Below, piece by piece: positions 1 through 64,000 of a stretch of DNA of 64,000 nucleotides (the stretch's first letter is position 1; every line of letters starts with the position of its first letter). This DNA comes from Pelomonas cellulosilytica (GTDB taxonomy: Bacteria > Pseudomonadota > Gammaproteobacteria > Burkholderiales > Burkholderiaceae_C), in assembly GCF_021353265.1 (NCBI RefSeq), contig NZ_JAJTWU010000001.1, forward strand, positions 496,001 to 560,000, given 5' to 3'. The notes under the pieces are model-generated. The model searched no databases and was not told the DNA's origin. It worked only from the letters and a program-made list of their open reading frames with translations. The translations under genes were made by a program, and so were the position numbers.

Positions 1-1
1 G

Positions 2-118
2 CCGCTGGTGTGGCTGATGCTGCTGCCGTTCCGGCTGCTGGGCATCGCGGTGGACGGCGCGTTCGCACTGCTGCGCGCCATCGTCATGCTGCCCGCGCGC
101 GTGCTGGGCGGGCGCTGA
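2..118 (+). CDS. C-terminal end of a membrane protein (partial)
   Basis: The gene enters from outside the window; the last 38 codons are visible and end in TGA. The residues are strongly hydrophobic, with runs such as LVWLMLLPFRLLG and FALLRAIVMLPARVLG, and the tail is short and basic, so this looks like a membrane-associated C-terminus. Nothing upstream is available to name a family. The reading frame is chosen because the alternative frames give arginine/alanine-rich shadow peptides. Confidence 0.5.
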   Translation, partial: PLVWLMLLPFRLLGIAVDGAFALLRAIVMLPARVLGGR

Positions 119-132
119 CGTCGCGCAGCCTC

Positions 133-687
133 CTAGGCGATGTCGATCGCGTGCGGCCCGAAGCCCCGGCCTGCGCGCCGGTCGTCAAAGAAGCAGCGCA
201 GCGTCTCGCGCGTCGTCTGGAACGCAATCTCTTCCCAGGGGATCTCGGCCTCGGCGAATAGCTGCGCCTCCAGTGACTCCGGCCCAGGGTCGAACTGCAA
301 CGAACGGAGCGTCGCCAGGTAGAACAGGTGCACCTGGCCCACGCGCACGACGTTCAGCAGTGTGAACAGCGGCCCCATCGCGATGTCCGCGCCGGCCTCC
401 TCCTGCGTCTCGCGCAGCGCACCCTCTGCCGTCGTCTCGCCCAGTTCCATGAAGCCGGCCGGCAGCGTCCACAGGCCGTGGCGCGGCTCGATGGCGCGGC
501 GACACAGCAGCACGCGGCCGTCGGCCTCCCATACGGGCAGCGTACCGACGACATTCAGCGGGTTCTGGTAATGCACCATGCCGCAGGCCGGGCACATCGC
601 GCGCTCGCGGTTGTCGTCCGGCGGCACGCGGTAGTCGACGGGGCTGCCACAGTTGGAGCAGTGCTTGAAGCGGCTGAAGAGGGGCAT
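133..687 (-). CDS. Nudix hydrolase with N-terminal zinc ribbon
   Basis: A 184-residue protein. Residues 10-35 carry two CxxC pairs (C10/C13 and C32/C35), forming a zinc ribbon as in NudC-like and related Nudix enzymes. Residues 78-100 match the Nudix box Gx5Ex7REUxEExGU exactly, with G78, E84, R92-E93, E96-E97 and G99. Such enzymes hydrolyse nucleoside diphosphate derivatives with Mg2+; the substrate cannot be read from the sequence. The ATG at 687 is chosen because it begins just before the zinc ribbon. Longer upstream extension would run antisense through maiA. It is divergent from maiA with 33 bases between starts. Confidence 0.85.
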   Translation of the reverse strand: MPLFSRFKHCSNCGSPVDYRVPPDDNRERAMCPACGMVHYQNPLNVVGTLPVWEADGRVLLCRRAIEPRHGLWTLPAGFMELGETTAEGALRETQEEAGADIAMGPLFTLLNVVRVGQVHLFYLATLRSLQFDPGPESLEAQLFAEAEIPWEEIAFQTTRETLRCFFDDRRAGRGFGPHAIDIA

Positions 688-720
688 CGCGGCAGTGTAG
701 GGCGCGTCAAAATCGGCCGT

Positions 721-1356
721 ATGAAGCTGCACAACTACTTTCGTTCGTCGGCCTCCTGGCGCGTGCGCATCGGCCTGGCGCTGAAGGGCCAGGCCTATGA
801 CTACGCCGCCATCCACCTGCAGAAGAACGAGCAGTTTGCCGAGCCGTTCTCCTCGCAGCAGGCCTCGCAGCTTGTGCCGGCGCTGGAGCTGGACGACGGC
901 CGCTGGCTGAGCCAGTCGCTGGCCATCCTCGAATACCTCGACGAGACCCACCCTGAGCCGCCGCTGCTGCCGCGCGATGCGCTGGCTCGTGCGCAGGTGC
1001 GGGCGCTGGCGCAGGACATCGCCTGCGACCTGCATCCCATCAACAACCTGCGCGTGCTGCGCTACCTGAAGAGTGGCATGCAGCACACGCAGGACGACAT
1101 CGACCGCTGGTACCGGCACTGGGTCGCCACGGGCCTGACGGTCGTCGAGCGGCGGCTGACGTCGATGGCCGGCACCTACTGCTTCGGCGACACGCCCGGC
1201 CTGGCCGACTGCCTGCTGGTGCCGCAGGTCTACAACGCGCAGCGCTTCGCCTGCCCGCTGGACGACTTTCCCATCGTGCGCCGCATCAACGACGCCTGCC
1301 TGGCGCTGCCGGCCTTCGCAAACACGCGGCCCGAGGCCTGTCCCGATGCCGCTTGA
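721..1356 (+). CDS. maiA: maleylacetoacetate isomerase (zeta-class GST)
   Basis: A 211-residue protein of the glutathione S-transferase fold. The N-terminal thioredoxin-like domain carries SSASWRVRIGLALKG, the zeta-class active-site signature in which Ser contacts glutathione. The QSLAILEYLDE segment forms the glutathione gamma-glutamyl binding site. The C-terminal helical domain contains the conserved DIACDLHPINNLRVL stretch. The family converts maleylacetoacetate to fumarylacetoacetate in tyrosine/homogentisate breakdown; no other gene of that pathway is in the window. Length is normal. It overlaps pgeF by 11 bases, so the two are probably cotranscribed. Confidence 0.9.
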   Translation: MKLHNYFRSSASWRVRIGLALKGQAYDYAAIHLQKNEQFAEPFSSQQASQLVPALELDDGRWLSQSLAILEYLDETHPEPPLLPRDALARAQVRALAQDIACDLHPINNLRVLRYLKSGMQHTQDDIDRWYRHWVATGLTVVERRLTSMAGTYCFGDTPGLADCLLVPQVYNAQRFACPLDDFPIVRRINDACLALPAFANTRPEACPDAA

Positions 1357-2068
1357 CCCGCAGTGGCTGACGCCCGACTGGCCCGGTGTCACGGCGTTCA
1401 TGACGACGCGTGGCGCGAACTACGGCCGCACGGCGGGCGGCGCGGCCGACGTCGCCCGCGACCGGACGGCCCTCGGGCCGGTGCTGGGTGCTCGGCCTGT
1501 CTTCCTGCACCAGGTGCATGGCGCCCGCGTCGTGCGGCTGCAGCGCGACTGGCACGACGACAACGCGCCGCAGGCCGATGCGGCGGTGTCCACCGACCCG
1601 GACCTGGCCGTCGCCATCCTTGTGGCCGACTGCCTGCCGGTGCTGCTCAGCGCGCCGGGCGGCGTGGCCGGCGCCCATGCAGGCTGGCGGGGGCTGGCGG
1701 CCGGCGTGCTGGAGAACACCGTGCGCGAGCTGTGCGACGCCGCCGGGTGCGAGCCGGGCGACGTGCAGGCCTGGCTGGGCGCCTGCATCGGTCCGGCGGC
1801 GTTCGAGGTCGGACCCGAGGTCGTGCAGGCCTTCGGTCGCGAGCCGCTGCAGCGCGACCAGCCGGGCTTTCTCTACCGGCCCAATCCAGCGCCGCGCTGG
1901 CGGGCCGACCTGCCACTGCTGGCTCGCGAGCGGTTGATGTCGGTCAATGTCACCCGAATCAGCGGCGGCCGCTGGTGCACGCTGACGGATGATTCATTCT
2001 TCTCGTTCCGGGGCGAGTCCCTGGGCCGGCCCCGTGGCCGCATGGCCGCCTGCATCAGCCTGCGCTGA
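1346..2068 (+). CDS. pgeF: peptidoglycan editing factor PgeF / YfiH-type laccase-domain protein
   Basis: A 240-residue protein of the multicopper polyphenol oxidase-like YfiH family. Visible family marks are FLHQVHGARVV (first zinc histidine), a VADCLPVLL segment with the conserved Cys, and the AGAHAGWRGLAAGVLE motif with the second histidine. The family has been linked to purine nucleoside phosphorylase/adenosine deaminase activity and to removal of misincorporated residues from peptidoglycan precursors. The start lies inside the end of maiA. The 3' end overlaps a convergent small membrane protein gene by 75 bases. Confidence 0.9.
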   Translation: MPLDPQWLTPDWPGVTAFMTTRGANYGRTAGGAADVARDRTALGPVLGARPVFLHQVHGARVVRLQRDWHDDNAPQADAAVSTDPDLAVAILVADCLPVLLSAPGGVAGAHAGWRGLAAGVLENTVRELCDAAGCEPGDVQAWLGACIGPAAFEVGPEVVQAFGREPLQRDQPGFLYRPNPAPRWRADLPLLARERLMSVNVTRISGGRWCTLTDDSFFSFRGESLGRPRGRMAACISLR

Positions 2069-2257
2069 CGCCTCGGCCGCGCGCTGGCGCCGCCGGCGGC
2101 CCGGCGTGCCGAGGATGTAGAGCAGCAGGCCCAGCGGCAACACGCCATAGAGGACCAGCGTGATGAACGCGCCGAAGAGCGTGCCCTGCGGGCTCAAGGC
2201 CTCTGCAGCGGCCATCATCAACGCGACGTAGGCCCAGGCGATGGCGACGAGGTACAT
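1994..2257 (-). CDS. small two-helix membrane protein, uncharacterised
   Basis: An 87-residue protein with two hydrophobic segments, about residues 2-20 and 27-49, followed by a basic RRRRQR patch and a hydrophilic tail. Hydrophobic periodicity and an ATG start support a real gene even though its 3' end overlaps pgeF by 75 bases on the opposite strand. Its position between pgeF and phaC fits Burkholderiales gene order as I remember it. No function can be assigned. Confidence 0.65.
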   Translation of the reverse strand: MYLVAIAWAYVALMMAAAEALSPQGTLFGAFITLVLYGVLPLGLLLYILGTPGRRRRQRAAEASAQADAGGHAATGPAQGLAPEREE

Positions 2258-2319
2258 GGGGCTTGTGTCATAGGCGCGTCAGCGCCCGGGTTTACAACGG
2301 CAAGTGGTGGGTGCGGGAT

Positions 2320-2336
2320 GTGGCAAGCTTATTGCA
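2320..2336 (+). promoter_or_regulatory. sigma-54 promoter of phaC (predicted)
   Basis: GTGGCAAGCTTATTGCA. The -24 element has GG at 2322-2323 and the -12 element has GC at 2334-2335, separated by exactly 10 bases. TGGCA and TTGCA both match the RpoN consensus TTGGCACGNNNNTTGCW. Transcription would begin near 2347, giving a leader of about 44 bases before phaC. No well-placed NtrC half-site pair was found upstream, so a different activator is possible. Confidence 0.65.
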
Positions 2337-2390
2337 ACGGAGCAAGGCAAGACCGACGACCACCGCGGCGACAGCGTTCCGAGGAGATTC

Positions 2391-4079
2391 ATGGCCACCC
2401 GCAAGAAGAAGGACGAGGCGCCGCCGGCGCCCGACGCGCAACCCTTCGCAGAGCTCATCCAGCAGATGACGCACCTGCCGCAGATCTCGCCGACTGCACT
2501 GGCCGAGCTGCAGACCGACTACCTGAAGCAGGCCGCGGCCTTGTGGAATTCCGCCCTCGGCCAGAGTGAGGCGCCCACCGTCAATGACCGACGGTTCGCC
2601 GCGCCGGAATGGCGTTCCAATCCCGCAGCGAGTTTCCTCACACAGCTCTACCTGCTCAACGGCCGCACGCTTCAGCAGATGGCCTCGGCCGTCGAGGCCG
2701 ACGACAAGACCAAGGCACGCATCAGGTTCGCGGTTCAGCAGTTCGTCGACGCGGCATCGCCCAGCAACTTCCTTGCGCTCAATCCCGAGGCGCAGAAGCT
2801 CGCGCTGGAGAGTCAGGGCGAGACTCTGGCGCGCGGCCTGCAGCATCTGTGGGGCGACGTGCAGCGTGGCCATGTGTCGCAGACGGACGAGCGCGCCTTC
2901 GAGGTCGGCAAGAACGTCGCGACGACCGCCGGCAGCGTGGTCTACGAGAACGCGCTGTTCCAGCTCATTGAGTACGCGCCGCTGACGCCGCAGGTCAAGG
3001 CCCGGCCGCTGGTCATGGTGCCGCCCTGCATCAACAAGTTCTACATCCTCGACCTGCAGCCGGACAATTCGCTGATCCGGTATGCCGTGGCCGAGGGCAA
3101 CCGCACCTTCGTCGTCAGCTGGCGCAACCCGGACGATTCGGTCAAGCACCTGACCTGGGACGACTATGTCGAGACCGGGGTCATCGAGGCGCTGCGCGTT
3201 GCGCAGGAGATCAGCGGTCAGAAGCAGGTCAACACGCTGGGTTTCTGTGTCGGCGGCACGCTGCTGGCCACTGCGCTGGCGGTGCTGGCCGCACGCGGCG
3301 AACAGCCGGCGGCCAGCGTCACGTTGCTGACGACGCTGCTGGATTTCAGCGACAACGGCGTGCTGGACATCTTCGTCGATGAAGCCAGCGTGCGGCTGCG
3401 CGAGGCCACGCTGGGCGCCGAGTCGCCCAAGGGCCCGCAGCTGCTGCATGGCCAGGAGCTGGCCACGACCTTCAGCTTCCTGCGGCCCAACGACTTGGTG
3501 TGGAACTACGTCGTCGGCAACTACCTGAAGGGCGAGGCGCCGCCGGCCTTCGACCTGCTGTACTGGAACGGTGATTCCACAAACCTGCCGGGCCCGATGT
3601 ACTGCTGGTACCTGCGGCACACCTACCTGCAGAATGAACTGAAGGAGCCGGGCAAACTGACCGTTTGCGGCGAGAAGGTGGATCTCGGTGCCATCAACGC
3701 GCCGGTCTACATCTACGGGTCGCGCGAGGACCACATCGTGCCCTGGCACGCGGCCTACCGCAGCACGCCGCTGCTCAAGGGCCGCAAGCGCTTCGTGCTG
3801 GGCGCGTCGGGCCATATCGCCGGCGTCATCAACCCGCCGGCCAAGCCCGGCAAGCCGGCCAAGCGCTGCCACTGGATCGGCAAGGGCACCACGCTGCCGG
3901 CCGACCCCGAAGCTTGGATGGCCGGTGCCGTCGAGCATGCCGGCAGCTGGTGGCCGGACTGGTCGGCGTGGCTGGCGGCCCTGGCCGGCGAGCCCAAGCC
4001 CGCGCCCAAGGTACCCGGCAACCGCAAGTACAAGGTCATCGAACCCGCGCCCGGCCGCTACGTCAAAGTCAAAGCCTGA
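2391..4079 (+). CDS. phaC: class I poly(3-hydroxyalkanoate) synthase
   Basis: A 562-residue protein that polymerises (R)-3-hydroxyacyl-CoA on the surface of storage granules. The lipase-like box GFCVGG holds the nucleophile Cys286. Asp447 in SREDHIVPW and His475 in GASGHIAGV complete the triad expected for PhaC. Length and an N-terminal region without signal peptide fit class I enzymes that act without PhaE/PhaR. The ATG at 2391 is preceded by GAGGAG at 2381-2386, which decides the start over upstream in-frame codons. It is first in a phaC-phaA-phaB operon, with 21 bases before phaA. Confidence 0.95.
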   Translation: MATRKKKDEAPPAPDAQPFAELIQQMTHLPQISPTALAELQTDYLKQAAALWNSALGQSEAPTVNDRRFAAPEWRSNPAASFLTQLYLLNGRTLQQMASAVEADDKTKARIRFAVQQFVDAASPSNFLALNPEAQKLALESQGETLARGLQHLWGDVQRGHVSQTDERAFEVGKNVATTAGSVVYENALFQLIEYAPLTPQVKARPLVMVPPCINKFYILDLQPDNSLIRYAVAEGNRTFVVSWRNPDDSVKHLTWDDYVETGVIEALRVAQEISGQKQVNTLGFCVGGTLLATALAVLAARGEQPAASVTLLTTLLDFSDNGVLDIFVDEASVRLREATLGAESPKGPQLLHGQELATTFSFLRPNDLVWNYVVGNYLKGEAPPAFDLLYWNGDSTNLPGPMYCWYLRHTYLQNELKEPGKLTVCGEKVDLGAINAPVYIYGSREDHIVPWHAAYRSTPLLKGRKRFVLGASGHIAGVINPPAKPGKPAKRCHWIGKGTTLPADPEAWMAGAVEHAGSWWPDWSAWLAALAGEPKPAPKVPGNRKYKVIEPAPGRYVKVKA

Positions 4080-4100
4080 TCACTTCAAAGGAGACATACC

Positions 4101-5285
4101 ATGAGCCAACAAGACATCGTCATCGTCGCTGCCGCACGCACCGCCATCGGCAAGTTCGGTGGCACGCTCGCCAAAACGCCCGCCAGCGAACTCGGCGCGG
4201 CCGTCATCCAGGACCTGCTGCGCCGCACGGGCCTCGCGAGCGACCAGGTCAACGAGGTCATCCTGGGCCAGGTGCTAACGGCCGGTGTGGGCCAGAACCC
4301 CGCGCGGCAGGCCGTCATCAAGGCCGGTCTGCCGCAGGCCGTGCCGGCGATGACGATCAATAAGGTCTGCGGGTCCGGCCTGAAGGCCGTGATGCTGGCC
4401 GCGCAGGCCATCCGTGACGGCGACAGCGACATCGTCATCGCCGGCGGCCAGGAGAGCATGAGCATGAGCCCGCACGTGCTGCCCAACTCGCGCGACGGTC
4501 AGCGCATGGGCGACTGGAAGCTCGTCGACACGATGGTCAACGACGGCCTGTGGGACGTCTACAACCAGTACCACATGGGCATCACGGCCGAGAACGTGGC
4601 CAAGAAGTACGGCATCACCCGCGAGCAGCAGGACGCACTGGCGCTGGGCTCACAGCAGAAGGCTGTCGCCGCGCAGGATGCCGGTCGCTTCAAGGACGAG
4701 ATCGTGCCGTTCACGATCCCGCAGAAGAAGGGCGACCCGGTCGTCTTCGCGGCCGACGAGTTCATCAACCGCAAGACCAACGCCGAGGCGCTGGCCGGCC
4801 TTCGTCCCGCCTTCGACAAGGCAGGCAGCGTGACGGCCGGCAACGCGTCGGGCCTGAACGACGGTGCTGCCGGCGTGGTGGTGATGACGGCCGCCAAGGC
4901 TGCGGCGCTTGGTCTCACGCCGCTGGCGCGCATCGCGTCCTACGCGTCTGCCGGCCTGGACCCGGCCTACATGGGCATGGGCCCGGTGCCCGCGGCGCGC
5001 AAGGCGCTGGAGCGCGCCGGCTGGAAGTCGGCCGACCTGGACCTGCTCGAAATCAACGAAGCGTTCGCGGCCCAGGCCTGCGCCGTCCACAACGAGATGG
5101 GCTGGGACATGAGCAAGGTCAACGTCAATGGCGGCGCCATCGCGCTGGGCCACCCCATCGGCGCCAGCGGCTGCCGCGTGCTCGTCACGCTGCTGCACGA
5201 GATGGTCAAGCGCGACGCCAGGAAGGGCATCGCGTCGCTGTGCATCGGCGGCGGCATGGGTGTCGCCCTGACTGTAGAACGCTGA
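4101..5285 (+). CDS. phaA: acetyl-CoA C-acetyltransferase (beta-ketothiolase)
   Basis: A 394-residue thiolase condensing two acetyl-CoA to acetoacetyl-CoA, the first step of PHB synthesis. Cys90 in NKVCGSGLK is the acyl-accepting nucleophile. The C-terminal [10 protein letters not shown] and CIGGGMG motifs carry the other catalytic His and Cys, and NEAFAAQ is the conserved Asn-containing loop. Length is typical of PhaA. A good ribosome site, AAGGAGA, lies at 4088-4094. Placement between phaC and phaB argues for a biosynthetic rather than beta-oxidation role. Confidence 0.95.
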
Positions 5286-5322
5286 ACTCAATATTCACCA
5301 CTGCAACCACAAGGAGACATCC

Positions 5323-6060
5323 ATGAGCCAAAAGATTGCCTACGTCACGGGCGGCATGGGCGGCATCGGGACCGCGATCTGCCATCGCCTGGCCAAAGGC
5401 GGCTTCAAGGTCATCGCCGGTTGCGGTCCGAGCCGCGACTACCAGAAGTGGCTCGATGAGCAAAAGGCCCTGGGCTACACGTTCTACGCGTCGGTGGGCA
5501 ACGTCGCCGACTGGGATTCGACCGTCGAGGCTTTCCAGAAGGCCATCGCCGAACATGGCTCGATCGACGTGCTGGTCAACAACGCCGGCATCACGCGCGA
5601 CCGCATGTTCCTGAAGATGACGCCCGAGGACTGGAAGGCCGTCATCGACACGAACCTGAACTCCATGTTCAACGTGACCAAGCAGGTTGTGCCGGGCATG
5701 GTGGAGAAGGGCTGGGGCCGAATCATCCAGATCTCGTCGGTCAACGGCGAGAAGGGCCAGGCCGGCCAGACGAACTACTCGGCCGCGAAGGCCGGCATGC
5801 ACGGTTTCACGATGGCACTGGCGCAGGAACTGGCAGCCAAGGGCGTGACGGTCAATACCGTCAGCCCGGGCTACATCGGCACGGACATGGTCAGGGCGAT
5901 CAAGCCCGAGATCCTCGAGAAGATCGTCGCGACCATTCCGGTCAAGCGGCTGGGCACGCCGGAAGAAATCGGCTCCGTCGTCGCGTGGCTGGCCGGCGAG
6001 GACAGTGGCTTCACGACCGGCGCGGACTTCTCCTGCAACGGCGGATTGCACATGGGCTGA
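5323..6060 (+). CDS. phaB: acetoacetyl-CoA reductase, NADPH-type
   Basis: A 245-residue classical short-chain dehydrogenase reducing acetoacetyl-CoA to (R)-3-hydroxybutyryl-CoA for PhaC. The nucleotide-binding TGGMGGIG is at residues 9-16, NNAG at 86-89, the catalytic Ser at 138/139, and Y152-x3-K156 in NYSAAKAG. The PSR segment after beta-strand 2 fits PhaB enzymes. AAGGAGA precedes the ATG. It is the last gene of the operon, followed by a clear intrinsic terminator. No phaR or canonical phasin gene follows directly. Confidence 0.95.
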   Translation: MSQKIAYVTGGMGGIGTAICHRLAKGGFKVIAGCGPSRDYQKWLDEQKALGYTFYASVGNVADWDSTVEAFQKAIAEHGSIDVLVNNAGITRDRMFLKMTPEDWKAVIDTNLNSMFNVTKQVVPGMVEKGWGRIIQISSVNGEKGQAGQTNYSAAKAGMHGFTMALAQELAAKGVTVNTVSPGYIGTDMVRAIKPEILEKIVATIPVKRLGTPEEIGSVVAWLAGEDSGFTTGADFSCNGGLHMG

Positions 6061-6081
6061 CGCCTTCCGGGCGTCGCTTTT

Positions 6082-6120
6082 AGAGCCGGCGGCCCGACGG
6101 GCCGGCCGGCTCTTCTGTTT
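6082..6120 (+). terminator. intrinsic terminator of phaCAB
   Basis: AGAGCCGGC at 6082-6090 pairs perfectly with GCCGGCTCT at 6105-6113. The enclosed arms also contain GGCCC/GGGCC complementarity. A T-rich tract TCTTCTGTTTT follows. It lies 21 bases after the phaB stop. Confidence 0.75.
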
Positions 6121-6134
6121 TCAGTGCGCCTGTT

Positions 6135-6626
6135 TCAGTGCGGGCCGGACGAGCCGGCGCGCGCATGCTGCACCTGCCCAGCACGCTGCGCGAGGATGGG
6201 CAACTGGCGCAGCGTCGGGCGCGGCCCCTGGGGCGCGGCCGCCACGCCGCGCGCGGCCGCGTGCGGGCGGCGCTGCCACTGGTCCAGCGCGTCCATGACG
6301 CGCTCCCACGCGCGCTGGTCGTAGACGACAGCCGCAAACAGGTTGGCTTGGCAGGGCTGCTGCCGCACCGCGGAGGCGACGAGATCCCGGAGCGGGCCGG
6401 CCGCCACCTTCACGCAGCTGCGCAGGTCGCGGAAGGCGGCGCCAACCGGGTGGAACAACACGCCCCGTTGCAGCTCCGCAGCCTTGCGCGAGGATGAGAT
6501 GACCATCCGCGTGAAGATGCGAGCACGGCCGTCGCCCAGCAGTTCGACGCAGAACTCGCGTCGCCAGCCGGTCAAGGCCTGAACCTGGGTCAGGGCGGGC
6601 AGGGTGGAGTCGATCTGGATGTCCAT
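6135..6626 (-). CDS. uncharacterised protein next to the PHB operon
   Basis: A 163-residue soluble-looking protein starting MDIQIDSTLPALTQVQALTG. The first half is predicted to be helical with mixed charge, and the last 60 residues are Ala/Arg/Pro/Gln-rich and look disordered. I chose this frame over the parallel open frames because those are dominated by Arg/Pro/Gly/His. Position beside phaB and the helical N-terminal half invite a granule-associated (phasin-like) role, but I cannot see a phasin signature. It is convergent with phaB. Confidence 0.45.
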   Translation of the reverse strand: MDIQIDSTLPALTQVQALTGWRREFCVELLGDGRARIFTRMVISSSRKAAELQRGVLFHPVGAAFRDLRSCVKVAAGPLRDLVASAVRQQPCQANLFAAVVYDQRAWERVMDALDQWQRRPHAAARGVAAAPQGPRPTLRQLPILAQRAGQVQHARAGSSGPH

Positions 6627-6760
6627 GACGTCCAGTGTGGTCGCATGACCGCCCGTTGGACAGCGCTTCTGTATCGCGATGCTTCCTGTACTCGGTCGCC
6701 GATGCATCACGACACAAATGCGTGAAACAGCGGTCCAGCGCTGACTTCTCGCAACGCTCG

Positions 6761-7234
6761 TCAACCCAGCGCCGGCTTGTTCACCATCAGGAAGAACACC
6801 GCCAGCATGGCCGCGAACGCCGGATAGCCCAGCAGTTCCCAGCGCCGTTGCCACACGCCATAGCGTGGCGACAGCGGGCGAGCCTCGCGCAGCGCGGCCT
6901 CGACCTCCCGGGCCATCTTCAGCTGCAGCGCCAGCACCGGCAGCCAGCAGGCACCGGCCGCCAGATACAGACCGATCGAGGCTGCCAACCAGGGTGTCGA
7001 CAGCGGCCAGCCGGCGCTGTGCGCCAGCCAGGCGCCGCTGAGCGGCTGCACGATGACGGCCGGCGTCGTGAACCACAGGTCCGCCCGCACGACCAGCCGT
7101 GCGACGACGGCGCGCGCCTCCAGGCTGGGCGTGCGGTTGGCAAAGAACAGGTAGAAGGCCGACCCAAAGCCGGTACCGACCAGCAGCACGCTGGACAAGA
7201 CGTGCAGCCATTTGACGAAGAGGTAGACATTCAT
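6761..7234 (-). CDS. DUF2269 integral membrane protein
   Basis: A 157-residue protein with four hydrophobic segments, approximately residues 3-26, 50-70, 78-100 and 130-150. The start MNVYLFVKWLHVLSSVLLVG with a conserved HxxS-type first helix fits DUF2269 (PF10027). The function is unknown. It is the last gene of a minus-strand operon behind the DoxX-like gene, and its start overlaps the preceding stop by 4 bases, implying translational coupling. Confidence 0.75.
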   Translation of the reverse strand: MNVYLFVKWLHVLSSVLLVGTGFGSAFYLFFANRTPSLEARAVVARLVVRADLWFTTPAVIVQPLSGAWLAHSAGWPLSTPWLAASIGLYLAAGACWLPVLALQLKMAREVEAALREARPLSPRYGVWQRRWELLGYPAFAAMLAVFFLMVNKPALG

Positions 7235-7596
7235 GCGCAAGGTTCCCTTCGGTCGAGCATTGCTAGCAGCGCCAGTACGGGCCCGTTCTTCAGCAGCGCG
7301 CCGAACGGGTCCAGCCACAGCGTCGGCAGCAGCGCGGTGGCTAGCACCGTCATGCCGATGACGCCGGCAGCGGCGAGCCGGTAGGTGAGGCGGCGGGGGC
7401 GCAGCAGCAGCGCCAGACCGATCAGCGCATCCCAGGCGCTACCCAGCAGCACCACAGCCAGTGCGGCGCCTGCACTCATGCCGGTGGCTTGGCGCAGCAT
7501 TGCGCAGCCGGCCGCGCCGCCGTCATGCAGGCTGGCGGCGACGGTGCCCCACCACAGCGCGACGAGCGATTTGCGGGCCAGGCAATCGGCGTTCAT
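7231..7596 (-). CDS. DoxX-like membrane protein
   Basis: A 121-residue protein with four hydrophobic stretches, resembling the DoxX-like C-terminal half found fused to SDR domains in many betaproteobacterial oxidoreductases. Here it is a separate gene whose ATG overlaps the SDR stop codon (ATGA at 7593-7596). The start at 7596 is used because upstream extension would run into SDR coding sequence. Its biochemical role is unknown; membrane anchoring of the SDR partner is inference. Confidence 0.65.
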   Translation of the reverse strand: MNADCLARKSLVALWWGTVAASLHDGGAAGCAMLRQATGMSAGAALAVVLLGSAWDALIGLALLLRPRRLTYRLAAAGVIGMTVLATALLPTLWLDPFGALLKNGPVLALLAMLDRREPCA

Positions 7597-8411
7597 GCCC
7601 AGGCGCCTTCCATGGCGCCGCGCAGCGGGCGACCCAGCGGCGACGTAGCGGGCGACTCGGCGCTGTCGTGGGCCAGCAGGTCCAGCGCGGTACTGCACCA
7701 GGGGCCTAATGCGACGAGGTCACCCAGTCGGGCGGAGGCACGTGTCAGCGCAGCGGGCAGCTCGATATGCCGCGCCGGCCCATTCCCGCGTGCTGCGCGC
7801 CGGCGCGCGATCCACTCGGCCACCGTCGCTGCCTCCGGGCCGACGGCCGTCCACGACGCAGGCGGTTGCGGCGACGTCAGCACGGCGACGATGCCGGCCG
7901 CCAGGTCCTCCACACGGATAGGCTGCACGCGGCAGCGCGCCACCTCGGCTGGCAGCGGCAGCCACGGCAGGCGGGCCAGCAGCTCCAGCATGCGGCTGCT
8001 GGCGCCGCCCACGCCGACGACGAGGCTGGGCCGCACGATGCAGGCCCGGCCGGCCAGCGCCACGTCGCCAGCGTGCTTGCTGCGTGCATAGGTGCTGACG
8101 CCGCCGCAGAGTGCCGACACGTGCACGAAGCACGGGATGCCTTCGGCCTCGCAGGCGTCCGCCAGGGCGGCTGGCGCTCGATGGTGCAGCAGGTCCAGCA
8201 GGTCGGCGACACCGCCTTGCTGGTCGCGCAGGCAGCCGGCTGCGTAGACGACGCCTTGGATGCCGGTGAGCGTGGCCCGCCAGGTATCGGATCGGTCCCA
8301 GGCCGTCACCGGGCTCGGCCGGACGCGCACCGGCTCATGGCCGGCCGTGGCGAGCGCCTGGCAGATCTCGCGGCCGATGAAGCCGCCGGCGCCAACGACG
8401 AGGACTCGCAT
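7593..8411 (-). CDS. NAD(P)-binding atypical SDR-family protein
   Basis: A 272-residue protein beginning MRVLVVGAGGFIGREIC, where GxxGxxG near the N-terminus is the nucleotide-binding loop of extended/atypical SDRs. YARSKHAGD supplies the YxxxK active-site pair. The family covers nucleoside-diphosphate-sugar epimerase-like and NmrA-like proteins, and the substrate cannot be told. It overlaps the downstream DoxX-like gene by 4 bases, and the upstream membrane gene ends only 3 bases before its start. Confidence 0.8.
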   Translation of the reverse strand: MRVLVVGAGGFIGREICQALATAGHEPVRVRPSPVTAWDRSDTWRATLTGIQGVVYAAGCLRDQQGGVADLLDLLHHRAPAALADACEAEGIPCFVHVSALCGGVSTYARSKHAGDVALAGRACIVRPSLVVGVGGASSRMLELLARLPWLPLPAEVARCRVQPIRVEDLAAGIVAVLTSPQPPASWTAVGPEAATVAEWIARRRAARGNGPARHIELPAALTRASARLGDLVALGPWCSTALDLLAHDSAESPATSPLGRPLRGAMEGAWA

Positions 8412-8414
8412 GGC

Positions 8415-8780
8415 TCAGACCTCCGTGCCGGCGGCCGGTGCGGCCGGCCGGGCGAGCCGCTGCTGGACCGGCGCCCAGACGCGGCGCGTGATGACGGCGA
8501 TGCTGACGAAGCAGCCTGCGGCCGCCAGCCACAGCGCGCGGTGAATGGCGTCCAGCAGCGTGCCGTGGAAGTCGCCGAACGTCAGTGCCAGCACGAGGGT
8601 GCCGGCGATGGCCAGCACGTAGGCACTGCGGACCCAGAACTGCGCGCCGGCCCTGCCGGGCAGCGGCGCCATGCACAACGAGTCCAGCACGACGAGCAGG
8701 ATGGGCTGCAGGTACCAGATGGCGACGACCGGGCCAAGGACGGCGATGACGAGGGTGAGGGCGAAATTCAGCTCGGACAT
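8415..8780 (-). CDS. small integral membrane protein, DUF2269/DoxX-operon partner
   Basis: A 121-residue protein with three hydrophobic segments, around residues 8-32, 49-68 and 80-98, and a Pro/Ala-rich tail. GGAGAG at a proper distance upstream supports the ATG at 8780. It sits in the middle of the DCC-to-DUF2269 operon with short spacings on both sides. I recognise no catalytic motif and assign no function. Confidence 0.6.
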   Translation of the reverse strand: MSELNFALTLVIAVLGPVVAIWYLQPILLVVLDSLCMAPLPGRAGAQFWVRSAYVLAIAGTLVLALTFGDFHGTLLDAIHRALWLAAAGCFVSIAVITRRVWAPVQQRLARPAAPAAGTEV

Positions 8781-8801
8781 AGGGCTCTCCTGGGGTTGGA
8801 A

Positions 8802-9224
8802 TCAGTGACGGCGGCAGGCGCCGTCGGGTGCGCATTGACCGGTGTGCAGGTGTGCCGCCTGTAGTAGCCAGCGTGGCAGTCGATAGCGGTGCGCGGCCAG
8901 CCACTCGTACGTCGGCACGGCCAGCCAGGCGATGACGGGCTGCGATAGCGCGGCGGCAATACGCCGGTGGCCGGTCGCCGCGTAGGCTGCCTGCACGGCC
9001 GGCACGCCGATGAGCCAGCGGCCGTCCGGCTGCCGCACATGCAGCCTTGCCATCAGCGCGGCCATCGTGACGCCCAGCGCCGCCGCGTCGAAGTCGGGCT
9101 CCGAGATGTCGATGAAGTGCAGCAGCCCGGCGTCGTTACGGCGCATCAGCAGGCCCATCTCGCTGCGGCACAGTGGGCAGGCGCCGTCGTAATAGACCGT
9201 TTGGACAAGATGGCTTGCGTTCAT
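8802..9224 (-). CDS. DCC-family (DUF393) thiol-disulfide oxidoreductase-like protein
   Basis: A 140-residue protein beginning with the family signature YYDGACPLC, in which the DxxC/CxxC cysteines give the DCC name (PF04134). The fold is thioredoxin-like, and a redox role is usually proposed without a proven substrate. It is the first gene of the operon running down to 6761. A palindrome shared with the regulator gene lies only 8-27 bases upstream of its ATG, so the operon is probably repressed by that regulator. Confidence 0.8.
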   Translation of the reverse strand: MNASHLVQTVYYDGACPLCRSEMGLLMRRNDAGLLHFIDISEPDFDAAALGVTMAALMARLHVRQPDGRWLIGVPAVQAAYAATGHRRIAAALSQPVIAWLAVPTYEWLAAHRYRLPRWLLQAAHLHTGQCAPDGACRRH

Positions 9225-9231
9225 GGCGGTT

Positions 9232-9251
9232 ATTTCTGTAAATAGAGAAAT
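9232..9251 (-). promoter_or_regulatory. operator palindrome in front of the DCC-SDR-DUF2269 operon
   Basis: ATTTCTGTAAATAGAGAAAT is an inverted repeat (ATTTCT/AGAAAT) and is very AT-rich against the GC-rich surroundings. A near-identical sequence is found at 9902-9920 in front of the GbsR/MarR gene: the 17-base core TTTCTGTMAAYAGAGAA differs at two positions only. The site lies where a bound regulator would block transcription or ribosome access to the ATG at 9224. Confidence 0.75.
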
Positions 9252-9289
9252 CTAGGGGCAAAAGAAGGGGCGTCGGTCCGCCCGGCGGA

Positions 9290-9877
9290 TCACCCCATGG
9301 GTGGCAGAGGCGGGGTGACCGGGAAGACGCTGGGCGCCGCGGTGTCGGCCGCGTCGGCCGGACGTACGAAACGCTGCACCTGCGCGCCCAGCCGCAGGAT
9401 CTTCTCGAGCGTCGCGGGCGACAGCCGTAGCATCTCGTCGCTCCAACTGCCCAGCGTCTGCATGAAGTCCAACGTGCTGCGCAGCCGGTCCTGCAGCGCC
9501 GGCGACTCCCGGTCCAGCGCAGGGTCGGCGGCGAGTGCCTTCAACAGTGCGACGGTGGGGTCGAACTCGCGTTCCTTGCGCTCGCGCACGATGATGCGGA
9601 ACAGCTCCCACACATCGCCCGAGGTCTCGTAGTAGTCGCGCCGGTCACCCAGCATATGGGTCGCGCGGATGAGCCGCCAGTTCAGCAGCTCCTTCAGACT
9701 GTTGCTGACGTTGGAGCGGGCCAGCGCCAGCGTGTCGGCGATGTCCTCGGCGTGCAGCGGCTGGCCGTGAACGTAGAGCAGCGCGTGGATCTGCGCGACG
9801 CTGCGGTTCACGCCCCAGTTCGTGCCCATCTCCCCCCAGTGGACGATGAAGCGGCGGCTGATGTCGGTGAGTTCCAT
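9290..9877 (-). CDS. GbsR/MarR-family transcriptional regulator
   Basis: A 195-residue winged-helix protein. HWGEMGTNWGVNRSVAQIHALLYVHG is the GbsR-type start of the domain (written here in two parts: HWGEMGTNWG and VNRSVAQIHALLY). LARSNVSNSLKEL is the recognition helix and GDRRDYYE the wing. The C-terminal half is a helical dimerisation and sensing region ending in a Pro-rich tail. The ATG at 9877 is used because the conserved MELTDISRRFI start follows. Its own promoter carries the same palindrome as the neighbouring operon, implying autoregulation. Confidence 0.85.
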   Translation of the reverse strand: MELTDISRRFIVHWGEMGTNWGVNRSVAQIHALLYVHGQPLHAEDIADTLALARSNVSNSLKELLNWRLIRATHMLGDRRDYYETSGDVWELFRIIVRERKEREFDPTVALLKALAADPALDRESPALQDRLRSTLDFMQTLGSWSDEMLRLSPATLEKILRLGAQVQRFVRPADAADTAAPSVFPVTPPLPPMG

Positions 9878-9901
9878 GGCTCGCAGCCTACTTAATCTGA
9901 A

Positions 9902-9920
9902 ATTTCTGTCAACAGAGAAT
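9902..9920 (-). promoter_or_regulatory. operator palindrome in front of the GbsR/MarR gene
   Basis: ATTTCTGTCAACAGAGAAT contains the perfect inverted repeat TCTGT-CA-ACAGA. It lies 25-43 bases upstream of the regulator ATG on the minus strand. It matches the site at 9232-9251 at 15 of 17 core positions, as expected for an autoregulated local repressor. Confidence 0.75.
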
Positions 9921-10010
9921 TTGAGTGGCAAATGGGCTCCGTGCAGGTGGCCGCCGCGTCTCGACCAGCGATGACTCCACTGACGCACGCGCCGCCGGGG
10001 CGCGTATCGG

Positions 10011-10355
10011 CTACGAACGCGCAGTCGGTCGGAGCGCCGCAGTTCGCAGCCGACAGAACACCTGGGCGGAATGAATCGTGCTGCTGCCCAGGGCTTCGAT
10101 GCCCTCATGGACGCAGCCCTGCGCATCGCGAACGCACAGACAGGCCAGGCCCGGTGGTAAGCCGTTCAGCAGCCAGTACAGGCCGATCACCTCGCCTTCA
10201 GCGCCTACGAGGTCAACGAGTGCGACATCGGCCTCCGGCTCGTCGCGTGCCAGGGCAGCTGCGAAGGCGCTCTCCAAGCGATCAGCGATGGGCCGCATGG
10301 CTGGTATTCCTGCAAACGGCGCGAGCTCGGCGTCGAAGAGCCTCAGCGTGGCCAT
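10011..10355 (-). CDS. hypothetical protein
   Basis: A 114-residue frame with ATG start and balanced composition, containing the stretches ADVALVDLVGAEGEVIGLYW and CLCVRDAQGC, which look like beta-strands rather than a GC shadow. I do not recognise a family. It overlaps the upstream minus-strand frame by 13 bases, suggesting a two-gene unit. The region near 10000-11200 lacks conserved genes and holds a small mobile element, so recent acquisition or decay is possible. Confidence 0.4.
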   Translation of the reverse strand: MATLRLFDAELAPFAGIPAMRPIADRLESAFAAALARDEPEADVALVDLVGAEGEVIGLYWLLNGLPPGLACLCVRDAQGCVHEGIEALGSSTIHSAQVFCRLRTAALRPTARS

Positions 10356-10615
10356 GGGACGCCCTCCTTGGCGGCCGGCGCCGCCAGCAGCGCCACGACG
10401 TGATAGCTGTAACCAGATTGCGGCCTCAGCCGGGGCCGTTGCTCCCGGCAGAAGCCGCTGCCGACCACCTCTCCCGAGCGGTCATGCGTCATCTCCCAAT
10501 AGAAGCCTGCTTCGGCGCACCGCGCGCCGAAGCAGGCGCGGTCTCGAACTGACTTGGCATGGCAACTCCGTGTCGTGGGAAGGGCGGGTGCCGGAATGCA
10601 GCCGCTCCTGGTCAC
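10343..10615 (-). CDS. hypothetical protein, possibly a remnant
   Basis: A 90-codon frame opened by GTG at 10615. The middle and end (ARCAEAGFYWEMTHDRSGEVV, a stretch rich in aromatic and charged residues, split here by its own Cys) look coding, whereas the first 25 residues look random. The true start may therefore be internal or missing. No family is recognised. It overlaps the next frame by 13 bases. Confidence 0.3.
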   Translation of the reverse strand: MTRSGCIPAPALPTTRSCHAKSVRDRACFGARCAEAGFYWEMTHDRSGEVVGSGFCREQRPRLRPQSGYSYHVVALLAAPAAKEGVPWPR

Positions 10616-10777
10616 AAATACGTAGTTCGATGTGTGCGGCGGCCATCCAAGTTAGGGATCAGGCACGAATCAATCAGCTCAGGGCGGCTTGATCGAGACG
10701 CATGACGGCGAAGCGGTAAGAAATGGCTCGCTCGCCTGCACGGCTGCGTCCATCGCCAGCCGCGAACGAGGGCCTTC

Positions 10778-10944
10778 GGCCGATTCTGTTGAAAAACTCG
10801 GCGCGCCGGCCTTGATGCACTTTTCCAGGGGTGCTCAGACCATCCCCGAGGGGGCGATCGTTGATCCTGGATCGATCTGAGCGGTCGAACTTTCTCCGGC
10901 AGCGTGCGCGCGATCGCAGATCGAGTTTTTCAACAGAATCGGCC
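10778..10944. mobile_element. miniature inverted-repeat element (MITE-like)
   Basis: GATTCTGTTGAAAAACTCG at 10782-10800 recurs as its exact reverse complement CGAGTTTTTCAACAGAATC at 10922-10940. Both ends are flanked by GGCC (10778-10781 and 10941-10944), consistent with a 4-base target duplication. The unit between the outer ends is 159 bases, with no open frame of note inside. This is the expected layout of a non-autonomous transposable element. Because GGCC is its own reverse complement, the repeat could alternatively be 23 bases with no duplication. The parent transposase family is not identified. Confidence 0.65.
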
Positions 10945-11250
10945 ACTTGCAGATGGTCGCCGACGTCAAGTCGCAGGTGGGCTGGACGTGGCGTCCAAGT
11001 CGACGTCAACGCCAGCATTTGGGCGGCGAGGTCGAGCAAGCGTTGGACCACTACGGGCCGGACCCAGTCATGCCCTGCTGTATGCGATAACGGGCAAGCA
11101 GTCGTCGGCTTGCGCTGAATGTTTCCGCACTGGCTGACGGCCTTTGGCGGCGATAGGCGCGCCCCCAAACCACCCCGCGTCGCCACCAGCTGACCGGCAA
11201 GCCTTCTTCTTGCCTATCATGCGGCCCGTTTTTGTAGCCGGGAGTGCCTC
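10945..11250. other. gene-poor stretch between the MITE and the AIM24 gene
   Basis: I see no convincing complete gene. A short plus frame just after the element (from about 10945 to 11090) has a plausible amino-acid mix and may be the end of a disrupted gene. The last 40 bases, with the GC drop around CTTCTTGCCTATCATGCGG, could hold the promoter of the downstream gene. Confidence 0.3.
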
Positions 11251-12063
11251 ATGGCCATGGATGTAGTCGACTTCGAGATCAAGGGTTCTGAGATGCAGTT
11301 CGTCGAGATCGAGCTCGATCCCGGCGAGGCGGCCATCGGCGAGGCCGGGTCGATGTTCTTCATGGACTCGGCCATCGGCATGGATGCCGTTTTCGGCGAC
11401 GGTTCGGCCAGCCAGGGTGGCTTTCTCGGCAAGTTGCTGGGTGCGGGCAAGCGGCTGCTCACTGGCGAGTCGCTGTTCACGACCGTGTACACCAACCACG
11501 GCAGCGGCAAGCAGCGCGTGGCTTTCGCCGCGCCCTACCCGGGCAAGATCATCCCGATGGACCTGCGCCAGCTCGGCGGCACGCTGATCTGCCAGAAGGA
11601 CGCCTTCCTCTGCGCGGCGCGCGGCGTGAGCCTCGGCATCGCTTTCCAGCAGAAGCTGTCGGCCGGCTTCTTCGGCGGTGAGGGTTTCATCATGGAGCGG
11701 CTGGACGGCGACGGCATGGCCTTCGTGCATGCCGGCGGCACCATCGTGCGCCGCAGCCTGCAGCCGGGCCAGACGCTGCTGGTGGACACGGGCTGCGTGG
11801 TGGCCTACACGCCGAGCGTAAATTTCGAGATCCAGTACGTCGGCAAGATCAAGACGGCGCTGTTCGGTGGCGAGGGCCTGTTCCTGGCCAAGCTGACCGG
11901 CCCCGGCGAGGTCTGGCTGCAGAGCCTTCCGTTCTCGCGCCTGGCCTCGCGCATCTTCGCGGCGGCACCGCAGAACGGCGGCCACAAGGAAGAGGGCTCG
12001 GTGCTCGGCGGCTTCGCGGCCGGCGGCCTGCTCGGGGGCATCCTGGGCGGCGACGACGAGTGA
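11251..12063 (+). CDS. TIGR00266/AIM24 family protein
   Basis: A 270-residue protein with the AIM24 beta-sandwich features: ELDPGEAAIGEAGSMFFMD near the N-terminus, the central GEGFIMERLDGDG and FVHAGGTIVRR, and LFGGEGLFLAKLTGPG with QSLPFSRLA near the end. A Gly-rich tail GGFAAGGLLGGILGG closes it. The family is widespread and its bacterial function is unknown. It is a single gene followed by an intrinsic terminator. Confidence 0.85.
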   Translation: MAMDVVDFEIKGSEMQFVEIELDPGEAAIGEAGSMFFMDSAIGMDAVFGDGSASQGGFLGKLLGAGKRLLTGESLFTTVYTNHGSGKQRVAFAAPYPGKIIPMDLRQLGGTLICQKDAFLCAARGVSLGIAFQQKLSAGFFGGEGFIMERLDGDGMAFVHAGGTIVRRSLQPGQTLLVDTGCVVAYTPSVNFEIQYVGKIKTALFGGEGLFLAKLTGPGEVWLQSLPFSRLASRIFAAAPQNGGHKEEGSVLGGFAAGGLLGGILGGDDE

Positions 12064-12128
12064 GCTCGCGGGCAGGTTGACATGGGTCAGCCCTCGCTCA
12101 GGCACGCTCGGTAAACTGGCGCAGAGCA

Positions 12129-12153
12129 GGGCGGCAACGGGCCGCCCTTTTTT
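12129..12153 (+). terminator. intrinsic terminator after the AIM24 family gene
   Basis: GGGCGGC at 12129-12135 pairs with GCCGCCC at 12141-12147 across a 5-base loop and is followed directly by TTTTTT. Confidence 0.85.
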
Positions 12154-12168
12154 CGTCGGAGATCCGGG

Positions 12169-13155
12169 ATGTTGCGCAGTTTGACGGTGGCCTTGGCATG
12201 GTTGGTGGCTCTGGGAGCCCAGGCCCAGACAGCGCGTCCTCCGGTCTTCGTGCTGAACTCGCTGGACGCCGACATCGCCGTCGTCGACCCGGTGACCTTC
12301 AAGGTCACCAAGCGCATCCCCACGGGCAAAGAGCCGCATCACCTGTACATGTCGCCCGACGAGAAGTCCGTCATCGTCGCCAACGCATTGGGCGATTCGC
12401 TGACCTTCCTGGACCCGCGCACGGCCGAGGTCCAGCGCGTCGTGCGCGGCATCTCCGACCCCTACCACCTGCGTTTCTCGCCGGACATGAAGTGGTTCGT
12501 CACCGCTTCCAACCGGCTGGATCGCGTGGACATCTACCGCTGGCAGGGCAGCACGGCGGCCGAGCCGCTGCAGCTCGTCAAGCGCATCCCGGCGCCCAAG
12601 ACGCCCAGCCACCTGAACATCGACACGAAGAGCACGACGCTCTACGCCAGCCTGCAGGACAGCGACGAGCTGCTGGCCATCGACCTGGCGACGCAGACGG
12701 TGAAGTGGAAGACCACCGTCGGCAAGATGCCCGCCGACATCTACCTGACGGCTGACGACCGCTTCATCCTCGTGGGGCTGACGGGCGACAAGGCCGTCGA
12801 GGTGTGGGACGTCAGCGGCGCGGCGCCGAAGTTCGTCAAGCGCATCGCCACCGGCGACGGCGCCCACTCCTTCCGCGCCTGGGGCGACAAGCGCCATGTG
12901 CTCGTGTCCAACCGCGCTGGCAACACGATCAGCAAGATTGACACTGCGACGATGAGTGTCGTCGACCAGTTCCCCGGCCCCTCGGGCCCGGATGACATGG
13001 AGCTGCTGACCGACGGCAAGACACTACTTGTCACGTCGCGCTGGGCCGGCAAGCTGACCGAGATCGACACGACCACGCGCAAGGTGGTGCGCCAGGTCAA
13101 GGTCGGCAAGTCTCCGCACGGCATTTGGACGCTCGACCACAAACCCAGGCTGTGA
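12169..13155 (+). CDS. secreted YncE-type beta-propeller protein
   Basis: A 328-residue protein with a clear signal peptide (MLRSLTVALAWLVALGAQAQ). The remainder is made of repeated blocks of the form PDEKSVIVAN, PDMKWFVTAS, TADDRFILVG and TDGKTLLVTS, each ending a propeller blade. This is the YVTN/cytochrome-D1-like repeat architecture. Such periplasmic proteins are often accessory to redox or metal systems, but nothing here fixes a ligand. GGAGATCCGGG precedes the ATG. Confidence 0.8.
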   Translation: MLRSLTVALAWLVALGAQAQTARPPVFVLNSLDADIAVVDPVTFKVTKRIPTGKEPHHLYMSPDEKSVIVANALGDSLTFLDPRTAEVQRVVRGISDPYHLRFSPDMKWFVTASNRLDRVDIYRWQGSTAAEPLQLVKRIPAPKTPSHLNIDTKSTTLYASLQDSDELLAIDLATQTVKWKTTVGKMPADIYLTADDRFILVGLTGDKAVEVWDVSGAAPKFVKRIATGDGAHSFRAWGDKRHVLVSNRAGNTISKIDTATMSVVDQFPGPSGPDDMELLTDGKTLLVTSRWAGKLTEIDTTTRKVVRQVKVGKSPHGIWTLDHKPRL

Positions 13156-13294
13156 GTGTGACGCGCCTCGTCCAAGGAGTACCTTGGCCTGTCCCCCGCG
13201 GGGACGGCGATGCTTGCCGGGTCGAACGGCAAGCACATCGCCGTCGTGGGCTGGCTTGGGAGCGGCCCGGCTCTTGCCCCGAAAAGAGCGAGAC

Positions 13295-14071
13295 ATGAGA
13301 GCGTGGCTGTTAGCGCTGGCGGTCACGACGGCCGCAGCGCAGCCGGCTTGCGACAAGCCGGTCTACCTGACGTTCGATACCGGCCACATGGGGGTGGCGC
13401 CGCTGATCGCTGAGACGCTCAAGAAGCACAACGCGAAGGCGACATTCTTCCTCGCGAACGAACCGACGCAGACCGGCGGAACGACGCTGGACGAGACCTG
13501 GGCGCCGTGGTGGCGCGAGCGCGTAGCCGAGGGGCATGACTTCGGCTCGCACACATGGGACCACGACGTGTTCCTGGAGGACCTGCCGGATGCCGAGGCC
13601 AAGGTCGCGCGCTTCAAGGTGCGGACGCAGGCCGGCGTCAACCCGCCGGTCGTGCGCGAAGTGACGGCCGAGCAATACTGCGCGAGCTTGAAGAAGGTCA
13701 GCGAGCGCTTCACCGCGATGACCGGCCGCCCCCTGGACCCGATCTTCCGTGCGCCCGCAGGCCGCACGTCTGCCGCGTTGCTGAACACGGCTCGAGCCTG
13801 CGGCTTCACCCACGTGGGCTGGAGCCGCGCGGGCTTCCTGGGCGACGAATTGCCCAGCCAGACCTTCCCGAACGCGCAGCTGCTGGAGAAGGCGCTGCGC
13901 GACATCAAGCCGGGCGACATCCTGATGGCCCACCTGGGCATCTGGGAGCGCCAAGACCCCTGGGCGCCTGCGGTGCTGGAGCCGCTGCTGACCGGCCTGG
14001 AGCAGCGCGGCCTATGCTTCGCACCGCTGCACGACCACCCCCGCTACGCTCCACTTTTCAAGAAGCCGTGA
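13295..14071 (+). CDS. exported polysaccharide deacetylase (NodB-like)
   Basis: A 258-residue protein with a signal peptide (about residues 1-16) and a NodB homology domain. Motif 1 reads LTFDTGH rather than the usual TFDDG, so the second Asp is replaced by Thr. Motif 2 is SHTWDH with both metal histidines. Motif 3 is FRAPAGR, and DILMAHLG carries the last His. The likely reaction is metal-dependent de-N-acetylation of a cell-envelope glycan; the changed motif 1 makes activity less certain. It opens an operon, overlapping the next gene by 4 bases (GTGA). Confidence 0.8.
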   Translation: MRAWLLALAVTTAAAQPACDKPVYLTFDTGHMGVAPLIAETLKKHNAKATFFLANEPTQTGGTTLDETWAPWWRERVAEGHDFGSHTWDHDVFLEDLPDAEAKVARFKVRTQAGVNPPVVREVTAEQYCASLKKVSERFTAMTGRPLDPIFRAPAGRTSAALLNTARACGFTHVGWSRAGFLGDELPSQTFPNAQLLEKALRDIKPGDILMAHLGIWERQDPWAPAVLEPLLTGLEQRGLCFAPLHDHPRYAPLFKKP

Positions 14072-15045
14072 TCGACTGGATCTCCAACGCCTTCGACACC
14101 CTGCAACTGCTGCTGTACGAGAACGTCGTGCAGCCCATTGTCTTCGGCCTGGGATTCGGCAACCTGCTGGAAGACGCGTTCGACGCGACCGGCTGGTTGC
14201 TGTGGGGCCTCATCCAGATCGCCGTGCTGCTGCTGGGCATCGGCCTGCTGGAGCGCCGCTGGCCCGTGGAGCCAGTGACCGACCGCGCGGCCGTGCGCAC
14301 CGACGTCGTCTACACGCTGATCCACCGACTGGGCCTCGTGCGCCTCGTGATGTTCTTCAGCATCCAGCCGCTGTGGGATGGCATCGCCGGCCAGCTGCGG
14401 CTGGCGGGCCTGCCGACCTGGCAGATCGACGGCCTGTGGCCCGGCGTGACCGACGTCGCCTGGGTGAGCTTCCTTGTCTATCTCGTCGTCTTCGACTTCG
14501 TGAACTACTGGCTGCACCGCGCGCAGCATCAGTTCAACTGGTGGTGGGCGTTGCACAGCCTGCATCACAGCCAGCGCCAGATGACGATGTGGAGCGACAA
14601 CCGCGTCCACCTGCTGGACGATGTGCTGATGGCCACCGTCTTCGCGCTGCTGGCGCGGCTGATCGGCGTGGAGCCGGGCCAGTTCATTGCCATCACGGTC
14701 ATCACGCAGCTGCACGAGAGCCTGCAGCACGCCAACGCGCGCATCCATTTCGGCCGCTGGGGCGAGCGGCTTTTGATCAGCCCTCGCTTCCACCGCCGCC
14801 ACCACAGCATCGGCATCGGTCACGAGACGAACGGGCGCGGCACGCTGGGCGGCCACAACTTCGGCGTGCTGTTGCCGCTGTGGGACCAGCTCTTCGGGAC
14901 CGCCGATTTCCAGCACCGCTTCGACGCCACCGGCGTGCGCGACCAACTGCCCGAGGAGGGCGGACACGACTACGGTCGCGGCTTCTGGCGCCAGCAGTGG
15001 TTGGGCCTGACGCGCCTGGCTGCTTCCTTCCGAAAGGTCGTCTGA
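14068..15045 (+). CDS. fatty acid hydroxylase / sterol desaturase family membrane protein
   Basis: A 325-residue integral membrane protein with four or five hydrophobic helices in the first 150 residues. The di-iron histidine clusters HRAQH, HSLHH and HRRHH are all present, as required for the superfamily. The chemistry is O2-dependent hydroxylation or desaturation of a lipid whose identity cannot be read. The GTG start at 14068 overlaps the stop of the NodB gene, and its TGA overlaps the next ATG by one base, so the three genes are translationally coupled. Confidence 0.85.
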   Translation: MIDWISNAFDTLQLLLYENVVQPIVFGLGFGNLLEDAFDATGWLLWGLIQIAVLLLGIGLLERRWPVEPVTDRAAVRTDVVYTLIHRLGLVRLVMFFSIQPLWDGIAGQLRLAGLPTWQIDGLWPGVTDVAWVSFLVYLVVFDFVNYWLHRAQHQFNWWWALHSLHHSQRQMTMWSDNRVHLLDDVLMATVFALLARLIGVEPGQFIAITVITQLHESLQHANARIHFGRWGERLLISPRFHRRHHSIGIGHETNGRGTLGGHNFGVLLPLWDQLFGTADFQHRFDATGVRDQLPEEGGHDYGRGFWRQQWLGLTRLAASFRKVV

Positions 15046-15878
15046 TGCAAGGGCTTGCCGATGCCTTCTGGCGCGCCGTCGCCTACTGCCTGCACCCCCG
15101 CGTCATCGGCCTATCGTTGCTGCCGCTGGTGATCTCCGGCGTGGCCGTGTTCGGCTTCATGTTCTTCTTCTGGGAGTCTGCCGTTGCCAGCGTGCGGGCG
15201 ACGCTGGAGAGCTGGATGCTCGTCGAGAGCCTGCTTCACTGGCTGGACTCCTTCGGACTGCAGGCCTTCCGCAGCGCGCTGGCGGCCATCGTCGTGCTGG
15301 CCGGTGTGCTGCCGGTTGTCATCCTGCTGAGCCTGCTGCTGGTGGCACTGTGCATGACGCCGGCCATCGTGCGGCTCGTCGCCGAGCGGCGCTTCCCGGG
15401 CCTGGAGAAGAAGCATGGCGGCACGCTGGCGCAGAGCCTCGCAGCGTCGCTGGGCGCCACGTTGCTGGCGCTGGTGCTGATCGCACTGTCGATGCCGCTG
15501 TGGCTGATTCCGCCGCTGGTCATGGTGCTGCCGCCGCTGATCTGGGGCTGGCTGACCTACCGCGTCTTCGGCTTCGACGTGCTGGCCGAACATGCCTCGG
15601 CCGACGAACGCCGCGCGCTGTTGAAGCGGCATCGCCTGCCGATGCTGGCGATGGGCGTCGTCTGCGGTTACCTGGGCGCCGTGCCCTCGCTGATCTGGGC
15701 TGTCTCCGGCGTCGCGGGCATCATCTTCGCGCCGTTCACCATCCTCGTGGCGATCTGGCTCTACACGCTGGTGTTCGCCTTCTCCACGGCCTGGTTCACG
15801 CACTACGCACTCGCCGCGCTGCAGGCGCAGCGGGCGGCGGAGCCGGTCTTCGTTTCTGAAGTTCTTCCTGGGGCCTGA
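15045..15878 (+). CDS. EI24/CysZ-like integral membrane protein
   Basis: A 277-residue protein with about six transmembrane segments, including paired hydrophobic helices around residues 22-45, 75-105, 140-175 and 200-250. The organisation and the LPLVISGV and WGWLTYRVFGFDVLAEHAS stretches fit the EI24 domain (PF07264). CysZ homologues move sulfate, but that is not implied here. The ATG shares a base with the previous stop, and the next gene starts 5 bases after the stop. Confidence 0.75.
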   Translation: MQGLADAFWRAVAYCLHPRVIGLSLLPLVISGVAVFGFMFFFWESAVASVRATLESWMLVESLLHWLDSFGLQAFRSALAAIVVLAGVLPVVILLSLLLVALCMTPAIVRLVAERRFPGLEKKHGGTLAQSLAASLGATLLALVLIALSMPLWLIPPLVMVLPPLIWGWLTYRVFGFDVLAEHASADERRALLKRHRLPMLAMGVVCGYLGAVPSLIWAVSGVAGIIFAPFTILVAIWLYTLVFAFSTAWFTHYALAALQAQRAAEPVFVSEVLPGA

Positions 15879-15883
15879 AGCGC

Positions 15884-16675
15884 ATGCAAGTCGGACTGTT
15901 GATCATTGGCGACGAAATCCTGTCCGGCAAACGCAAGGATTCGCACCTCGCCAAATACATAGAGCTGCTGGGCGAGCGCGGCATGCAACTGGCCTGGGCG
16001 CAGTACCTGGGCGATGACCGCGAGTTGCTGACGGCCAAGCTGCGCGAGGCCTTCGCCAGCGGCGACCTGGTCGTCAGCTGCGGCGGCATCGGCGCCACGC
16101 CCGACGACCACACCCGCCAGGCCGCCGCCGCCGCGCTCGGCCGGCCGCTGGCACTGCATGCCGAGGCGCGCGAGCTGATCTGGCAACGCGTGCAGCAGAT
16201 GGCTGCCGACCAGGGCACGACGGCCGACCCCGACCACCCCGACACCCTTCGTCGTTTCGAGATGGGCGTTTTCCCCGAGGGCGCCGGCATCGTCCCGAAT
16301 CCGTACAACAAGATCCCCGGCTTCTTCGTCGGCGACGTGCATTTCGTGCCTGGTTTTCCGGTCATGGCCCATCCGATGATGGCCTGGGTGCTGGACCGCT
16401 ATCCGCAACTGCACCGTGAACGCGGCGTCGTCGAGCGGTCGTTCATCGTGCAGGGTGCCATGGAAGCGAGCCTGACGCCGCTGATGGAAGCGGTCGAGGC
16501 CGAGTTCGGCGGCATCAAGGTGTTCAGCCTGCCGAGCGTGGACCACCCCCAGTGGGGGCGCTGCATTGAGCTCGGCGTCAAGGGCGATGCCGCGCAAATG
16601 ACGCCGGCCTACGATGCGCTGAAACGGGGCGTGATCCAGTTTGGTGCCAACATAAGCACCGAGTTGGTGCGATAG
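15884..16675 (+). CDS. molybdopterin-binding/CinA N-terminal domain protein
   Basis: A 263-residue protein made of the MoCF-binding domain found at the N-terminus of CinA. GLLIIGDEILSGKRKD, SGDLVVSCGGIGATPDD and FVPGFPVMAHPM are the family marks. The C-terminal nicotinamide-nucleotide amidase domain of CinA is absent, so this is the stand-alone form. Some family members act on nucleotide pyrophosphates; the role here is not established. Its last codons contain the NtrC site of glnA. Confidence 0.8.
   Translation: MQVGLLIIGDEILSGKRKDSHLAKYIELLGERGMQLAWAQYLGDDRELLTAKLREAFASGDLVVSCGGIGATPDDHTRQAAAAALGRPLALHAEARELIWQRVQQMAADQGTTADPDHPDTLRRFEMGVFPEGAGIVPNPYNKIPGFFVGDVHFVPGFPVMAHPMMAWVLDRYPQLHRERGVVERSFIVQGAMEASLTPLMEAVEAEFGGIKVFSLPSVDHPQWGRCIELGVKGDAAQMTPAYDALKRGVIQFGANISTELVR
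16655..16671 (+). promoter_or_regulatory. NtrC-binding site upstream of glnA (predicted)
   Basis: AGCACCGAGTTGGTGCG matches the NtrC consensus TGCACC-N5-GGTGCA at all ten core positions. Its centre lies about 109 bases upstream of the predicted sigma-54 start point, a normal enhancer distance. It is buried in the final codons of the upstream coding region. Confidence 0.75.
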
Positions 16676-16744
16676 TTTTTGTGGCGTCTTTCCCAGTCAA
16701 CACATAATCCCCGGCCGTCAGCGCACTACCCATGTCGGTGCATG

Positions 16745-16761
16745 TTGGCATGCAACCTGCT
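16745..16761 (+). promoter_or_regulatory. sigma-54 promoter of glnA (predicted)
   Basis: TTGGCATGCAACCTGCT agrees with TTGGCACGNNNNTTGCW at 10 of 12 or more informative positions. GG (16747-16748) and GC (16759-16760) are spaced by exactly 10 bases. Transcription would start near 16772, 67 bases before the glnA ATG. Confidence 0.8.
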
Positions 16762-16838
16762 TTAATTTCCGCCGAGGTCGCGGGCGCTGTTGGCGCACGC
16801 GACAGCAACCACCCCCCTCGATCCGCTAGGAGCTATTG

Positions 16839-18254
16839 ATGGCCAAGACCGTCGCCGATGTGATGAACATGGTGAAGGAGAACGAAGTCAAGTTCGTCGA
16901 CTTCCGCTTCACCGATACCCGTGGCAAGGAGCAGCACGTCTCCGTGCCCGTGTCCGCTTTTGACGAAGACAAGTTCGCGTCGGGTCACGCCTTCGACGGT
17001 TCCTCGATCGCCGGCTGGAAGGGCATCGAAGCTTCGGACATGCTGCTCATGCCCGATCCGAACACGGCCAACATCGACCCGTTCTTCGAAGAGCCCACGC
17101 TGATCCTGTCGTGCGACGTCATCGACCCGACCGACGGCAAGGCCTATGAGCGCGATCCCCGCTCGCTGGCCAAGCGCGCCGAGGCCTACCTGAAGTCCTC
17201 GGGCCTTGGCGACACCGCCTACTTCGGTCCGGAACCCGAGTTCTTCGTGTTCGACAGCGTCCGCTGGGGCAACGAGATGTCCGGTTCGTTCTTCAAGATC
17301 GAGTCGGAAGAAGGCGCCTGGAACAGCGCCAAGGAATACGAACACGGCAACAGCGGCTACCGTCCCACCGTCAAGGGTGGCTACTTCCCCGTGCCCCCGG
17401 TCGACAGCGGCCAGGACATGCGTTCGGAGATGTGCCTGATCCTCGAGCAGATGGGCATCCCCGTCGAAGTCCATCACCACGAGGTGGCCAACGCGGGTCA
17501 AATGGAAATCGGCACCAAGTTCAGCTCGCTGGTTGAGCGCGCTGACTGGCTGCAACTGCAGAAGTACATCATCGCGAACGTCGCCCATGCCTACGGCAAG
17601 ACCGCGACCTTCATGCCCAAGCCCCTGGTCGGCGACAACGGCTCCGGCATGCACGTGCACCAGTCGGTCTGGAAGGACGGCAAGAACCTGTTCGCCGGCG
17701 ACGGTTATGCAGGCCTGTCCGACTTCGCGCTGTACTACATCGGCGGCATCATCAAGCACGCCCGTGCGCTGAACGCGATCACCAACCCCGGCACCAACAG
17801 CTACAAGCGCCTGGTGCCTGGCTTCGAAGCCCCGGTGAAGCTGGCCTACTCGGCCAAGAACCGCTCGGCCTCGATCCGCATTCCGTACGTCAGCAACCCG
17901 AAGGGCCGCCGCATCGAGGCGCGCTTCCCGGACCCGTCGGCCAACCCCTACCTGGCCTTCAGCGCGCTGCTGATGGCCGGCCTGGACGGCGTGGAGAACA
18001 AGATCCATCCGGGCGAAGCCGCCACGAAGGACCTGTACCACCTGCCGCCGGAAGAAGACGCGAAGATCCCGACCGTCTGCCACAGCCTGGATCAAGCGCT
18101 GGACTACCTGGACAAGGACCGGGCGTTCCTGACCAAGGGTGGCGTGTTCACCGACAGCTATATCGATGCCTACATCGAGCTGAAGATGCAGGAAGTGACG
18201 CGCTTCCGCATGGCCACGCACCCGGTCGAGTTCGACATGTACTACGCGCTGTGA
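16839..18254 (+). CDS. glnA: glutamine synthetase, type I
   Basis: A 471-residue enzyme making glutamine from glutamate, ammonium and ATP as a cytoplasmic dodecamer. Marks include FDGSSIAGW near residue 50, PEPEFF for metal ligands, the [19 protein letters not shown]/metal loop and NRSASIRIP. Tyr400 in [10 protein letters not shown] is the adenylylation site, so GlnE/PII control is expected. TAGGAG at 16827-16832 supports the ATG at 16839 over an adjacent TTG. Transcription probably depends on NtrC and sigma-54. A terminator follows, and ntrB and ntrC lie downstream. Confidence 0.97.
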
Positions 18255-18299
18255 TGAACGCAGGCAGCTTCACCGCTGCCGCTGTCATCCCCACCGAAG

Positions 18300-18325
18300 G
18301 GGGCCGCTGCCGCGGCCCCTTTTTC
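18300..18325 (+). terminator. intrinsic terminator after glnA
   Basis: GGGGCCGC at 18300-18307 pairs with GCGGCCCC at 18312-18319 through a 4-base loop, followed by TTTTTC. It separates glnA from the downstream small-protein/ntrBC unit, perhaps partially. Confidence 0.85.
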
Positions 18326-18353
18326 TTGGGCCGGCGTGAGACACAATCCCCGC

Positions 18354-18839
18354 ATGAATCGACTGCTGGCATCGTGGCTCATGGTCCTCGTGGCGGGCGC
18401 GCAGGCGCAGGGCACCGTCTACCGCTGCCCCGGGCCGCCGGTGCTCTACACCGACGCGTTGTCGGCCAAGGAGGCCAGCGAGCGCGGCTGCCGCACGATC
18501 GAGGGCACGCCCATCACGGTGCTGCAGACGGCCAAGCCGCGCGCCGCCGGGTCGGCGCCGGCGGCCGACGGAGCGCGTGGTGCTGAGAGCCGCGTCGATG
18601 CCGGCCAGCAGCGCGTTCGCGACGACGAGCGCCGTCGCGTATTGCAGACCGAGCTGCGTGCCGCCGAAGAGCGTCTGGCCAGTGCGCAGAAGGAATTCAA
18701 CAACGGCCAGGGCGAGCGTCGCGGCGACGAGCGCAACTACCAGAAGTACCTCGACCGCATGGCCGAGCTCAAGGACAACGTGGCTCGCTACGAGGCCGAT
18801 GTTCAGGCCCTCAAGCGCGAGATTTCCAAACTCCCGTAA
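18354..18839 (+). CDS. secreted DUF4124-like coiled-coil protein
   Basis: A 161-residue protein with a signal peptide ending near AGAQAQG. A short domain TVYRCPGPPVLYTD resembles the DUF4124 pattern of a Cys-containing beta-hairpin. It then has a long charged region (about residues 80-158) with heptad-like spacing, predicted coiled coil. A gene of this type between glnA and ntrB agrees with Burkholderiales gene order as I know it. The function is unknown. Confidence 0.7.
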   Translation: MNRLLASWLMVLVAGAQAQGTVYRCPGPPVLYTDALSAKEASERGCRTIEGTPITVLQTAKPRAAGSAPAADGARGAESRVDAGQQRVRDDERRRVLQTELRAAEERLASAQKEFNNGQGERRGDERNYQKYLDRMAELKDNVARYEADVQALKREISKLP

Positions 18840-18865
18840 CCGTCGGCATGGTGCCGACGCGTGCC

Positions 18866-19978
18866 ATGACTGACATCCCCCTGCTGCCGGCCGAATTCGC
18901 CGGTCTGGACCTGCTGGCGACGATGGTCGTCGTCGTCAGTGCCAGCGGCGAATGCCTGTTCGCCAACGCGTCCTTCGAGAACGTCATGCGGCTGTCACGC
19001 CGCACCGTCCAGAAGGCCCATCTGCCCGACTGGTTCGAGGACCCGGAGCGTCTGCTCGAGACGCTGGCCGGCGTGGCTGCCAACCAGTACTCCAGCAGCC
19101 GTTTCGACGCCGTGCTGCGGCGTGGCGCGTGGGCCCACGAGGAAGGCCTGCCGGTGCATGTCGTCGTGTCGCAGATGGACGCCGACGGAGAGGGCGCGCC
19201 ACGCGTGCTTGTCGAACTCATCGAAATCGCCCAGCTCGCGCGGCAGGACCGTGACGAGCGCAATCTGGACCAGGTGCAGGCTACCAAGGAGCTGACCCGC
19301 AACCTGGCTCACGAGATCAAGAACCCGCTGGGCGGCATCCGTGGCGCTGCACAGTTGCTGGCGCTTGAGCTGCAGGGCGGCCAGGTTGGCGAGGGCGGTG
19401 CCGAGCTGACCGAGTACACCGAGGTCATCGTCCACGAGGTCGACCGGCTGCAAAGCCTCGTCGATCGCCTGCTCGCGCCGCACCGCCGGGCGCAGGTGGT
19501 CGGCGACGTCAACATCCACGAGATCTGCGAGCGCGTGCGGTCGCTCGTGCTCATCGAGCATCCGCGCGGGCTGGACATCCTGCGCGACTACGACACCTCG
19601 TTGCCCGACTTCCGCGGCGACCGCGAGCAGCTGATCCAGATGGTGCTCAACATAGTGCAGAACGCGGCGCAGGTGTTGAGTTCGCGCATCGCTGCCGGTG
19701 ATGCGCAGATCGTGCTGCGCACGCGAGTGGCCCGACAGGTGACCATTGGCAAGCAGCGCTGGCGACTGGCACTGGAATTGCATGTCGAGGACAACGGTCC
19801 GGGCGTCCCTGCCGAGATCCGGGACCGCATCTTCTTTCCCCTGGTCTCAGGCAGGGAGGGCGGTTCGGGACTCGGCCTCACGCTCGCTCAGACGATCGCC
19901 CAGCAACACCAGGGCATGATCGATTGCGAGAGCGAACCGGGCCTGACGAATTTCAGAATCACGCTGCCGCTGCCCTAG
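18866..19978 (+). CDS. glnL: nitrogen regulation sensor histidine kinase NtrB
   Basis: A 370-residue cytoplasmic kinase. The N-terminal third is a PAS domain. The H-box LAHEIKNPLGGIRGAAQLL has the phosphoaccepting His149, QMVLNIVQNAAQ is the N-box, and DNGPGVP plus GGSGLGLTLAQTIAQQH are the ATP-binding G-boxes. There is no membrane segment, as expected for NtrB, which is governed by PII. I favour the ATG at 18866; another ATG 18 bases upstream is in frame. It phosphorylates the product of the next gene, 34 bases downstream. Confidence 0.93.
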   Translation: MTDIPLLPAEFAGLDLLATMVVVVSASGECLFANASFENVMRLSRRTVQKAHLPDWFEDPERLLETLAGVAANQYSSSRFDAVLRRGAWAHEEGLPVHVVVSQMDADGEGAPRVLVELIEIAQLARQDRDERNLDQVQATKELTRNLAHEIKNPLGGIRGAAQLLALELQGGQVGEGGAELTEYTEVIVHEVDRLQSLVDRLLAPHRRAQVVGDVNIHEICERVRSLVLIEHPRGLDILRDYDTSLPDFRGDREQLIQMVLNIVQNAAQVLSSRIAAGDAQIVLRTRVARQVTIGKQRWRLALELHVEDNGPGVPAEIRDRIFFPLVSGREGGSGLGLTLAQTIAQQHQGMIDCESEPGLTNFRITLPLP

Positions 19979-20012
19979 ACCCACGAGGCGAAGGGCGCGA
20001 CGAAGGAAACGC

Positions 20013-21479
20013 ATGAAATCCATCTGGGTTGTTGACGACGACCACTCGATCCGCTTCGTGCTCGAGAAGGCCCTGGCCCGCGAGGGGCTGCCGGTGCGCA
20101 GCTTCAGCAATGCGCGCGACATGCTCGCCGCACTCGACGACGACACCCCACAGGTGCTCGTCTCCGACATCCGCATGCCCGGCGGCTCGGGCCTCGAGCT
20201 GCTGGCCAAGGTCAAGGCGCGCCTGCCGGCGTTGCCCGTCATCATCATGACGGCCTACTCCGACCTCGACAGCGCCGTGTCGGCCTTCCAGGGCGGTGCC
20301 TTCGAATACCTGCCCAAGCCCTTCGACCTGCCGCGCGCCGTGGAACTCATCCGCCGTGCTCAGGAAGAAAGCCAGCGCGAGGCCGGAGAGCAGGAAGCCG
20401 CCGCGCAAGTGCCCGAGATGCTGGGTCAGGCGCCAGCGATGCAGGACGTCTTCCGCGCCATCGGCCGCCTGTCGCAGAGCAACGTCACCGTGCTCATCAC
20501 CGGTGAGAGCGGCTCGGGCAAGGAGCTCGTCGCCCGTGCGCTGCACAAGCACAGCCCGCGGGGCGAAGGCCCATTCGTTGCCATCAACACCGCCGCCATC
20601 CCGAAGGACCTGCTGGAGAGCGAGCTGTTCGGCCACGAGCGCGGCGCCTTCACCGGCGCCCAGGCCTCGCGGCGCGGCCGCTTCGAGCAGGCCGACGGCG
20701 GCACGCTGTTCCTCGACGAAATCGGCGACATGCCCTTCGAGCTGCAGACGCGGCTGCTGCGCGTGCTGTCCGACGGCCAGTTCTACCGTGTCGGCGGTCA
20801 CAGCCCGCTGCGCAGCAATGTTCGTGTCATCGCGGCCACCCACCAGAACCTCGAAGAGCGCGTTCGCCAGGGCGCGTTCCGCGAGGACTTGTTCCATCGC
20901 CTGAACGTCATCCGCCTGCGCCTGCCGCCCTTGCGCGAGCGCAAGGAAGACGTGCCTGCGCTGGCCCGCCACTTCCTGCAGCGCAGCGCAACCGAACTGG
21001 GCGTAGAGCCCAAGCGCCTGAGCGATGCCGCGCTGGTCGTGCTGACGAACTTCGAGTTCCCCGGCAACGTGCGTCAATTGGAGAACATCTGCCACTGGCT
21101 CAGCGTCATGGCGCCCAGCCAGGTGGTGGAGCCCAAGGACCTGCCGGATGAACTGCAGCCGGGCTATGTGGCCGCGCCCGCGCCACTGCAGCCGCTGGCA
21201 TCGCAGGGCGTGGCGGCCGCCCCGATCGCCGTGCCGGCCGCTCCCGCCAGCACCAGTAGCGGCGATGGCTGGCTGGCTGACATGGCGACCGACGCCCGCG
21301 CCCGCCTGCTGGCGGGTGAACCCGACGTGTGGGATGCGCTGACGAAGCGCTTCGAAGCCCAGCTCATCTTGACTGCGCTGGACATCACCCGTGGCCGTCG
21401 CATTGAGGCCGCGCAGAAGCTCGGCATCGGGCGGAACACGATTACGCGCAAGATCCAGGAGCTGGGGCTGGACGTCTGA
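20013..21479 (+). CDS. glnG: nitrogen regulation response regulator NtrC
   Basis: A 488-residue sigma-54 activator. The receiver domain has VVDDD at 6-10, phosphoacceptor Asp52 and Lys102. The AAA+ domain has Walker A GESGSGKE at 164-171 and GAFTGA at 211-216, the loop that touches sigma-54. The C-terminal Fis-type helix-turn-helix (EAAQKLGIGRNTITRKIQEL) binds sites such as those predicted at 16655-16671 and 27790-27806. An Ala/Pro-rich linker of about 40 residues precedes the DNA-binding part. Confidence 0.97.
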   Translation: MKSIWVVDDDHSIRFVLEKALAREGLPVRSFSNARDMLAALDDDTPQVLVSDIRMPGGSGLELLAKVKARLPALPVIIMTAYSDLDSAVSAFQGGAFEYLPKPFDLPRAVELIRRAQEESQREAGEQEAAAQVPEMLGQAPAMQDVFRAIGRLSQSNVTVLITGESGSGKELVARALHKHSPRGEGPFVAINTAAIPKDLLESELFGHERGAFTGAQASRRGRFEQADGGTLFLDEIGDMPFELQTRLLRVLSDGQFYRVGGHSPLRSNVRVIAATHQNLEERVRQGAFREDLFHRLNVIRLRLPPLRERKEDVPALARHFLQRSATELGVEPKRLSDAALVVLTNFEFPGNVRQLENICHWLSVMAPSQVVEPKDLPDELQPGYVAAPAPLQPLASQGVAAAPIAVPAAPASTSSGDGWLADMATDARARLLAGEPDVWDALTKRFEAQLILTALDITRGRRIEAAQKLGIGRNTITRKIQELGLDV

Positions 21480-21594
21480 GGTCAGGGACAGGCCGTTTGC
21501 CTTAGGTTGCGGTGAACACGGCGGAACCCCAACGCCGTGGCGGCGCATTCGGTCGTCAATGGCCGTTCCATCGCGGGAGGAAATGGGTCTCCAT

Positions 21595-22071
21595 TCACTC
21601 TCGCCCTGCTTGCTCTGCAGGCTTTTGATCAGCGCAGGGCGCGAACTTGAACGTCAGGTCGTACGACAGGTTCTGCCGCGTGGGGACCACCAGCTTCAAT
21701 TGCAATGTGTCAGAGGCCACGGTGCCGTCGAACGACGTGGTTGCGCTGGGTGACGAGGTCTGGAAAGAGAGGCGATTCCCTTCCATTCTGTATGTCGCTC
21801 CTTTTGCCCAGTGGGGCTGCGCCAGTTCCGGCCTGAACCGCTCGCACACGCGCTCCTGCCTGGCAGGCATCGCAGCCTGCATCAGAAACACGCGGCCATC
21901 CGGTGCAAACCGGAGAATGCTGATGTAGTCCGTGGCGTTCTCGTTCCTCTGCACTTCGCTTCGATAGACCCCGTCTGTGCGAACCGTCTGCGACATTGCG
22001 TCGGTGTGGGCAATGCCGACCACGAGGACCGCGAGCGAGATGCAATGCTTGGATCTTTGATTCGACAGCAT
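21595..22071 (-). CDS. hypothetical exported protein
   Basis: A 158-residue protein with an N-terminal hydrophobic segment after a basic start (MLSNQRSKHCISLAVLVVGIA), consistent with a signal peptide. The rest is beta-rich with polar residues and one pair of Cys residues (VCERF near 92 and the APCAD motif near the end). Base composition is visibly less GC-rich than that of neighbours, a hint of acquisition. No family is recognised. It stands alone between ntrC and the nir operon. Confidence 0.6.
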   Translation of the reverse strand: MLSNQRSKHCISLAVLVVGIAHTDAMSQTVRTDGVYRSEVQRNENATDYISILRFAPDGRVFLMQAAMPARQERVCERFRPELAQPHWAKGATYRMEGNRLSFQTSSPSATTSFDGTVASDTLQLKLVVPTRQNLSYDLTFKFAPCADQKPAEQAGRE

Positions 22072-22107
22072 GGGTCTGGTGTCGACTAGCGAGAGTGGGG
22101 TTGCGGT

Positions 22108-23823
22108 TCATTGTCCGCTGACCCGCAGCCCCAGCAACACCACCGTCGCCAGGCCGAACACCACCGTCAGCCCCCGCCAGAACAGCAGCGGATGCCGCTG
22201 CTGCAGCGGCGTGCGGTCCCGCTTCAAGAACTCCGGCCCCGGCGCGTGCAGGTCATGCACGAACTCCGACAGCGCCTGCTGCCGCCGCGGCGGCTGCGGT
22301 CGCAGCGCCTTTCTGAGCACGCGGTCCAGCCACTCCGGCAGGTCGGGCCGGTGCGTGCGCAGCGGCACGTACTGCAGCTTGTGCAGATCGCGCTCGCCGC
22401 GCACCTGCGGCACCTGCAGGCCGTAGGGCAGGGCGCCGGTGAGCATCTGGTAGACGAGCACGGCGAGTGAGAACAGTTCGCTGAGCGGCGAGCCGCCGTC
22501 GCCAGTGAAGTACTCGGGAGCGGTGTATTGCAGCGTGCCGGCGAGCGCCAGGGGGCGGGCGTCGCCTTGGGCCTCGCTCAAGCCCGCGACATGGGCGGAT
22601 GCGAGGTCGATGAGGATCACCGTGCCCTGACGATCGATGATGAGGTTCTCGGGCCGCAGGTCCTGGTGCAGCATCTCCTTTCGGTGCAACGCCTGCAGAC
22701 CACGGCCGATCTGTTCGGCGATGCCGCGCACCTCGTCCAGCGCGGGTCGCGGATGGTCCACCATCCATTGCGCCAGTGTCTGGCCGTGGATGAACTCGAC
22801 AGCAGTGAACAAGTGCTCGCGCCGAGCTTCGGCCTGTGCCGCCTTGATGACATGCGGACTGTCCACGCGCCGGGCAACCCACTCCTCGGTGGCGAAACGG
22901 TCCAGCTCGCGGGGGTCGCCGGCCAGCTCCGCTGTGGGCAGCTTCAGGGCCCATTCGCGGCCCTGGGCATCGACGGCCAGCACGACCTGGCTGCGTGCCG
23001 TCTGCTGCAGCTCGCGCACGACGCGGTAGCCCTCGAAGGACTGCCGCGGCACCAGGCGCGGCGGCAGCTTCAGGCCGTCGCGGCTCAGCGGTGAGGTGAG
23101 AGCGTCGGGCAGCGACTCGATGCGCGCCAGCATGACCGTTGCGTTGTCCTCGCTGCCGCGCACCAGCGCTGCGGTCACCAGTGCCTCGGCCGCCGCTTGC
23201 AGGTCGTTGGCGTGCGCGGCGAGCGTCGCCTGCACGAGCGCTGCGTCCAGGCGTTCGTAGGCGCCGTCGGTTGCAAGCAGGTAGGTCTCGCCCACGTCGG
23301 CGGCCCAGCAGCTGTGGTCCACGTCCAGGTGCGGGCTGATGCCCAACGCCCGGCCAAGGTAGGTCTGGCCGTCCTGGCGCACGCGGTGGTCCTGGCTCAG
23401 CTGCTCCAGCGCGTTGGCATGCACGCGGTAGACGCGTGTGTCGCCGACGTGCAGCAGGTGCACCTCGCGGCCCTTGAAGACGAGGGCGCTGAACGTGCAG
23501 ACGTGCCCGCGGTCCTTGTCGAAGCGGCCGTCGCCGCGTTGGCTTTGCGCGTAGAGCCAGCCGTTGGTGGCGGCCAGCACGCACTGCGCGGCGCGGCGCA
23601 CCGTCCATGATTCGGACGTGCCGTAGTAGTCCTCCAGGAAGCCGCGCACCGCCGCCGCGCTGGCCACCTGGCTGACGATGCTGCTGCTGATGCCGTCGGC
23701 AATCGCCAGCGCGATGCCGCGCGAGCGGGCCTGGGCCTCGGTGGGCTGCGCGACGCCGTGGAAATCCTGGTTCAGCGTCTTGTGGCCGGCCTCCGAGTGC
23801 TGGCCGACCGACAGCTTGAGCAT
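22108..23823 (-). CDS. bifunctional PP2C phosphatase / Ser-Thr kinase, membrane-anchored
   Basis: A 571-residue protein. Residues 1-240 form a PP2C-type phosphatase (AIADGISSS at 41-49, VGDTRVY at 127, TDGAYE at 185, SEDNATV at 224). Residues 265-530 are kinase-like: Lys294 in WALKLP, HQDLRPEN at 386-393 with Asp388, and DLA at 406-408 where DFG is usual. The Gly-rich loop is not recognisable, so kinase activity is uncertain. One transmembrane helix ends the protein. It is cotranscribed with nirB, nirD and nirC, sharing a TGATG junction with nirC; control of nitrite uptake or reduction is inference. Confidence 0.85.
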   Translation of the reverse strand: MLKLSVGQHSEAGHKTLNQDFHGVAQPTEAQARSRGIALAIADGISSSIVSQVASAAAVRGFLEDYYGTSESWTVRRAAQCVLAATNGWLYAQSQRGDGRFDKDRGHVCTFSALVFKGREVHLLHVGDTRVYRVHANALEQLSQDHRVRQDGQTYLGRALGISPHLDVDHSCWAADVGETYLLATDGAYERLDAALVQATLAAHANDLQAAAEALVTAALVRGSEDNATVMLARIESLPDALTSPLSRDGLKLPPRLVPRQSFEGYRVVRELQQTARSQVVLAVDAQGREWALKLPTAELAGDPRELDRFATEEWVARRVDSPHVIKAAQAEARREHLFTAVEFIHGQTLAQWMVDHPRPALDEVRGIAEQIGRGLQALHRKEMLHQDLRPENLIIDRQGTVILIDLASAHVAGLSEAQGDARPLALAGTLQYTAPEYFTGDGGSPLSELFSLAVLVYQMLTGALPYGLQVPQVRGERDLHKLQYVPLRTHRPDLPEWLDRVLRKALRPQPPRRQQALSEFVHDLHAPGPEFLKRDRTPLQQRHPLLFWRGLTVVFGLATVVLLGLRVSGQ

Positions 23824-24635
23824 CAGCCCAGCACTCGCTTGGGGGCTGTCTTGTAGTGGGTCGAGTACAGCGACAAGCCCACGAATGTGAGTCCGCCCAC
23901 GAGGTTGCCGACCACCGTGGGAATCTCGTTCCAGATCAGGTAGTCCATCAGCGTGAACTGGCCGCCCAGCATCAGGCCCGACGGGAACAGGAACATGTTG
24001 ACGATGCTGTGCTCGAAGCCCATGTAGAAAAACACCATGATGGGCATCCACATGCCGATGGCCTTGCCCGAGACGGACGTGGACATCATGGCCGCGACGA
24101 CGCCGGTGGACACCATCCAGTTGCAAAGCACGCCGCGGATGAAGAGTGTCAGCATGCCGGCCGCGCCGTGGGCCGCGTAGCCCACCGTGCGGCCTTCGCC
24201 GATGTGGCCGATCTTCTGGCCGATGGCATTGGGCGCCTCGCTGAAGCCGAACGTGAAGATGATGGCCATGAAGACGGCGACGGTCAGCGCGCCGGCGAAG
24301 TTGCCGAAGAACACCAGCGTCCAGTTGCGCAGCACGCCGGCCCAGGTCGCGCCGGGGCGCTTGTCCAGCACAGCCAGCGGCACCAGCGTGAACACACCGG
24401 TCAGCAGGTCGAAGCCCATCAGGTACAGCAGGATGAAGCCGACCGGGAACAGCAACGCGCCGATCAGCGGGTTGCCGGTGTTGACGCTGACGGACACCGC
24501 GAACGCCGCGGCCAGCGCCAGGATGGCACCCGCCATGTAGGCGCGGATCAAGGTGTCGCGGGTGGACATCAGCAGCTTGGATTCACCCGCGTCGACCATC
24601 TTGGTGACGAACTCGGTGGGGACGACATAGGCCAT
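23823..24635 (-). CDS. nirC: formate/nitrite transporter family channel
   Basis: A 270-residue protein with six hydrophobic segments. FNT family marks are GNPLIGALLFPVGFILL, GNFAGALTVA and GVLCNWMVSTGV, followed by GFEHSIVNMF with the central pore His. It belongs to the FocA/NirC pentameric channels. Position between nirD and the phosphatase/kinase gene, 12 bases after nirD, argues for nitrite as substrate. Confidence 0.9.
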   Translation of the reverse strand: MAYVVPTEFVTKMVDAGESKLLMSTRDTLIRAYMAGAILALAAAFAVSVSVNTGNPLIGALLFPVGFILLYLMGFDLLTGVFTLVPLAVLDKRPGATWAGVLRNWTLVFFGNFAGALTVAVFMAIIFTFGFSEAPNAIGQKIGHIGEGRTVGYAAHGAAGMLTLFIRGVLCNWMVSTGVVAAMMSTSVSGKAIGMWMPIMVFFYMGFEHSIVNMFLFPSGLMLGGQFTLMDYLIWNEIPTVVGNLVGGLTFVGLSLYSTHYKTAPKRVLG

Positions 24636-24647
24636 GGTGGATTTCCT

Positions 24648-24980
24648 TCAGCAGTGGTTCAGGGCGACGAGGACATGGCCGTTTTCGACGCGGACGGCAT
24701 GCGCGTAGACAGACTGCTCGGGCGCCTCCAGGCACTCGCCGGTCGTGAGGTCGAAGTGGTTCTTGTAGAGCGGCGACGCGACGACGACGCGGTCGCCGAG
24801 GTTGCCCACCAGGCCGCGAGCCAGCACGCTGGCGCCGGAGCGTGGGTCGATGTTGTCGATGGCGTGGAAGCGGTCGGCGCCGATGCGGAACACGGCTACG
24901 TGGCGGCCGCCCACGCGGGCGGCCACGCCGGTGTCGGGCAGGATGTCGTCGACGCGGCAGACGGGAGTGAAGTTCATCAT
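24648..24980 (-). CDS. nirD: assimilatory nitrite reductase small subunit
   Basis: A 110-residue Rieske-fold protein. The positions that bind [2Fe-2S] in true Rieske proteins are not Cys/His here (IDNIDPRSG and YKNHFDLTTGEC), which is usual for NirD. It pairs with NirB in NADH-dependent reduction of nitrite to ammonium. Two adjacent ATG codons (24980 and 24977) are possible starts, with GGAG just upstream. It is 15 bases after nirB. Confidence 0.92.
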   Translation of the reverse strand: MMNFTPVCRVDDILPDTGVAARVGGRHVAVFRIGADRFHAIDNIDPRSGASVLARGLVGNLGDRVVVASPLYKNHFDLTTGECLEAPEQSVYAHAVRVENGHVLVALNHC

Positions 24981-24995
24981 GTGGCTCCAGGCGGG

Positions 24996-27551
24996 TCAGG
25001 CGGTCGCTTCGGCACTGGCCTCGGCGGTCTGTTCGGCAGCGGCTTCTGCGCGCTCTTCGGGCCGCGCCGGACGGATCTGACCGCGCTCGGCGACAAAGAC
25101 GATGCGCTCGTCCGGCTGCTCGCTGTTGACGAAGGAGCGGAAGCGCTGGCGCACCGCGGGCGTCTCGACGGCCGTCTTCCATTCGCACTGGTAGCTGTCG
25201 ACGACCGCCTGCATCTGCGCCTCCAGCTCGCTGCCGAGGTTAAGCGAGTCGTTGACGATGACGTCCTTCAGGTAGTCGAGCCCGCCTTCCAGGTTGTCGC
25301 GCCAGGTGCTGGTGCGTTGAAGCCGGTCGGCCGTGCGCACATAGAACATCAGAAAGCGGTCGATGAGCTGGATCAGCCGCTCCTTGCTGAGGTCGCTGGC
25401 GATCAGCTCGGCATGGCGCGGCTTCATGCCGCCATTGCCGCAGACGTAGAGGTTCCAGCCCTTGTCGGTGGCGATGATGCCGACGTCTTTGCCCTGCGCC
25501 TCGGCGCATTCGCGGGTGCAGCCCGACACGCCGAACTTGATCTTGTGCGGCGCGCGCAGGCCTTTGTAGCGGTTCTCGATCTCGACGGCCAGGCCCACCG
25601 AATCGTCCACGCCATAACGGCACCATGTGCTGCCCACGCAGCTCTTCACCGTGCGTAGCGATTTGCCGTAGGCATGGCCGCTCTCGAAGCCGGCGGCGAT
25701 CAGCTCCTCCCAGATCAGCGGCAGCTGCTCGACGCGGGCGCCGAACATGTCGACGCGGGCGCCGCCGGTGATCTTCGTGTAGAGGCCGTACTTCTTTGCG
25801 ATCTGGCCGACGGCGATGAGGCCGTCGGGCGTGACCTCGCCCCCCGGCATGCGCGGGACGACGGAGTAGCTGCCGTCCTTCTGGATGTTGCCGAGGTAGT
25901 AGTCGTTGCTGTCCTGCAGCGGCGCCAGCTCGGGCTTCAGCACGAAGTCGTTCCAGCACGACGCGAAGATGCTGGCTGCTGCCGGCTTGCAGATGTCGCA
26001 GCCCAGGCCCGTGCCGTGCCGGGCCAGCAGCTCGCTGAAGGTCTTGATGCCGCCAACGCGGATCAGGTGGTACAGCTCCTGGCGCGAGTGCGGGAAGTGC
26101 TCGCAGAGATGGTTGTTGACGGCCATGCCGCGCTTGGCCATCTCCAGTTTCATGACCTGCGTGACCAGCGGCACGCAGCCGCCGCAGGTGGCGCCGGCCT
26201 TCGTGCAGGCCTTGATCTCGCCGATGGTCGTGCAGCCATCGCCCACCGCCGCGCAGACCTGGCCCTTGGTCACGTTGTTGCACGAGCACAGCTGCGCCGT
26301 GTCGGGCAGCGCATCCGGGCCGATGCCGACCTGCTTGCCGTCGCTGCTCGGCAGGATCAGGAACTCCGGCTCGGCCGGCAGCGCGATGCCATTGAGCGCG
26401 AGCTGCAGCAAGGTGCCGTACTCGCTCGCGTCGCCCACCAGCACCGCGCCGAGCAGCTTCTTGCCGTCGTCGCTGACGACGATCTTCTTGTAGACCTGCT
26501 TGCGCTCGTCCACGTACTGGTAGCTGCGGCACTTGGGCGTCTTGCCGTGCGCGTCGCCGATGCTGGCCACGTCCACGCCCATCAGCTTGAGCTTGGTGGA
26601 GAGGTCCGCGCCAGGGAACGTGGCTGCCGCATCGCCGGCGATGTGTCGTGCCGCCACGCGGGCCATCTCGTAGCCGGGGGCGACGAGGCCGAAGGTCTGC
26701 TCGTTCCAGCTCGCCACCTCGCCAATCGCGTAGACGTTGCGGTCGCTGGTGCGGCAGTGATCGTCGATGACAGCGCCGCCGCGCGGGCCTATGGCCAGCA
26801 CGCATTGCCGGGCCAGCTCGTCACGCGGGCGGATGCCGGCGGAGAACACCAGCATGTCGGTCTCCAGCCAGCTGCCGTCGGCGAACACGAGGCGGTGGCG
26901 GGCCATCGCGCCGTCGGTGATCTCCACCGTGTTGCGGCCGGTGTGCACGGTCACTCCCAGCGCCTCGATCTTCTCGCGCAGCACGCGGCCGCCGGTGTCG
27001 TCGATCTGCACGGCCATCAGCCGCGGCGCGAACTCCACGACATGCGTCTGCAGGCCCATGTCGCGCAGCGCCTTGGCGCATTCCAGCCCCAAGAGGCCGC
27101 CGCCGATGACGACGCCGCTCTTGCTGACCTTGCCGCTGGCCTGCATGCCTTCGAGGTCCTCGATAGTGCGGTAGACGTGGCAGTGCGTGCGGTCGCGGCC
27201 CGGAACCGACGGCATGAAGGGGTAGGAGCCGGTCGCCAGCACCAGCTTGTCGTAGTGCACGACCTCGCCGTCGGCCAGCGTCACGGTGTGGTCGCGGCGC
27301 TCGATAGCCACGGCTTTGGCGGCCAGGCGCAGCCTGAACGCCGGGTGCTTCTCGAAGAAGCCCGGTGGCACCAGCGACAAGTCCTCGGCCGTCTTGCCCG
27401 AGAAGAACTCCGACAGGTGGACGCGGTCGTACGCCGGGCGCGGCTCCTCGCACAGTACCGTCACCTGCACGCTCGTTGCGGCAGGCCCTTCGGCGAGAGA
27501 TTCGAGGAACTTCTGGCCCACCATTCCGTGGCCGATGAGGACGATGTGCAT
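24996..27551 (-). CDS. nirB: nitrite reductase [NAD(P)H] large subunit
   Basis: An 851-residue enzyme reducing nitrite to ammonium in the cytoplasm. The N-terminal FAD/NADH half has IGHGMVGQ and the GGGLLGLECA nucleotide-binding loop. A BFD-like [2Fe-2S] region follows, beginning at Cys422 (CSCNN) with CTKAGATCGGC. The siroheme/[4Fe-4S] site uses C638, C644, C678 and C682. The ATG at 27551 with AGGAAG upstream is the start; the open frame continues upstream without homology. First gene of the operon, under a sigma-54 promoter and a terminator-containing leader. Confidence 0.95.
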   Translation of the reverse strand: MHIVLIGHGMVGQKFLESLAEGPAATSVQVTVLCEEPRPAYDRVHLSEFFSGKTAEDLSLVPPGFFEKHPAFRLRLAAKAVAIERRDHTVTLADGEVVHYDKLVLATGSYPFMPSVPGRDRTHCHVYRTIEDLEGMQASGKVSKSGVVIGGGLLGLECAKALRDMGLQTHVVEFAPRLMAVQIDDTGGRVLREKIEALGVTVHTGRNTVEITDGAMARHRLVFADGSWLETDMLVFSAGIRPRDELARQCVLAIGPRGGAVIDDHCRTSDRNVYAIGEVASWNEQTFGLVAPGYEMARVAARHIAGDAAATFPGADLSTKLKLMGVDVASIGDAHGKTPKCRSYQYVDERKQVYKKIVVSDDGKKLLGAVLVGDASEYGTLLQLALNGIALPAEPEFLILPSSDGKQVGIGPDALPDTAQLCSCNNVTKGQVCAAVGDGCTTIGEIKACTKAGATCGGCVPLVTQVMKLEMAKRGMAVNNHLCEHFPHSRQELYHLIRVGGIKTFSELLARHGTGLGCDICKPAAASIFASCWNDFVLKPELAPLQDSNDYYLGNIQKDGSYSVVPRMPGGEVTPDGLIAVGQIAKKYGLYTKITGGARVDMFGARVEQLPLIWEELIAAGFESGHAYGKSLRTVKSCVGSTWCRYGVDDSVGLAVEIENRYKGLRAPHKIKFGVSGCTRECAEAQGKDVGIIATDKGWNLYVCGNGGMKPRHAELIASDLSKERLIQLIDRFLMFYVRTADRLQRTSTWRDNLEGGLDYLKDVIVNDSLNLGSELEAQMQAVVDSYQCEWKTAVETPAVRQRFRSFVNSEQPDERIVFVAERGQIRPARPEERAEAAAEQTAEASAEATA

Positions 27552-27610
27552 GGTCGCTTCCTGCGCTGCAGGCGCCTCATCCCATGAGCCTTGGCCCTGG
27601 GCGGAGACAC

Positions 27611-27653
27611 CAGTAAGAAGGCCCCGGGAACCTCTGCAGGTTCGGTCGGGGCC
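27611..27653 (-). terminator. terminator hairpin inside the nirB leader (attenuator)
   Basis: On the minus strand GGCCCCG (27653-27647) pairs with CGGGGCC (27626-27620). Inside it GAACCT (27643-27638) pairs with AGGTTC (27633-27628) around a GCAG loop. TTCTTACTGG follows. The hairpin lies between the predicted promoter and nirB, about 60 bases before the ATG, so it can only act on the operon's own leader. This implies conditional termination, as in ANTAR-controlled nitrate/nitrite assimilation operons. Confidence 0.65.
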
Positions 27654-27689
27654 GGTCAATGGGAGTCGCCGCCATTGGCGAGAAATCGG

Positions 27690-27708
27690 AGGGCTGTTGG
27701 TCAGCCCT
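27690..27708 (-). promoter_or_regulatory. 5'-proximal leader hairpin of nirB
   Basis: AGGGCTG and CAGCCCT form a perfect 7-pair stem with a 5-base loop, only a few bases after the predicted start of transcription. A second small hairpin (CGCC/GGCG, 27670-27680) lies between it and the attenuator. Together they are a candidate binding region for an antiterminator such as NasT. The loops do not match the ANTAR hexaloop rule clearly. Confidence 0.45.
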
Positions 27709-27721
27709 GCGTACCCGTTGT

Positions 27722-27738
27722 TGCAAGACGCATGCCTG
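27722..27738 (-). promoter_or_regulatory. sigma-54 promoter of the nirB operon (predicted)
   Basis: Read on the minus strand: CAGGCATGCGTCTTGCA. GG and GC are separated by 10 bases, the -12 part TTGCA is perfect, and GGCATG resembles the glnA element. The start point would be near 27711, giving a leader of about 160 bases before nirB. Confidence 0.7.
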
Positions 27739-27789
27739 GCTGCGTCCTCAGCGGCGCTCCTGCGGGGCGGCCGCTGGACGCTGATCGCA

Positions 27790-27806
27790 GGCACTGAGCT
27801 GGTGCG
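27790..27806 (-). promoter_or_regulatory. NtrC-binding site upstream of nirB (predicted)
   Basis: On the minus strand CGCACCAGCTCAGTGCC carries GCAC and GTGC half-sites with 7 bases between them, as in TGCACC-N5-GGTGCA. Its centre is about 87 bases upstream of the predicted start point, the same layout as for glnA. Confidence 0.6.
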
Positions 27807-27993
27807 CCGTGATGCACCGTCGCAAGGCGGTTTGCCCTGCCGGCGGGCCAGACTGAGGCTCGCCCCCTCCATTCGGCCAACTGGCCGAAGCCCGGCGCGC
27901 TGCTGCGCGTCTACATCGCGCTGGCCGTTCCGCCATTGCCCGAATTACTGCCCCAAGCCTGTCCCCCACGCCCGATGTCTGTGACACCGCCGG

Positions 27994-28325
27994 CTTGCGA
28001 GCCTGTGGCTTCGGCTGGCTCTGCGGGGGGCCGCTTGGGCTGTGCTCAGTTCATCGCCCGTGCAGGCGCAGGCGCTGCTGCAGGTGCAGCGCATCGACCA
28101 CGCCGAGTAGCAGGCCCAGGCTGGCTGGGTCCCGCAGGCCTTGCCCGACGACTGGGGCGCGCGTGGCATGCCCCCGGCCGGGGACGGGCCGCTATCGCAT
28201 GACGCTGACGCTGCCATCGGCCGGCGCCGAGGCTGGTCCGTGGCTGCTTTGGTCGGCGCGGTTCCCGCTGCATCACCGGGTCTGGCTCAATGGGGAGCTC
28301 GCCAGAGACACGCTCGGCGTGGCGG
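27994..28325 (+). pseudogene. relic of a sensor histidine kinase N-terminus
   Basis: Pieces in two frames read as the start of an exported sensor domain. A hydrophobic leader LRLALRGAAWAVLSSSPVQA is followed by ALLQVQRIDHAE, a TAG stop at 28108-28110, then AGWVPQALPDDWGARGMPP. After a frameshift near 28165 comes GRYRMTLTLPSAG and PLHHRVWLNGELARDTL. The pattern WxxxxLPDDWGxRG...GRYR...WLNG recalls the 7TMR-DISMED2 sensor domains of betaproteobacterial kinases. No usable start codon remains, and everything after the sensor start is missing. Confidence 0.5.
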
Positions 28326-28330
28326 ACGGC

Positions 28331-28501
28331 CCGCTGGCGTCGGGCGGACCCAGGTCCAGCAGCGCGAGGCGCGTGCTGCCGTCCAGGCGCGCCAGCGCCT
28401 GGGCGAGGCTCGCGGCCTGCAGCACCCGGAAAGCGCGCCTCGATGAGCCCGGCGAGCGCCTCGGCGAGCAGGCGGTGGTCGTCGACGAGCAGCAGCTTCA
28501 T
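28331..28501 (-). pseudogene. relic of a response-regulator receiver domain
   Basis: [20 protein letters not shown] at the ATG at 28501 is a textbook receiver start with the acidic pair. After one frameshift near 28430 the reading continues as VLQAASLAQALARLDGST and LALLDLGPPDASG, where LLDLGxPDxSG is the phosphorylation-site region. Beyond 28331 similarity stops at the junction with the convergent kinase relic. The rest of the receiver and the output domain are lost. Confidence 0.65.
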
Positions 28502-29457
28502 GCTGCCGGCGCCCGGTCCAGCCAGACCTCCAGGCCTTGTGCGTTCAGCTCCGCATCCATTGCCAGCCAGTCAGCCGCGTCGGCGTCCGCCGGATGGCCG
28601 TGGACGCGCAGTCGCGCCAGGTAGCCGTCCAGCAGGCCGGCCTTCAGGCGTTCATGCCGGTCCGGCGCATCGCGCAGCTGCCGAGCCAGCGCCACCATGT
28701 CGTCCACCTCGTCGAGCATCAGCGCGGCTAGGCGGCGCACCTCGTCCACCGAGCCGCCGATGCGGCCGTAATGCGTGACCTGCATCGCCACCGGCTCGGC
28801 GGCCAGCAGCCGCGCGACGGTGGCCTTCAGCGCGTCGGGGTCGAACTGCACCGGCGTGCTGGTGGGCAGGATCCACGCGCGGCCGTCCACATCGAACACG
28901 CGGTAGGACAGGCCGAAGGTGTCGCCCGTGAACCAACTGCGGCTGGCCTCGTCCCAGATCGCATGGTGGTGGCGGGCGTGGCCCGGCGTGTCGATGAGCC
29001 GCAGCGGCCGGCCGGCGAGGTGGATGACCTGGTCATCGTGGCTGGCCTCGGCGCGTTCGGCCGGCACAGGCACCAGCTTGCCGTAGCTGCGCTGCATCTC
29101 GGCGTCGCCGTAGACCGTCAGCGCGCTGAGCCACAGCGCCTTCGGGTCCACCATGTGGCGCAGGCCGCGCGGGTGGACGAGCGCGCGGGCGTTGGGCAGC
29201 GCCTCCATCAGCAGGCCCACGCCGCCGGCATGGTCCAGGTGCACATGCGTCGGGATGACCCAGTCCACCGCGTTGCGCGCCACGCCCAGCGTGTCCAGTG
29301 CCGCCAGCAGCCGCGGTACGGCATGGTTGGTGCCGGTGTCGATGAAGGCGGCGCGGCCGTCCTCGATCATCAGGTAGGCCGCGTCGAAGCGCGGGCGCTG
29401 GAAACCGGTGTCGATGGCGTAGAGGCCGTGGCCGAGGTCGTCGATGAAATCAGGCAT
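28498..29457 (-). CDS. MBL-fold metallo-hydrolase
   Basis: A 319-residue metallo-beta-lactamase fold protein. [10 protein letters not shown] is the HxHxDH metal motif, [11 protein letters not shown] and WFTGDTFG provide further metal ligands, and THYGRIGG near residue 220 the last His. The substrate is unknown; sequence layout resembles glyoxalase II-like hydrolases. The ATG at 29457 ([11 protein letters not shown]) is preferred over an upstream GTG. Its 3' end overlaps the start of the receiver relic by 4 bases. Confidence 0.85.
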
Positions 29458-29522
29458 GGAGGAGGGCAGCTGCAGGTGGCTTTCTAGAATCACCCGTCAC
29501 GATTGTCCCAGGGAGAAATGCG

Positions 29523-30059
29523 GTGCCGGTTCACGAGATCCTGAAGATGGGCGACCCGAGGCTGTTGCGTGTCGCGCAGCCCGTCACCGAGTTCGGCACG
29601 CCGGCGCTTAAGGCCCTGATCGCCGACATGTTCGAGACGATGGCCGCCGCCAGCGGCGCCGGCCTGGCCGCGCCGCAGATCGGCGTCGACCTGCGACTGG
29701 TGATCTTCGGCTACACGAAGAACGTGCGTTATCCCGACGCGCCGCCTGTGCCGCCGACCGTGCTGATCAACCCGGTCATCGAGGTGCTCGACGGCGGTCG
29801 CACCGAGGGCTGGGAAGGCTGCCTGTCGGTTCCCGGCCTGCGTGGCGTCGTCGAGCGCGACGAGCGCATCCGCTACATCGGCTTCGATGCCGACGGCCAG
29901 CCCATCGATCGCATTGCCGACGGCTTCCACGCGCGCGTCGTGCAGCACGAGTGCGACCACCTCGACGGCATCCTCTACCCGATGCGCGTGCGCGACTTCA
30001 CCCGTTTCGGCTACACGTCGGTGCTGTTCCCCGAGCTGGACCCGGCGGCCGACGATTGA
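29523..30059 (+). CDS. def: peptide deformylase
   Basis: A 178-residue metalloenzyme removing the formyl group from nascent proteins. All three motifs are present: [10 protein letters not shown] at 45-54, EGCLSVPG with the metal ligand Cys100, and QHECDHLDG with H142, E143 and H146. The start is GTG at 29523 ([15 protein letters not shown]); the nearby ATG at 29518 is in another frame. It is not next to fmt, so it may be an additional deformylase. It is divergent from the MBL hydrolase gene. Confidence 0.93.
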
Positions 30060-30076
30060 CTTGCAAAACTTGTAAG

Positions 30077-30090
30077 CGCGGTGCACCGCG
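30077..30090. repeat. 14-base perfect palindrome upstream of the FecR/DUF6600 gene
   Basis: CGCGGTGCACCGCG is self-complementary without a loop. It lies between def and the next gene, 46 bases before the ATG. It could be an operator or merely GC-rich chance. Confidence 0.35.
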
Positions 30091-30135
30091 GGCCGCTCCC
30101 GCCCGTTGCCGTATGACGCAAAGGAGCAGGGGCTC

Positions 30136-32040
30136 ATGACCACACCGTCCAACGCAACCAGGCTCGTCCTGACCCGCAGCCGCTGGCGCATCCTGGCGAT
30201 GGCGCTGCTCGTGTCCCTCGTGCCCGCAGCCAAGGCACAGGACGCCGACCGCGACCCACCGACACGCGCTGCGCGGGTCGTCGACGTCATCGGTGATGCC
30301 TGGCTGTTTGACCACGAAACACGCGAGTGGGTGCGGGTCGCGCGCAACCAGACGGTGGGCGAGGGCGACCGATTGCGCACCGACGAGCGCGGGCGCATGA
30401 GCCTGCGCGTGGGCTCCACGACCATCTGGGTCGACGAGCGCAGCGACCTCGAGTTCAGTCAGCTCGACGAGGGCCAGACGCTGCTGCAGATCGACCGCGG
30501 CGACGTTGCCGTGCGGCTGCGCAGCGCCGAGAACGCCGCCGAGACGCGGCTGCGCACCCGTGAAGGCACGGCGCAGCCGGAGCGCGAGGGGCTCTACCGC
30601 GTTGAACAACTGGACCGCGGCAGCAAGGCCTATGTATTTCAGGGGCGGTTGCGCTTCGAGTGGGCGCGCGCGGCGGCGCCGGTGGTGCTGGGCACGGGCG
30701 AGCAGGTGGAGTTCTGGTGGCCCGATGGCCCGCGCGCCGAACGCGGCCCGCTGTACAGCGACGGCTTCGGCGACTGGGTGCTGGCCGCCAGCCGTGATGA
30801 GGCCGACCGGCCCGTCGCGCGCTACGTGTCACCCGAGATGACGGGCGCAGAGGACCTGGACCGTTATGGCCGCTGGGAGACGGCGCCCGACTACGGCACG
30901 GTGTGGATCCCGACCACCGTCATCGCCGCCGACTGGGCGCCGTACCGCTACGGTCACTGGGCCTGGTCGCGTCTGTGGGGGTGGACCTGGGTGGACGATG
31001 CGCCGTGGGGCTTCGCGCCCTTCCACTATGGCCGCTGGGTCAGCTGGCGGGGCCGCTGGTGCTGGGCGCCGGGGGCCTATGTGCACCGGCCCGTCTATGC
31101 GCCGGCGCTGGTGGGCTGGGTGGGCGGCGGCTCGGTGAGCGTCAGCGTCACCATCGGCAACCGCCCGCCACCGCCGCGCTTCGGCTGGTATCCGCTCGCG
31201 CCGCGCGAGGTTTATGTGCCGGCCTACCGCCATTCGCCGCGCTACGAGCACCGCGTCAACGACCCGCGTGACCTGCGCGACCCGGTGACGGTGCAGCGCC
31301 CGCACCGCTACCGCGATTTGCCGTCAGCCGTGAGCACGCTGCCTTCCCCCGGCGCGCCCATCCAGGCTTTGCCCGTGCGCGGCCCCGACCACAAGGCCGA
31401 GCCCTGGGTGCGCCCGCTGCCCGTCGCACCTGGCCGCGGCGAGCTGGGGGCGGTGCTGCCGACGGCGCCGACTCGGCCCCGTGAGGTCGATGCGCCGCGG
31501 CCGCGCGAGCGGGATCGCGAGCCGGGCTCGGGCTGGCGCAGCGACAGCCAGTTCCCCGCGCGCCGCGACACGCCGCGCCCGCCGGAAATGGCCCAGCCGC
31601 TGCCGGCCCAACCGGCGCTCGTGCCTCAGCCCCAACCTCAGCCGCAGCGGCCGGCCTTTGAGCCGCCGCGCGGTGGCGACAACGTGCCGTGGCGCGCGCA
31701 GCCGTCGCCGCGTGACGATCGCCGAGATGAGCGTCGGGACGACCGCCGGGAGGAGCGCCGCGACGAACCCCGCCGCCCGCCTCAGGCCGTCATGCCGCAG
31801 ACCGAGCCGCCGCGCGCGATGCCCATGCCCGAGCAGCGCCCGCCGGCGGTGATGGAGCAGCCTCGCCGCGTGGAGATGCCGACCCGCCCGGCGGCGATGC
31901 CCGAGCCGCCGCGCGTGCAGGCACCGGCGCCGCAGCCGCAGCCGCAGCCACCCCAACGTGCAGGCAACGATGGTGGGCCTCGTGGTGGCAAGCAGGACGG
32001 CCCCACGCGGGACCCGCGCCTGCGTCATGACGATCGTTGA
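30136..32040 (+). CDS. exported FecR/DUF6600 domain protein with Pro/Arg-rich tail
   Basis: A 634-residue protein. A signal peptide ends near PAAKAQD, then a FecR-like domain (about 50-190) carries GEGDRLRTDERGR and TTIWVDERSDLEF. A Trp/Tyr-rich DUF6600-like block (about 250-350) follows, with WAPYRYGHWAWS and APFHYGRWV. The last 250 residues are dominated by Pro, Arg, Gln and Glu and look disordered. AAGGAGCAGG precedes the ATG. FecR-like domains normally belong to cell-surface signalling; no sigma/anti-sigma partner lies beside it. A perfect palindrome sits at 30077-30090 upstream. Confidence 0.75.
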   Translation: MTTPSNATRLVLTRSRWRILAMALLVSLVPAAKAQDADRDPPTRAARVVDVIGDAWLFDHETREWVRVARNQTVGEGDRLRTDERGRMSLRVGSTTIWVDERSDLEFSQLDEGQTLLQIDRGDVAVRLRSAENAAETRLRTREGTAQPEREGLYRVEQLDRGSKAYVFQGRLRFEWARAAAPVVLGTGEQVEFWWPDGPRAERGPLYSDGFGDWVLAASRDEADRPVARYVSPEMTGAEDLDRYGRWETAPDYGTVWIPTTVIAADWAPYRYGHWAWSRLWGWTWVDDAPWGFAPFHYGRWVSWRGRWCWAPGAYVHRPVYAPALVGWVGGGSVSVSVTIGNRPPPPRFGWYPLAPREVYVPAYRHSPRYEHRVNDPRDLRDPVTVQRPHRYRDLPSAVSTLPSPGAPIQALPVRGPDHKAEPWVRPLPVAPGRGELGAVLPTAPTRPREVDAPRPRERDREPGSGWRSDSQFPARRDTPRPPEMAQPLPAQPALVPQPQPQPQRPAFEPPRGGDNVPWRAQPSPRDDRRDERRDDRREERRDEPRRPPQAVMPQTEPPRAMPMPEQRPPAVMEQPRRVEMPTRPAAMPEPPRVQAPAPQPQPQPPQRAGNDGGPRGGKQDGPTRDPRLRHDDR

Positions 32041-32050
32041 GTAACGCCAG

Positions 32051-32695
32051 TCAGAGCAGCGGTTTCAGCGCCGGCCAGACGTTGTCCAGCATCTGAGGAT
32101 GGGCCTTGGCCAGCGGGTGGATGCGGTCGGGCTGGAACCAGTCCATCGCGTCCGGCCGGTCGGCCACGCCCTTGAGTAGGAAGGGCACCAGCGTCGCCCG
32201 GGCGTCCTGGGCCACGGCGCTGAAGACGCCCTCGAAGTCGCTCGCATAGCGAGCTCCGTAGTTGGGCGGCACCTGCATGCCGACGACGATGATCTTGGCG
32301 CCAGCCTCCTGGGCTGCTCGGGCCATCGCCATCAGGTTGTCGCGCGTGCTGGCCAGCGGCAGGCCGCGCAGTGCGTCGTTGCCCCCCAGCTCCAGGATGA
32401 CAATGGCCGGCTTGTGCATGCGCAACGCGGCCGGCAGACGGCTGCGGCCGCCGGCGGTCGTGTCGCCGCTGATGCTGGCGTTGACGACGCGGTGCGGCTT
32501 CTTCTGCGCGGCCAGGCGTGCCTGCAGCAGCGCCACCCAGCCGTCTCCGGCTTTCAGGCCGTACTCGGCTGACAGGCTGTCGCCGACGACGAGGATGACC
32601 GGCGTCCCGGCGGCCGCGAACGCCCCTGACGACCAGCCGGCCAGCACCCCCAGGCTACAGTGCGCCAACACCTTCCGCCGCTGCAGTCCCGACAT
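32051..32695 (-). CDS. tesA: arylesterase / multifunctional acyl-CoA thioesterase I (SGNH hydrolase)
   Basis: A 214-residue SGNH hydrolase. The N-terminus has twin Arg (LQRRKVLAHC) and a hydrophobic stretch, so export is likely. GDSLSAEYG carries Ser40, GDTTAGG is block II, LGGND block III, and DRIHP supplies Asp190 and His193. TesA enzymes hydrolyse thioesters and aryl esters in the periplasm. The start codon overlaps that of the divergent ABC gene in a shared CATG. Confidence 0.88.
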   Translation of the reverse strand: MSGLQRRKVLAHCSLGVLAGWSSGAFAAAGTPVILVVGDSLSAEYGLKAGDGWVALLQARLAAQKKPHRVVNASISGDTTAGGRSRLPAALRMHKPAIVILELGGNDALRGLPLASTRDNLMAMARAAQEAGAKIIVVGMQVPPNYGARYASDFEGVFSAVAQDARATLVPFLLKGVADRPDAMDWFQPDRIHPLAKAHPQMLDNVWPALKPLL

Positions 32696-33365
32696 GCCCG
32701 AAGCCCTTGTTCAAGTTGATCAGATCACCAAGCGCGTCCGAGACGCCACCGGGGAGCTGACCATTCTGCATGACATCAGTTTCGAGCTGACCGCGCGGGA
32801 ATCGGTCGCCATCGTCGGCGCCTCGGGCTCGGGCAAGAGCACCTTGCTGGCCATCCTCGCGGGCCTGGACGTGCCCAGCGATGGCACCGTCAGGCTGCGC
32901 GGCGAGGATCTCTTCACACTGGACGAGGACGCTCGCGCGGCAGTGCGGGCGCGCGAACTGGGCTTCGTGTTCCAGAGCTTCCAGCTGCTGCCCAACCTGA
33001 CGGCGCTGGAGAACGTCATGCTGCCGCTGGAGCTGCGTGGCGAGCGCGAGGCCCGCGAGCAGGCCGCCGCCATGCTGGCGCGAGTGGGGCTGGCCGAACG
33101 GCTGGGCCACTACCCGCGCGTGCTGTCGGGGGGGGAGCAGCAGCGCGTGGCGCTCGCGCGTGCCTTCGTACAGCGGCCTGCGCTGTTGCTGGCCGACGAG
33201 CCGACCGGCAGCCTCGACTTCGCGACCGGCGCCGCCGTGATGGAGTTGATGTTCGAGCTCAACCGCGAGGCCGGTACGACGCTGGTGCTCGTCACGCATG
33301 ACCGCGAGATCGCCGCGCGCTGCGAGCGTCAGCTGCGCATCGAAGCCGGCCGGCTGGCTGTGTAG
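32694..33365 (+). CDS. ABC transporter ATP-binding protein, YbbA/LolD-like
   Basis: A 223-residue ATPase. Walker A GASGSGKST is at 42-50, the Q-loop FQSFQLLPNLTALENV follows, then LSGGEQQRVALARA, Walker B LLLADEPTGSLD and the switch HD pair in THDRE. This matches the YbbA/MacB/LolD group that works with long FtsX-like permeases. No permease gene follows; the next gene is a convergent isomerase. Divergence from tesA mirrors the ybbA-tesA pairing of enterobacteria. Confidence 0.9.
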   Translation: MPEALVQVDQITKRVRDATGELTILHDISFELTARESVAIVGASGSGKSTLLAILAGLDVPSDGTVRLRGEDLFTLDEDARAAVRARELGFVFQSFQLLPNLTALENVMLPLELRGEREAREQAAAMLARVGLAERLGHYPRVLSGGEQQRVALARAFVQRPALLLADEPTGSLDFATGAAVMELMFELNREAGTTLVLVTHDREIAARCERQLRIEAGRLAV

Positions 33366-33410
33366 CCGGATTTCGCGGGGCCGGCCCGCCCGCGAAACAT
33401 CCGGGCCGGA

Positions 33411-33438
33411 AACGAAAAAGCCCGCCGGAAGGGCGGGC
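33411..33438 (-). terminator. intrinsic terminator of the msrB-yciB-bolA-ppi operon
   Basis: On the minus strand GCCCGCC and GGCGGGC (33438-33432 and 33426-33420) form a GC stem with a short loop, followed by CTTTTTCGTT. It lies 30 bases after the isomerase stop. Confidence 0.8.
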
Positions 33439-33469
33439 TCGTCGTTGTGACTTCGTCGCAGCGCGGCGA

Positions 33470-34273
33470 TTACTTGGCGAACTTGTAATCCGTCTTGGCC
33501 TTTTCGATCAGGCTTTGCTGGAAGTCGGCCATCTTCTGCTGCTCGATGCGCTGCTTGATCTGCGCCTTCACATCGTCGAAGGCCGGGAACGTGGCCGGGC
33601 GGATGTCTTCGAGCTTGATGATGTGATAGCCGAACTGGCTCTTCACCGGCTCCTGCGTCATTTCACCCTTCTGCAGCGCGGTCATGGCCTTGCTGAACTC
33701 GGGGACGAAGTTGTTCGGGTTGGCGAAGTCCAGGTCGCCACCGTTCTGGGCGGAGCCGGTGTCCTTGGAGTTCTTCTTGGCCAGTTCCTCGAAGCTGGCG
33801 CCAGCCTTGATCTGGGCGATCAGCGCCTTGGCGTCTTCTTCCTTCTCCACGAGGATGTGGCGGGCGCGGTATTCGTTGCCGGTGTTGGCGGCCTTGAACT
33901 TGTCGTACTCGGCCTGGGCCTCGGCGTCGGACACCGGGTTCTTGGCGCGGAAGTCTTCCATCAGGCCGCGGATCAGCAGGTTCTGCCGGCCGAATTCCAT
34001 CTGCGTCTTGAAGTCGGCGGTCTGCGGGATGCCGGCCTTCTCGGCAGCCTGCACGAAGATCTCGTTACGCACGACGACGTCCTTGACCTGGGCTTCCAGT
34101 TCCGGCGAGCGCTGCTGCTGGCCGCTCTTGGTGACCTGCTGGATCAGCGATTCCACACGGGCCTTGGGCACGGGCTTGCCATTGACGGTGGCGATGTTCT
34201 GCGCCGTTGCGGCAGCCGGCACGAGCGCCGAGATGGTGGCCGCGACGACGGCGGCGAGCGCAAACTTCTTCAT
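33470..34273 (-). CDS. periplasmic parvulin-type peptidylprolyl isomerase
   Basis: A 267-residue protein with a signal peptide (MKKFALAAVVAATISALVPA). A SurA-like N-terminal helical part spans 25-130. One parvulin domain spans about 135-240, with YRARHILVEKEEDA, FEELAKKNSKDTGSAQNGGDL and SQFGYHIIKLED. It assists folding of exported proteins. It is the last gene of a four-gene minus-strand operon and is followed by a strong terminator. Confidence 0.92.
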   Translation of the reverse strand: MKKFALAAVVAATISALVPAAATAQNIATVNGKPVPKARVESLIQQVTKSGQQQRSPELEAQVKDVVVRNEIFVQAAEKAGIPQTADFKTQMEFGRQNLLIRGLMEDFRAKNPVSDAEAQAEYDKFKAANTGNEYRARHILVEKEEDAKALIAQIKAGASFEELAKKNSKDTGSAQNGGDLDFANPNNFVPEFSKAMTALQKGEMTQEPVKSQFGYHIIKLEDIRPATFPAFDDVKAQIKQRIEQQKMADFQQSLIEKAKTDYKFAK

Positions 34274-34343
34274 GGATGGGGGGATGTGATCTGTCTTGAA
34301 GAAACGCGCCCGGTTGCGGGGCGCGTGGGGGACGCCGACCTGC

Positions 34344-34607
34344 TCAGGGCTCTCCGGGAGCGCGGGCGTCGATGGCCAGAGCGTGGATTCCGCGCTGCAT
34401 CAGGTCAGACAAACAATGATAAACGAGCCGATGGCGGGCCAGTCTTTGCAGCCCCGTAAAGCGGTCGCTGCGGACAGCCACATGAAAGTGCCCGCCTTCG
34501 CGCGCGCCGGCATGGCCCGCGTGATCGGCACTGTCGTCGCGCACGGCGAGCGCGATCGGCGCCAGTTCGGCGCGCAGCCGGGTCTCGATCTCGGAGGCGA
34601 GGCTCAT
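34344..34607 (-). CDS. bolA: BolA family protein
   Basis: An 87-residue protein with the BolA fold: GGHFHVAVRSDRFTG and the helix LARHRLVYHCLSDLM ending in HALAIDARAPGE. A conserved His and the Cys in YHCL could help bind a shared [2Fe-2S] cluster with a monothiol glutaredoxin, as in the family. Its ATG overlaps the yciB stop by 4 bases. Confidence 0.88.
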   Translation of the reverse strand: MSLASEIETRLRAELAPIALAVRDDSADHAGHAGAREGGHFHVAVRSDRFTGLQRLARHRLVYHCLSDLMQRGIHALAIDARAPGEP

Positions 34608-35236
34608 GACTTGGGCCCCGAGTCGTCCGGCATGAACTTGCCCATGTAGAACCCCTGCGCGAGCGTGAACACCACCAGCAGCGCCGTCGAGCCGTAGGCC
34701 TTGAAGCCGACCCACGTCGCCTCGGAGAAGTTGTAGGCCACCAGCAGGTTCAGCACGCCCATGCAGCTGAAGAAGACGATCCACGCACGGTTCAGCGCGG
34801 TCCACACGGAAGCGGGCAGGGCCAGCTCGCTGCCCAGCATGGCCTGGATCAGGTTTTTGCGTAGGAAGGCCTGCGAGCCCCACAGCGCGAGAGCCATCGC
34901 CCAGTAGACGCCCGTGGGCTTCCACATGATGAAGGTCTTGTTGTGGAACCAGACGGTCAGCGCGCCGAGTGAGACGACGAGCACCAGGCTGATCCACAGC
35001 ATCAGGTCGACCTTGCGGCGCAGCAGCTTCAGGATGACGACCTGGGCCAGCGTGGCAGCCATGACCACCAGCGTGGCCAGCATGACCGGGCCTTCCTCGG
35101 TGCCGACGGTGCCGCCTGACACCATGAAGCCGAAATGCTCCGTCGTGAACGCGGCGGCCCAGGCAGCGTGGTTCTTGCCGTACTGGTAGGAGCCGAAGAA
35201 CAGGATCAGCGGCAGGAAATCGAGCAGGAGCTTCAT
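34604..35236 (-). CDS. yciB: septation protein A / YciB inner membrane protein
   Basis: A 210-residue protein with about six hydrophobic helices and the IspZ/YciB start MKLLLDFLPLILFFGSYQYG. GSELALPASVWTALNRAWI and FFSCMGVLNL are family stretches. YciB takes part in cell-envelope synthesis and division in enterobacteria. It is placed between msrB and bolA, overlapping bolA by 4 bases. Confidence 0.9.
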   Translation of the reverse strand: MKLLLDFLPLILFFGSYQYGKNHAAWAAAFTTEHFGFMVSGGTVGTEEGPVMLATLVVMAATLAQVVILKLLRRKVDLMLWISLVLVVSLGALTVWFHNKTFIMWKPTGVYWAMALALWGSQAFLRKNLIQAMLGSELALPASVWTALNRAWIVFFSCMGVLNLLVAYNFSEATWVGFKAYGSTALLVVFTLAQGFYMGKFMPDDSGPKS

Positions 35237-35294
35237 GTCGGCGGTGCGCCGTGCGCCCCGGCATCCGGTGGGCGCGGGGCGACGGGCACGTGGG

Positions 35295-35720
35295 TTACTT
35301 CGCGGAATTGTCTCCGACGAAATCGATGGCGGCCGAATTGATGCAGAAGCGCTCGCCCGTGGGCTGCGGGCCATCGGGGAAGACGTGGCCCAGGTGCGAG
35401 CCGCAGTGGTTGCAGCGTACCTCCACACGCACCATGCCGTGGCTGCGGTCGACGACGCGCTCGATGACCTCGCTGTTGACCGGCGCCCAATAGCTGGGCC
35501 AGCCGCAGCCAGCGTCGAACTTGGTGTCTGCCTCGAACAGCGGCGTGCCGCAGCCGACGCAGTTGTAGTGGCCGGGCTGGAAGTGGTCCCAGTACTTACC
35601 GGTGAAGGCGCGCTCGGTTGCCGCGTGGCGGGCCACCTGGTACTGCATCGGGTCGAGCTGCTCGCGCCACTCGGCGTCGGACTTCTGCACGGGATAGGGC
35701 TTGCTGGGGTCGTGGCTCAT
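35295..35720 (-). CDS. msrB: peptide-methionine (R)-S-oxide reductase
   Basis: A 141-residue enzyme repairing methionine-R-sulfoxide. Cys126 in [10 protein letters not shown] is the catalytic residue, and zinc is held by C54, C57, C103 and C106 (CVGC and CNHC). The GCGWPSYW motif is intact. First gene of the operon with yciB, bolA and the isomerase; the gap to yciB is 58 bases. Confidence 0.95.
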
Positions 35721-35906
35721 GGGGCTGGCATCAAGAAGGGAAGACTCAGGTTGGGTCGGCTGAGCCGGCCAGACCTTTCAAGGTGAGGCTCAGTTTAGTG
35801 AGCGGCCTCCAGCCTTCGCCGGTCTGGGTGTTTCCCCGGGCGAGCTGCCTGCAACCGGCGTGTCCGCGTCGCTAGACTGCCCCGACAAGACCGCCCGGAG
35901 ACCACC

Positions 35907-37541
<1,635 letters not shown>

Positions 37542-37626
37542 GCTTAGCGAGCCGCCGAAGCGGCGTCAGGCATGCGCGCGAACCGGGAGCGCAGGGACCT
37601 GCGCAGCGGGCTCGGCCGGCGTGCGA

Positions 37627-38118
37627 TCAATCGGCGTGCAGCCGGCGCCGTGCGGCTTCGGCCAGTTCAGCGCCGCTGCGCCCGTGGTCGGGGAATACCG
37701 CCGCGCCCATGCGCACCCGGGCATGCAGCAACTGGCCATCCACACCGTAGGCGCCCTCCAGGGTGTGCAGCAGCCGGCGTTCGACGATTTCGGCCTCCGA
37801 CGAGCCAGCAGCCATCAGCAGCACGGCAAAGCCCTGGGCGCCGACCTGCACCACGTCGTCGGTGCCACGCACCCGGTTGCGCAGGCGCTGGCCGGCCATG
37901 TGGACGAGGCCGTCGGTGTTCACCGTCTCGCCGTCCTCCACGGGCGTTACTTCCACCCACAGCAGCGCCAGCCGGCCACTGGCCCGCCGGCATTGCGCGA
38001 AATGACGCGACACCCGCATGCCGAAGACGGCCAGCGAGTCCATCCGCGGCAGCTGCTCGACCGCACAGCCACGCCCGTGGTCGGGCGCGTCGTTCGTGGG
38101 CAGATGAGCAAGCGGCAT
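37627..38118 (-). CDS. degenerate GGDEF-domain protein
   Basis: A 163-residue cytoplasmic protein that follows the GGDEF fold from about residue 25: ALLWVEVTPVED for the first strand, AGQRLRNRVRGTDDVVQVGAQ leading into FAVLL, and a final MGAAVFPDHGRSGAELAEAA. The catalytic GGDEF is replaced by VGAQGF, so it should not make cyclic-di-GMP. It could bind a nucleotide or be a regulator. The ATG at 38118 is chosen because upstream residues look random. Convergent with the ligase gene. Confidence 0.6.
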   Translation of the reverse strand: MPLAHLPTNDAPDHGRGCAVEQLPRMDSLAVFGMRVSRHFAQCRRASGRLALLWVEVTPVEDGETVNTDGLVHMAGQRLRNRVRGTDDVVQVGAQGFAVLLMAAGSSEAEIVERRLLHTLEGAYGVDGQLLHARVRMGAAVFPDHGRSGAELAEAARRRLHAD

Positions 38119-38360
38119 TTCAGGCACTCCGGCAGCGGCGGTGGCGGGCGTGTCGCCCAGGTCAATGTCGGGGTGAGGGCCGATTGCCTGGCAGCGCGGC
38201 TGCGCCGGCCTCCCTGGCCTGCGTCGCAATGGACCCTCACTTGGATAAAACGCCGCCCGCCGACAGAACCCGACATCGACCATCAAAAAAAGTTTCGCCA
38301 GGCGGCCGGCGGCGGGCCCGATGGGCTTGTCGTCATCGCCCAGACGTTAGAGTCCGGCCC

Positions 38361-38918
38361 GTGCAAGACATCACCCAACTGCTGCAGGCCGCCCAGGGGG
38401 GCGATCGCGCCGCCGCCGACCAGGTCGTGGCGCAGCTGTACGCCGACCTGCAACGCATGGCGCGCCGCCATGTGCGTCAGGCGGGGGACATGACGCTGCT
38501 GGATACCACCGCCCTCGTCCACGAGGCATGGCTGCGTCTGGCTGGCGCGGCGGATGGGGTGGGTTTTCCCGACAGGCGCCACTTTCTGGCCTATGCTGCC
38601 CAGGCGATGCGTTCGGTCGTCGTGGACTTGGTGCGCGCTCGCCAGGCCGAGCGCCGCGGCGGCGGCCAGCAACACCTGACGCTGGACACCGCGCTGGCCG
38701 ACCAACTACCCGACGGCGACACCGACATCCTGCGTGTGCACGAGGCGCTGGACGAGCTGGCCCAGTTGGAGCCCCGGCTGGCCCAGGTCGTGGAGATGCG
38801 CTACTTTGCCGGCCTGCGCGAGCAGGAGATCGCCGCCGCGCTCAACATCACCGAGCGCACCGTGCAGCGCGACTGGCAGAAGGCGCGGCTCTTCCTGTCC
38901 ATGAGCCTCGGGGCCTAG
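38361..38918 (+). CDS. ECF-type RNA polymerase sigma factor (TIGR02999-like)
   Basis: A 185-residue sigma factor with region 2 (LLDTTALVHEAWLRL and DRRHFLAYAAQAMR) and region 4 (LREQEIAAALNITERTVQRDWQKARLFL). This is the ECF group commonly encoded beside serine/threonine kinases, which act in place of an anti-sigma factor. The start is GTG at 38361 (MQDITQLLQAAQ), since no ATG gives a sensible N-terminus. The kinase gene follows after 10 bases. Confidence 0.88.
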   Translation: MQDITQLLQAAQGGDRAAADQVVAQLYADLQRMARRHVRQAGDMTLLDTTALVHEAWLRLAGAADGVGFPDRRHFLAYAAQAMRSVVVDLVRARQAERRGGGQQHLTLDTALADQLPDGDTDILRVHEALDELAQLEPRLAQVVEMRYFAGLREQEIAAALNITERTVQRDWQKARLFLSMSLGA

Positions 38919-38928
38919 ACCTGCGGCG

Positions 38929-41643
38929 ATGGATGCTCTCAACAAGCACCGCTGGCTGGCACTGAGCCCCCTGCTGGACGAGCTGCTGGACCTGGACGAC
39001 GCCGCGCGCGACGAGCGCCTGGCCCGGCTGCGGGCCGACGACCCCGACACCGCCGAGCAGCTGCAGCGCATGCTCACCCGCGCGCAAGACCTGGAGGACC
39101 AGGGCTTCCTCAGCGCGCCGGCCGTCGCCCAGCTTGGCGACGCGCTGGCCTCCCTGCCGGGCGAGCCTGTCGAAGTGCCGGACCTCGCCGGTCAGCAGAT
39201 CGGCGCCTACGTGCTGGAGCGCCCCCTGGGCCAGGGCGGCATGGGCAGCGTCTGGCTCGCTCGCCGGGCAGACGGCCGCTTCAGCGGCCACGTGGCCGTC
39301 AAGTTTCTGATGGCGGGGCTGCTGGGCCGTGGCGACGCGGGTCGTTTCGCGCGCGAGGGCGAGATCCTCGCCCGGCTGTCCCACCCGCACATCGCCCGGT
39401 TGCTGGACGCTGGCGTGCACCAGGGCGACCGGCCCTACCTGGTTCTGGAGTATGTCGACGGCCAGCCGATCGACGCCTACTGCCGCGAGCGACAACTGGG
39501 TGTCGAGGCCCGCGTGCGGCTGTTCCTGGACGTGCTGGCCGCCGTGGCCCACGCCCATGCGCGGTTGATCCTGCACCGCGACCTCAAGCCCAGCAATATC
39601 CTCGTCACGCGCGACGGCGACGTGAAGCTGCTGGACTTCGGCATCGCCAAGCTGCTGGACGACGCCGCGCAGGCGCTCGAAGGCGCCGCCGCCACCGAGC
39701 TGACGCAACGCGCTGGCAGCGCCTTCACGCCCCAGTTCGCCGCGCCGGAGCAGGTGCAGCAGGCCGACGTGACGACAGCGACCGACGTCTACGCGCTGGG
39801 CGTGTTGCTCTACGTTCTGCTGGGTGGCCGTCACCCCACGGCCGACGACACGCAGACCCAGCTGGACCGGCTGAAGGCCGTCGTGGAGCACGTGCCCAAG
39901 CGCTTGTCCGACGCTGCCGCTCGCCAGGACGACAAAGCCATCGCCCGTCAGTCCCGGTTGCTGCGTGGCGACCTGGACACCATCGTCGCCAAGGCGCTGA
40001 AGAAGTCGCCCGCCGAGCGCTACGCCAACGCGCAGGCGCTGGCGGAAGACCTTCAGCGCTGGCTGGCTCACGAGCCAATTGCGGCGAGGCCGGACAGCCG
40101 GGTCTATGTGCTGGGGCGGTTCGTACGGCGGCATCGGTGGTCTGTCGCGGCCGGCTCCGCGGCCCTCGTGGCGCTGATGGGCCTGACCGTCGTCAGCGTG
40201 TTGCAGGCGCAGCGGGCGCACCAGGCGGAGCAGCAGGCACAGGCTCGCCGGCAGCAGGCGGAGGACCTGCTGAGCTACATGCTCGGCGAGTTCGCCGACA
40301 AGCTCCGGCCGATCGGCCGACTGGAGCTGCTGGACAGCGTGGGGAGCAAGGCACTGAGCTTTCTGGCCGACGACCTGCAGGCCAGCCCGATGGAGCGGCT
40401 GCAACGGGCCAAGGCGTTGACCGTGATTGGCGAGGTGCGCATTTCCAAGCGTGACCTGGATTCAGCGCAAGAGCCCTTGGCCGCGGCAGCGGCGCTTGTG
40501 CAGGACAACCCACCCGCGCCGGCACTTGTCGCACCGTGGCGCAAGGCGCAGGGGGCGGTGGCCTTCTGGCAGGGAGAGGCGTTCTATCGCCAGAGACAAC
40601 TGGAGCGAGCTGGGGAATTCTGGAACCGCTACCGGAGTGTGAGCGCCAAGTGGAATGAGGCTGACCCGCGCGACTTGGATGCCCAGTTGGAGCTCTCCTA
40701 CGCGGAGAACAGCCTGGGCAGCGTGTATCTGCAGCAGGGGCGCTCTACGGAAGCCGAGCGCGCATTCAGGCATTCTCTGGCACTGAAGGACGCTGTGTTG
40801 CGTCAGCGTCCAGATGACCCGACGCTGCAGAGCGACTGGTGCGACACGGTGAGCTGGCTCGGCACCCTGTTCCACCAGGCGGGGCGCTACGCACGCGCGA
40901 TTCAGGAGTTCGAGCGAGCGATTCCCGTGCTGCAGACGCTACGTCAACAGCACCCAGCCGACCTTGAGTGGCTGAATAGCGAGGCCAGCCTCCTGCTCAA
41001 CATTGGTGCCGCTCAGATGCTTTCAGGTGTAGATGCTGAGCCGACTTTTAGCCGTGCCAAGGGGCTTGCCGAGCAGCTGCGAAGTGGCGATGCGTCGAAC
41101 CTCGCCTGGGCTTTCTTGGCGCTCGACATCGACGCCCATGCGTTGGAGGTCGCAACCAACCTGTCGCCGGCCGAGAGGCAGCGTCGGGCCGGAGCGTTGT
41201 TGAAGAAGATGGATGAGCTGCGCCCGGGCAAGCCGCCGCTGGAGAACGCCCTGCCCACGCGTGTGAAGTTATTGGAGCTGATGGCCGCGGCGCCTTGCGC
41301 CCCTGCGCTGTGCAGTTTGCGAGATGCCACGTTGACAGAGACGGAGCAGCGGCTGGCAGATTTGATGGCCAAGCGTGGTAGTGGGGCTTCGTTAATGACC
41401 CTCACCACAGCAGTTCGATTGCAACTGCTAAAGGCCCAATTACTTGCAGCCGATAAGCAGTCAGGCCAGGCAGCTTGTGAACATGCCGACGCGTTGCTGG
41501 GGGTCCGTGGCGGCTGGATGCAGTCGCATGCGGACCTGACGCAGCGTTGGCTCAAGGTGCGAGAGTGCCTTGACCCTTTAGCCAATAGGCAGCCCGAATG
41601 GGTGGCAGCAAGAGCCTGGCTTGAACACCAGCGCAACGATTGA
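38929..41643 (+). CDS. membrane serine/threonine kinase with TPR-like C-terminus
   Basis: A 904-residue protein. An N-terminal helical segment precedes the kinase domain: GQGGMGSVW at 101-109, Lys125, HRDLKPSN with Asp218 and DFG at 236-238, all intact. One transmembrane helix is at about 404-427. The outer or C-terminal 470 residues are helical with TPR-like repeats (NSLGSVYLQQGRSTEAERAF and TLFHQAGRYARAIQEFERA). The end of the gene (after about 40900) becomes visibly less GC-rich. It is the probable partner of the ECF sigma factor. Confidence 0.88.
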   Translation: MDALNKHRWLALSPLLDELLDLDDAARDERLARLRADDPDTAEQLQRMLTRAQDLEDQGFLSAPAVAQLGDALASLPGEPVEVPDLAGQQIGAYVLERPLGQGGMGSVWLARRADGRFSGHVAVKFLMAGLLGRGDAGRFAREGEILARLSHPHIARLLDAGVHQGDRPYLVLEYVDGQPIDAYCRERQLGVEARVRLFLDVLAAVAHAHARLILHRDLKPSNILVTRDGDVKLLDFGIAKLLDDAAQALEGAAATELTQRAGSAFTPQFAAPEQVQQADVTTATDVYALGVLLYVLLGGRHPTADDTQTQLDRLKAVVEHVPKRLSDAAARQDDKAIARQSRLLRGDLDTIVAKALKKSPAERYANAQALAEDLQRWLAHEPIAARPDSRVYVLGRFVRRHRWSVAAGSAALVALMGLTVVSVLQAQRAHQAEQQAQARRQQAEDLLSYMLGEFADKLRPIGRLELLDSVGSKALSFLADDLQASPMERLQRAKALTVIGEVRISKRDLDSAQEPLAAAAALVQDNPPAPALVAPWRKAQGAVAFWQGEAFYRQRQLERAGEFWNRYRSVSAKWNEADPRDLDAQLELSYAENSLGSVYLQQGRSTEAERAFRHSLALKDAVLRQRPDDPTLQSDWCDTVSWLGTLFHQAGRYARAIQEFERAIPVLQTLRQQHPADLEWLNSEASLLLNIGAAQMLSGVDAEPTFSRAKGLAEQLRSGDASNLAWAFLALDIDAHALEVATNLSPAERQRRAGALLKKMDELRPGKPPLENALPTRVKLLELMAAAPCAPALCSLRDATLTETEQRLADLMAKRGSGASLMTLTTAVRLQLLKAQLLAADKQSGQAACEHADALLGVRGGWMQSHADLTQRWLKVRECLDPLANRQPEWVAARAWLEHQRND

Positions 41644-41682
41644 CGGAGCGCTGGATAACTTTTCCTTTGCTTGGGAGCTTTC

Positions 41683-42132
41683 ATGCCGACTTACGTCCCG
41701 CCCTATACCGTCACGGTCACCAGCCTTGCCGGGGGGCTTGCGCATTGCCGCTATGTCGATGGACAGAACCAGCCCGTGCCGTCTAACACGCCGCTGACCA
41801 CAGAGACACCGAAGGGGGAGGAGGGCTCACTCGCCATCACCTTCACGGAAGCGACGGTTGACACGGCCAACCTTCGCCTGGTCGGCGCGGCGGTCAAGAC
41901 GATCGGCAATGACCCTGCCATGAATCCGTACAACTACCTGTCGGCCACCAGAGCACCTGCTGACGACCAGTGGATTGACGAAGTGGTCATTCCCTGGGGG
42001 CCGGACCTGTACACCACTCGTGGTGTGGTGCTGTTGTTTGCGCAAGTGACCGACTCAGGCGACATGGTGAACTTCTTCCCAAGCGCTGACCCGCAGACGA
42101 AGAACAACGAGCCGCCTCCCGGCGCGTGCTGA
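41683..42132 (+). CDS. uncharacterised protein of the ECF-kinase cluster
   Basis: A 149-residue protein without signal peptide or membrane segment, rich in Thr, Val, Pro and Asn and apparently all-beta (VTVTSLAGGLAHCRYVDG, SLAITFTEATVDTANLRLVG). The tail QTKNNEPPPGAC ends in Cys. I recognise no family. GGGAGC precedes the ATG at 41683, and it follows the kinase gene by 39 bases in the same direction, so it is probably part of that unit, perhaps a substrate or output. Composition is less GC-rich than the surrounding core genes. Confidence 0.6.
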   Translation: MPTYVPPYTVTVTSLAGGLAHCRYVDGQNQPVPSNTPLTTETPKGEEGSLAITFTEATVDTANLRLVGAAVKTIGNDPAMNPYNYLSATRAPADDQWIDEVVIPWGPDLYTTRGVVLLFAQVTDSGDMVNFFPSADPQTKNNEPPPGAC

Positions 42133-42165
42133 CGGACGCGCCAGCCGCGCTGGGCTGGGTTTGGA

Positions 42166-43017
42166 TCAGCCCAGCCCCAACCCCGTCAACCGCTGATAAC
42201 GCTTGCGTAAGAAGTCAGCCGCCAGCCTCGCATCGCCACCCACGCGTTCGCCGATGTAGAGCTCCTGGCGGCGTTCCGCGATCTGGGCGCGCAGGCGGTT
42301 GGCCATGATTTCCAGCGGCTTCATGCCGCCGGCCTCGGCCCGTTCAATGGCCACGCGCAGTTCGTGCATCTGCAGGCTTTGCAGCAGCGCCGTCTGCGCC
42401 TGAACGATGCGGATGCGGGACTGCACCATGTGTTCGCACAGGCCCAGCCAGGCCCGCACCGCGTCAGCCGGGCCGCCCAGCACGCGCTCGGGCAGTTCTC
42501 CTGCGGCCAGCAGCAGGGTTTCCAGTTTCGCGCGGTCGCCCAGCCCGTAGGCCTCGTTGACTGCCATCATCCTCTGCTCGCACACCTCGCGCTCCGGGCC
42601 CGAAGGCGCAAGGTCGGGGTGAAAGCGCATAGCGGCGCGGCGGTACAGCGTCTTCAGGGTGGGGGGCGGCAGGTCGGCCGTGGGGCCGGTGGGCTCGAGC
42701 GGCAGCGGCACGGCCTCGGGCAGGGCGGGCACGTCGGGCCAGGGCTTGGGCGGCGGGCGGTTGGGCATCGGCGCGTCGACCCCCTGGCGCTTCAGCGCGT
42801 CAAAGAGCAGGGCGGTGGCCTGGTGCAATTGGGCTTCGAGATCGTCGAGCTCGCGCATCAGCGGGCCCAGCGCCTCCAGGTAACGCTGCCGGAAGCCTAG
42901 CAGCTTGGCGCGCAGGCCATCGTGGTCGGCCTCCAAGACGGCAAGGTAGCCCCGGAGGTCCTGCAGCTGCTCGCGTCGCCGCGTCAGTTCATGCCTCGTG
43001 ATCGCTGTGCCTGCCAT
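42166..43017 (-). CDS. J-domain (DnaJ-like) protein
   Basis: A 283-residue protein. Residues 1-80 are a charged helical, probably coiled-coil region. A J-domain-like segment lies around 120-165: LKTLYRRAAMRFHPDLAPSG contains the HPD tripeptide needed to stimulate DnaK, followed by MMAVNEAYGLGD. The C-terminal 100 residues are again helical. The family role is presumably as a DnaK co-chaperone with an unknown client. No dnaK or grpE is nearby. Confidence 0.7.
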   Translation of the reverse strand: MAGTAITRHELTRRREQLQDLRGYLAVLEADHDGLRAKLLGFRQRYLEALGPLMRELDDLEAQLHQATALLFDALKRQGVDAPMPNRPPPKPWPDVPALPEAVPLPLEPTGPTADLPPPTLKTLYRRAAMRFHPDLAPSGPEREVCEQRMMAVNEAYGLGDRAKLETLLLAAGELPERVLGGPADAVRAWLGLCEHMVQSRIRIVQAQTALLQSLQMHELRVAIERAEAGGMKPLEIMANRLRAQIAERRQELYIGERVGGDARLAADFLRKRYQRLTGLGLG

Positions 43018-43044
43018 GGCGTGCGATTGTGCCGCGCGCGGCCA

Positions 43045-43070
43045 TGCAAAACGGCCTGCGAACAGGCCGT
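43045..43070 (-). terminator. intrinsic terminator of hppA
   Basis: On the minus strand ACGGCCTG and CAGGCCGT pair perfectly around a TTCG tetraloop, followed by TTTTGC. It lies 22 bases after the hppA stop. Confidence 0.8.
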
Positions 43071-43091
43071 CTGGGCGGGATTTACCCGGTT

Positions 43092-45260
43092 TTACTGAGA
43101 GGCGGGCGTCGCCGCGGACGCGGGTGCCGGGAGCGTGCCGGCTGTGGGCGTGCTCACCGCGGCCTGGGTGGGCGTGGGCGCATGGCTGCTCGTGGTCATC
43201 GGCAGCAGCGGCACGATGAGTAGCGCCACGATGTTGATGATCTTGATCAGCGGGTTGACGGCCGGGCCAGCGGTGTCCTTGTAGGGGTCGCCCACGGTGT
43301 CGCCGGTGACGGCGGCCTTGTGAGCCTCGCTGCCTTTCTTGTGCAACTGGCCCTTGTCGTCGGTAAAGCCTTCCTCGATGAGCTTCTTGGCGTTGTCCCA
43401 GGCGCCGCCGCCGGTGCACATGCTGATGCCGACGAACAGGCCAGTGACGATGGTGCCCATCAGCAGGCCGCCCAGCGCTGCAGGCCCCAGCGCGAGGCCC
43501 ACGATGATCGGTGCAGCAACAGGCAGCAGCGACGGCACGATCATTTCCTTGATGGCGGCCGTCGTGAGCATGTCCACAGCGGCGCTGTAGTCGGGCTTGC
43601 GCTGGCCGGCCATGATGGCGCCGTCGGCGAACTGCTTGCGCACTTCCACGACGACCGCACCGGCCGCGCGGCCCACAGCTTCCATCGCCATCGCGGCAAA
43701 GAGGTAAGGGATGAGGCCGCCGATGAACAGGCCCAGGATGACCTTGTAGTCGGATAGGTTGAAGGCCACGTCCATGCCGCGCGACTCCAGCGCATGCGTG
43801 TAGTCGGCAAACAGCACGAGGGCCGCCAGGCCCGCCGAGCCGATGGCATAGCCCTTGGTGACGGCCTTGGTGGTGTTGCCCACGGCATCCAGCGGGTCGG
43901 TGATATCGCGCACGCTGTCGGGCAGCTCGGCCATCTCGGCGATGCCACCGGCGTTGTCGGTGATGGGGCCGTAGGCGTCTAACGCGACGACGATGCCGGC
44001 CATGCTGAGCATGCTGGTGGCCGCAACGGCGATGCCGTAGAGCCCGGCGAGCTGGTGGGCCGCGAAGATGGCCGCGCAGACGAACAGCACCGGCCAGGCG
44101 GTGGACTTCATCGACACGCCTAGGCCGGCGATGACGTTGGTGCCGTGGCCGGTCGTGGACGCCTGGGCCACGTGTTGCACCGGGCCGTACTGCGTGCCGG
44201 TGTAGTACTCGGTGATCCACACCATCGCCGCCGTCAGCACCAGGCCCACGGCGCAGGCGCCGAAGAGTGCCATCGCGTTGGTGCTGCCGCCGCCCACCAG
44301 CTGCACCTCGCCGGGGAACATCGCGCGCGTGACGAAGAAGAACGCGATGAGGCTCAGCACGCCGGCCACGATGAGGCCCTTGTAGAGCGCCGGCATCACG
44401 TTCTTCATGCCGTCGCTGGCCTTGACGAAGAAGCAGCCGACGATGGAGGCGATGATGGACACGCCGCCGAGCGCCAGCGGGTAGACGACGCCAGCCAGTG
44501 CCGCGTCGCCCGTGATCATCAGCGCGGCCAGCGCCATCGCGGCGATCAGCGTGACGGCGTAGGTCTCGAACAGGTCGGCCGCCATGCCGGCGCAGTCGCC
44601 GACGTTGTCGCCGACGTTGTCGGCAATCACCGCCGGGTTGCGCGGGTCGTCCTCGGGGATGCCGGCCTCGACCTTGCCGACGAGGTCGGCGCCGACATCG
44701 GCGCCCTTCGTGAAGATGCCGCCGCCCAGCCGCGCGAAGATGGAGATCAGCGACGAGCCGAAAGCCAGGCCCAGCATGGGTTTGAGTGCAGCGCTGTCAT
44801 GCCCGCCGCCAATGGCCAGATAGAAGCCGCCGACACCCAGCAGGCCCAGGCCCACGACGAGCATGCCGGTGATGGCGCCGCCCTTGAAGGCGACGTCCAG
44901 CGCCGGGCCGATGCCTTTCGTCGCCGCCTGCGCGGTGCGCACGTTGGCGCGCACCGAGATGTTCATGCCGATGAAGCCGCAGATGCCGGACAGCACCGCG
45001 CCGACAACAAAACCCACTGCCGTCGTCAGGCCAAGGCCCGAGACGGCAATGGCGATGGCCAGCACGATGCCCACGATGCTGATGGTGCGGTACTGCCGGC
45101 CGAGGTAGGCGGCGGCACCCTGTTGGATCGCCGCGGCGATCTCCTGCATGCGGGCATTGCCCGCGTCCTGGCTCAGGATCCAGCTGCGCTGGATGAACCC
45201 ATAAAGAACGGCCGCGAGGCCGCAGGCCAGCGCGAAATACAGCGCCATCTCCGTCGACAT
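43092..45260 (-). CDS. hppA: K+-insensitive proton-pumping membrane pyrophosphatase
   Basis: A 722-residue protein with about 16 hydrophobic segments that couples PPi hydrolysis to ion export. [20 protein letters not shown] is the substrate-binding signature, followed by [37 protein letters not shown] carries Lys where K+-dependent enzymes have Ala, marking the K+-independent H+-pumping type. The ATG at 45260 with AGGAGA upstream is the start. Divergent from the soluble pyrophosphatase gene ppa, 154 bases apart. Confidence 0.95.
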
Positions 45261-45414
45261 GAATGCGTCTCCTCTGGTGCGTGTGATCGTCTCGGCCGCC
45301 ACGGGCTGCGGGGGCCTGCGCGGCGGAGCTTAAGGGCGGGGTTTGGGGCGTCAGGGCAGCGTTTACCCATAAAACTAGAATGCGGGTTTTCCTTAGCCCT
45401 CAAAACGACGAACC

Positions 45415-45954
45415 ATGAGCCTGCACAACGTGTCCCCCGGCGCCAAGGCGCCCGATGAGTTCAACGTCATCATCGAGATCCCGATGAATGCCGACCCCAT
45501 CAAGTACGAGGTCGACAAGGAGAGCGGCGCGCTGTTCGTCGATCGTTTCCTCACGACGCCGATGTACTACCCGTGCAACTACGGGTACATCCCCAAGACG
45601 CTCGCCGACGATGGCGACCCGGTGGACGTGCTGGTCATCACCCCGTTCGCGCTGACGCCCGGCGTCGTCGTGACCTGCCGCGCGCTGGGCGTGCTGATGA
45701 TGGACGACGAAGCCGGCGGCGACGCCAAGCTGCTGGCTGTGCCGACCAACAAGATCCTGCCGATGTACAGCCACTGGGAAAAGATCGAGGACGTGAACCA
45801 GATGCGCCTGAAGGCCATCCAGCACTTCTTCGAGCACTACAAGGACCTGGAAGCCAACAAGTGGGTCAAGGTCAAGGGCTGGGAAGGCCCCGACGCCGCC
45901 AAGCGCGAGATCACCGAAGGCATGGCGAATTACGCCAAGGAACTCGCCAAGTAA
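45415..45954 (+). CDS. ppa: inorganic pyrophosphatase (family I)
   Basis: A 179-residue soluble enzyme hydrolysing PPi. DGDPVDVLV is the family signature with three metal-binding Asp residues; [11 protein letters not shown] and the HYKDLE...KWVKVKGW segment complete the active site. Length is normal. Placement next to hppA gives the cell a membrane-bound and a soluble route for PPi from one intergenic region. Confidence 0.96.
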
Positions 45955-45969
45955 GCAGGCGCCGCCGCT

Positions 45970-47133
45970 TCAGGAAGACGCCGCATCCGCGGCGTCTTTT
46001 AATTTGTAGGGGGCGTGTTCGTTGAGCTCGTCCATGTAGCCCGACATCGCCTGCCCCTCGCGCGCAAGGAACTCGTTGACGGCCTCGACAAACGCCGGGT
46101 GCGCCAGCCAGTGGCTGGAGGCCGTGAGCGTGGGCAGCAGCCCGCGAGCCATCTTGTGCTCGCCCTGCGCGCCGCCTTCGAAGCGCTGGTAGCCGTGGTC
46201 GATGCACCAGGCCAGCGGCTGGTAGTAGCAGGCGTCGAAGTGCAGGTTGGGGATGTGCTCGACGGCGCCCCAGTAGCGTCCGAAGGCGGCGCGGCGCGCC
46301 GGGTCCAGCGCGATCAGCGACGTGGCGACGCGCTCACCGCCGCGCCGTGCGGTGAACAGCAGCCAGTGCTCGGGCAGGTCGCCGGCCATGCGGGCGAAGA
46401 AGTCGCGGCTGAGGTAGGGCGTGCTGCGATGCTCGCGGTAGGTCTGCTGGTAGCAGCGGTAGAAGAAGTCCCAGTCTTCGGGCTGGATGTGGCGGCCCTC
46501 GCGCGCCTCGAACACGACGCCGGCCTCTCGCACGCGGCGCTGCTCCTGCTGGATCTTCTTGCGCTTGTCCCGGTGCAGCCGGGCGAGGAAGGCGGTGAAG
46601 TCGGCATCGCCTGCGGCCGTCCAGTGGAACTGCACGCCATGCCGCGCCGTGCAGCCGGCCTCGGCCAGCGCCGCCTGGTCGGCCTCGTCGCCGAACAACA
46701 CATGCAGCGACGACGCATCCGCCTCCTTCGCCAGGCCGCGCAACCCATGGGCCAGCAGCTCGCGCGCGCCGTCGTCCACCGCCAGCAGCCGGCTGCCGGG
46801 CACCGGCGTGAACGGCACCGCGACAAGCAGCTTGGGGTAGTAGGGCAGCCCGTGGCGCCGGTAGGCATCGGCCCAGGCCCAGTCGAACACGTACTCGCCG
46901 TACGAATGCGACTTGAGCCACGCGGGGCAGGCGGCCAGCAGCCGGTCGTCGTCCCACAGACCTAGGAACATTGGCTGCCAGCCGGTGTCGGCCACGGCTG
47001 AGCCAGAGTCGCACAGCGCTTGTAGGTACTCGTGCCGCATGAAAGGCGTGGGCCGAGGCGAGGCGTCGAGCAGGCGGTTCCAGGCTTCGCGGGGTAGCGC
47101 GGCGGGCGAGTCGTGGACGCGGAGTGTGGGCAT
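45970..47133 (-). CDS. GNAT/FemAB-like protein (PF04339 family)
   Basis: A 387-residue cytoplasmic protein with two GNAT-like halves. Family stretches are FMRHEYLQALCDSG, YGEYVFDWAWADAY, RDKRKKIQQEQRRV and FEGGAQGEHKMARGL. The family is described as peptidoglycan biosynthesis/recognition or GNAT-type acyltransferase; no substrate is known. Its 3' end carries the ppa terminator. It is divergent from nadE by 63 bases. Confidence 0.8.
   Translation of the reverse strand: MPTLRVHDSPAALPREAWNRLLDASPRPTPFMRHEYLQALCDSGSAVADTGWQPMFLGLWDDDRLLAACPAWLKSHSYGEYVFDWAWADAYRRHGLPYYPKLLVAVPFTPVPGSRLLAVDDGARELLAHGLRGLAKEADASSLHVLFGDEADQAALAEAGCTARHGVQFHWTAAGDADFTAFLARLHRDKRKKIQQEQRRVREAGVVFEAREGRHIQPEDWDFFYRCYQQTYREHRSTPYLSRDFFARMAGDLPEHWLLFTARRGGERVATSLIALDPARRAAFGRYWGAVEHIPNLHFDACYYQPLAWCIDHGYQRFEGGAQGEHKMARGLLPTLTASSHWLAHPAFVEAVNEFLAREGQAMSGYMDELNEHAPYKLKDAADAASS
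45975..46000 (+). terminator. intrinsic terminator of ppa
   Basis: AAGACGCCGC at 45975-45984 pairs with GCGGCGTCTT at 45989-45998 across ATCC, followed by TTAATTT. It lies inside the last codons of the convergent acyltransferase-like gene. Confidence 0.85.
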
Positions 47134-47196
47134 GGCTGTCTATTGGAATCGACGCAGGAATCGCGGGGCTAGACTGGGGTTTTGCTACGGTCGCCC

Positions 47197-49194
<1,998 letters not shown>

Positions 49195-49224
49195 CGTGCT
49201 TAAATCGGCGCGAACCGAAACTAG

Positions 49225-49575
<351 letters not shown>

Positions 49576-49593
49576 CGCCGCCTCAGCGGCGGG

Positions 49594-50205
49594 TCAGCGC
49601 TGGGTCAGCGCGAGTTTGATACCCAGGCCCACGAAGGCTGCCGCAAAGCCGCGGCGCAGCCAGACCATGACGGTCGCGTTGCCCAGCACCTGGTGTCGCA
49701 TCCGCGCGGCGAAGGCGCCGTACGCGGCGAAGACCGCGAGCGTCATGGCCATGAAGACTGCCGACAACTGCAGCAGCGTGAGCGTCGGCGCAATGTCGTC
49801 CGTCGCGATGAACTGCGGCAGGAAAGCCAGGAAGAACATCGACAGCTTGGGGTTGAGCAAGTTGGCCAGCACCGCATGCCGGATGGTGGCCGAATCTGAA
49901 CGCTCGGTGTCGTCCGGGGTGATGGTCATCACCCCGCGCTCCCTCCATGTCATCCAAGCGATGTAAAGCAGGTAGGCCACGCCGACGAACTTGATCGTCT
50001 CGAAGACCAGGCTGCTCGAGTGCAGCAACGCTGCCAGGCCGGTGATCGCGGCCAGCAGGTGCGGGACGATGCCCAGCGTGCAGCCCAGTGCGGCGACAAG
50101 CGCGGCGCGCGTGCCGCGCGACAGGCCCGTGGCGATGGTCACCGCCGCCCCAGTGCCGGGCGAGGCGACGACGAGCAGCGAGACGGTCAGGAATTCCAGA
50201 TTCAT
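49594..50205 (-). CDS. LysE/RhtB-family amino-acid exporter
   Basis: A 203-residue protein with about six transmembrane helices. PGTGAAVTIATGLSRGTRAA is the LysE signature region, and LLNPKLSMFFLAFLPQF is the conserved NPK...LPQF stretch. Such proteins export amino acids or derivatives; the substrate is unknown. It is 62 bases downstream of an AraC regulator in the same direction, which probably controls it. Confidence 0.88.
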   Translation of the reverse strand: MNLEFLTVSLLVVASPGTGAAVTIATGLSRGTRAALVAALGCTLGIVPHLLAAITGLAALLHSSSLVFETIKFVGVAYLLYIAWMTWRERGVMTITPDDTERSDSATIRHAVLANLLNPKLSMFFLAFLPQFIATDDIAPTLTLLQLSAVFMAMTLAVFAAYGAFAARMRHQVLGNATVMVWLRRGFAAAFVGLGIKLALTQR

Positions 50206-50267
50206 GCAGGGCTCCGGCGGAAAAGCCCATGCTCCGCTGACGCACCCGATGCGTCTTGAACGAAATT

Positions 50268-51056
50268 TCAGCGCCGGGCCAGCGCGCCCGGCGTCAGGCC
50301 GAGCTGGCGCACGAAGCAGCGCGTCATGTGGCTCTGGTCGGCGAAGCCGCTTGCCGCAGCGCACTCGGCCAGCCCGAGCCCCTGGAGGATCAGCCGACGC
50401 GCTAGCTGCACCCGGCGCTGCAGCTGGTAGGCATGCGGCGGCAGCCCGGTGAGTCGCGTGAACGCCCGCAGGAACTGATGGCGGCTCATGCCGACTTCGG
50501 CCGCGAGCGCCGCCAGGGTCAACGCCGCGGCGGGATCGTCGTCCATGCGTTCCCGCGCCCGGACCACGCGTGGCACGGCGGCGGGTCGATCAGAGCTTGC
50601 CGGGCCGAGGTGCTGGGCGACCAGCGCCAGCAATGCCGCCTCGGCTTCAAGGGTGCCGCCATTGCCCCTCGTGACCGCAGCGAACAGCGCGTGGAATGCT
50701 GCGCCAAATGCGGGGTCGCGCAGGACCGGCGCGGTGAACTCGAACTCGGCAGCGGGTTGAAGGTCGCGTGCGGCGTCGAGCAGCCGGTGCGGCTCGATGT
50801 AGAGCATGCGCCAGCGGCGCCCCGTCGCGTCGACCGGCCTGCCGTCGTGGATCTCGCCCGGATTGACCGTGATCAGGTCGCCGGGCCCTGCCTCCACGGT
50901 GCCGCGCCCGCTGGCCGACTTCTGTGCGCCACGCTCGATACGTCCGATGCCGAACTGGTCATGCGTGTGGCGGCCGAAGGCCCGGGCCGAATCGGCAACG
51001 ACGATGTCCACGCCGTCGACGTGGCTCGGCAACATCGCAAAATCACGGGCCCTCAT
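50268..51056 (-). CDS. AraC-family transcriptional regulator
   Basis: A 262-residue protein. The N-terminal cupin-like sensor includes HTHDQFGIGRIERGAQ and ITVNPGEIHDGRP. The C-terminal double helix-turn-helix has LAAEVGMSRHQFLRAFTRL and AECAAASGFADQSHMTRCF. This is the type often found beside LysE-family exporters, suggesting response to an amino acid. The ligand is unknown. Confidence 0.88.
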   Translation of the reverse strand: MRARDFAMLPSHVDGVDIVVADSARAFGRHTHDQFGIGRIERGAQKSASGRGTVEAGPGDLITVNPGEIHDGRPVDATGRRWRMLYIEPHRLLDAARDLQPAAEFEFTAPVLRDPAFGAAFHALFAAVTRGNGGTLEAEAALLALVAQHLGPASSDRPAAVPRVVRARERMDDDPAAALTLAALAAEVGMSRHQFLRAFTRLTGLPPHAYQLQRRVQLARRLILQGLGLAECAAASGFADQSHMTRCFVRQLGLTPGALARR

Positions 51057-51091
51057 ACGCCCGACTGTGACACGTCAGCCGGGGAAGGTCG

Positions 51092-51469
51092 TCAGCGCAG
51101 GTGCTGCCACAGTGCCGCGCCCCAGATGGCGGCGGCCAGCACGAGGGCCATCAGCACGGCGGCGCTCGCGATGTCCTTGGCGCGCTTTGACAGCTCATGC
51201 CGCTCGAACGAGACCCGATCGACGACGGCTTCGATGGCGGAGTTCAGCAACTCGACGATGAGCACGACCAGCAGCGAGCCCAGCAGCAGCGCGGCCTGCT
51301 CCCAGGTCTTGGCCAGCCAGAACGCCAGCGGCGCGGCGACAACGCACAGCCACGTCTCCTGGCGGAAGGCGCTCTCGCCGGTGTAGGCCGCCTTCAGGCC
51401 GGCCCAGGAGTAGCCGGCAGCGTGGATGATGCGGTCCAGGCCCGTTCGGCCCTTGTGCGGGTTGCTCAT
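51092..51469 (-). CDS. dgkA: diacylglycerol kinase
   Basis: A 125-residue membrane protein with three helices. ESAFRQETWLCVV and the signature VELLNSAIEAVVDR with ERHELSKRAKDIASAAV are intact. It recycles diacylglycerol to phosphatidic acid in the inner membrane. Last gene of the sigma-DUF3619-DUF3106-RDD-dgkA operon; its ATG overlaps the RDD stop by 4 bases. Confidence 0.92.
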   Translation of the reverse strand: MSNPHKGRTGLDRIIHAAGYSWAGLKAAYTGESAFRQETWLCVVAAPLAFWLAKTWEQAALLLGSLLVVLIVELLNSAIEAVVDRVSFERHELSKRAKDIASAAVLMALVLAAAIWGAALWQHLR

Positions 51470-51978
51470 GAACGCGGGGGGAGTTGGGTGATGACGCGCG
51501 ACCCGCAGATCGCATCGTGCAGGAATTGTCGCTGCGGATGCAGCCGCGCGATGAGCAGGTAGCCGCCCATGCCGGCCACCAACGCGCCGACGATGGCACC
51601 GCCGCCATGCAGGCCCAGCGCCCAGACGCTGACCAGTGCGGGCAGGAACCACAGCCAGGCGAGCAAGTAGCGCAGTACGGCGCGACCCCAGCTGAGCGGC
51701 TGCCCGGCCGTATCGATCACGCGCAGGTGCCAGGTCTTCATCGCGAGCGTCTGGCCCGAGCGTGTCCAGAAGCCGACGAAGTACATGCCCAGCACGACGA
51801 AGAGGAAGGCGCCCAGCCCGTGGCGTCCCTGCAGCGCATGGGCCTGGCGGGTCAGCACGGAATACAGGAAGCCGGCGAAGAACAGCACGCCGAACAGCAG
51901 CACGCCTTCATACAGGAAGGCAGCGAAGCGTCGCGCCAGGCCGGGTGGCGAGGCGTCCAGGGCGGCCGGGGCCGTCAT
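51466..51978 (-). CDS. RDD family membrane protein
   Basis: A 170-residue protein with four hydrophobic segments. PPGLARRFAAFLYEGVLLF carries the Arg of the RDD start, TLAMKTWHLRVID the central motif, and FLHDAICGSRVI the terminal Asp. The family may transport ions or small molecules, with no proven substrate here. Its start overlaps the DUF3106 stop by 4 bases. Confidence 0.85.
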   Translation of the reverse strand: MTAPAALDASPPGLARRFAAFLYEGVLLFGVLFFAGFLYSVLTRQAHALQGRHGLGAFLFVVLGMYFVGFWTRSGQTLAMKTWHLRVIDTAGQPLSWGRAVLRYLLAWLWFLPALVSVWALGLHGGGAIVGALVAGMGGYLLIARLHPQRQFLHDAICGSRVITQLPPRS

Positions 51979-52799
51979 GAACCGGCGGTGGAGGCGGGCG
52001 CCGCCTTCAGCGACCGGGGCAGCAGCGTCTTCGGGTCGATGACCGCCGGGTCGGCGACCACCTTGGCCTCGCCCGCCGCATGGTGGGCGGGCAGGTCCAG
52101 GCCACGGGTCATCAGCACGGTCGTGGCGCCGGGCTTGGCCTGGATGAGGCTGCCAGTGACCGCCGTCGGCATGACCAGCTTCGGCGCCGCCGGCACGAGG
52201 TTGGACTTCGGCGCCGCCGCGAGCGGCTTGGCGCCGGGCGTGACGGCCTGAGCGTGGCGGCGCGCGGCGGCCTTCTCGGCCAGCGCCTGGCGCTTTTCTG
52301 CGGGCAGCGCCTGGTAGGCCTCCCACTTCGCCTGGCGCTGTTCGGCATCGACCTGCTTGGCGACCTGGAAGCCGATGCGGGCGTTGACGCGCTCGGCGGG
52401 CGACAGCCGCGCCCAGTCGCGCATGCGCTCCTGCAGCCGGGTCAGTTCAGCCGGAGGCAAGGTCGCGAGCATGGGCGCCGCGCTCAGCCACTTGCTGCGT
52501 TGCGAGGAACTGATCTCCGCCCAGTCCTGCTCCAGCGGCGCCAGCAGTTGACGCTGCGCGGCGGTCAGCCCGGCCCACGTTGCCGGCGGTATCGTGAACG
52601 CGGCCGGCGCGGTCTTCATCTGAGGCGCGGGCGCCTTTTTCGGCGGCGACGTGGTGGCAACGCTCGCGGCCGCTTCAGGCGCCGAGGCGGCCTCGGGCGC
52701 CTGCGCAAAAGCAGAAGGCCCCGCTGCGCCAAGCAGCAGGGCCGTCAGCAGAAAAAAGGGGGCAGGGATCAGCGTCGATGCAACTCGGCTCATTCGCAT
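51975..52799 (-). CDS. exported DUF3106 protein
   Basis: A 274-residue protein with a signal peptide ending near PSAFAQAP. A Pro/Ala-rich spacer follows, then a helical domain of about residues 70-180 built of short repeats (AAQRQLLAPLEQDWAEISSS, RLSPAERVNAR, LPAEKRQALAEKAA), as in DUF3106. It lies 4 bases after the DUF3619 gene. The function is unknown; similarity of the repeats to periplasmic stress sensors such as CpxP/Spy-type helices is only superficial. Confidence 0.75.
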   Translation of the reverse strand: MRMSRVASTLIPAPFFLLTALLLGAAGPSAFAQAPEAASAPEAAASVATTSPPKKAPAPQMKTAPAAFTIPPATWAGLTAAQRQLLAPLEQDWAEISSSQRSKWLSAAPMLATLPPAELTRLQERMRDWARLSPAERVNARIGFQVAKQVDAEQRQAKWEAYQALPAEKRQALAEKAAARRHAQAVTPGAKPLAAAPKSNLVPAAPKLVMPTAVTGSLIQAKPGATTVLMTRGLDLPAHHAAGEAKVVADPAVIDPKTLLPRSLKAAPASTAGS

Positions 52800-52803
52800 C
52801 CGG

Positions 52804-53271
52804 TCAATCTTGACCGTCTCTCAGGAACTCGGCGAAGCCGGGGTCGCTGAAGGCCGCAGGCGGGAGGTTATCGCTGAGCAGCGCGGTGTCGACCTCCGCC
52901 GCCGCGACGATCTGCTCATGCTGCTGGTTGCGATGCATGACCAGCAGGCCGGCCAGCAGCAGGATCAATGGCAGCGCCGAGACCAGCTTGGGCCACAGGC
53001 CGCCTTCCGAGCTGCGCGGGCCGCCGCTCAAGGCCAGCGTGGCGCCCATCTGCACCGTGTTGGCGCGCGCCGGGGCCGTAGCCGACGCGGCAGCGGCCCG
53101 TGCCTGCGCCGCTCGGGCGAGCGCCTGCTCGCGGGCGAAACGCAGCCGCTCGGACACGTCATGCGGCAACTCGGCGCTGCGCTCGGTCAGGCCGGCAGCC
53201 ACGCGCAGGCCGAAGCGGGTGATGCGAGCGTCCAGATCGGCGGCAGGTGCAGTAAACGTCGGCGACTTCAT
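52804..53271 (-). CDS. DUF3619 family membrane protein, candidate anti-sigma factor
   Basis: A 155-residue protein with one transmembrane helix (about 102-120, LVSALPLILLLAGLLVM). The cytoplasmic N-terminal half is helical and begins near LDARITRFGLRVAAGL. It overlaps the sigma-factor gene by 4 bases (ATGA). Position and topology resemble an anti-sigma factor, but no zinc-binding ASD motif is visible; that role is inference. Confidence 0.75.
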   Translation of the reverse strand: MKSPTFTAPAADLDARITRFGLRVAAGLTERSAELPHDVSERLRFAREQALARAAQARAAAASATAPARANTVQMGATLALSGGPRSSEGGLWPKLVSALPLILLLAGLLVMHRNQQHEQIVAAAEVDTALLSDNLPPAAFSDPGFAEFLRDGQD

Positions 53272-53831
53272 AGCGTGATTCCCTTGGCTTTGAGCGCCTT
53301 GGCCAATGCATGAACTGCTCGGGAGCAATGCGTCTTGACGCTGCCCTCCGAGCAACCCATCACTGCGGCGGTCTCGGCTACATCCAGTTCCTCCCAGTAA
53401 CGCAGCAGGAAGGCTTCGCGTTGACGCGTCGGCAGTTCTTCGACCTCGGCCTCGATCTTTTGCAAGATCTGCGCCCGGCTGACTTCGTCCGCCGCGCTGA
53501 GCGCACCCAGCGCGCCGTCCTGCGTTTCCAGGATTTCCAGCAGGTCGAAGTCGTCGTCGGCCGAGCCGCCCTCGAAATCCGACATGTTCGTCATGACGGC
53601 GTTGCGCACCTTCTGGCGACGGAAATGGTCCATCGTCGCGTTGGACAGGATGCGCTGGAACAGCAGCGGCAGCTCTGCCGCTGGGCGGTCGAAGTAGTTT
53701 TCGGCCAGCTTGATCATGGCGTCCTGGACGATGTCGAGGGCGGCATCGTCGTCGCGGACGAGGTAAGCCGTGCGCTTGAAGGCGCGGCGGTCCACGGTGC
53801 GCAGGAAGTCGTTGAGTTCTTTGTCGGTGGC
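53268..53831 (-). CDS. RNA polymerase sigma factor (ECF type)
   Basis: About 187 residues. Region 2 includes DDDAALDIVQDAMIKLAENY and FQRILSNATMDHFRRQK; region 4 includes LPTRQREAFLLRYWEELDVA and the helix MGCSEGSVKTHCSRAVHAL. An acidic linker of about 45 residues separates them. The start is uncertain: TTG at 53831 gives MATDKELNDFL, and another TTG at 53858 is in frame; neither has a good ribosome site. First gene of a tightly overlapping five-gene operon, divergent from ilvB. Confidence 0.85.
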   Translation of the reverse strand, partial: ATDKELNDFLRTVDRRAFKRTAYLVRDDDAALDIVQDAMIKLAENYFDRPAAELPLLFQRILSNATMDHFRRQKVRNAVMTNMSDFEGGSADDDFDLLEILETQDGALGALSAADEVSRAQILQKIEAEVEELPTRQREAFLLRYWEELDVAETAAVMGCSEGSVKTHCSRAVHALAKALKAKGITL

Positions 53832-53887
53832 CAAGGCTGGGGCGTATCCGGGCGGCAACGCAGATTATGGCATTCGTCTGATACGAA

Positions 53888-53906
53888 GGCTGAAACGATT
53901 TCAGCC
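53888..53906. promoter_or_regulatory. palindrome between the sigma-factor operon and ilvB
   Basis: GGCTGAAA and TTTCAGCC form a perfect 8-base inverted repeat around CGA. It stands in the 234-base divergent intergenic region, next to CATAAT at 53909-53914. It may be an operator for either direction. Confidence 0.4.
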
Positions 53907-54065
53907 GGCATAATGCGTTTTCGCATAAAGCGTCATTGGGTCTTTCGGTGGCCGCCCGACAGGGGCCCCATCTTCTGACCGCGCAGGTTCCGAATCCGCC
54001 TCACGAGGGTGCGAAGAGGGGCACCAATGGTTTTTCGTTAGAGAAATTCACAGAGGTTCTACAAC

Positions 54066-55853
54066 ATGGACATGTCTGCCGCGGAAAACAAGCGCGCCGC
54101 CCTGGCGCAGCTGCATTCCTCCCCTTCCCACCCACACGCCGCGGAGCTCAACGGCTCCGAGATCCTCGTTCGCTGCCTGCAGGCCGAAGGGGTTCGCCAT
54201 CTCTGGGGCTACCCCGGCGGTGCGGTGCTGTACATCTACGACGCGCTCTACAAGCAGGACAGCATCCAGCACGTGCTTGTTCGGCATGAGCAGGCCGCCG
54301 TGCACGCCGCGGATGGTTTTGCCCGCGCGACCGGCGAGGTCGGTGTTGCGCTGGTCACGTCAGGCCCGGGCGTCACGAATGCCGTCACCGGCATCGCCAC
54401 TGCCTACATGGACTCGATCCCGATGGTCATCATCACGGGTCAGGTCCCAAGTGCCGCCATTGGCCTGGACGCGTTTCAGGAGTGCGACACCGTCGGCATC
54501 ACGCGGCCCATCGTCAAGCACAACTTCCTCGTGAAGGACGTGCGTGACCTGGCGACGACGCTGAAGAAGGCCTTCCACATCGCCCGCACCGGTCGTCCCG
54601 GCCCGGTCGTTGTGGACATTCCCAAGGACGTGTCGCTGGCTCGCACGGCCTTCAGCTACCCGGACCGTATCGAGATGCGCTCCTACAACCCGGCGAAGAA
54701 GGGGCACAGCGGCCAGATCCGCAAGGCGGTGCAGCTGCTGCTGCAGGCCAAGCGCCCTTATATCTACACGGGCGGCGGCGTCATCCTGGGCGAGGCGACG
54801 GCCGAGCTGCGTCAGCTCGTCGACCTGCTGGGCTTTCCGTGCACGAACACGTTGATGGGCCTCGGCGCGATGCCCGGCACCGATCCGCGCTTCCTCGGCA
54901 TGCTGGGCATGCACGGCACCTACGAAGCCAACATGACGATGCAGCACTGCGACGTGCTGCTGGCCGTGGGCGCGCGCTTCGATGACCGCGTTATCGGCAA
55001 TCCGCGTCATTTCGCGCAGGTGGAGCGCAAGATCATCCACGTGGACATCGACCCGTCGTCGATCTCCAAACGCGTGCGCGTGGACATCCCCATCGTCGGC
55101 GACGTGAAGGACGTGCTGCAGGAGCTGATCGCCCAGATCAAGGAAGCCCAGGCCAAGCCGGATGCGAACGCCGTCAACGCTTGGTGGAGCCAGATCAATG
55201 AATGGCGCCGCCGCGACTGCCTTGCGTTCAAGGACTCGACCGAGGTCATCAAGCCGCAAATGGTCGTGGACACGCTCTGGCGCCTCACGCGCGATCGCGA
55301 CACCTACATCACGTCCGACGTCGGCCAGCACCAGATGTGGGCTGCGCAGTACTACCGCTTCGACGAGCCGCGCCGCTGGATCAACTCCGGCGGCCTGGGC
55401 ACGATGGGTGTGGGTCTGCCGTACGCGATGGGCATCAAGCTGGCCAAGCCGGAGTCGGATGTGTTCTGCATCACCGGCGAGGGCAGCATCCAGATGTGCA
55501 TCCAGGAGCTGTCGACCTGCTTCCAGTACAAAACGCCGGTCAAGATCGTCTCGCTGAACAACCGCTACCTGGGCATGGTGCGGCAGTGGCAGCAGCTCGA
55601 CTACGAGGGCCGCTACTCGCACAGCTACATGGACGCGCTGCCCGACTTCGTGAAGCTGGCCGAGGCCTACGGCCACGTCGGCCTGCTCGTCGAGAAGCCG
55701 TCCGACGTGGAAGGGGCGCTGAAGGAAGCCATGCGGTTGAAGGACCGCACCGTGTTCCTGGACATCCGCACCGACCCGACCGAGAACGTCTGGCCCATGG
55801 TCAAGGCGGGCAAGGGCATCTCCGAAATGCTGCTGGGTTCGGAAGACCTGTGA
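54066..55853 (+). CDS. ilvB: acetolactate synthase large subunit
   Basis: A 595-residue ThDP-dependent enzyme making acetolactate or acetohydroxybutyrate for valine, leucine and isoleucine. VRHEQAAVHAADGFARA has the catalytic Glu, and ITGQVPSAAIGLDAFQECD is the conserved middle motif. GEGSIQMCIQELSTCFQYK with following NNRYLGMV binds Mg-ThDP. AGAGGTT lies just before the ATG. First of ilvB-ilvN-ilvC. A variable N-terminal extension of about 25 residues precedes the conserved domain. Confidence 0.95.
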   Translation: MDMSAAENKRAALAQLHSSPSHPHAAELNGSEILVRCLQAEGVRHLWGYPGGAVLYIYDALYKQDSIQHVLVRHEQAAVHAADGFARATGEVGVALVTSGPGVTNAVTGIATAYMDSIPMVIITGQVPSAAIGLDAFQECDTVGITRPIVKHNFLVKDVRDLATTLKKAFHIARTGRPGPVVVDIPKDVSLARTAFSYPDRIEMRSYNPAKKGHSGQIRKAVQLLLQAKRPYIYTGGGVILGEATAELRQLVDLLGFPCTNTLMGLGAMPGTDPRFLGMLGMHGTYEANMTMQHCDVLLAVGARFDDRVIGNPRHFAQVERKIIHVDIDPSSISKRVRVDIPIVGDVKDVLQELIAQIKEAQAKPDANAVNAWWSQINEWRRRDCLAFKDSTEVIKPQMVVDTLWRLTRDRDTYITSDVGQHQMWAAQYYRFDEPRRWINSGGLGTMGVGLPYAMGIKLAKPESDVFCITGEGSIQMCIQELSTCFQYKTPVKIVSLNNRYLGMVRQWQQLDYEGRYSHSYMDALPDFVKLAEAYGHVGLLVEKPSDVEGALKEAMRLKDRTVFLDIRTDPTENVWPMVKAGKGISEMLLGSEDL

Positions 55854-56017
55854 ACCGTCTGAAGCCGCGGGTCCTGGCGAGGGTTACCGCCCTCGCCGAG
55901 GCCTCCGGCGGATGACGGGCGCAGCCGACACCACGCAATTCCTCAACGATTCGAACCCGCCGCCAAGGCACCGTGGTCACCGCCACGGCCGCTGAAGAGC
56001 GCGAAGGACGATTCCCC

Positions 56018-57552
<1,535 letters not shown>

Positions 57553-57572
57553 GCTGCGTCCGCAGCACGACG

Positions 57573-57596
57573 AGGCCGGCGCAAGCCGGCCTTTTT
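57573..57596 (+). terminator. intrinsic terminator after ilvC
   Basis: AGGCCGGC at 57573-57580 pairs with GCCGGCCT at 57585-57592 around GCAA, followed by TTTTGC. Confidence 0.88.
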
Positions 57597-57600
57597 GCTT

Positions 57601-58014
57601 TCAGAGTCGGGCGATCGTCGCGCTGTCCGGCTCGCCGCTGTAGAACGCGTCCAGCGCCTGGCGGAACAGGTTGCCCGGTGTGCCGCTGACGGCGTCGAAC
57701 AGCGTCAGGCAGGATCGCAGTTTCATCGCGTCCACGTCGCCCAACATGCTGACAGCCGAGCGGTCGGTGTGCGCAAGCAGGGCCTGCACGCACGCCTCAA
57801 GTCGCGGCCGCAGCACCGGATGGGCAAGGTAGGCCTGCGCTTCGGCGCGCCCGTCGATGCCGTACTCGCGAGCCGTGGCACTGCGGCCCAGGCCGCGCAG
57901 TTGCGGCAGCACGAACCAGATCCAGTGCCCGTGCTTCTGTCCGGCGCGCAGCTCGGCCAGAGCGTGCTCATAGACGCCGGCCTGGGCGCGAACGAAACGG
58001 TCGAGCGCATCCAT
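57601..58014 (-). CDS. DUF1810 family protein
   Basis: A 137-residue soluble protein: RFVRAQAGVYEHALAELRAG, KHGHWIWFVLPQLRGLG and SAVSMLGDVDAMKLRSCLTLF are DUF1810 marks. The function of the family is not established. It ends just after the ilvC terminator on the opposite strand, and is preceded by the next gene at a 3-base gap, so the two are cotranscribed. Confidence 0.85.
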   Translation of the reverse strand: MDALDRFVRAQAGVYEHALAELRAGQKHGHWIWFVLPQLRGLGRSATAREYGIDGRAEAQAYLAHPVLRPRLEACVQALLAHTDRSAVSMLGDVDAMKLRSCLTLFDAVSGTPGNLFRQALDAFYSGEPDSATIARL

Positions 58015-58017
58015 CGC

Positions 58018-58509
58018 TCAAGTATCAACGCGGATGAACTGCATGCGCCAGTTTGTTTCCCAGGTGGCGCCGGCGTCGGCGGAGAAGGCCTGGTCCCAAC
58101 GCGGATGACCGTCCGCGCCGATCTGCCAGATGAAGCGGATGCGGATGGGGCGGCCCTCGAACTGATCGTCGGCGTAGAACCGGCCCACGCCGCCTTCGAA
58201 GCGGCCGCGCACCGGTACATCTAGCGTATGCGGCGCCCGGCCATCGAGCCACCAAATCGCCCATTCAGCCGTTGCAGAATCGAAGGATCGCAACGCGACC
58301 GCGCGGTAGTCGCCGCCAGGCAAGTGGAGCAGGTTGTCCTCGATGTTGCCGCGCCCGCCGAGGATGTTGTGCGTGCAGGTGCGACCCTCGAAGTGCGTCC
58401 AATCCTCGCAGCCGGCAAGCCGCTCGTTGAGGCGCTCGTGCAGGACGCGCCAGTCGCCGAGGATGAAGTCGAAGTCGGGCGGGGCGGTGGTGTCGCGGGG
58501 CAGCGGCAT
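58018..58509 (-). CDS. DUF1579-like hypothetical protein
   Basis: A 163-residue soluble protein with a lipocalin-like beta pattern: FDFILGDWRVLHERLNERL at the start, GGRGNIEDNLLHLPGG, TAEWAIWWLDGR and WETNWRMQFIR. The FxxLxGxW opening recalls DUF1579-type proteins. No function is assigned. It forms a two-gene unit with the DUF1810 gene and is divergent from pssA. Confidence 0.7.
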   Translation of the reverse strand: MPLPRDTTAPPDFDFILGDWRVLHERLNERLAGCEDWTHFEGRTCTHNILGGRGNIEDNLLHLPGGDYRAVALRSFDSATAEWAIWWLDGRAPHTLDVPVRGRFEGGVGRFYADDQFEGRPIRIRFIWQIGADGHPRWDQAFSADAGATWETNWRMQFIRVDT

Positions 58510-58602
58510 GGCAGGCCTCTTAGGCGAAACGGTAACGCAGTCATGCTAGGTCGACTGACGGGCGAGACTTGTCAGCAGGGCGCTGCGCTATCCTGCCGCC
58601 CC

Positions 58603-59427
58603 ATGACCCCTGACCCCATCGAGGACGACGAGTCCAGTCTCGCCGTCCGCCCCCGCCGTAAAGGCATCTACGCCCTGCCCAACGCCATCACGCTGGGCGC
58701 GCTCTTCAGCGCCTTCTACGCCATCGTCATGGCCATGAACGGCCGCTTCGAGGTGGCCTGCGTGGCCATCTTCGCGGCCGCCGTGCTCGACAGCCTGGAC
58801 GGCCGCGTCGCCCGCATGACCAACACGCAGTCCGCCTTCGGCGAACAGATGGACAGCCTGTCCGACATGGTGGCCTTCGGCGCCGCGCCGGCTTTGATCG
58901 TCTACATGTGGGCGCTGAAGGACATGGGCAAGCCGGGCTGGATCCCGGCCTTCGTCTACATCGCCGGCGCGGCGCTGCGACTCGCGCGCTTCAACGTCAA
59001 CATCGGCGTCGTCGACAAGCGCTACTTCCAGGGCCTGCCCAGCCCGGCGGCCGCGGCGCTCGTCATCGGCCTGATCTGGAGCGTGGTCGATGGCGCCGAG
59101 AGCCCGCGCGTGCCGCCGGGCAGCTGGATCGCCTGGGTGGCCTACGGCGTGACGCTGTTCGCCGGCCTTTCGATGGTGACGAATGCGCCCTTCTACAGCT
59201 TCAAAGTGTTCGACCGCCGGCGCAGCGTGCCGTTCATCGTGCTGGTCGTCATCATGCTGGGCATCGGCCTCGCGGCGCTGGACCCGGCGCGAGTGTTGTT
59301 CGGGGTTTTCTGCGTCTACGGCCTCTCCGGCTACGTCATCTACGGGTGGCGCAAGGCGAAAGGAAAACCGGTGAGCGTGATCTCGACCAGTACTGACGAG
59401 CCCGATGAACGTGGCTTGCACCAGTAG
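58603..59427 (+). CDS. pssA: CDP-diacylglycerol-serine O-phosphatidyltransferase
   Basis: A 274-residue integral membrane enzyme making phosphatidylserine, the precursor of phosphatidylethanolamine. The CDP-alcohol phosphotransferase motif DGx2ARx8Gx3Dx3D is intact in DGRVARMTNTQSAFGEQMDS and the following LSD. About eight hydrophobic segments are visible. The start ATG is at 58603. It stands between ilvC and leuA, and its 3' end contains the probable leuA promoter. Confidence 0.92.
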   Translation: MTPDPIEDDESSLAVRPRRKGIYALPNAITLGALFSAFYAIVMAMNGRFEVACVAIFAAAVLDSLDGRVARMTNTQSAFGEQMDSLSDMVAFGAAPALIVYMWALKDMGKPGWIPAFVYIAGAALRLARFNVNIGVVDKRYFQGLPSPAAAALVIGLIWSVVDGAESPRVPPGSWIAWVAYGVTLFAGLSMVTNAPFYSFKVFDRRRSVPFIVLVVIMLGIGLAALDPARVLFGVFCVYGLSGYVIYGWRKAKGKPVSVISTSTDEPDERGLHQ

Positions 59428-59443
59428 CCTTTCGTGCTAGATT
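59416..59443 (+). promoter_or_regulatory. predicted sigma-70 promoter of the leu leader
   Basis: TTGCAC (59416-59421) and TAGATT (59438-59443) are spaced by 16 bases and overlap the pssA stop. Transcription would start near 59450, almost at the leader-peptide ATG. Confidence 0.45.
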
Positions 59444-59451
59444 CCGTTCCT

Positions 59452-59508
59452 ATGAATTTCGCGCTCGGCCTGCTGCTACTAGCCCTAGAGGAACCACGGG
59501 TTCGCTAG
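59452..59508 (+). CDS. leucine-rich leader peptide controlling leuA
   Basis: The 18-codon frame MNFALGLLLLALEEPRVR has six Leu codons, including CTG CTG CTA CTA GCC CTA; CTA is a rare codon in this GC-rich sequence. It stands between pssA and leuA. The RNA can fold a hairpin over the codons and stop (ACTAGC 59478-59483 with GCTAGT 59504-59509, GAACC 59491-59495 with GGTTC 59499-59503). A terminator follows at 59537-59575. This is the layout of a leucine attenuator: a ribosome stalled at Leu codons would prevent termination. Confidence 0.8.
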   Translation: MNFALGLLLLALEEPRVR

Positions 59509-59536
59509 TCAGTCACGCCTTCGCACATCTGACCCC

Positions 59537-59575
59537 AACGGCCCGTTTGCAACCGCAGCGGGCCGTTCGTGTTTT
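59537..59575 (+). terminator. attenuator terminator upstream of leuA
   Basis: AACGGCCCG at 59537-59545 pairs perfectly with CGGGCCGTT at 59559-59567, followed by CGTGTTTT. It lies after the Leu-rich leader frame and before leuA. A competing pairing GTCAG (59508-59512)/CTGAC (59529-59533) is available. Confidence 0.8.
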
Positions 59576-59608
59576 CCAAGGCTGCCGGTTGCGCCACCCC
59601 ACTGACGG

Positions 59609-61306
59609 ATGGACACCATGTTGAAGCAACCGCAGCGCAAGTACCGCGCCTTCGCCCCGATCGCCTTGCCGGACCGCACCTGGCCCGACGCCGTGCTGAC
59701 GCGCGCGCCGATCTGGCTGAGCACCGACCTGCGCGACGGCAACCAAGCGCTCATCGAGCCGATGGACATTGCCCGCAAGCTGCGCATGTTCCAGCAGCTC
59801 GTGAAGATCGGCTTCAAGGAAATCGAGGTCGGCTTTCCGTCGGCATCGCAGACCGAATTCGACTTCATCCGTCTGCTCATCGACGGCGGCCACATCCCCG
59901 AAGACGTGACCATCCAGGTGCTGACGCAGGCGCGCGCCCACCTGATCGACCGGACCTTCGAGTCGCTGCACGGTGCCAAGCGCGTCATCGTCCACGTCTA
60001 CAACGCCGTCGCGCCCATCATGCGTCGTGTCGTGCTGGGACAGGACGAGGACGGCATCGTCGAGTTGGCTTCTTCGCATGCCCGCCAGATCAAGGAACTG
60101 GCCGCCGCGCGGCCGGGCACTGACTGGCGCTTCGAATACTCGCCCGAGATGTTTTCCGGCACGGAGCTGGCGTTCAGCAAGCGCGTCGTCGATGCCGTCA
60201 CTGCCGTTTGGGCGCCGACGCCTGAGCGCAAGTGCATCATCAACCTGCCGTCCACCGTCGAGCACAGCACGCCCAATGTCTTCGCCGACATGATTGAGTG
60301 GATGCACCGCCACCTCGAGCGCCGCGACAGCATCGTGCTGTCGGTGCACCCGCACAACGACCGTGGCACCGGCACGGCGGCCGGTGAGTTCGCGCTGATG
60401 GCCGGCGCCGACCGCGTCGAGGGCTGCCTGTTCGGCAACGGCGAGCGCACCGGCAATGTCGACCTCGTCAACATCGCACTGAATCTCTACACCCAGGGTG
60501 TGGACCCGCAGCTGGACTTCTCGGACATCGACGAGGTGCGCCGCTGCGTTGAACACTGCACGCAGATCCCGGTCCACCCACGCCATCCGTACGTGGGCGA
60601 TCTCGTGTACACATCCTTCTCCGGCTCCCACCAGGACGCCATCAAGAAGGCCTTCGCAGCACGCCAGGACGGCGACGTCTGGGACATGCCCTATCTGCCC
60701 ATTGATCCCAAGGACCTGGGCCGCAGCTACGACGCCGTCATCCGCGTCAACAGCCAGTCCGGCAAGGGCGGCATTGCCTACCTGCTGGAGGCCGAGTACG
60801 GGCTTGAGCTGCCGCGCCGCCTGCAGATCGAGTTCAGCCAGGTCGTGCAGCGCGTCATGGATGACGCCGGCAAGGAGCTGACGGCGGCCGATATTTACGC
60901 CATCTTCGAGCGTGAGTACGGCATCGGCAGCGCGGCGGCGTCGGTCGTGCAGCCCCAGATGACCGAAGTGGCCGGCGGCGCGATGCGGCTGTCCGCCGAG
61001 GTCGTGTTGGGCGGCTGGATGGGCCATGTGCAAGGCGAGGGCAACGGCCCGATCGATGCCTTCGTCAACGCGCTGTCTGCGCGGCTGGGCCAGGAAGTGC
61101 GCGTGCTGGACTACCACGAGCACGCCATCGGTAGCGGTGCGGACGCGCGTGCCGTGGCCTATCTGGAGATCCGCATCGGCGATCAGACGCGCCACGGCGT
61201 GGGCATCGATGGCAGCATCGTGCGTGCATCCATGCAGGCCGTGCTGTCGGGCCTGTCCCGTGCGCCGGTGACGGTGCCCCAACAACGAGAGGAAAACGTG
61301 CGATGA
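59609..61306 (+). CDS. leuA: 2-isopropylmalate synthase, long (type II-like) form
   Basis: A 565-residue enzyme condensing 2-oxoisovalerate with acetyl-CoA. [16 protein letters not shown] is the HMGL-like N-terminal signature with metal-binding Asp, and [20 protein letters not shown] provides the HxH zinc ligands. [14 protein letters not shown] follows. A C-terminal LeuA regulatory domain spans about 430-555. Length and the [13 protein letters not shown] segment match the LeuA2 family. In-frame ATGs at 59609 and 59618 are both possible. It overlaps a second, distinct leuA by 4 bases. Confidence 0.93.
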
Positions 61307-62844
61307 CCGACAAACTGATCATCTTCGACACCACGCTGCGCGACGGCGAGCAGTCGCCCGGCGCGTCCATGACGCGCGAGGAGAAGCTGCGCATCGCCCG
61401 CCAGCTGGAACGCATGCGCGTGGATGTCATCGAGGCCGGCTTCGCCGCATCGAGCAACGGCGACTTCGAGGCCGTGAAGGCCATTGCCGCAGCCGTGAAG
61501 GACAGCACCGTTTGCTCGCTGGCCCGCGCCAACGACCGAGACATCTCGCGCGCTGCCGAGGCGCTGGCCGGCGCGAACCGCGCGCGCATCCATACCTTCA
61601 TCGCCACCAGCGAACTCCATATGGAGAAGAAGCTGCGCATGACGCGTGAGCAGGTGCTGGAGCAGGCGACGCTGGCCGTGCGCTTTGCGCGCAATCTGTG
61701 CGGCGACATCGAGTTCTCTCCCGAGGATGGCTACCGCTCCGACATCGACTTCCTGGCCCGTGTCTGCGAGTCCGTCATCCAGGAAGGCGCCGGCACGATC
61801 AACATCCCCGACACCGTTGGCTATGCCATCCCCGAGCTGTACGGTGACTTCATCCGCCGCCTGCGCGAGAAGGTGCCGAACAGTGACAAGGCGATCTGGA
61901 GTGTGCACTGCCACAACGACCTGGGCATGGCGGTGGCCAACTCGCTGGCTGGCGTGAAGATTGGCGGTGCGCGGCAGATCGAGTGCACGATCAACGGCCT
62001 GGGCGAACGCGCCGGCAACTGTTCGCTCGAAGAAGTCGTCATGGCCGTGCGCACACGGCGCGACTACTTCGGCCTGGACGTCGGTATCGAGACGTCGCAG
62101 ATCGTGCCGGTCTCCAAGCTCGTGTCGCAGACGACCGGCTTCGTCATCCAGCCGAACAAGGCGGTGGTCGGCGCCAATGCGTTCGCGCACGCGTCGGGCA
62201 TCCACCAGGACGGCGTGCTGAAAGCCCGCGACACCTACGAGATCATGCGCGCCGAGGACGTGGGCTGGGCCGCCAACAAGATCGTGCTCGGCAAGCTGTC
62301 GGGCCGCAACGCTTTCAAGCAGCGCCTGCAGGAGCTGGGCATCCAACTGGAGAGCGAGGCCGAGGTCAACGCGGCCTTCGTGCGCTTCAAGGACTTGGCC
62401 GACCGCAAGAACGAAATCTTTGACGAGGACATCATCGCCCTTGTCATGGACGAGTCGGTCACGGCAGAGCAGGAGCATTTCCGGCTGCTGTCGCTGTCGC
62501 AGCGCAGCGAGACCGGCGAGCGGCCGCATGCGGCGGTCGTTTTTGCGGTGGGTGCCGAGGAACATCGCGCGGAGAGCGACGGCAACGGCCCGGTGGACGC
62601 GACGCTGCGCGCCATCGAGTCGGTCGTCGTGTCTGGCGCCGAGATGCTGCTGTACTCGGTCAACGCGATCACTGGCGGCAGCACCGAGGCGCAGGGTGAA
62701 GTCACCGTGCGGCTGCAGCACGCAGGCCGTGTCGTCAACGGCGTTGGGGCGGACCCGGACATCGTCGTCGCGTCCGCCAAGGCCTACTTGTCGGCGCTGA
62801 ACAAGCTGCAGAGCAAGACGGAGCGCGTGGCGGCGCAGGGTTGA
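61303..62844 (+). CDS. leuA: 2-isopropylmalate synthase, type I
   Basis: A 513-residue enzyme. [16 protein letters not shown] is the classic signature, [19 protein letters not shown] has the metal histidines, and [17 protein letters not shown] the Gly-rich motif. [12 protein letters not shown] matches isopropylmalate synthases rather than citramalate synthases. The C-terminal allosteric domain is present. ATG overlaps the previous stop (ATGA), so both isozymes are made from one transcript. The two proteins are only distantly alike. Confidence 0.93.
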
Positions 62845-63159
62845 GCGGGTGTGACGGGTGTCACGCGGCCCGGGACCGTTACCGGGCTGCGTGCAATCTG
62901 GCGCGGAAACACCCCGGTCCTCGGCGACCCGAACGGCGGGCCGCCCCTCAGAATCGCGACCACGACCCGCCTTCGGCAGTCGGGTGCAGCGCACTGTAGC
63001 GCTCCGGGCTCTCCCGGATGACAGCACCTTGTCAGCCGGGGCCTACTGTGGAGCGTTTGCTGCGCTGCAAGATGGAAAGAGCCGGCCACCGTCCTTGAAT
63101 GCATCCCCAGATTCGCCGTTTGGAGAGTGCACTTGAGGAATGTTGCTTAAGTTCTTATG
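62845..63159. other. intergenic region between leuA and the PBP7 gene
   Basis: Contains no convincing gene. GCCCGG and CCGGGC around 62871-62892 could form a weak hairpin after leuA, but no T-run follows. The GC content drops sharply after 63100 toward the promoter. Confidence 0.4.
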
Positions 63160-63188
63160 TTGTCAGTGTTTTTGGCGTCACTTACACT
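63160..63188 (+). promoter_or_regulatory. predicted sigma-70 promoter of the PBP7 gene
   Basis: TTGTCA (63160-63165) and TACACT (63183-63188) are separated by 17 bases in an AT-rich patch. The start point would lie near 63195, about 20 bases before the TTG start codon. Confidence 0.6.
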
Positions 63189-63213
63189 GCCGCCCTGCTG
63201 TTTGGGGACCCCG

Positions 63214-64000
63214 TTGAAGACATTTGCCGCCGCCCTCCTGAGCCTCAGCCTGACGGTCGCACTGCCCGGCGTCGCGTCGGCTGCCTCCGACACCAAGCCC
63301 AAGGCCACCAAGACCTCCGCCAAGACGGTCGCTCCCACGCGCAAGGTGCGCTCCGTCGTGCTGCGCAAGACGGCGGTGGCCGCGACGCCGGCCGTCGCGA
63401 CGTTCGGCCAGGTCGCCGGCCTGCACGAGGTGGATGACCCGCTGTCGTTGAAGTCCAGCGTCGCCTATGTGCTGGACCAGAACACCAACGAGGTGCTGTT
63501 CTCCAAGAACCCGCAGGCCGTGCTGCCGATCGCGTCGATCACCAAGCTTATGACGGCGCTGGTCGTCGTCGAGTCGGGCCTGCCGATGGACGAGAAGCTG
63601 ACGGTGACCGAGGAAGACCGCGATACCGAGAAGAACACCGGCTCGCGCCTGGCCTTCGGCACGACGCTGACGCGCGGCGACATGCTGCACCTGGCGCTGA
63701 TGTCCAGCGAGAACCGCGCCGCCCACGCGCTGGGCCGCAACTATCCCGGAGGCCTCGAGGCTTTCGTAGCCGCGATGAACGCCAAGGCGATCAGCCTGGG
63801 AATGGCCGACACGCACTATGTCGAACCCACAGGCCTGTCCAGCCGCAACCAGAGCAGTGCGGCCGATTTGGCCAAGCTCGTCAACGTGACGAGTCAGGTG
63901 CCGTTGCTGCGCGACCTGTCGACGTCGCGCGAGGCGCGTGTCGCGCTGGGCAAGCGGCTGGTGCAGTTCCGTTCCACCAACGGTCTGCTGTCCAACCCGC
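63214..64000 (+). CDS. pbpG: D-alanyl-D-alanine endopeptidase PBP7-type (partial)
   Basis: 262 codons are visible; the gene runs off the window. TTG at 63214 begins a signal peptide (MKTFAAALLSLSLTVALPG), with GGGGA just upstream; no ATG gives a signal peptide. A basic Lys/Thr linker follows. The peptidase S11 domain has SITK (Ser108 nucleophile, Lys111) and the SEN triad motif in MSSENRAAH; the KTG motif lies beyond the window. It trims periplasmic peptidoglycan cross-links. Confidence 0.88.
   Translation, partial: MKTFAAALLSLSLTVALPGVASAASDTKPKATKTSAKTVAPTRKVRSVVLRKTAVAATPAVATFGQVAGLHEVDDPLSLKSSVAYVLDQNTNEVLFSKNPQAVLPIASITKLMTALVVVESGLPMDEKLTVTEEDRDTEKNTGSRLAFGTTLTRGDMLHLALMSSENRAAHALGRNYPGGLEAFVAAMNAKAISLGMADTHYVEPTGLSSRNQSSAADLAKLVNVTSQVPLLRDLSTSREARVALGKRLVQFRSTNGLLSNP

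Follow-up and report, generated by a model that had tools for sequence, protein, structure and literature searches.

The described system closest to the locus considered here is NalA, the nirBD leader of Pseudomonas, and Romeo 2012 is said to have dealt with nirBD-PA1779-cobA. For NalA, passages of PMC12830290 describe a start that depends on sigma-54 and NtrC, with antitermination by NasT. As far as extracts of the relevant sources go, in vitro selection with NasR yields C:G-closed hexaloops with A at loop position 1 and G at position 4 (A1 and G4; PMC7496416), the minimal target of ANTAR binding is a single hexaloop, in which G4 receives the base-specific contact, both hexaloops must be contacted by EutV for termination to be prevented (PMC8934654), and in the eut leader induction fell when A1 or G4 was altered in either of the two loops (PMC3369931).

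The DNA analysed here, 64,000 nucleotides of Pelomonas cellulosilytica referred to below as the window, holds a nirB operon for which a sequence-only reading had proposed double control, by nitrogen starvation at initiation and by nitrate or nitrite at elongation. The proposal has since gained support of a comparative kind, from conservation among relatives, from the genomic surroundings and from the precedent in Pseudomonas, and we regard it as probable that the operon is doubly controlled, by NtrC and sigma-54 at initiation and by an ANTAR protein through antitermination.

The nirB locus

The features of the operon, of its upstream region and of the neighbouring nitrogen-regulatory genes are collected in Table 1. 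The phosphatase/kinase fusion gene, the start of which was placed at an ATG that overlaps the stop codon of the preceding gene, is likely the final gene of the nirB operon. A second such fusion is found at another nitrate-assimilation locus of the same genome (L005 3917-5851, minus strand). The product of the ntrC-like gene is likely the regulator of the nirB promoter. Upstream of the presumed glnA, at a distance of 11 kb from the promoter of nirB, there is a separate GCAC-N7-GTGC (16656-16670) and a sigma-54-like site (16746-16761).

Table 1. Genes and predicted regulatory features of the nirB region, in window positions
Feature	Position	Strand	Remarks
NtrC-type site GCAC-N7-GTGC	27791..27805		starts 81 bases before the -12 GC; predicted from sequence
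Sigma-54 (-24/-12) promoter AGGCATGCGTCTTGCA, GG-N10-GC	27722..27737	-	sequence motif
P1 hairpin AGGGCTG-ACCAA-CAGCCCT	27690..27708	-	7 pairs, 5-base loop
P2 hairpin TCGCC-AATGGC-GGCGA	27666..27681	-	5 pairs, hexaloop with A1 and G4, closing C:G
Terminator-like hairpin	27620..27653	-	7+6 pairs, internal loop, loop GCAG, then TTCTTACT
Short T-rich tail TTCTTACTG	27611..27619	-
nirB, nitrite reductase large subunit	24996..27551	-	above NCBIfam cut-offs
nirD, small subunit	24648..24980	-	TIGR02378 above cut-off
Formate/nitrite transporter family-like gene (nirC-like)	23823..24635	-	TIGR00790, 148 bits, under cut-off 232.3
PP2C-type phosphatase/Ser-Thr kinase fusion	22108..23823	-	kinase and phosphatase models, all under cut-offs
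Presumed glnA	16836..18254	+	named from translation
Presumed ntrB (glnL)-like sensor kinase	18848..19978	+	named from sequence
Presumed ntrC (glnG)-like sigma-54 activator	20013..21479	+	named from sequence

The NtrC-type site, the promoter, the 7-pair P1 and the 13-pair terminator-like hairpin, all pointed out in the sequence-only reading, are present as it described them, on the minus strand, and from the position of the promoter transcription is predicted to start near 27711. Taken alone, neither initiation motif is rarer than chance: GCAC-N7-GTGC occurs three times in the 64 kb for 4.79 expected, and sigma-54-like sites with up to two mismatches eight times for 10.0 expected. It is their genus-wide conservation that lifts them above chance. 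Among 20 Roseateles/Pelomonas-like genomes, taken as the genus set, 15 have nirB, and every one of the 15 upstreams carries GCAC-N7-GTGC together with a GGCAY..TTGC promoter, the closest NtrC-type site preceding the -12 GC by 68-91 bases and, in one locus (L031), a second one doing so by 101. The sigma-54 promoter plus NtrC site before nirBD that marks the NalA type is, as sequence, found in all 15. Outside the genus a perfect NtrC-type site is present in 21 of 55 nirB upstreams.

The leader that follows folds more stably than all of 200 shuffles (z -4.46). Its loops had been described from the sequence alone as fitting the ANTAR rule poorly, which holds for P1, the loop of which (ACCAA) is no A1/G4 hexaloop, and fails for P2, a hairpin that had been overlooked: its conserved hexaloop AATGGC, with A1 and G4 and standing before the terminator, fits the ANTAR target rule as given for EutV and NasR in extracts of PMC3369931 and PMC7496416. 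The P2 pattern matches once in the window and not at all in 100 shuffles. Because the loop of P1 has five bases, the leader falls outside a strict dual-hexaloop definition. Between the end of P2 and the beginning of the terminator stem lie 12 bases, without the overlap known from the eut leaders, and the T tail after the terminator-like hairpin is weak; both points count against a reading by termination and antitermination. The hairpin is absent from the list of a simple terminator scan, an absence thought due to its internal loop. A pairing of CAATGG with CCATTG across P2, considered as a switch, was rejected as peculiar to the window strain.

Conservation of the leader

As to whether the stems are kept in relatives, on which the sequence-only reading had in part been staked, P2 is present in 15/15 nirB leaders of the genus and the terminator, judged by reading the alignment, in 14/15, the exception being L031, while P1 varies. 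With L031 left out, 14 leaders remain in the genus alignment. There the pairs of P2 are invariant, which is neutral on pairing, while three pairs of the terminator show compensatory change, each on one occasion, in the window strain. By reading, P1 has a hexaloop with G1 and G4 in 8 of the 15 leaders (GCTGAA, GCTGAC, GCCGCA), that of L020 having a mismatch in its stem; the seven without a clear G4 hexaloop are the window, with its 5-base loop, and six others. In four leaders whose P1 is without a clear hexaloop (L021, L024, L026 and L029), P2 is followed by another small hairpin, the third, again with a hexaloop (CGC-AACGGC-GCG). A locus titled as a Methylotenera metagenome-assembled genome (L040, seemingly the same stretch as L030) carries a Roseateles-like nirB at 88% identity; the title is probably wrong, as the genome to which L030 belongs falls within the genus set.

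A survey reaching beyond the genus drew on 110 nirB loci. L091, L103 and L114 were excluded for shortness or for N positions, and the remaining set comprised 95 unique and 83 non-redundant upstreams of 230 bases. A hexaloop of the pattern AA.G on at least five pairs occurs in 61 of the 83, as against a mean of 1.4 and a maximum of 5 in shuffles, and eleven other loop patterns occur in 0-10 of the same upstreams. The 22 that are without a 5-pair P2 count against the reading; four of them (L081, L083, L090, L112) have a nearby ANTAR match, and of 21 misses examined, five (L019, L072, L076, L080, L116) show a 4-pair version of the AA.G hairpin after the promoter. The two nirB loci of Delftia (L046, L047), in which a sigma-54 site precedes the start by 83-86 bases and a leader of P2 or ANTAR type is missing, constitute a natural control.

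Distinct leaders with P2 number 71, 15 from the genus and 56 from elsewhere, and 30 of the latter were hand-chosen as alignable. Position 4 of the P1 loop is G in all 30 of these chosen leaders, and position 1 is A in 23 and G in seven. Their alignment has 21 cells changed on both sides of a pair, all in P1, for 9.0 when shuffled (0/500 as high), and five covarying pairs for 3.8 when shuffled (77/500 as high); since P2 had been selected there by its loop and pairing, its own counts in this alignment are not independent.

The Rfam narK RNA

At the gathering threshold no Rfam family matches the window or the loci of 17 relatives. In a permissive scan the narK RNA, RF03032, aligns with the window leader end to end (1-72 of 72) at 13.9 bits, under its gathering score of 43.2, and with a Variovorax nirB leader in the same register at 18.4 bits. 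The RF03032 consensus runs from GGCaCAgcucUUGCU, which reads as a -24/-12 promoter, through a stem with the hexaloop AACGGC to CGAC-AAAGAC-GUCG, unpaired in the model, so that the model favours the letters of P2 without scoring its pairing. In the end-to-end alignments promoter block, P1 and P2 stand in the identical order in window and family.

Searched in 399 genomes of the order, RF03032 matches 45 at E ≤ 0.001, three of them above the cut-off, and none of 14 controls. A looser search across the genus (E up to 10) was unusable, with none above the cut-off and 13/14 controls also matched; its list includes, at 16.7 bits, the leader that precedes nirB in G121. Among the best 30 loci from the order a second hexaloop with A1 and G4 is present in 29, on at least four pairs in 26. 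In these loci P2 has 10 cells changed on both sides for 2.2 when shuffled (0/500 as high) and two covarying pairs for 1.2 (120/500), and with the first stem included there are 64 both-side cells for 20.0. Within the sequence fetched around the same 30 (at most 1.5 kb per side) a tblastn match to NasT is found in 22, an nrtA-like match in 26 and a narK-like match in five, the nrtA-like match following the element in 22.

RF03032 has, to our knowledge, no assigned mechanism. Given the covariation of P2, the ANTAR neighbours and the promoter-like consensus, it looks like a sigma-54 promoter joined to an ANTAR target, and we think it very likely that its 5' block acts as promoter DNA and the rest as the RNA target. 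A link between the narK RNA or Rfam motif and ANTAR proteins was not found in the literature searched and may nonetheless have been published.

Of two covariance models built from leaders of other genera, the one made from outgroup nirB leaders with the promoter omitted (R1) was too weak and mixed true with chance matches: in the window it finds P2 only (14 positions at 11.1 bits and E 4.7, outscored by several chance matches elsewhere in the window), and run on the whole genome it does not list the leader. The other (R2), made from 30 loci of RF03032 type from other genera with P2 paired, finds the window leader at 27736-27663 over its full length (1-78 of 78) with 21.2 bits and E about 8e-4, E-values here being rough and part of the score stemming from the promoter block. 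When R2 was run on 35 sources totalling 321,714 bases, 33 of which hold nirB, 18 of its 22 matches at E ≤ 0.01 were nirB leaders; the other four were the nrtA and narK leaders of the window's own genome and sites after the ANTAR genes of L078 and L086. That nrtA leader (L004 8569-8671, plus strand), between nasT and nrtA, has sigma-54 block, P1 and P2 (GGAC-AACGGC-GTCC) and at 38.9 bits is the strongest copy found in the genome; the narK leader (L005 2016-2086, plus strand) scores 22.6 bits. The narK leaders of six loci of the genus (L005, L128, L129, L133, L138, L143) have one hairpin, with a covarying stem and the loop AATGGT, directly after the sigma-54 site.

On the whole genome R2 ranks the nrtA leader first, followed by a match of 27.0 bits and two of about 20 bits that look like chance, no nitrate gene being seen downstream by eye; the nirB and narK leaders are not listed, with 150 of 4298 candidates scored. 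With chance matches of up to 27.0 bits in the genome, the 21.2 bits of the window leader convince together with its position, not alone. Across 369 genomes of the class R2 matches 55 at E ≤ 0.001, one or more of them falsely: for the window's own genome, with 12 candidates scored, it gave the 27.0-bit match only and missed the nrtA leader, so that the count of 55 includes false matches and misses true ones. Among the best 30 of these loci an A..G hexaloop on at least three pairs stands as P2 in all 30, a match to nrtA, narK, nirB or nasA is likewise found in all 30, and a NasT match in 20.

ANTAR proteins and nitrate sensing

A search of the genome for a NasT or NasR gene, suggested along with the sequence-only reading, brought out two ANTAR matches above the cut-off. 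One is a NasT-like protein, encoded directly before nrtABC; the other, encoded divergently from narK (L005 707-2020, minus strand), has ANTAR followed by a C-terminal PilJ match, a domain order reversed relative to NasR. A third match (C23), which at 24.7 bits stays under the cut-off, comes from a receiver-type protein whose tail is weakly ANTAR-like. Two ANTAR matches of more than 60 bits are present in 14 of the 15 genus genomes with nirB; the presence of nirB and a P1/P2 leader in G132, whose ANTAR match has only 27.5 bits in an assembly 95% complete, counts against the reading. Since ANTAR genes of more than 50 bits are also present in four of the five genus genomes that lack a nirB match, joint presence inside the genus weighs little as evidence.

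As reader of the leader we lean to NasT, with the PilJ-ANTAR protein a serious rival. That this fusion would act as a one-component nitrate receptor and read the leader in place of the NasT-like protein, a special case of double control, is a tentative but live possibility. Its P-box-like segments are AGAQRMLSQRL and VTRLRLLSQRL, the first with G-x-x-R, which passages of PMC8199190 give as the nitrate-binding motif of NarX/NarQ-type sensors; the AGAQRM box recurs in 12 of the 13 genus loci with PilJ-ANTAR and L118 has another G-x-x-R box. Suggestive too is the place of such genes: the narK from which the fusion gene diverges has a leader in which a sigma-54 site is followed by a hexaloop hairpin, and in L094 (956-3591, plus strand) two tandem PilJ-ANTAR paralogues, 45% identical, precede nirB by about 400 bases on the same strand. 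In the structure predicted for an L094 homologue the best, though weak, Foldseek match is NasR (4akk; probability 1.00, TM 0.43/0.49, E 0.046). Nor is a NasS seen beside nasT in the window's own genome: the adjoining NMT1_2 protein has an apparent export signal, for which reason it is rather NrtA than NasS, and of the seven NMT1_2 matches in the genome all three that were read show such a signal.

Against the fusion as reader stand the NasT-like gene, placed directly before the nrtA whose leader is the strongest element in the genome, and the situation outside the genus, where 17 of 22 ANTAR matches near RF03032-type leaders span at least 143 NasT residues and the ANTAR genes scanned near such leaders encode receiver-ANTAR proteins in 5/5 cases. 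Nitrate binding by the PilJ part is putative, and the predicted fold was modelled from two sequences, has a mean pLDDT of 69.5 and reaches no Foldseek match at E 0.001. Among the matches listed, judged by title or abstract opening, no ANTAR-PilJ fusion is apparent in the literature on ANTAR with PilJ, and for ANTAR with nirB the NirBD review alone was found.

Fusions of NIT with ANTAR were not seen in the 20 genus genomes, NIT and ANTAR matches lying at different places; in three scanned loci of other genera (L068, L086, L109) such a gene follows nirB. Four genus genomes (G030 C16, G125 C1, G126 C1 and G127 C3) have NIT matches at a distance of 17-28 kb from nirB, within long frames of 650-725 residues.

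On a wider and more speculative view, the nirB, nrtA and narK operons of Roseateles might form one regulon, each with a sigma-54 promoter and a hexaloop leader, read by the PilJ-ANTAR one-component nitrate receptor, its receptor part behind ANTAR, which would have replaced NasS-NasT or NasR, and the same element would explain RF03032.

Proposed control of nirB and its alternatives

In the double control that we favour, nitrogen limitation would lead phosphorylated NtrC to bind its site and activate sigma-54 polymerase at the -24/-12 promoter, and transcription from the predicted start would by default end at the terminator-like hairpin. On sensing of nitrate or nitrite, an ANTAR protein, whether NasT-like or fused to PilJ, would bind the hexaloop of P2, with P1 as a second target in relatives, and P2 so bound would keep the terminator inactive, allowing nirBD, the transporter gene and the kinase/phosphatase gene to be transcribed. 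Since P2 and the terminator do not overlap, the route from binding to antitermination is not explained by stem overlap. The window P1, without a hexaloop, counts against the scheme, as does the lack of a clear G4 hexaloop in seven of the 15 genus P1 hairpins, because EutV must contact both hexaloops and changes in either eut loop weaken induction; with P2 alone the window strain may switch more poorly than its relatives, or differently.

The last point is shared with a simpler account, in which NtrC alone regulates, at least in the window strain where the P1 hexaloop would have been lost, and the stems are a default terminator and an unrelated structural leader. Delftia nirB, with its sigma-54 site and no P2-type hairpin, illustrates that leaderless control exists. 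We nevertheless find this account improbable, in view of the letter-specific conservation of positions 1, 2 and 4 of the P2 loop, the ANTAR matches near leaders of the same build outside the genus and the architecture shared by nrtA and narK. That a non-ANTAR protein, or an RNA that senses its ligand directly, acts through P1 and the terminator, as the sequence-only reading had entertained from the misfit of the P1 and terminator loops, is very improbable, as it overlooks P2, which is the most conserved part of the leader and fits the ANTAR rule.

Comparison with known systems

What is seen at this locus amounts to a variant of an established type of control, by which the NtrC-plus-ANTAR double switch of nitrite assimilation would be extended to Burkholderiales. 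Its wider value lies in the link to RF03032, for which a testable meaning is offered, and in the PilJ-ANTAR candidate, possibly a nitrate receptor wired directly to RNA antitermination.

With RF03032 the window shares the GGCAC..TTGC promoter block, P1 hairpin, linker and P2 hexaloop in the same order (in the family P1, too, is a hexaloop); it differs in scoring well short of the gathering threshold, in that the family model leaves P2 unpaired, and in the gene that follows, an nrtA-like match in 22 of the 30 family loci examined. The likeness to the Enterococcus eut leader, as extracts of PMC8934654 and PMC3369931 portray it, is the hexaloop as target of an ANTAR protein, EutV; there, however, neither hexaloop can be spared and P2 is located within the stem of the terminator, whereas in the window P1 is without a hexaloop and P2 stands apart from the terminator. 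The Klebsiella nasF leader, read by the NIT-ANTAR protein NasR, has, according to passages of PMC7496416, two hairpins, an A1/G4 hexaloop with C:G closing and nitrate-responsive antitermination, all of which resemble what is found or proposed here; the difference is that in the genus no NIT match coincides with an ANTAR match, NIT-ANTAR genes after nirB being seen in the three scanned loci of other genera. Closest, compared by description rather than by sequence, is NalA, with its sigma-54/NtrC start, its terminator leader before nirBD and its antitermination by NasT, from which the present locus differs in having no NasS seen beside nasT and in the presence of a second, PilJ-fused ANTAR protein.
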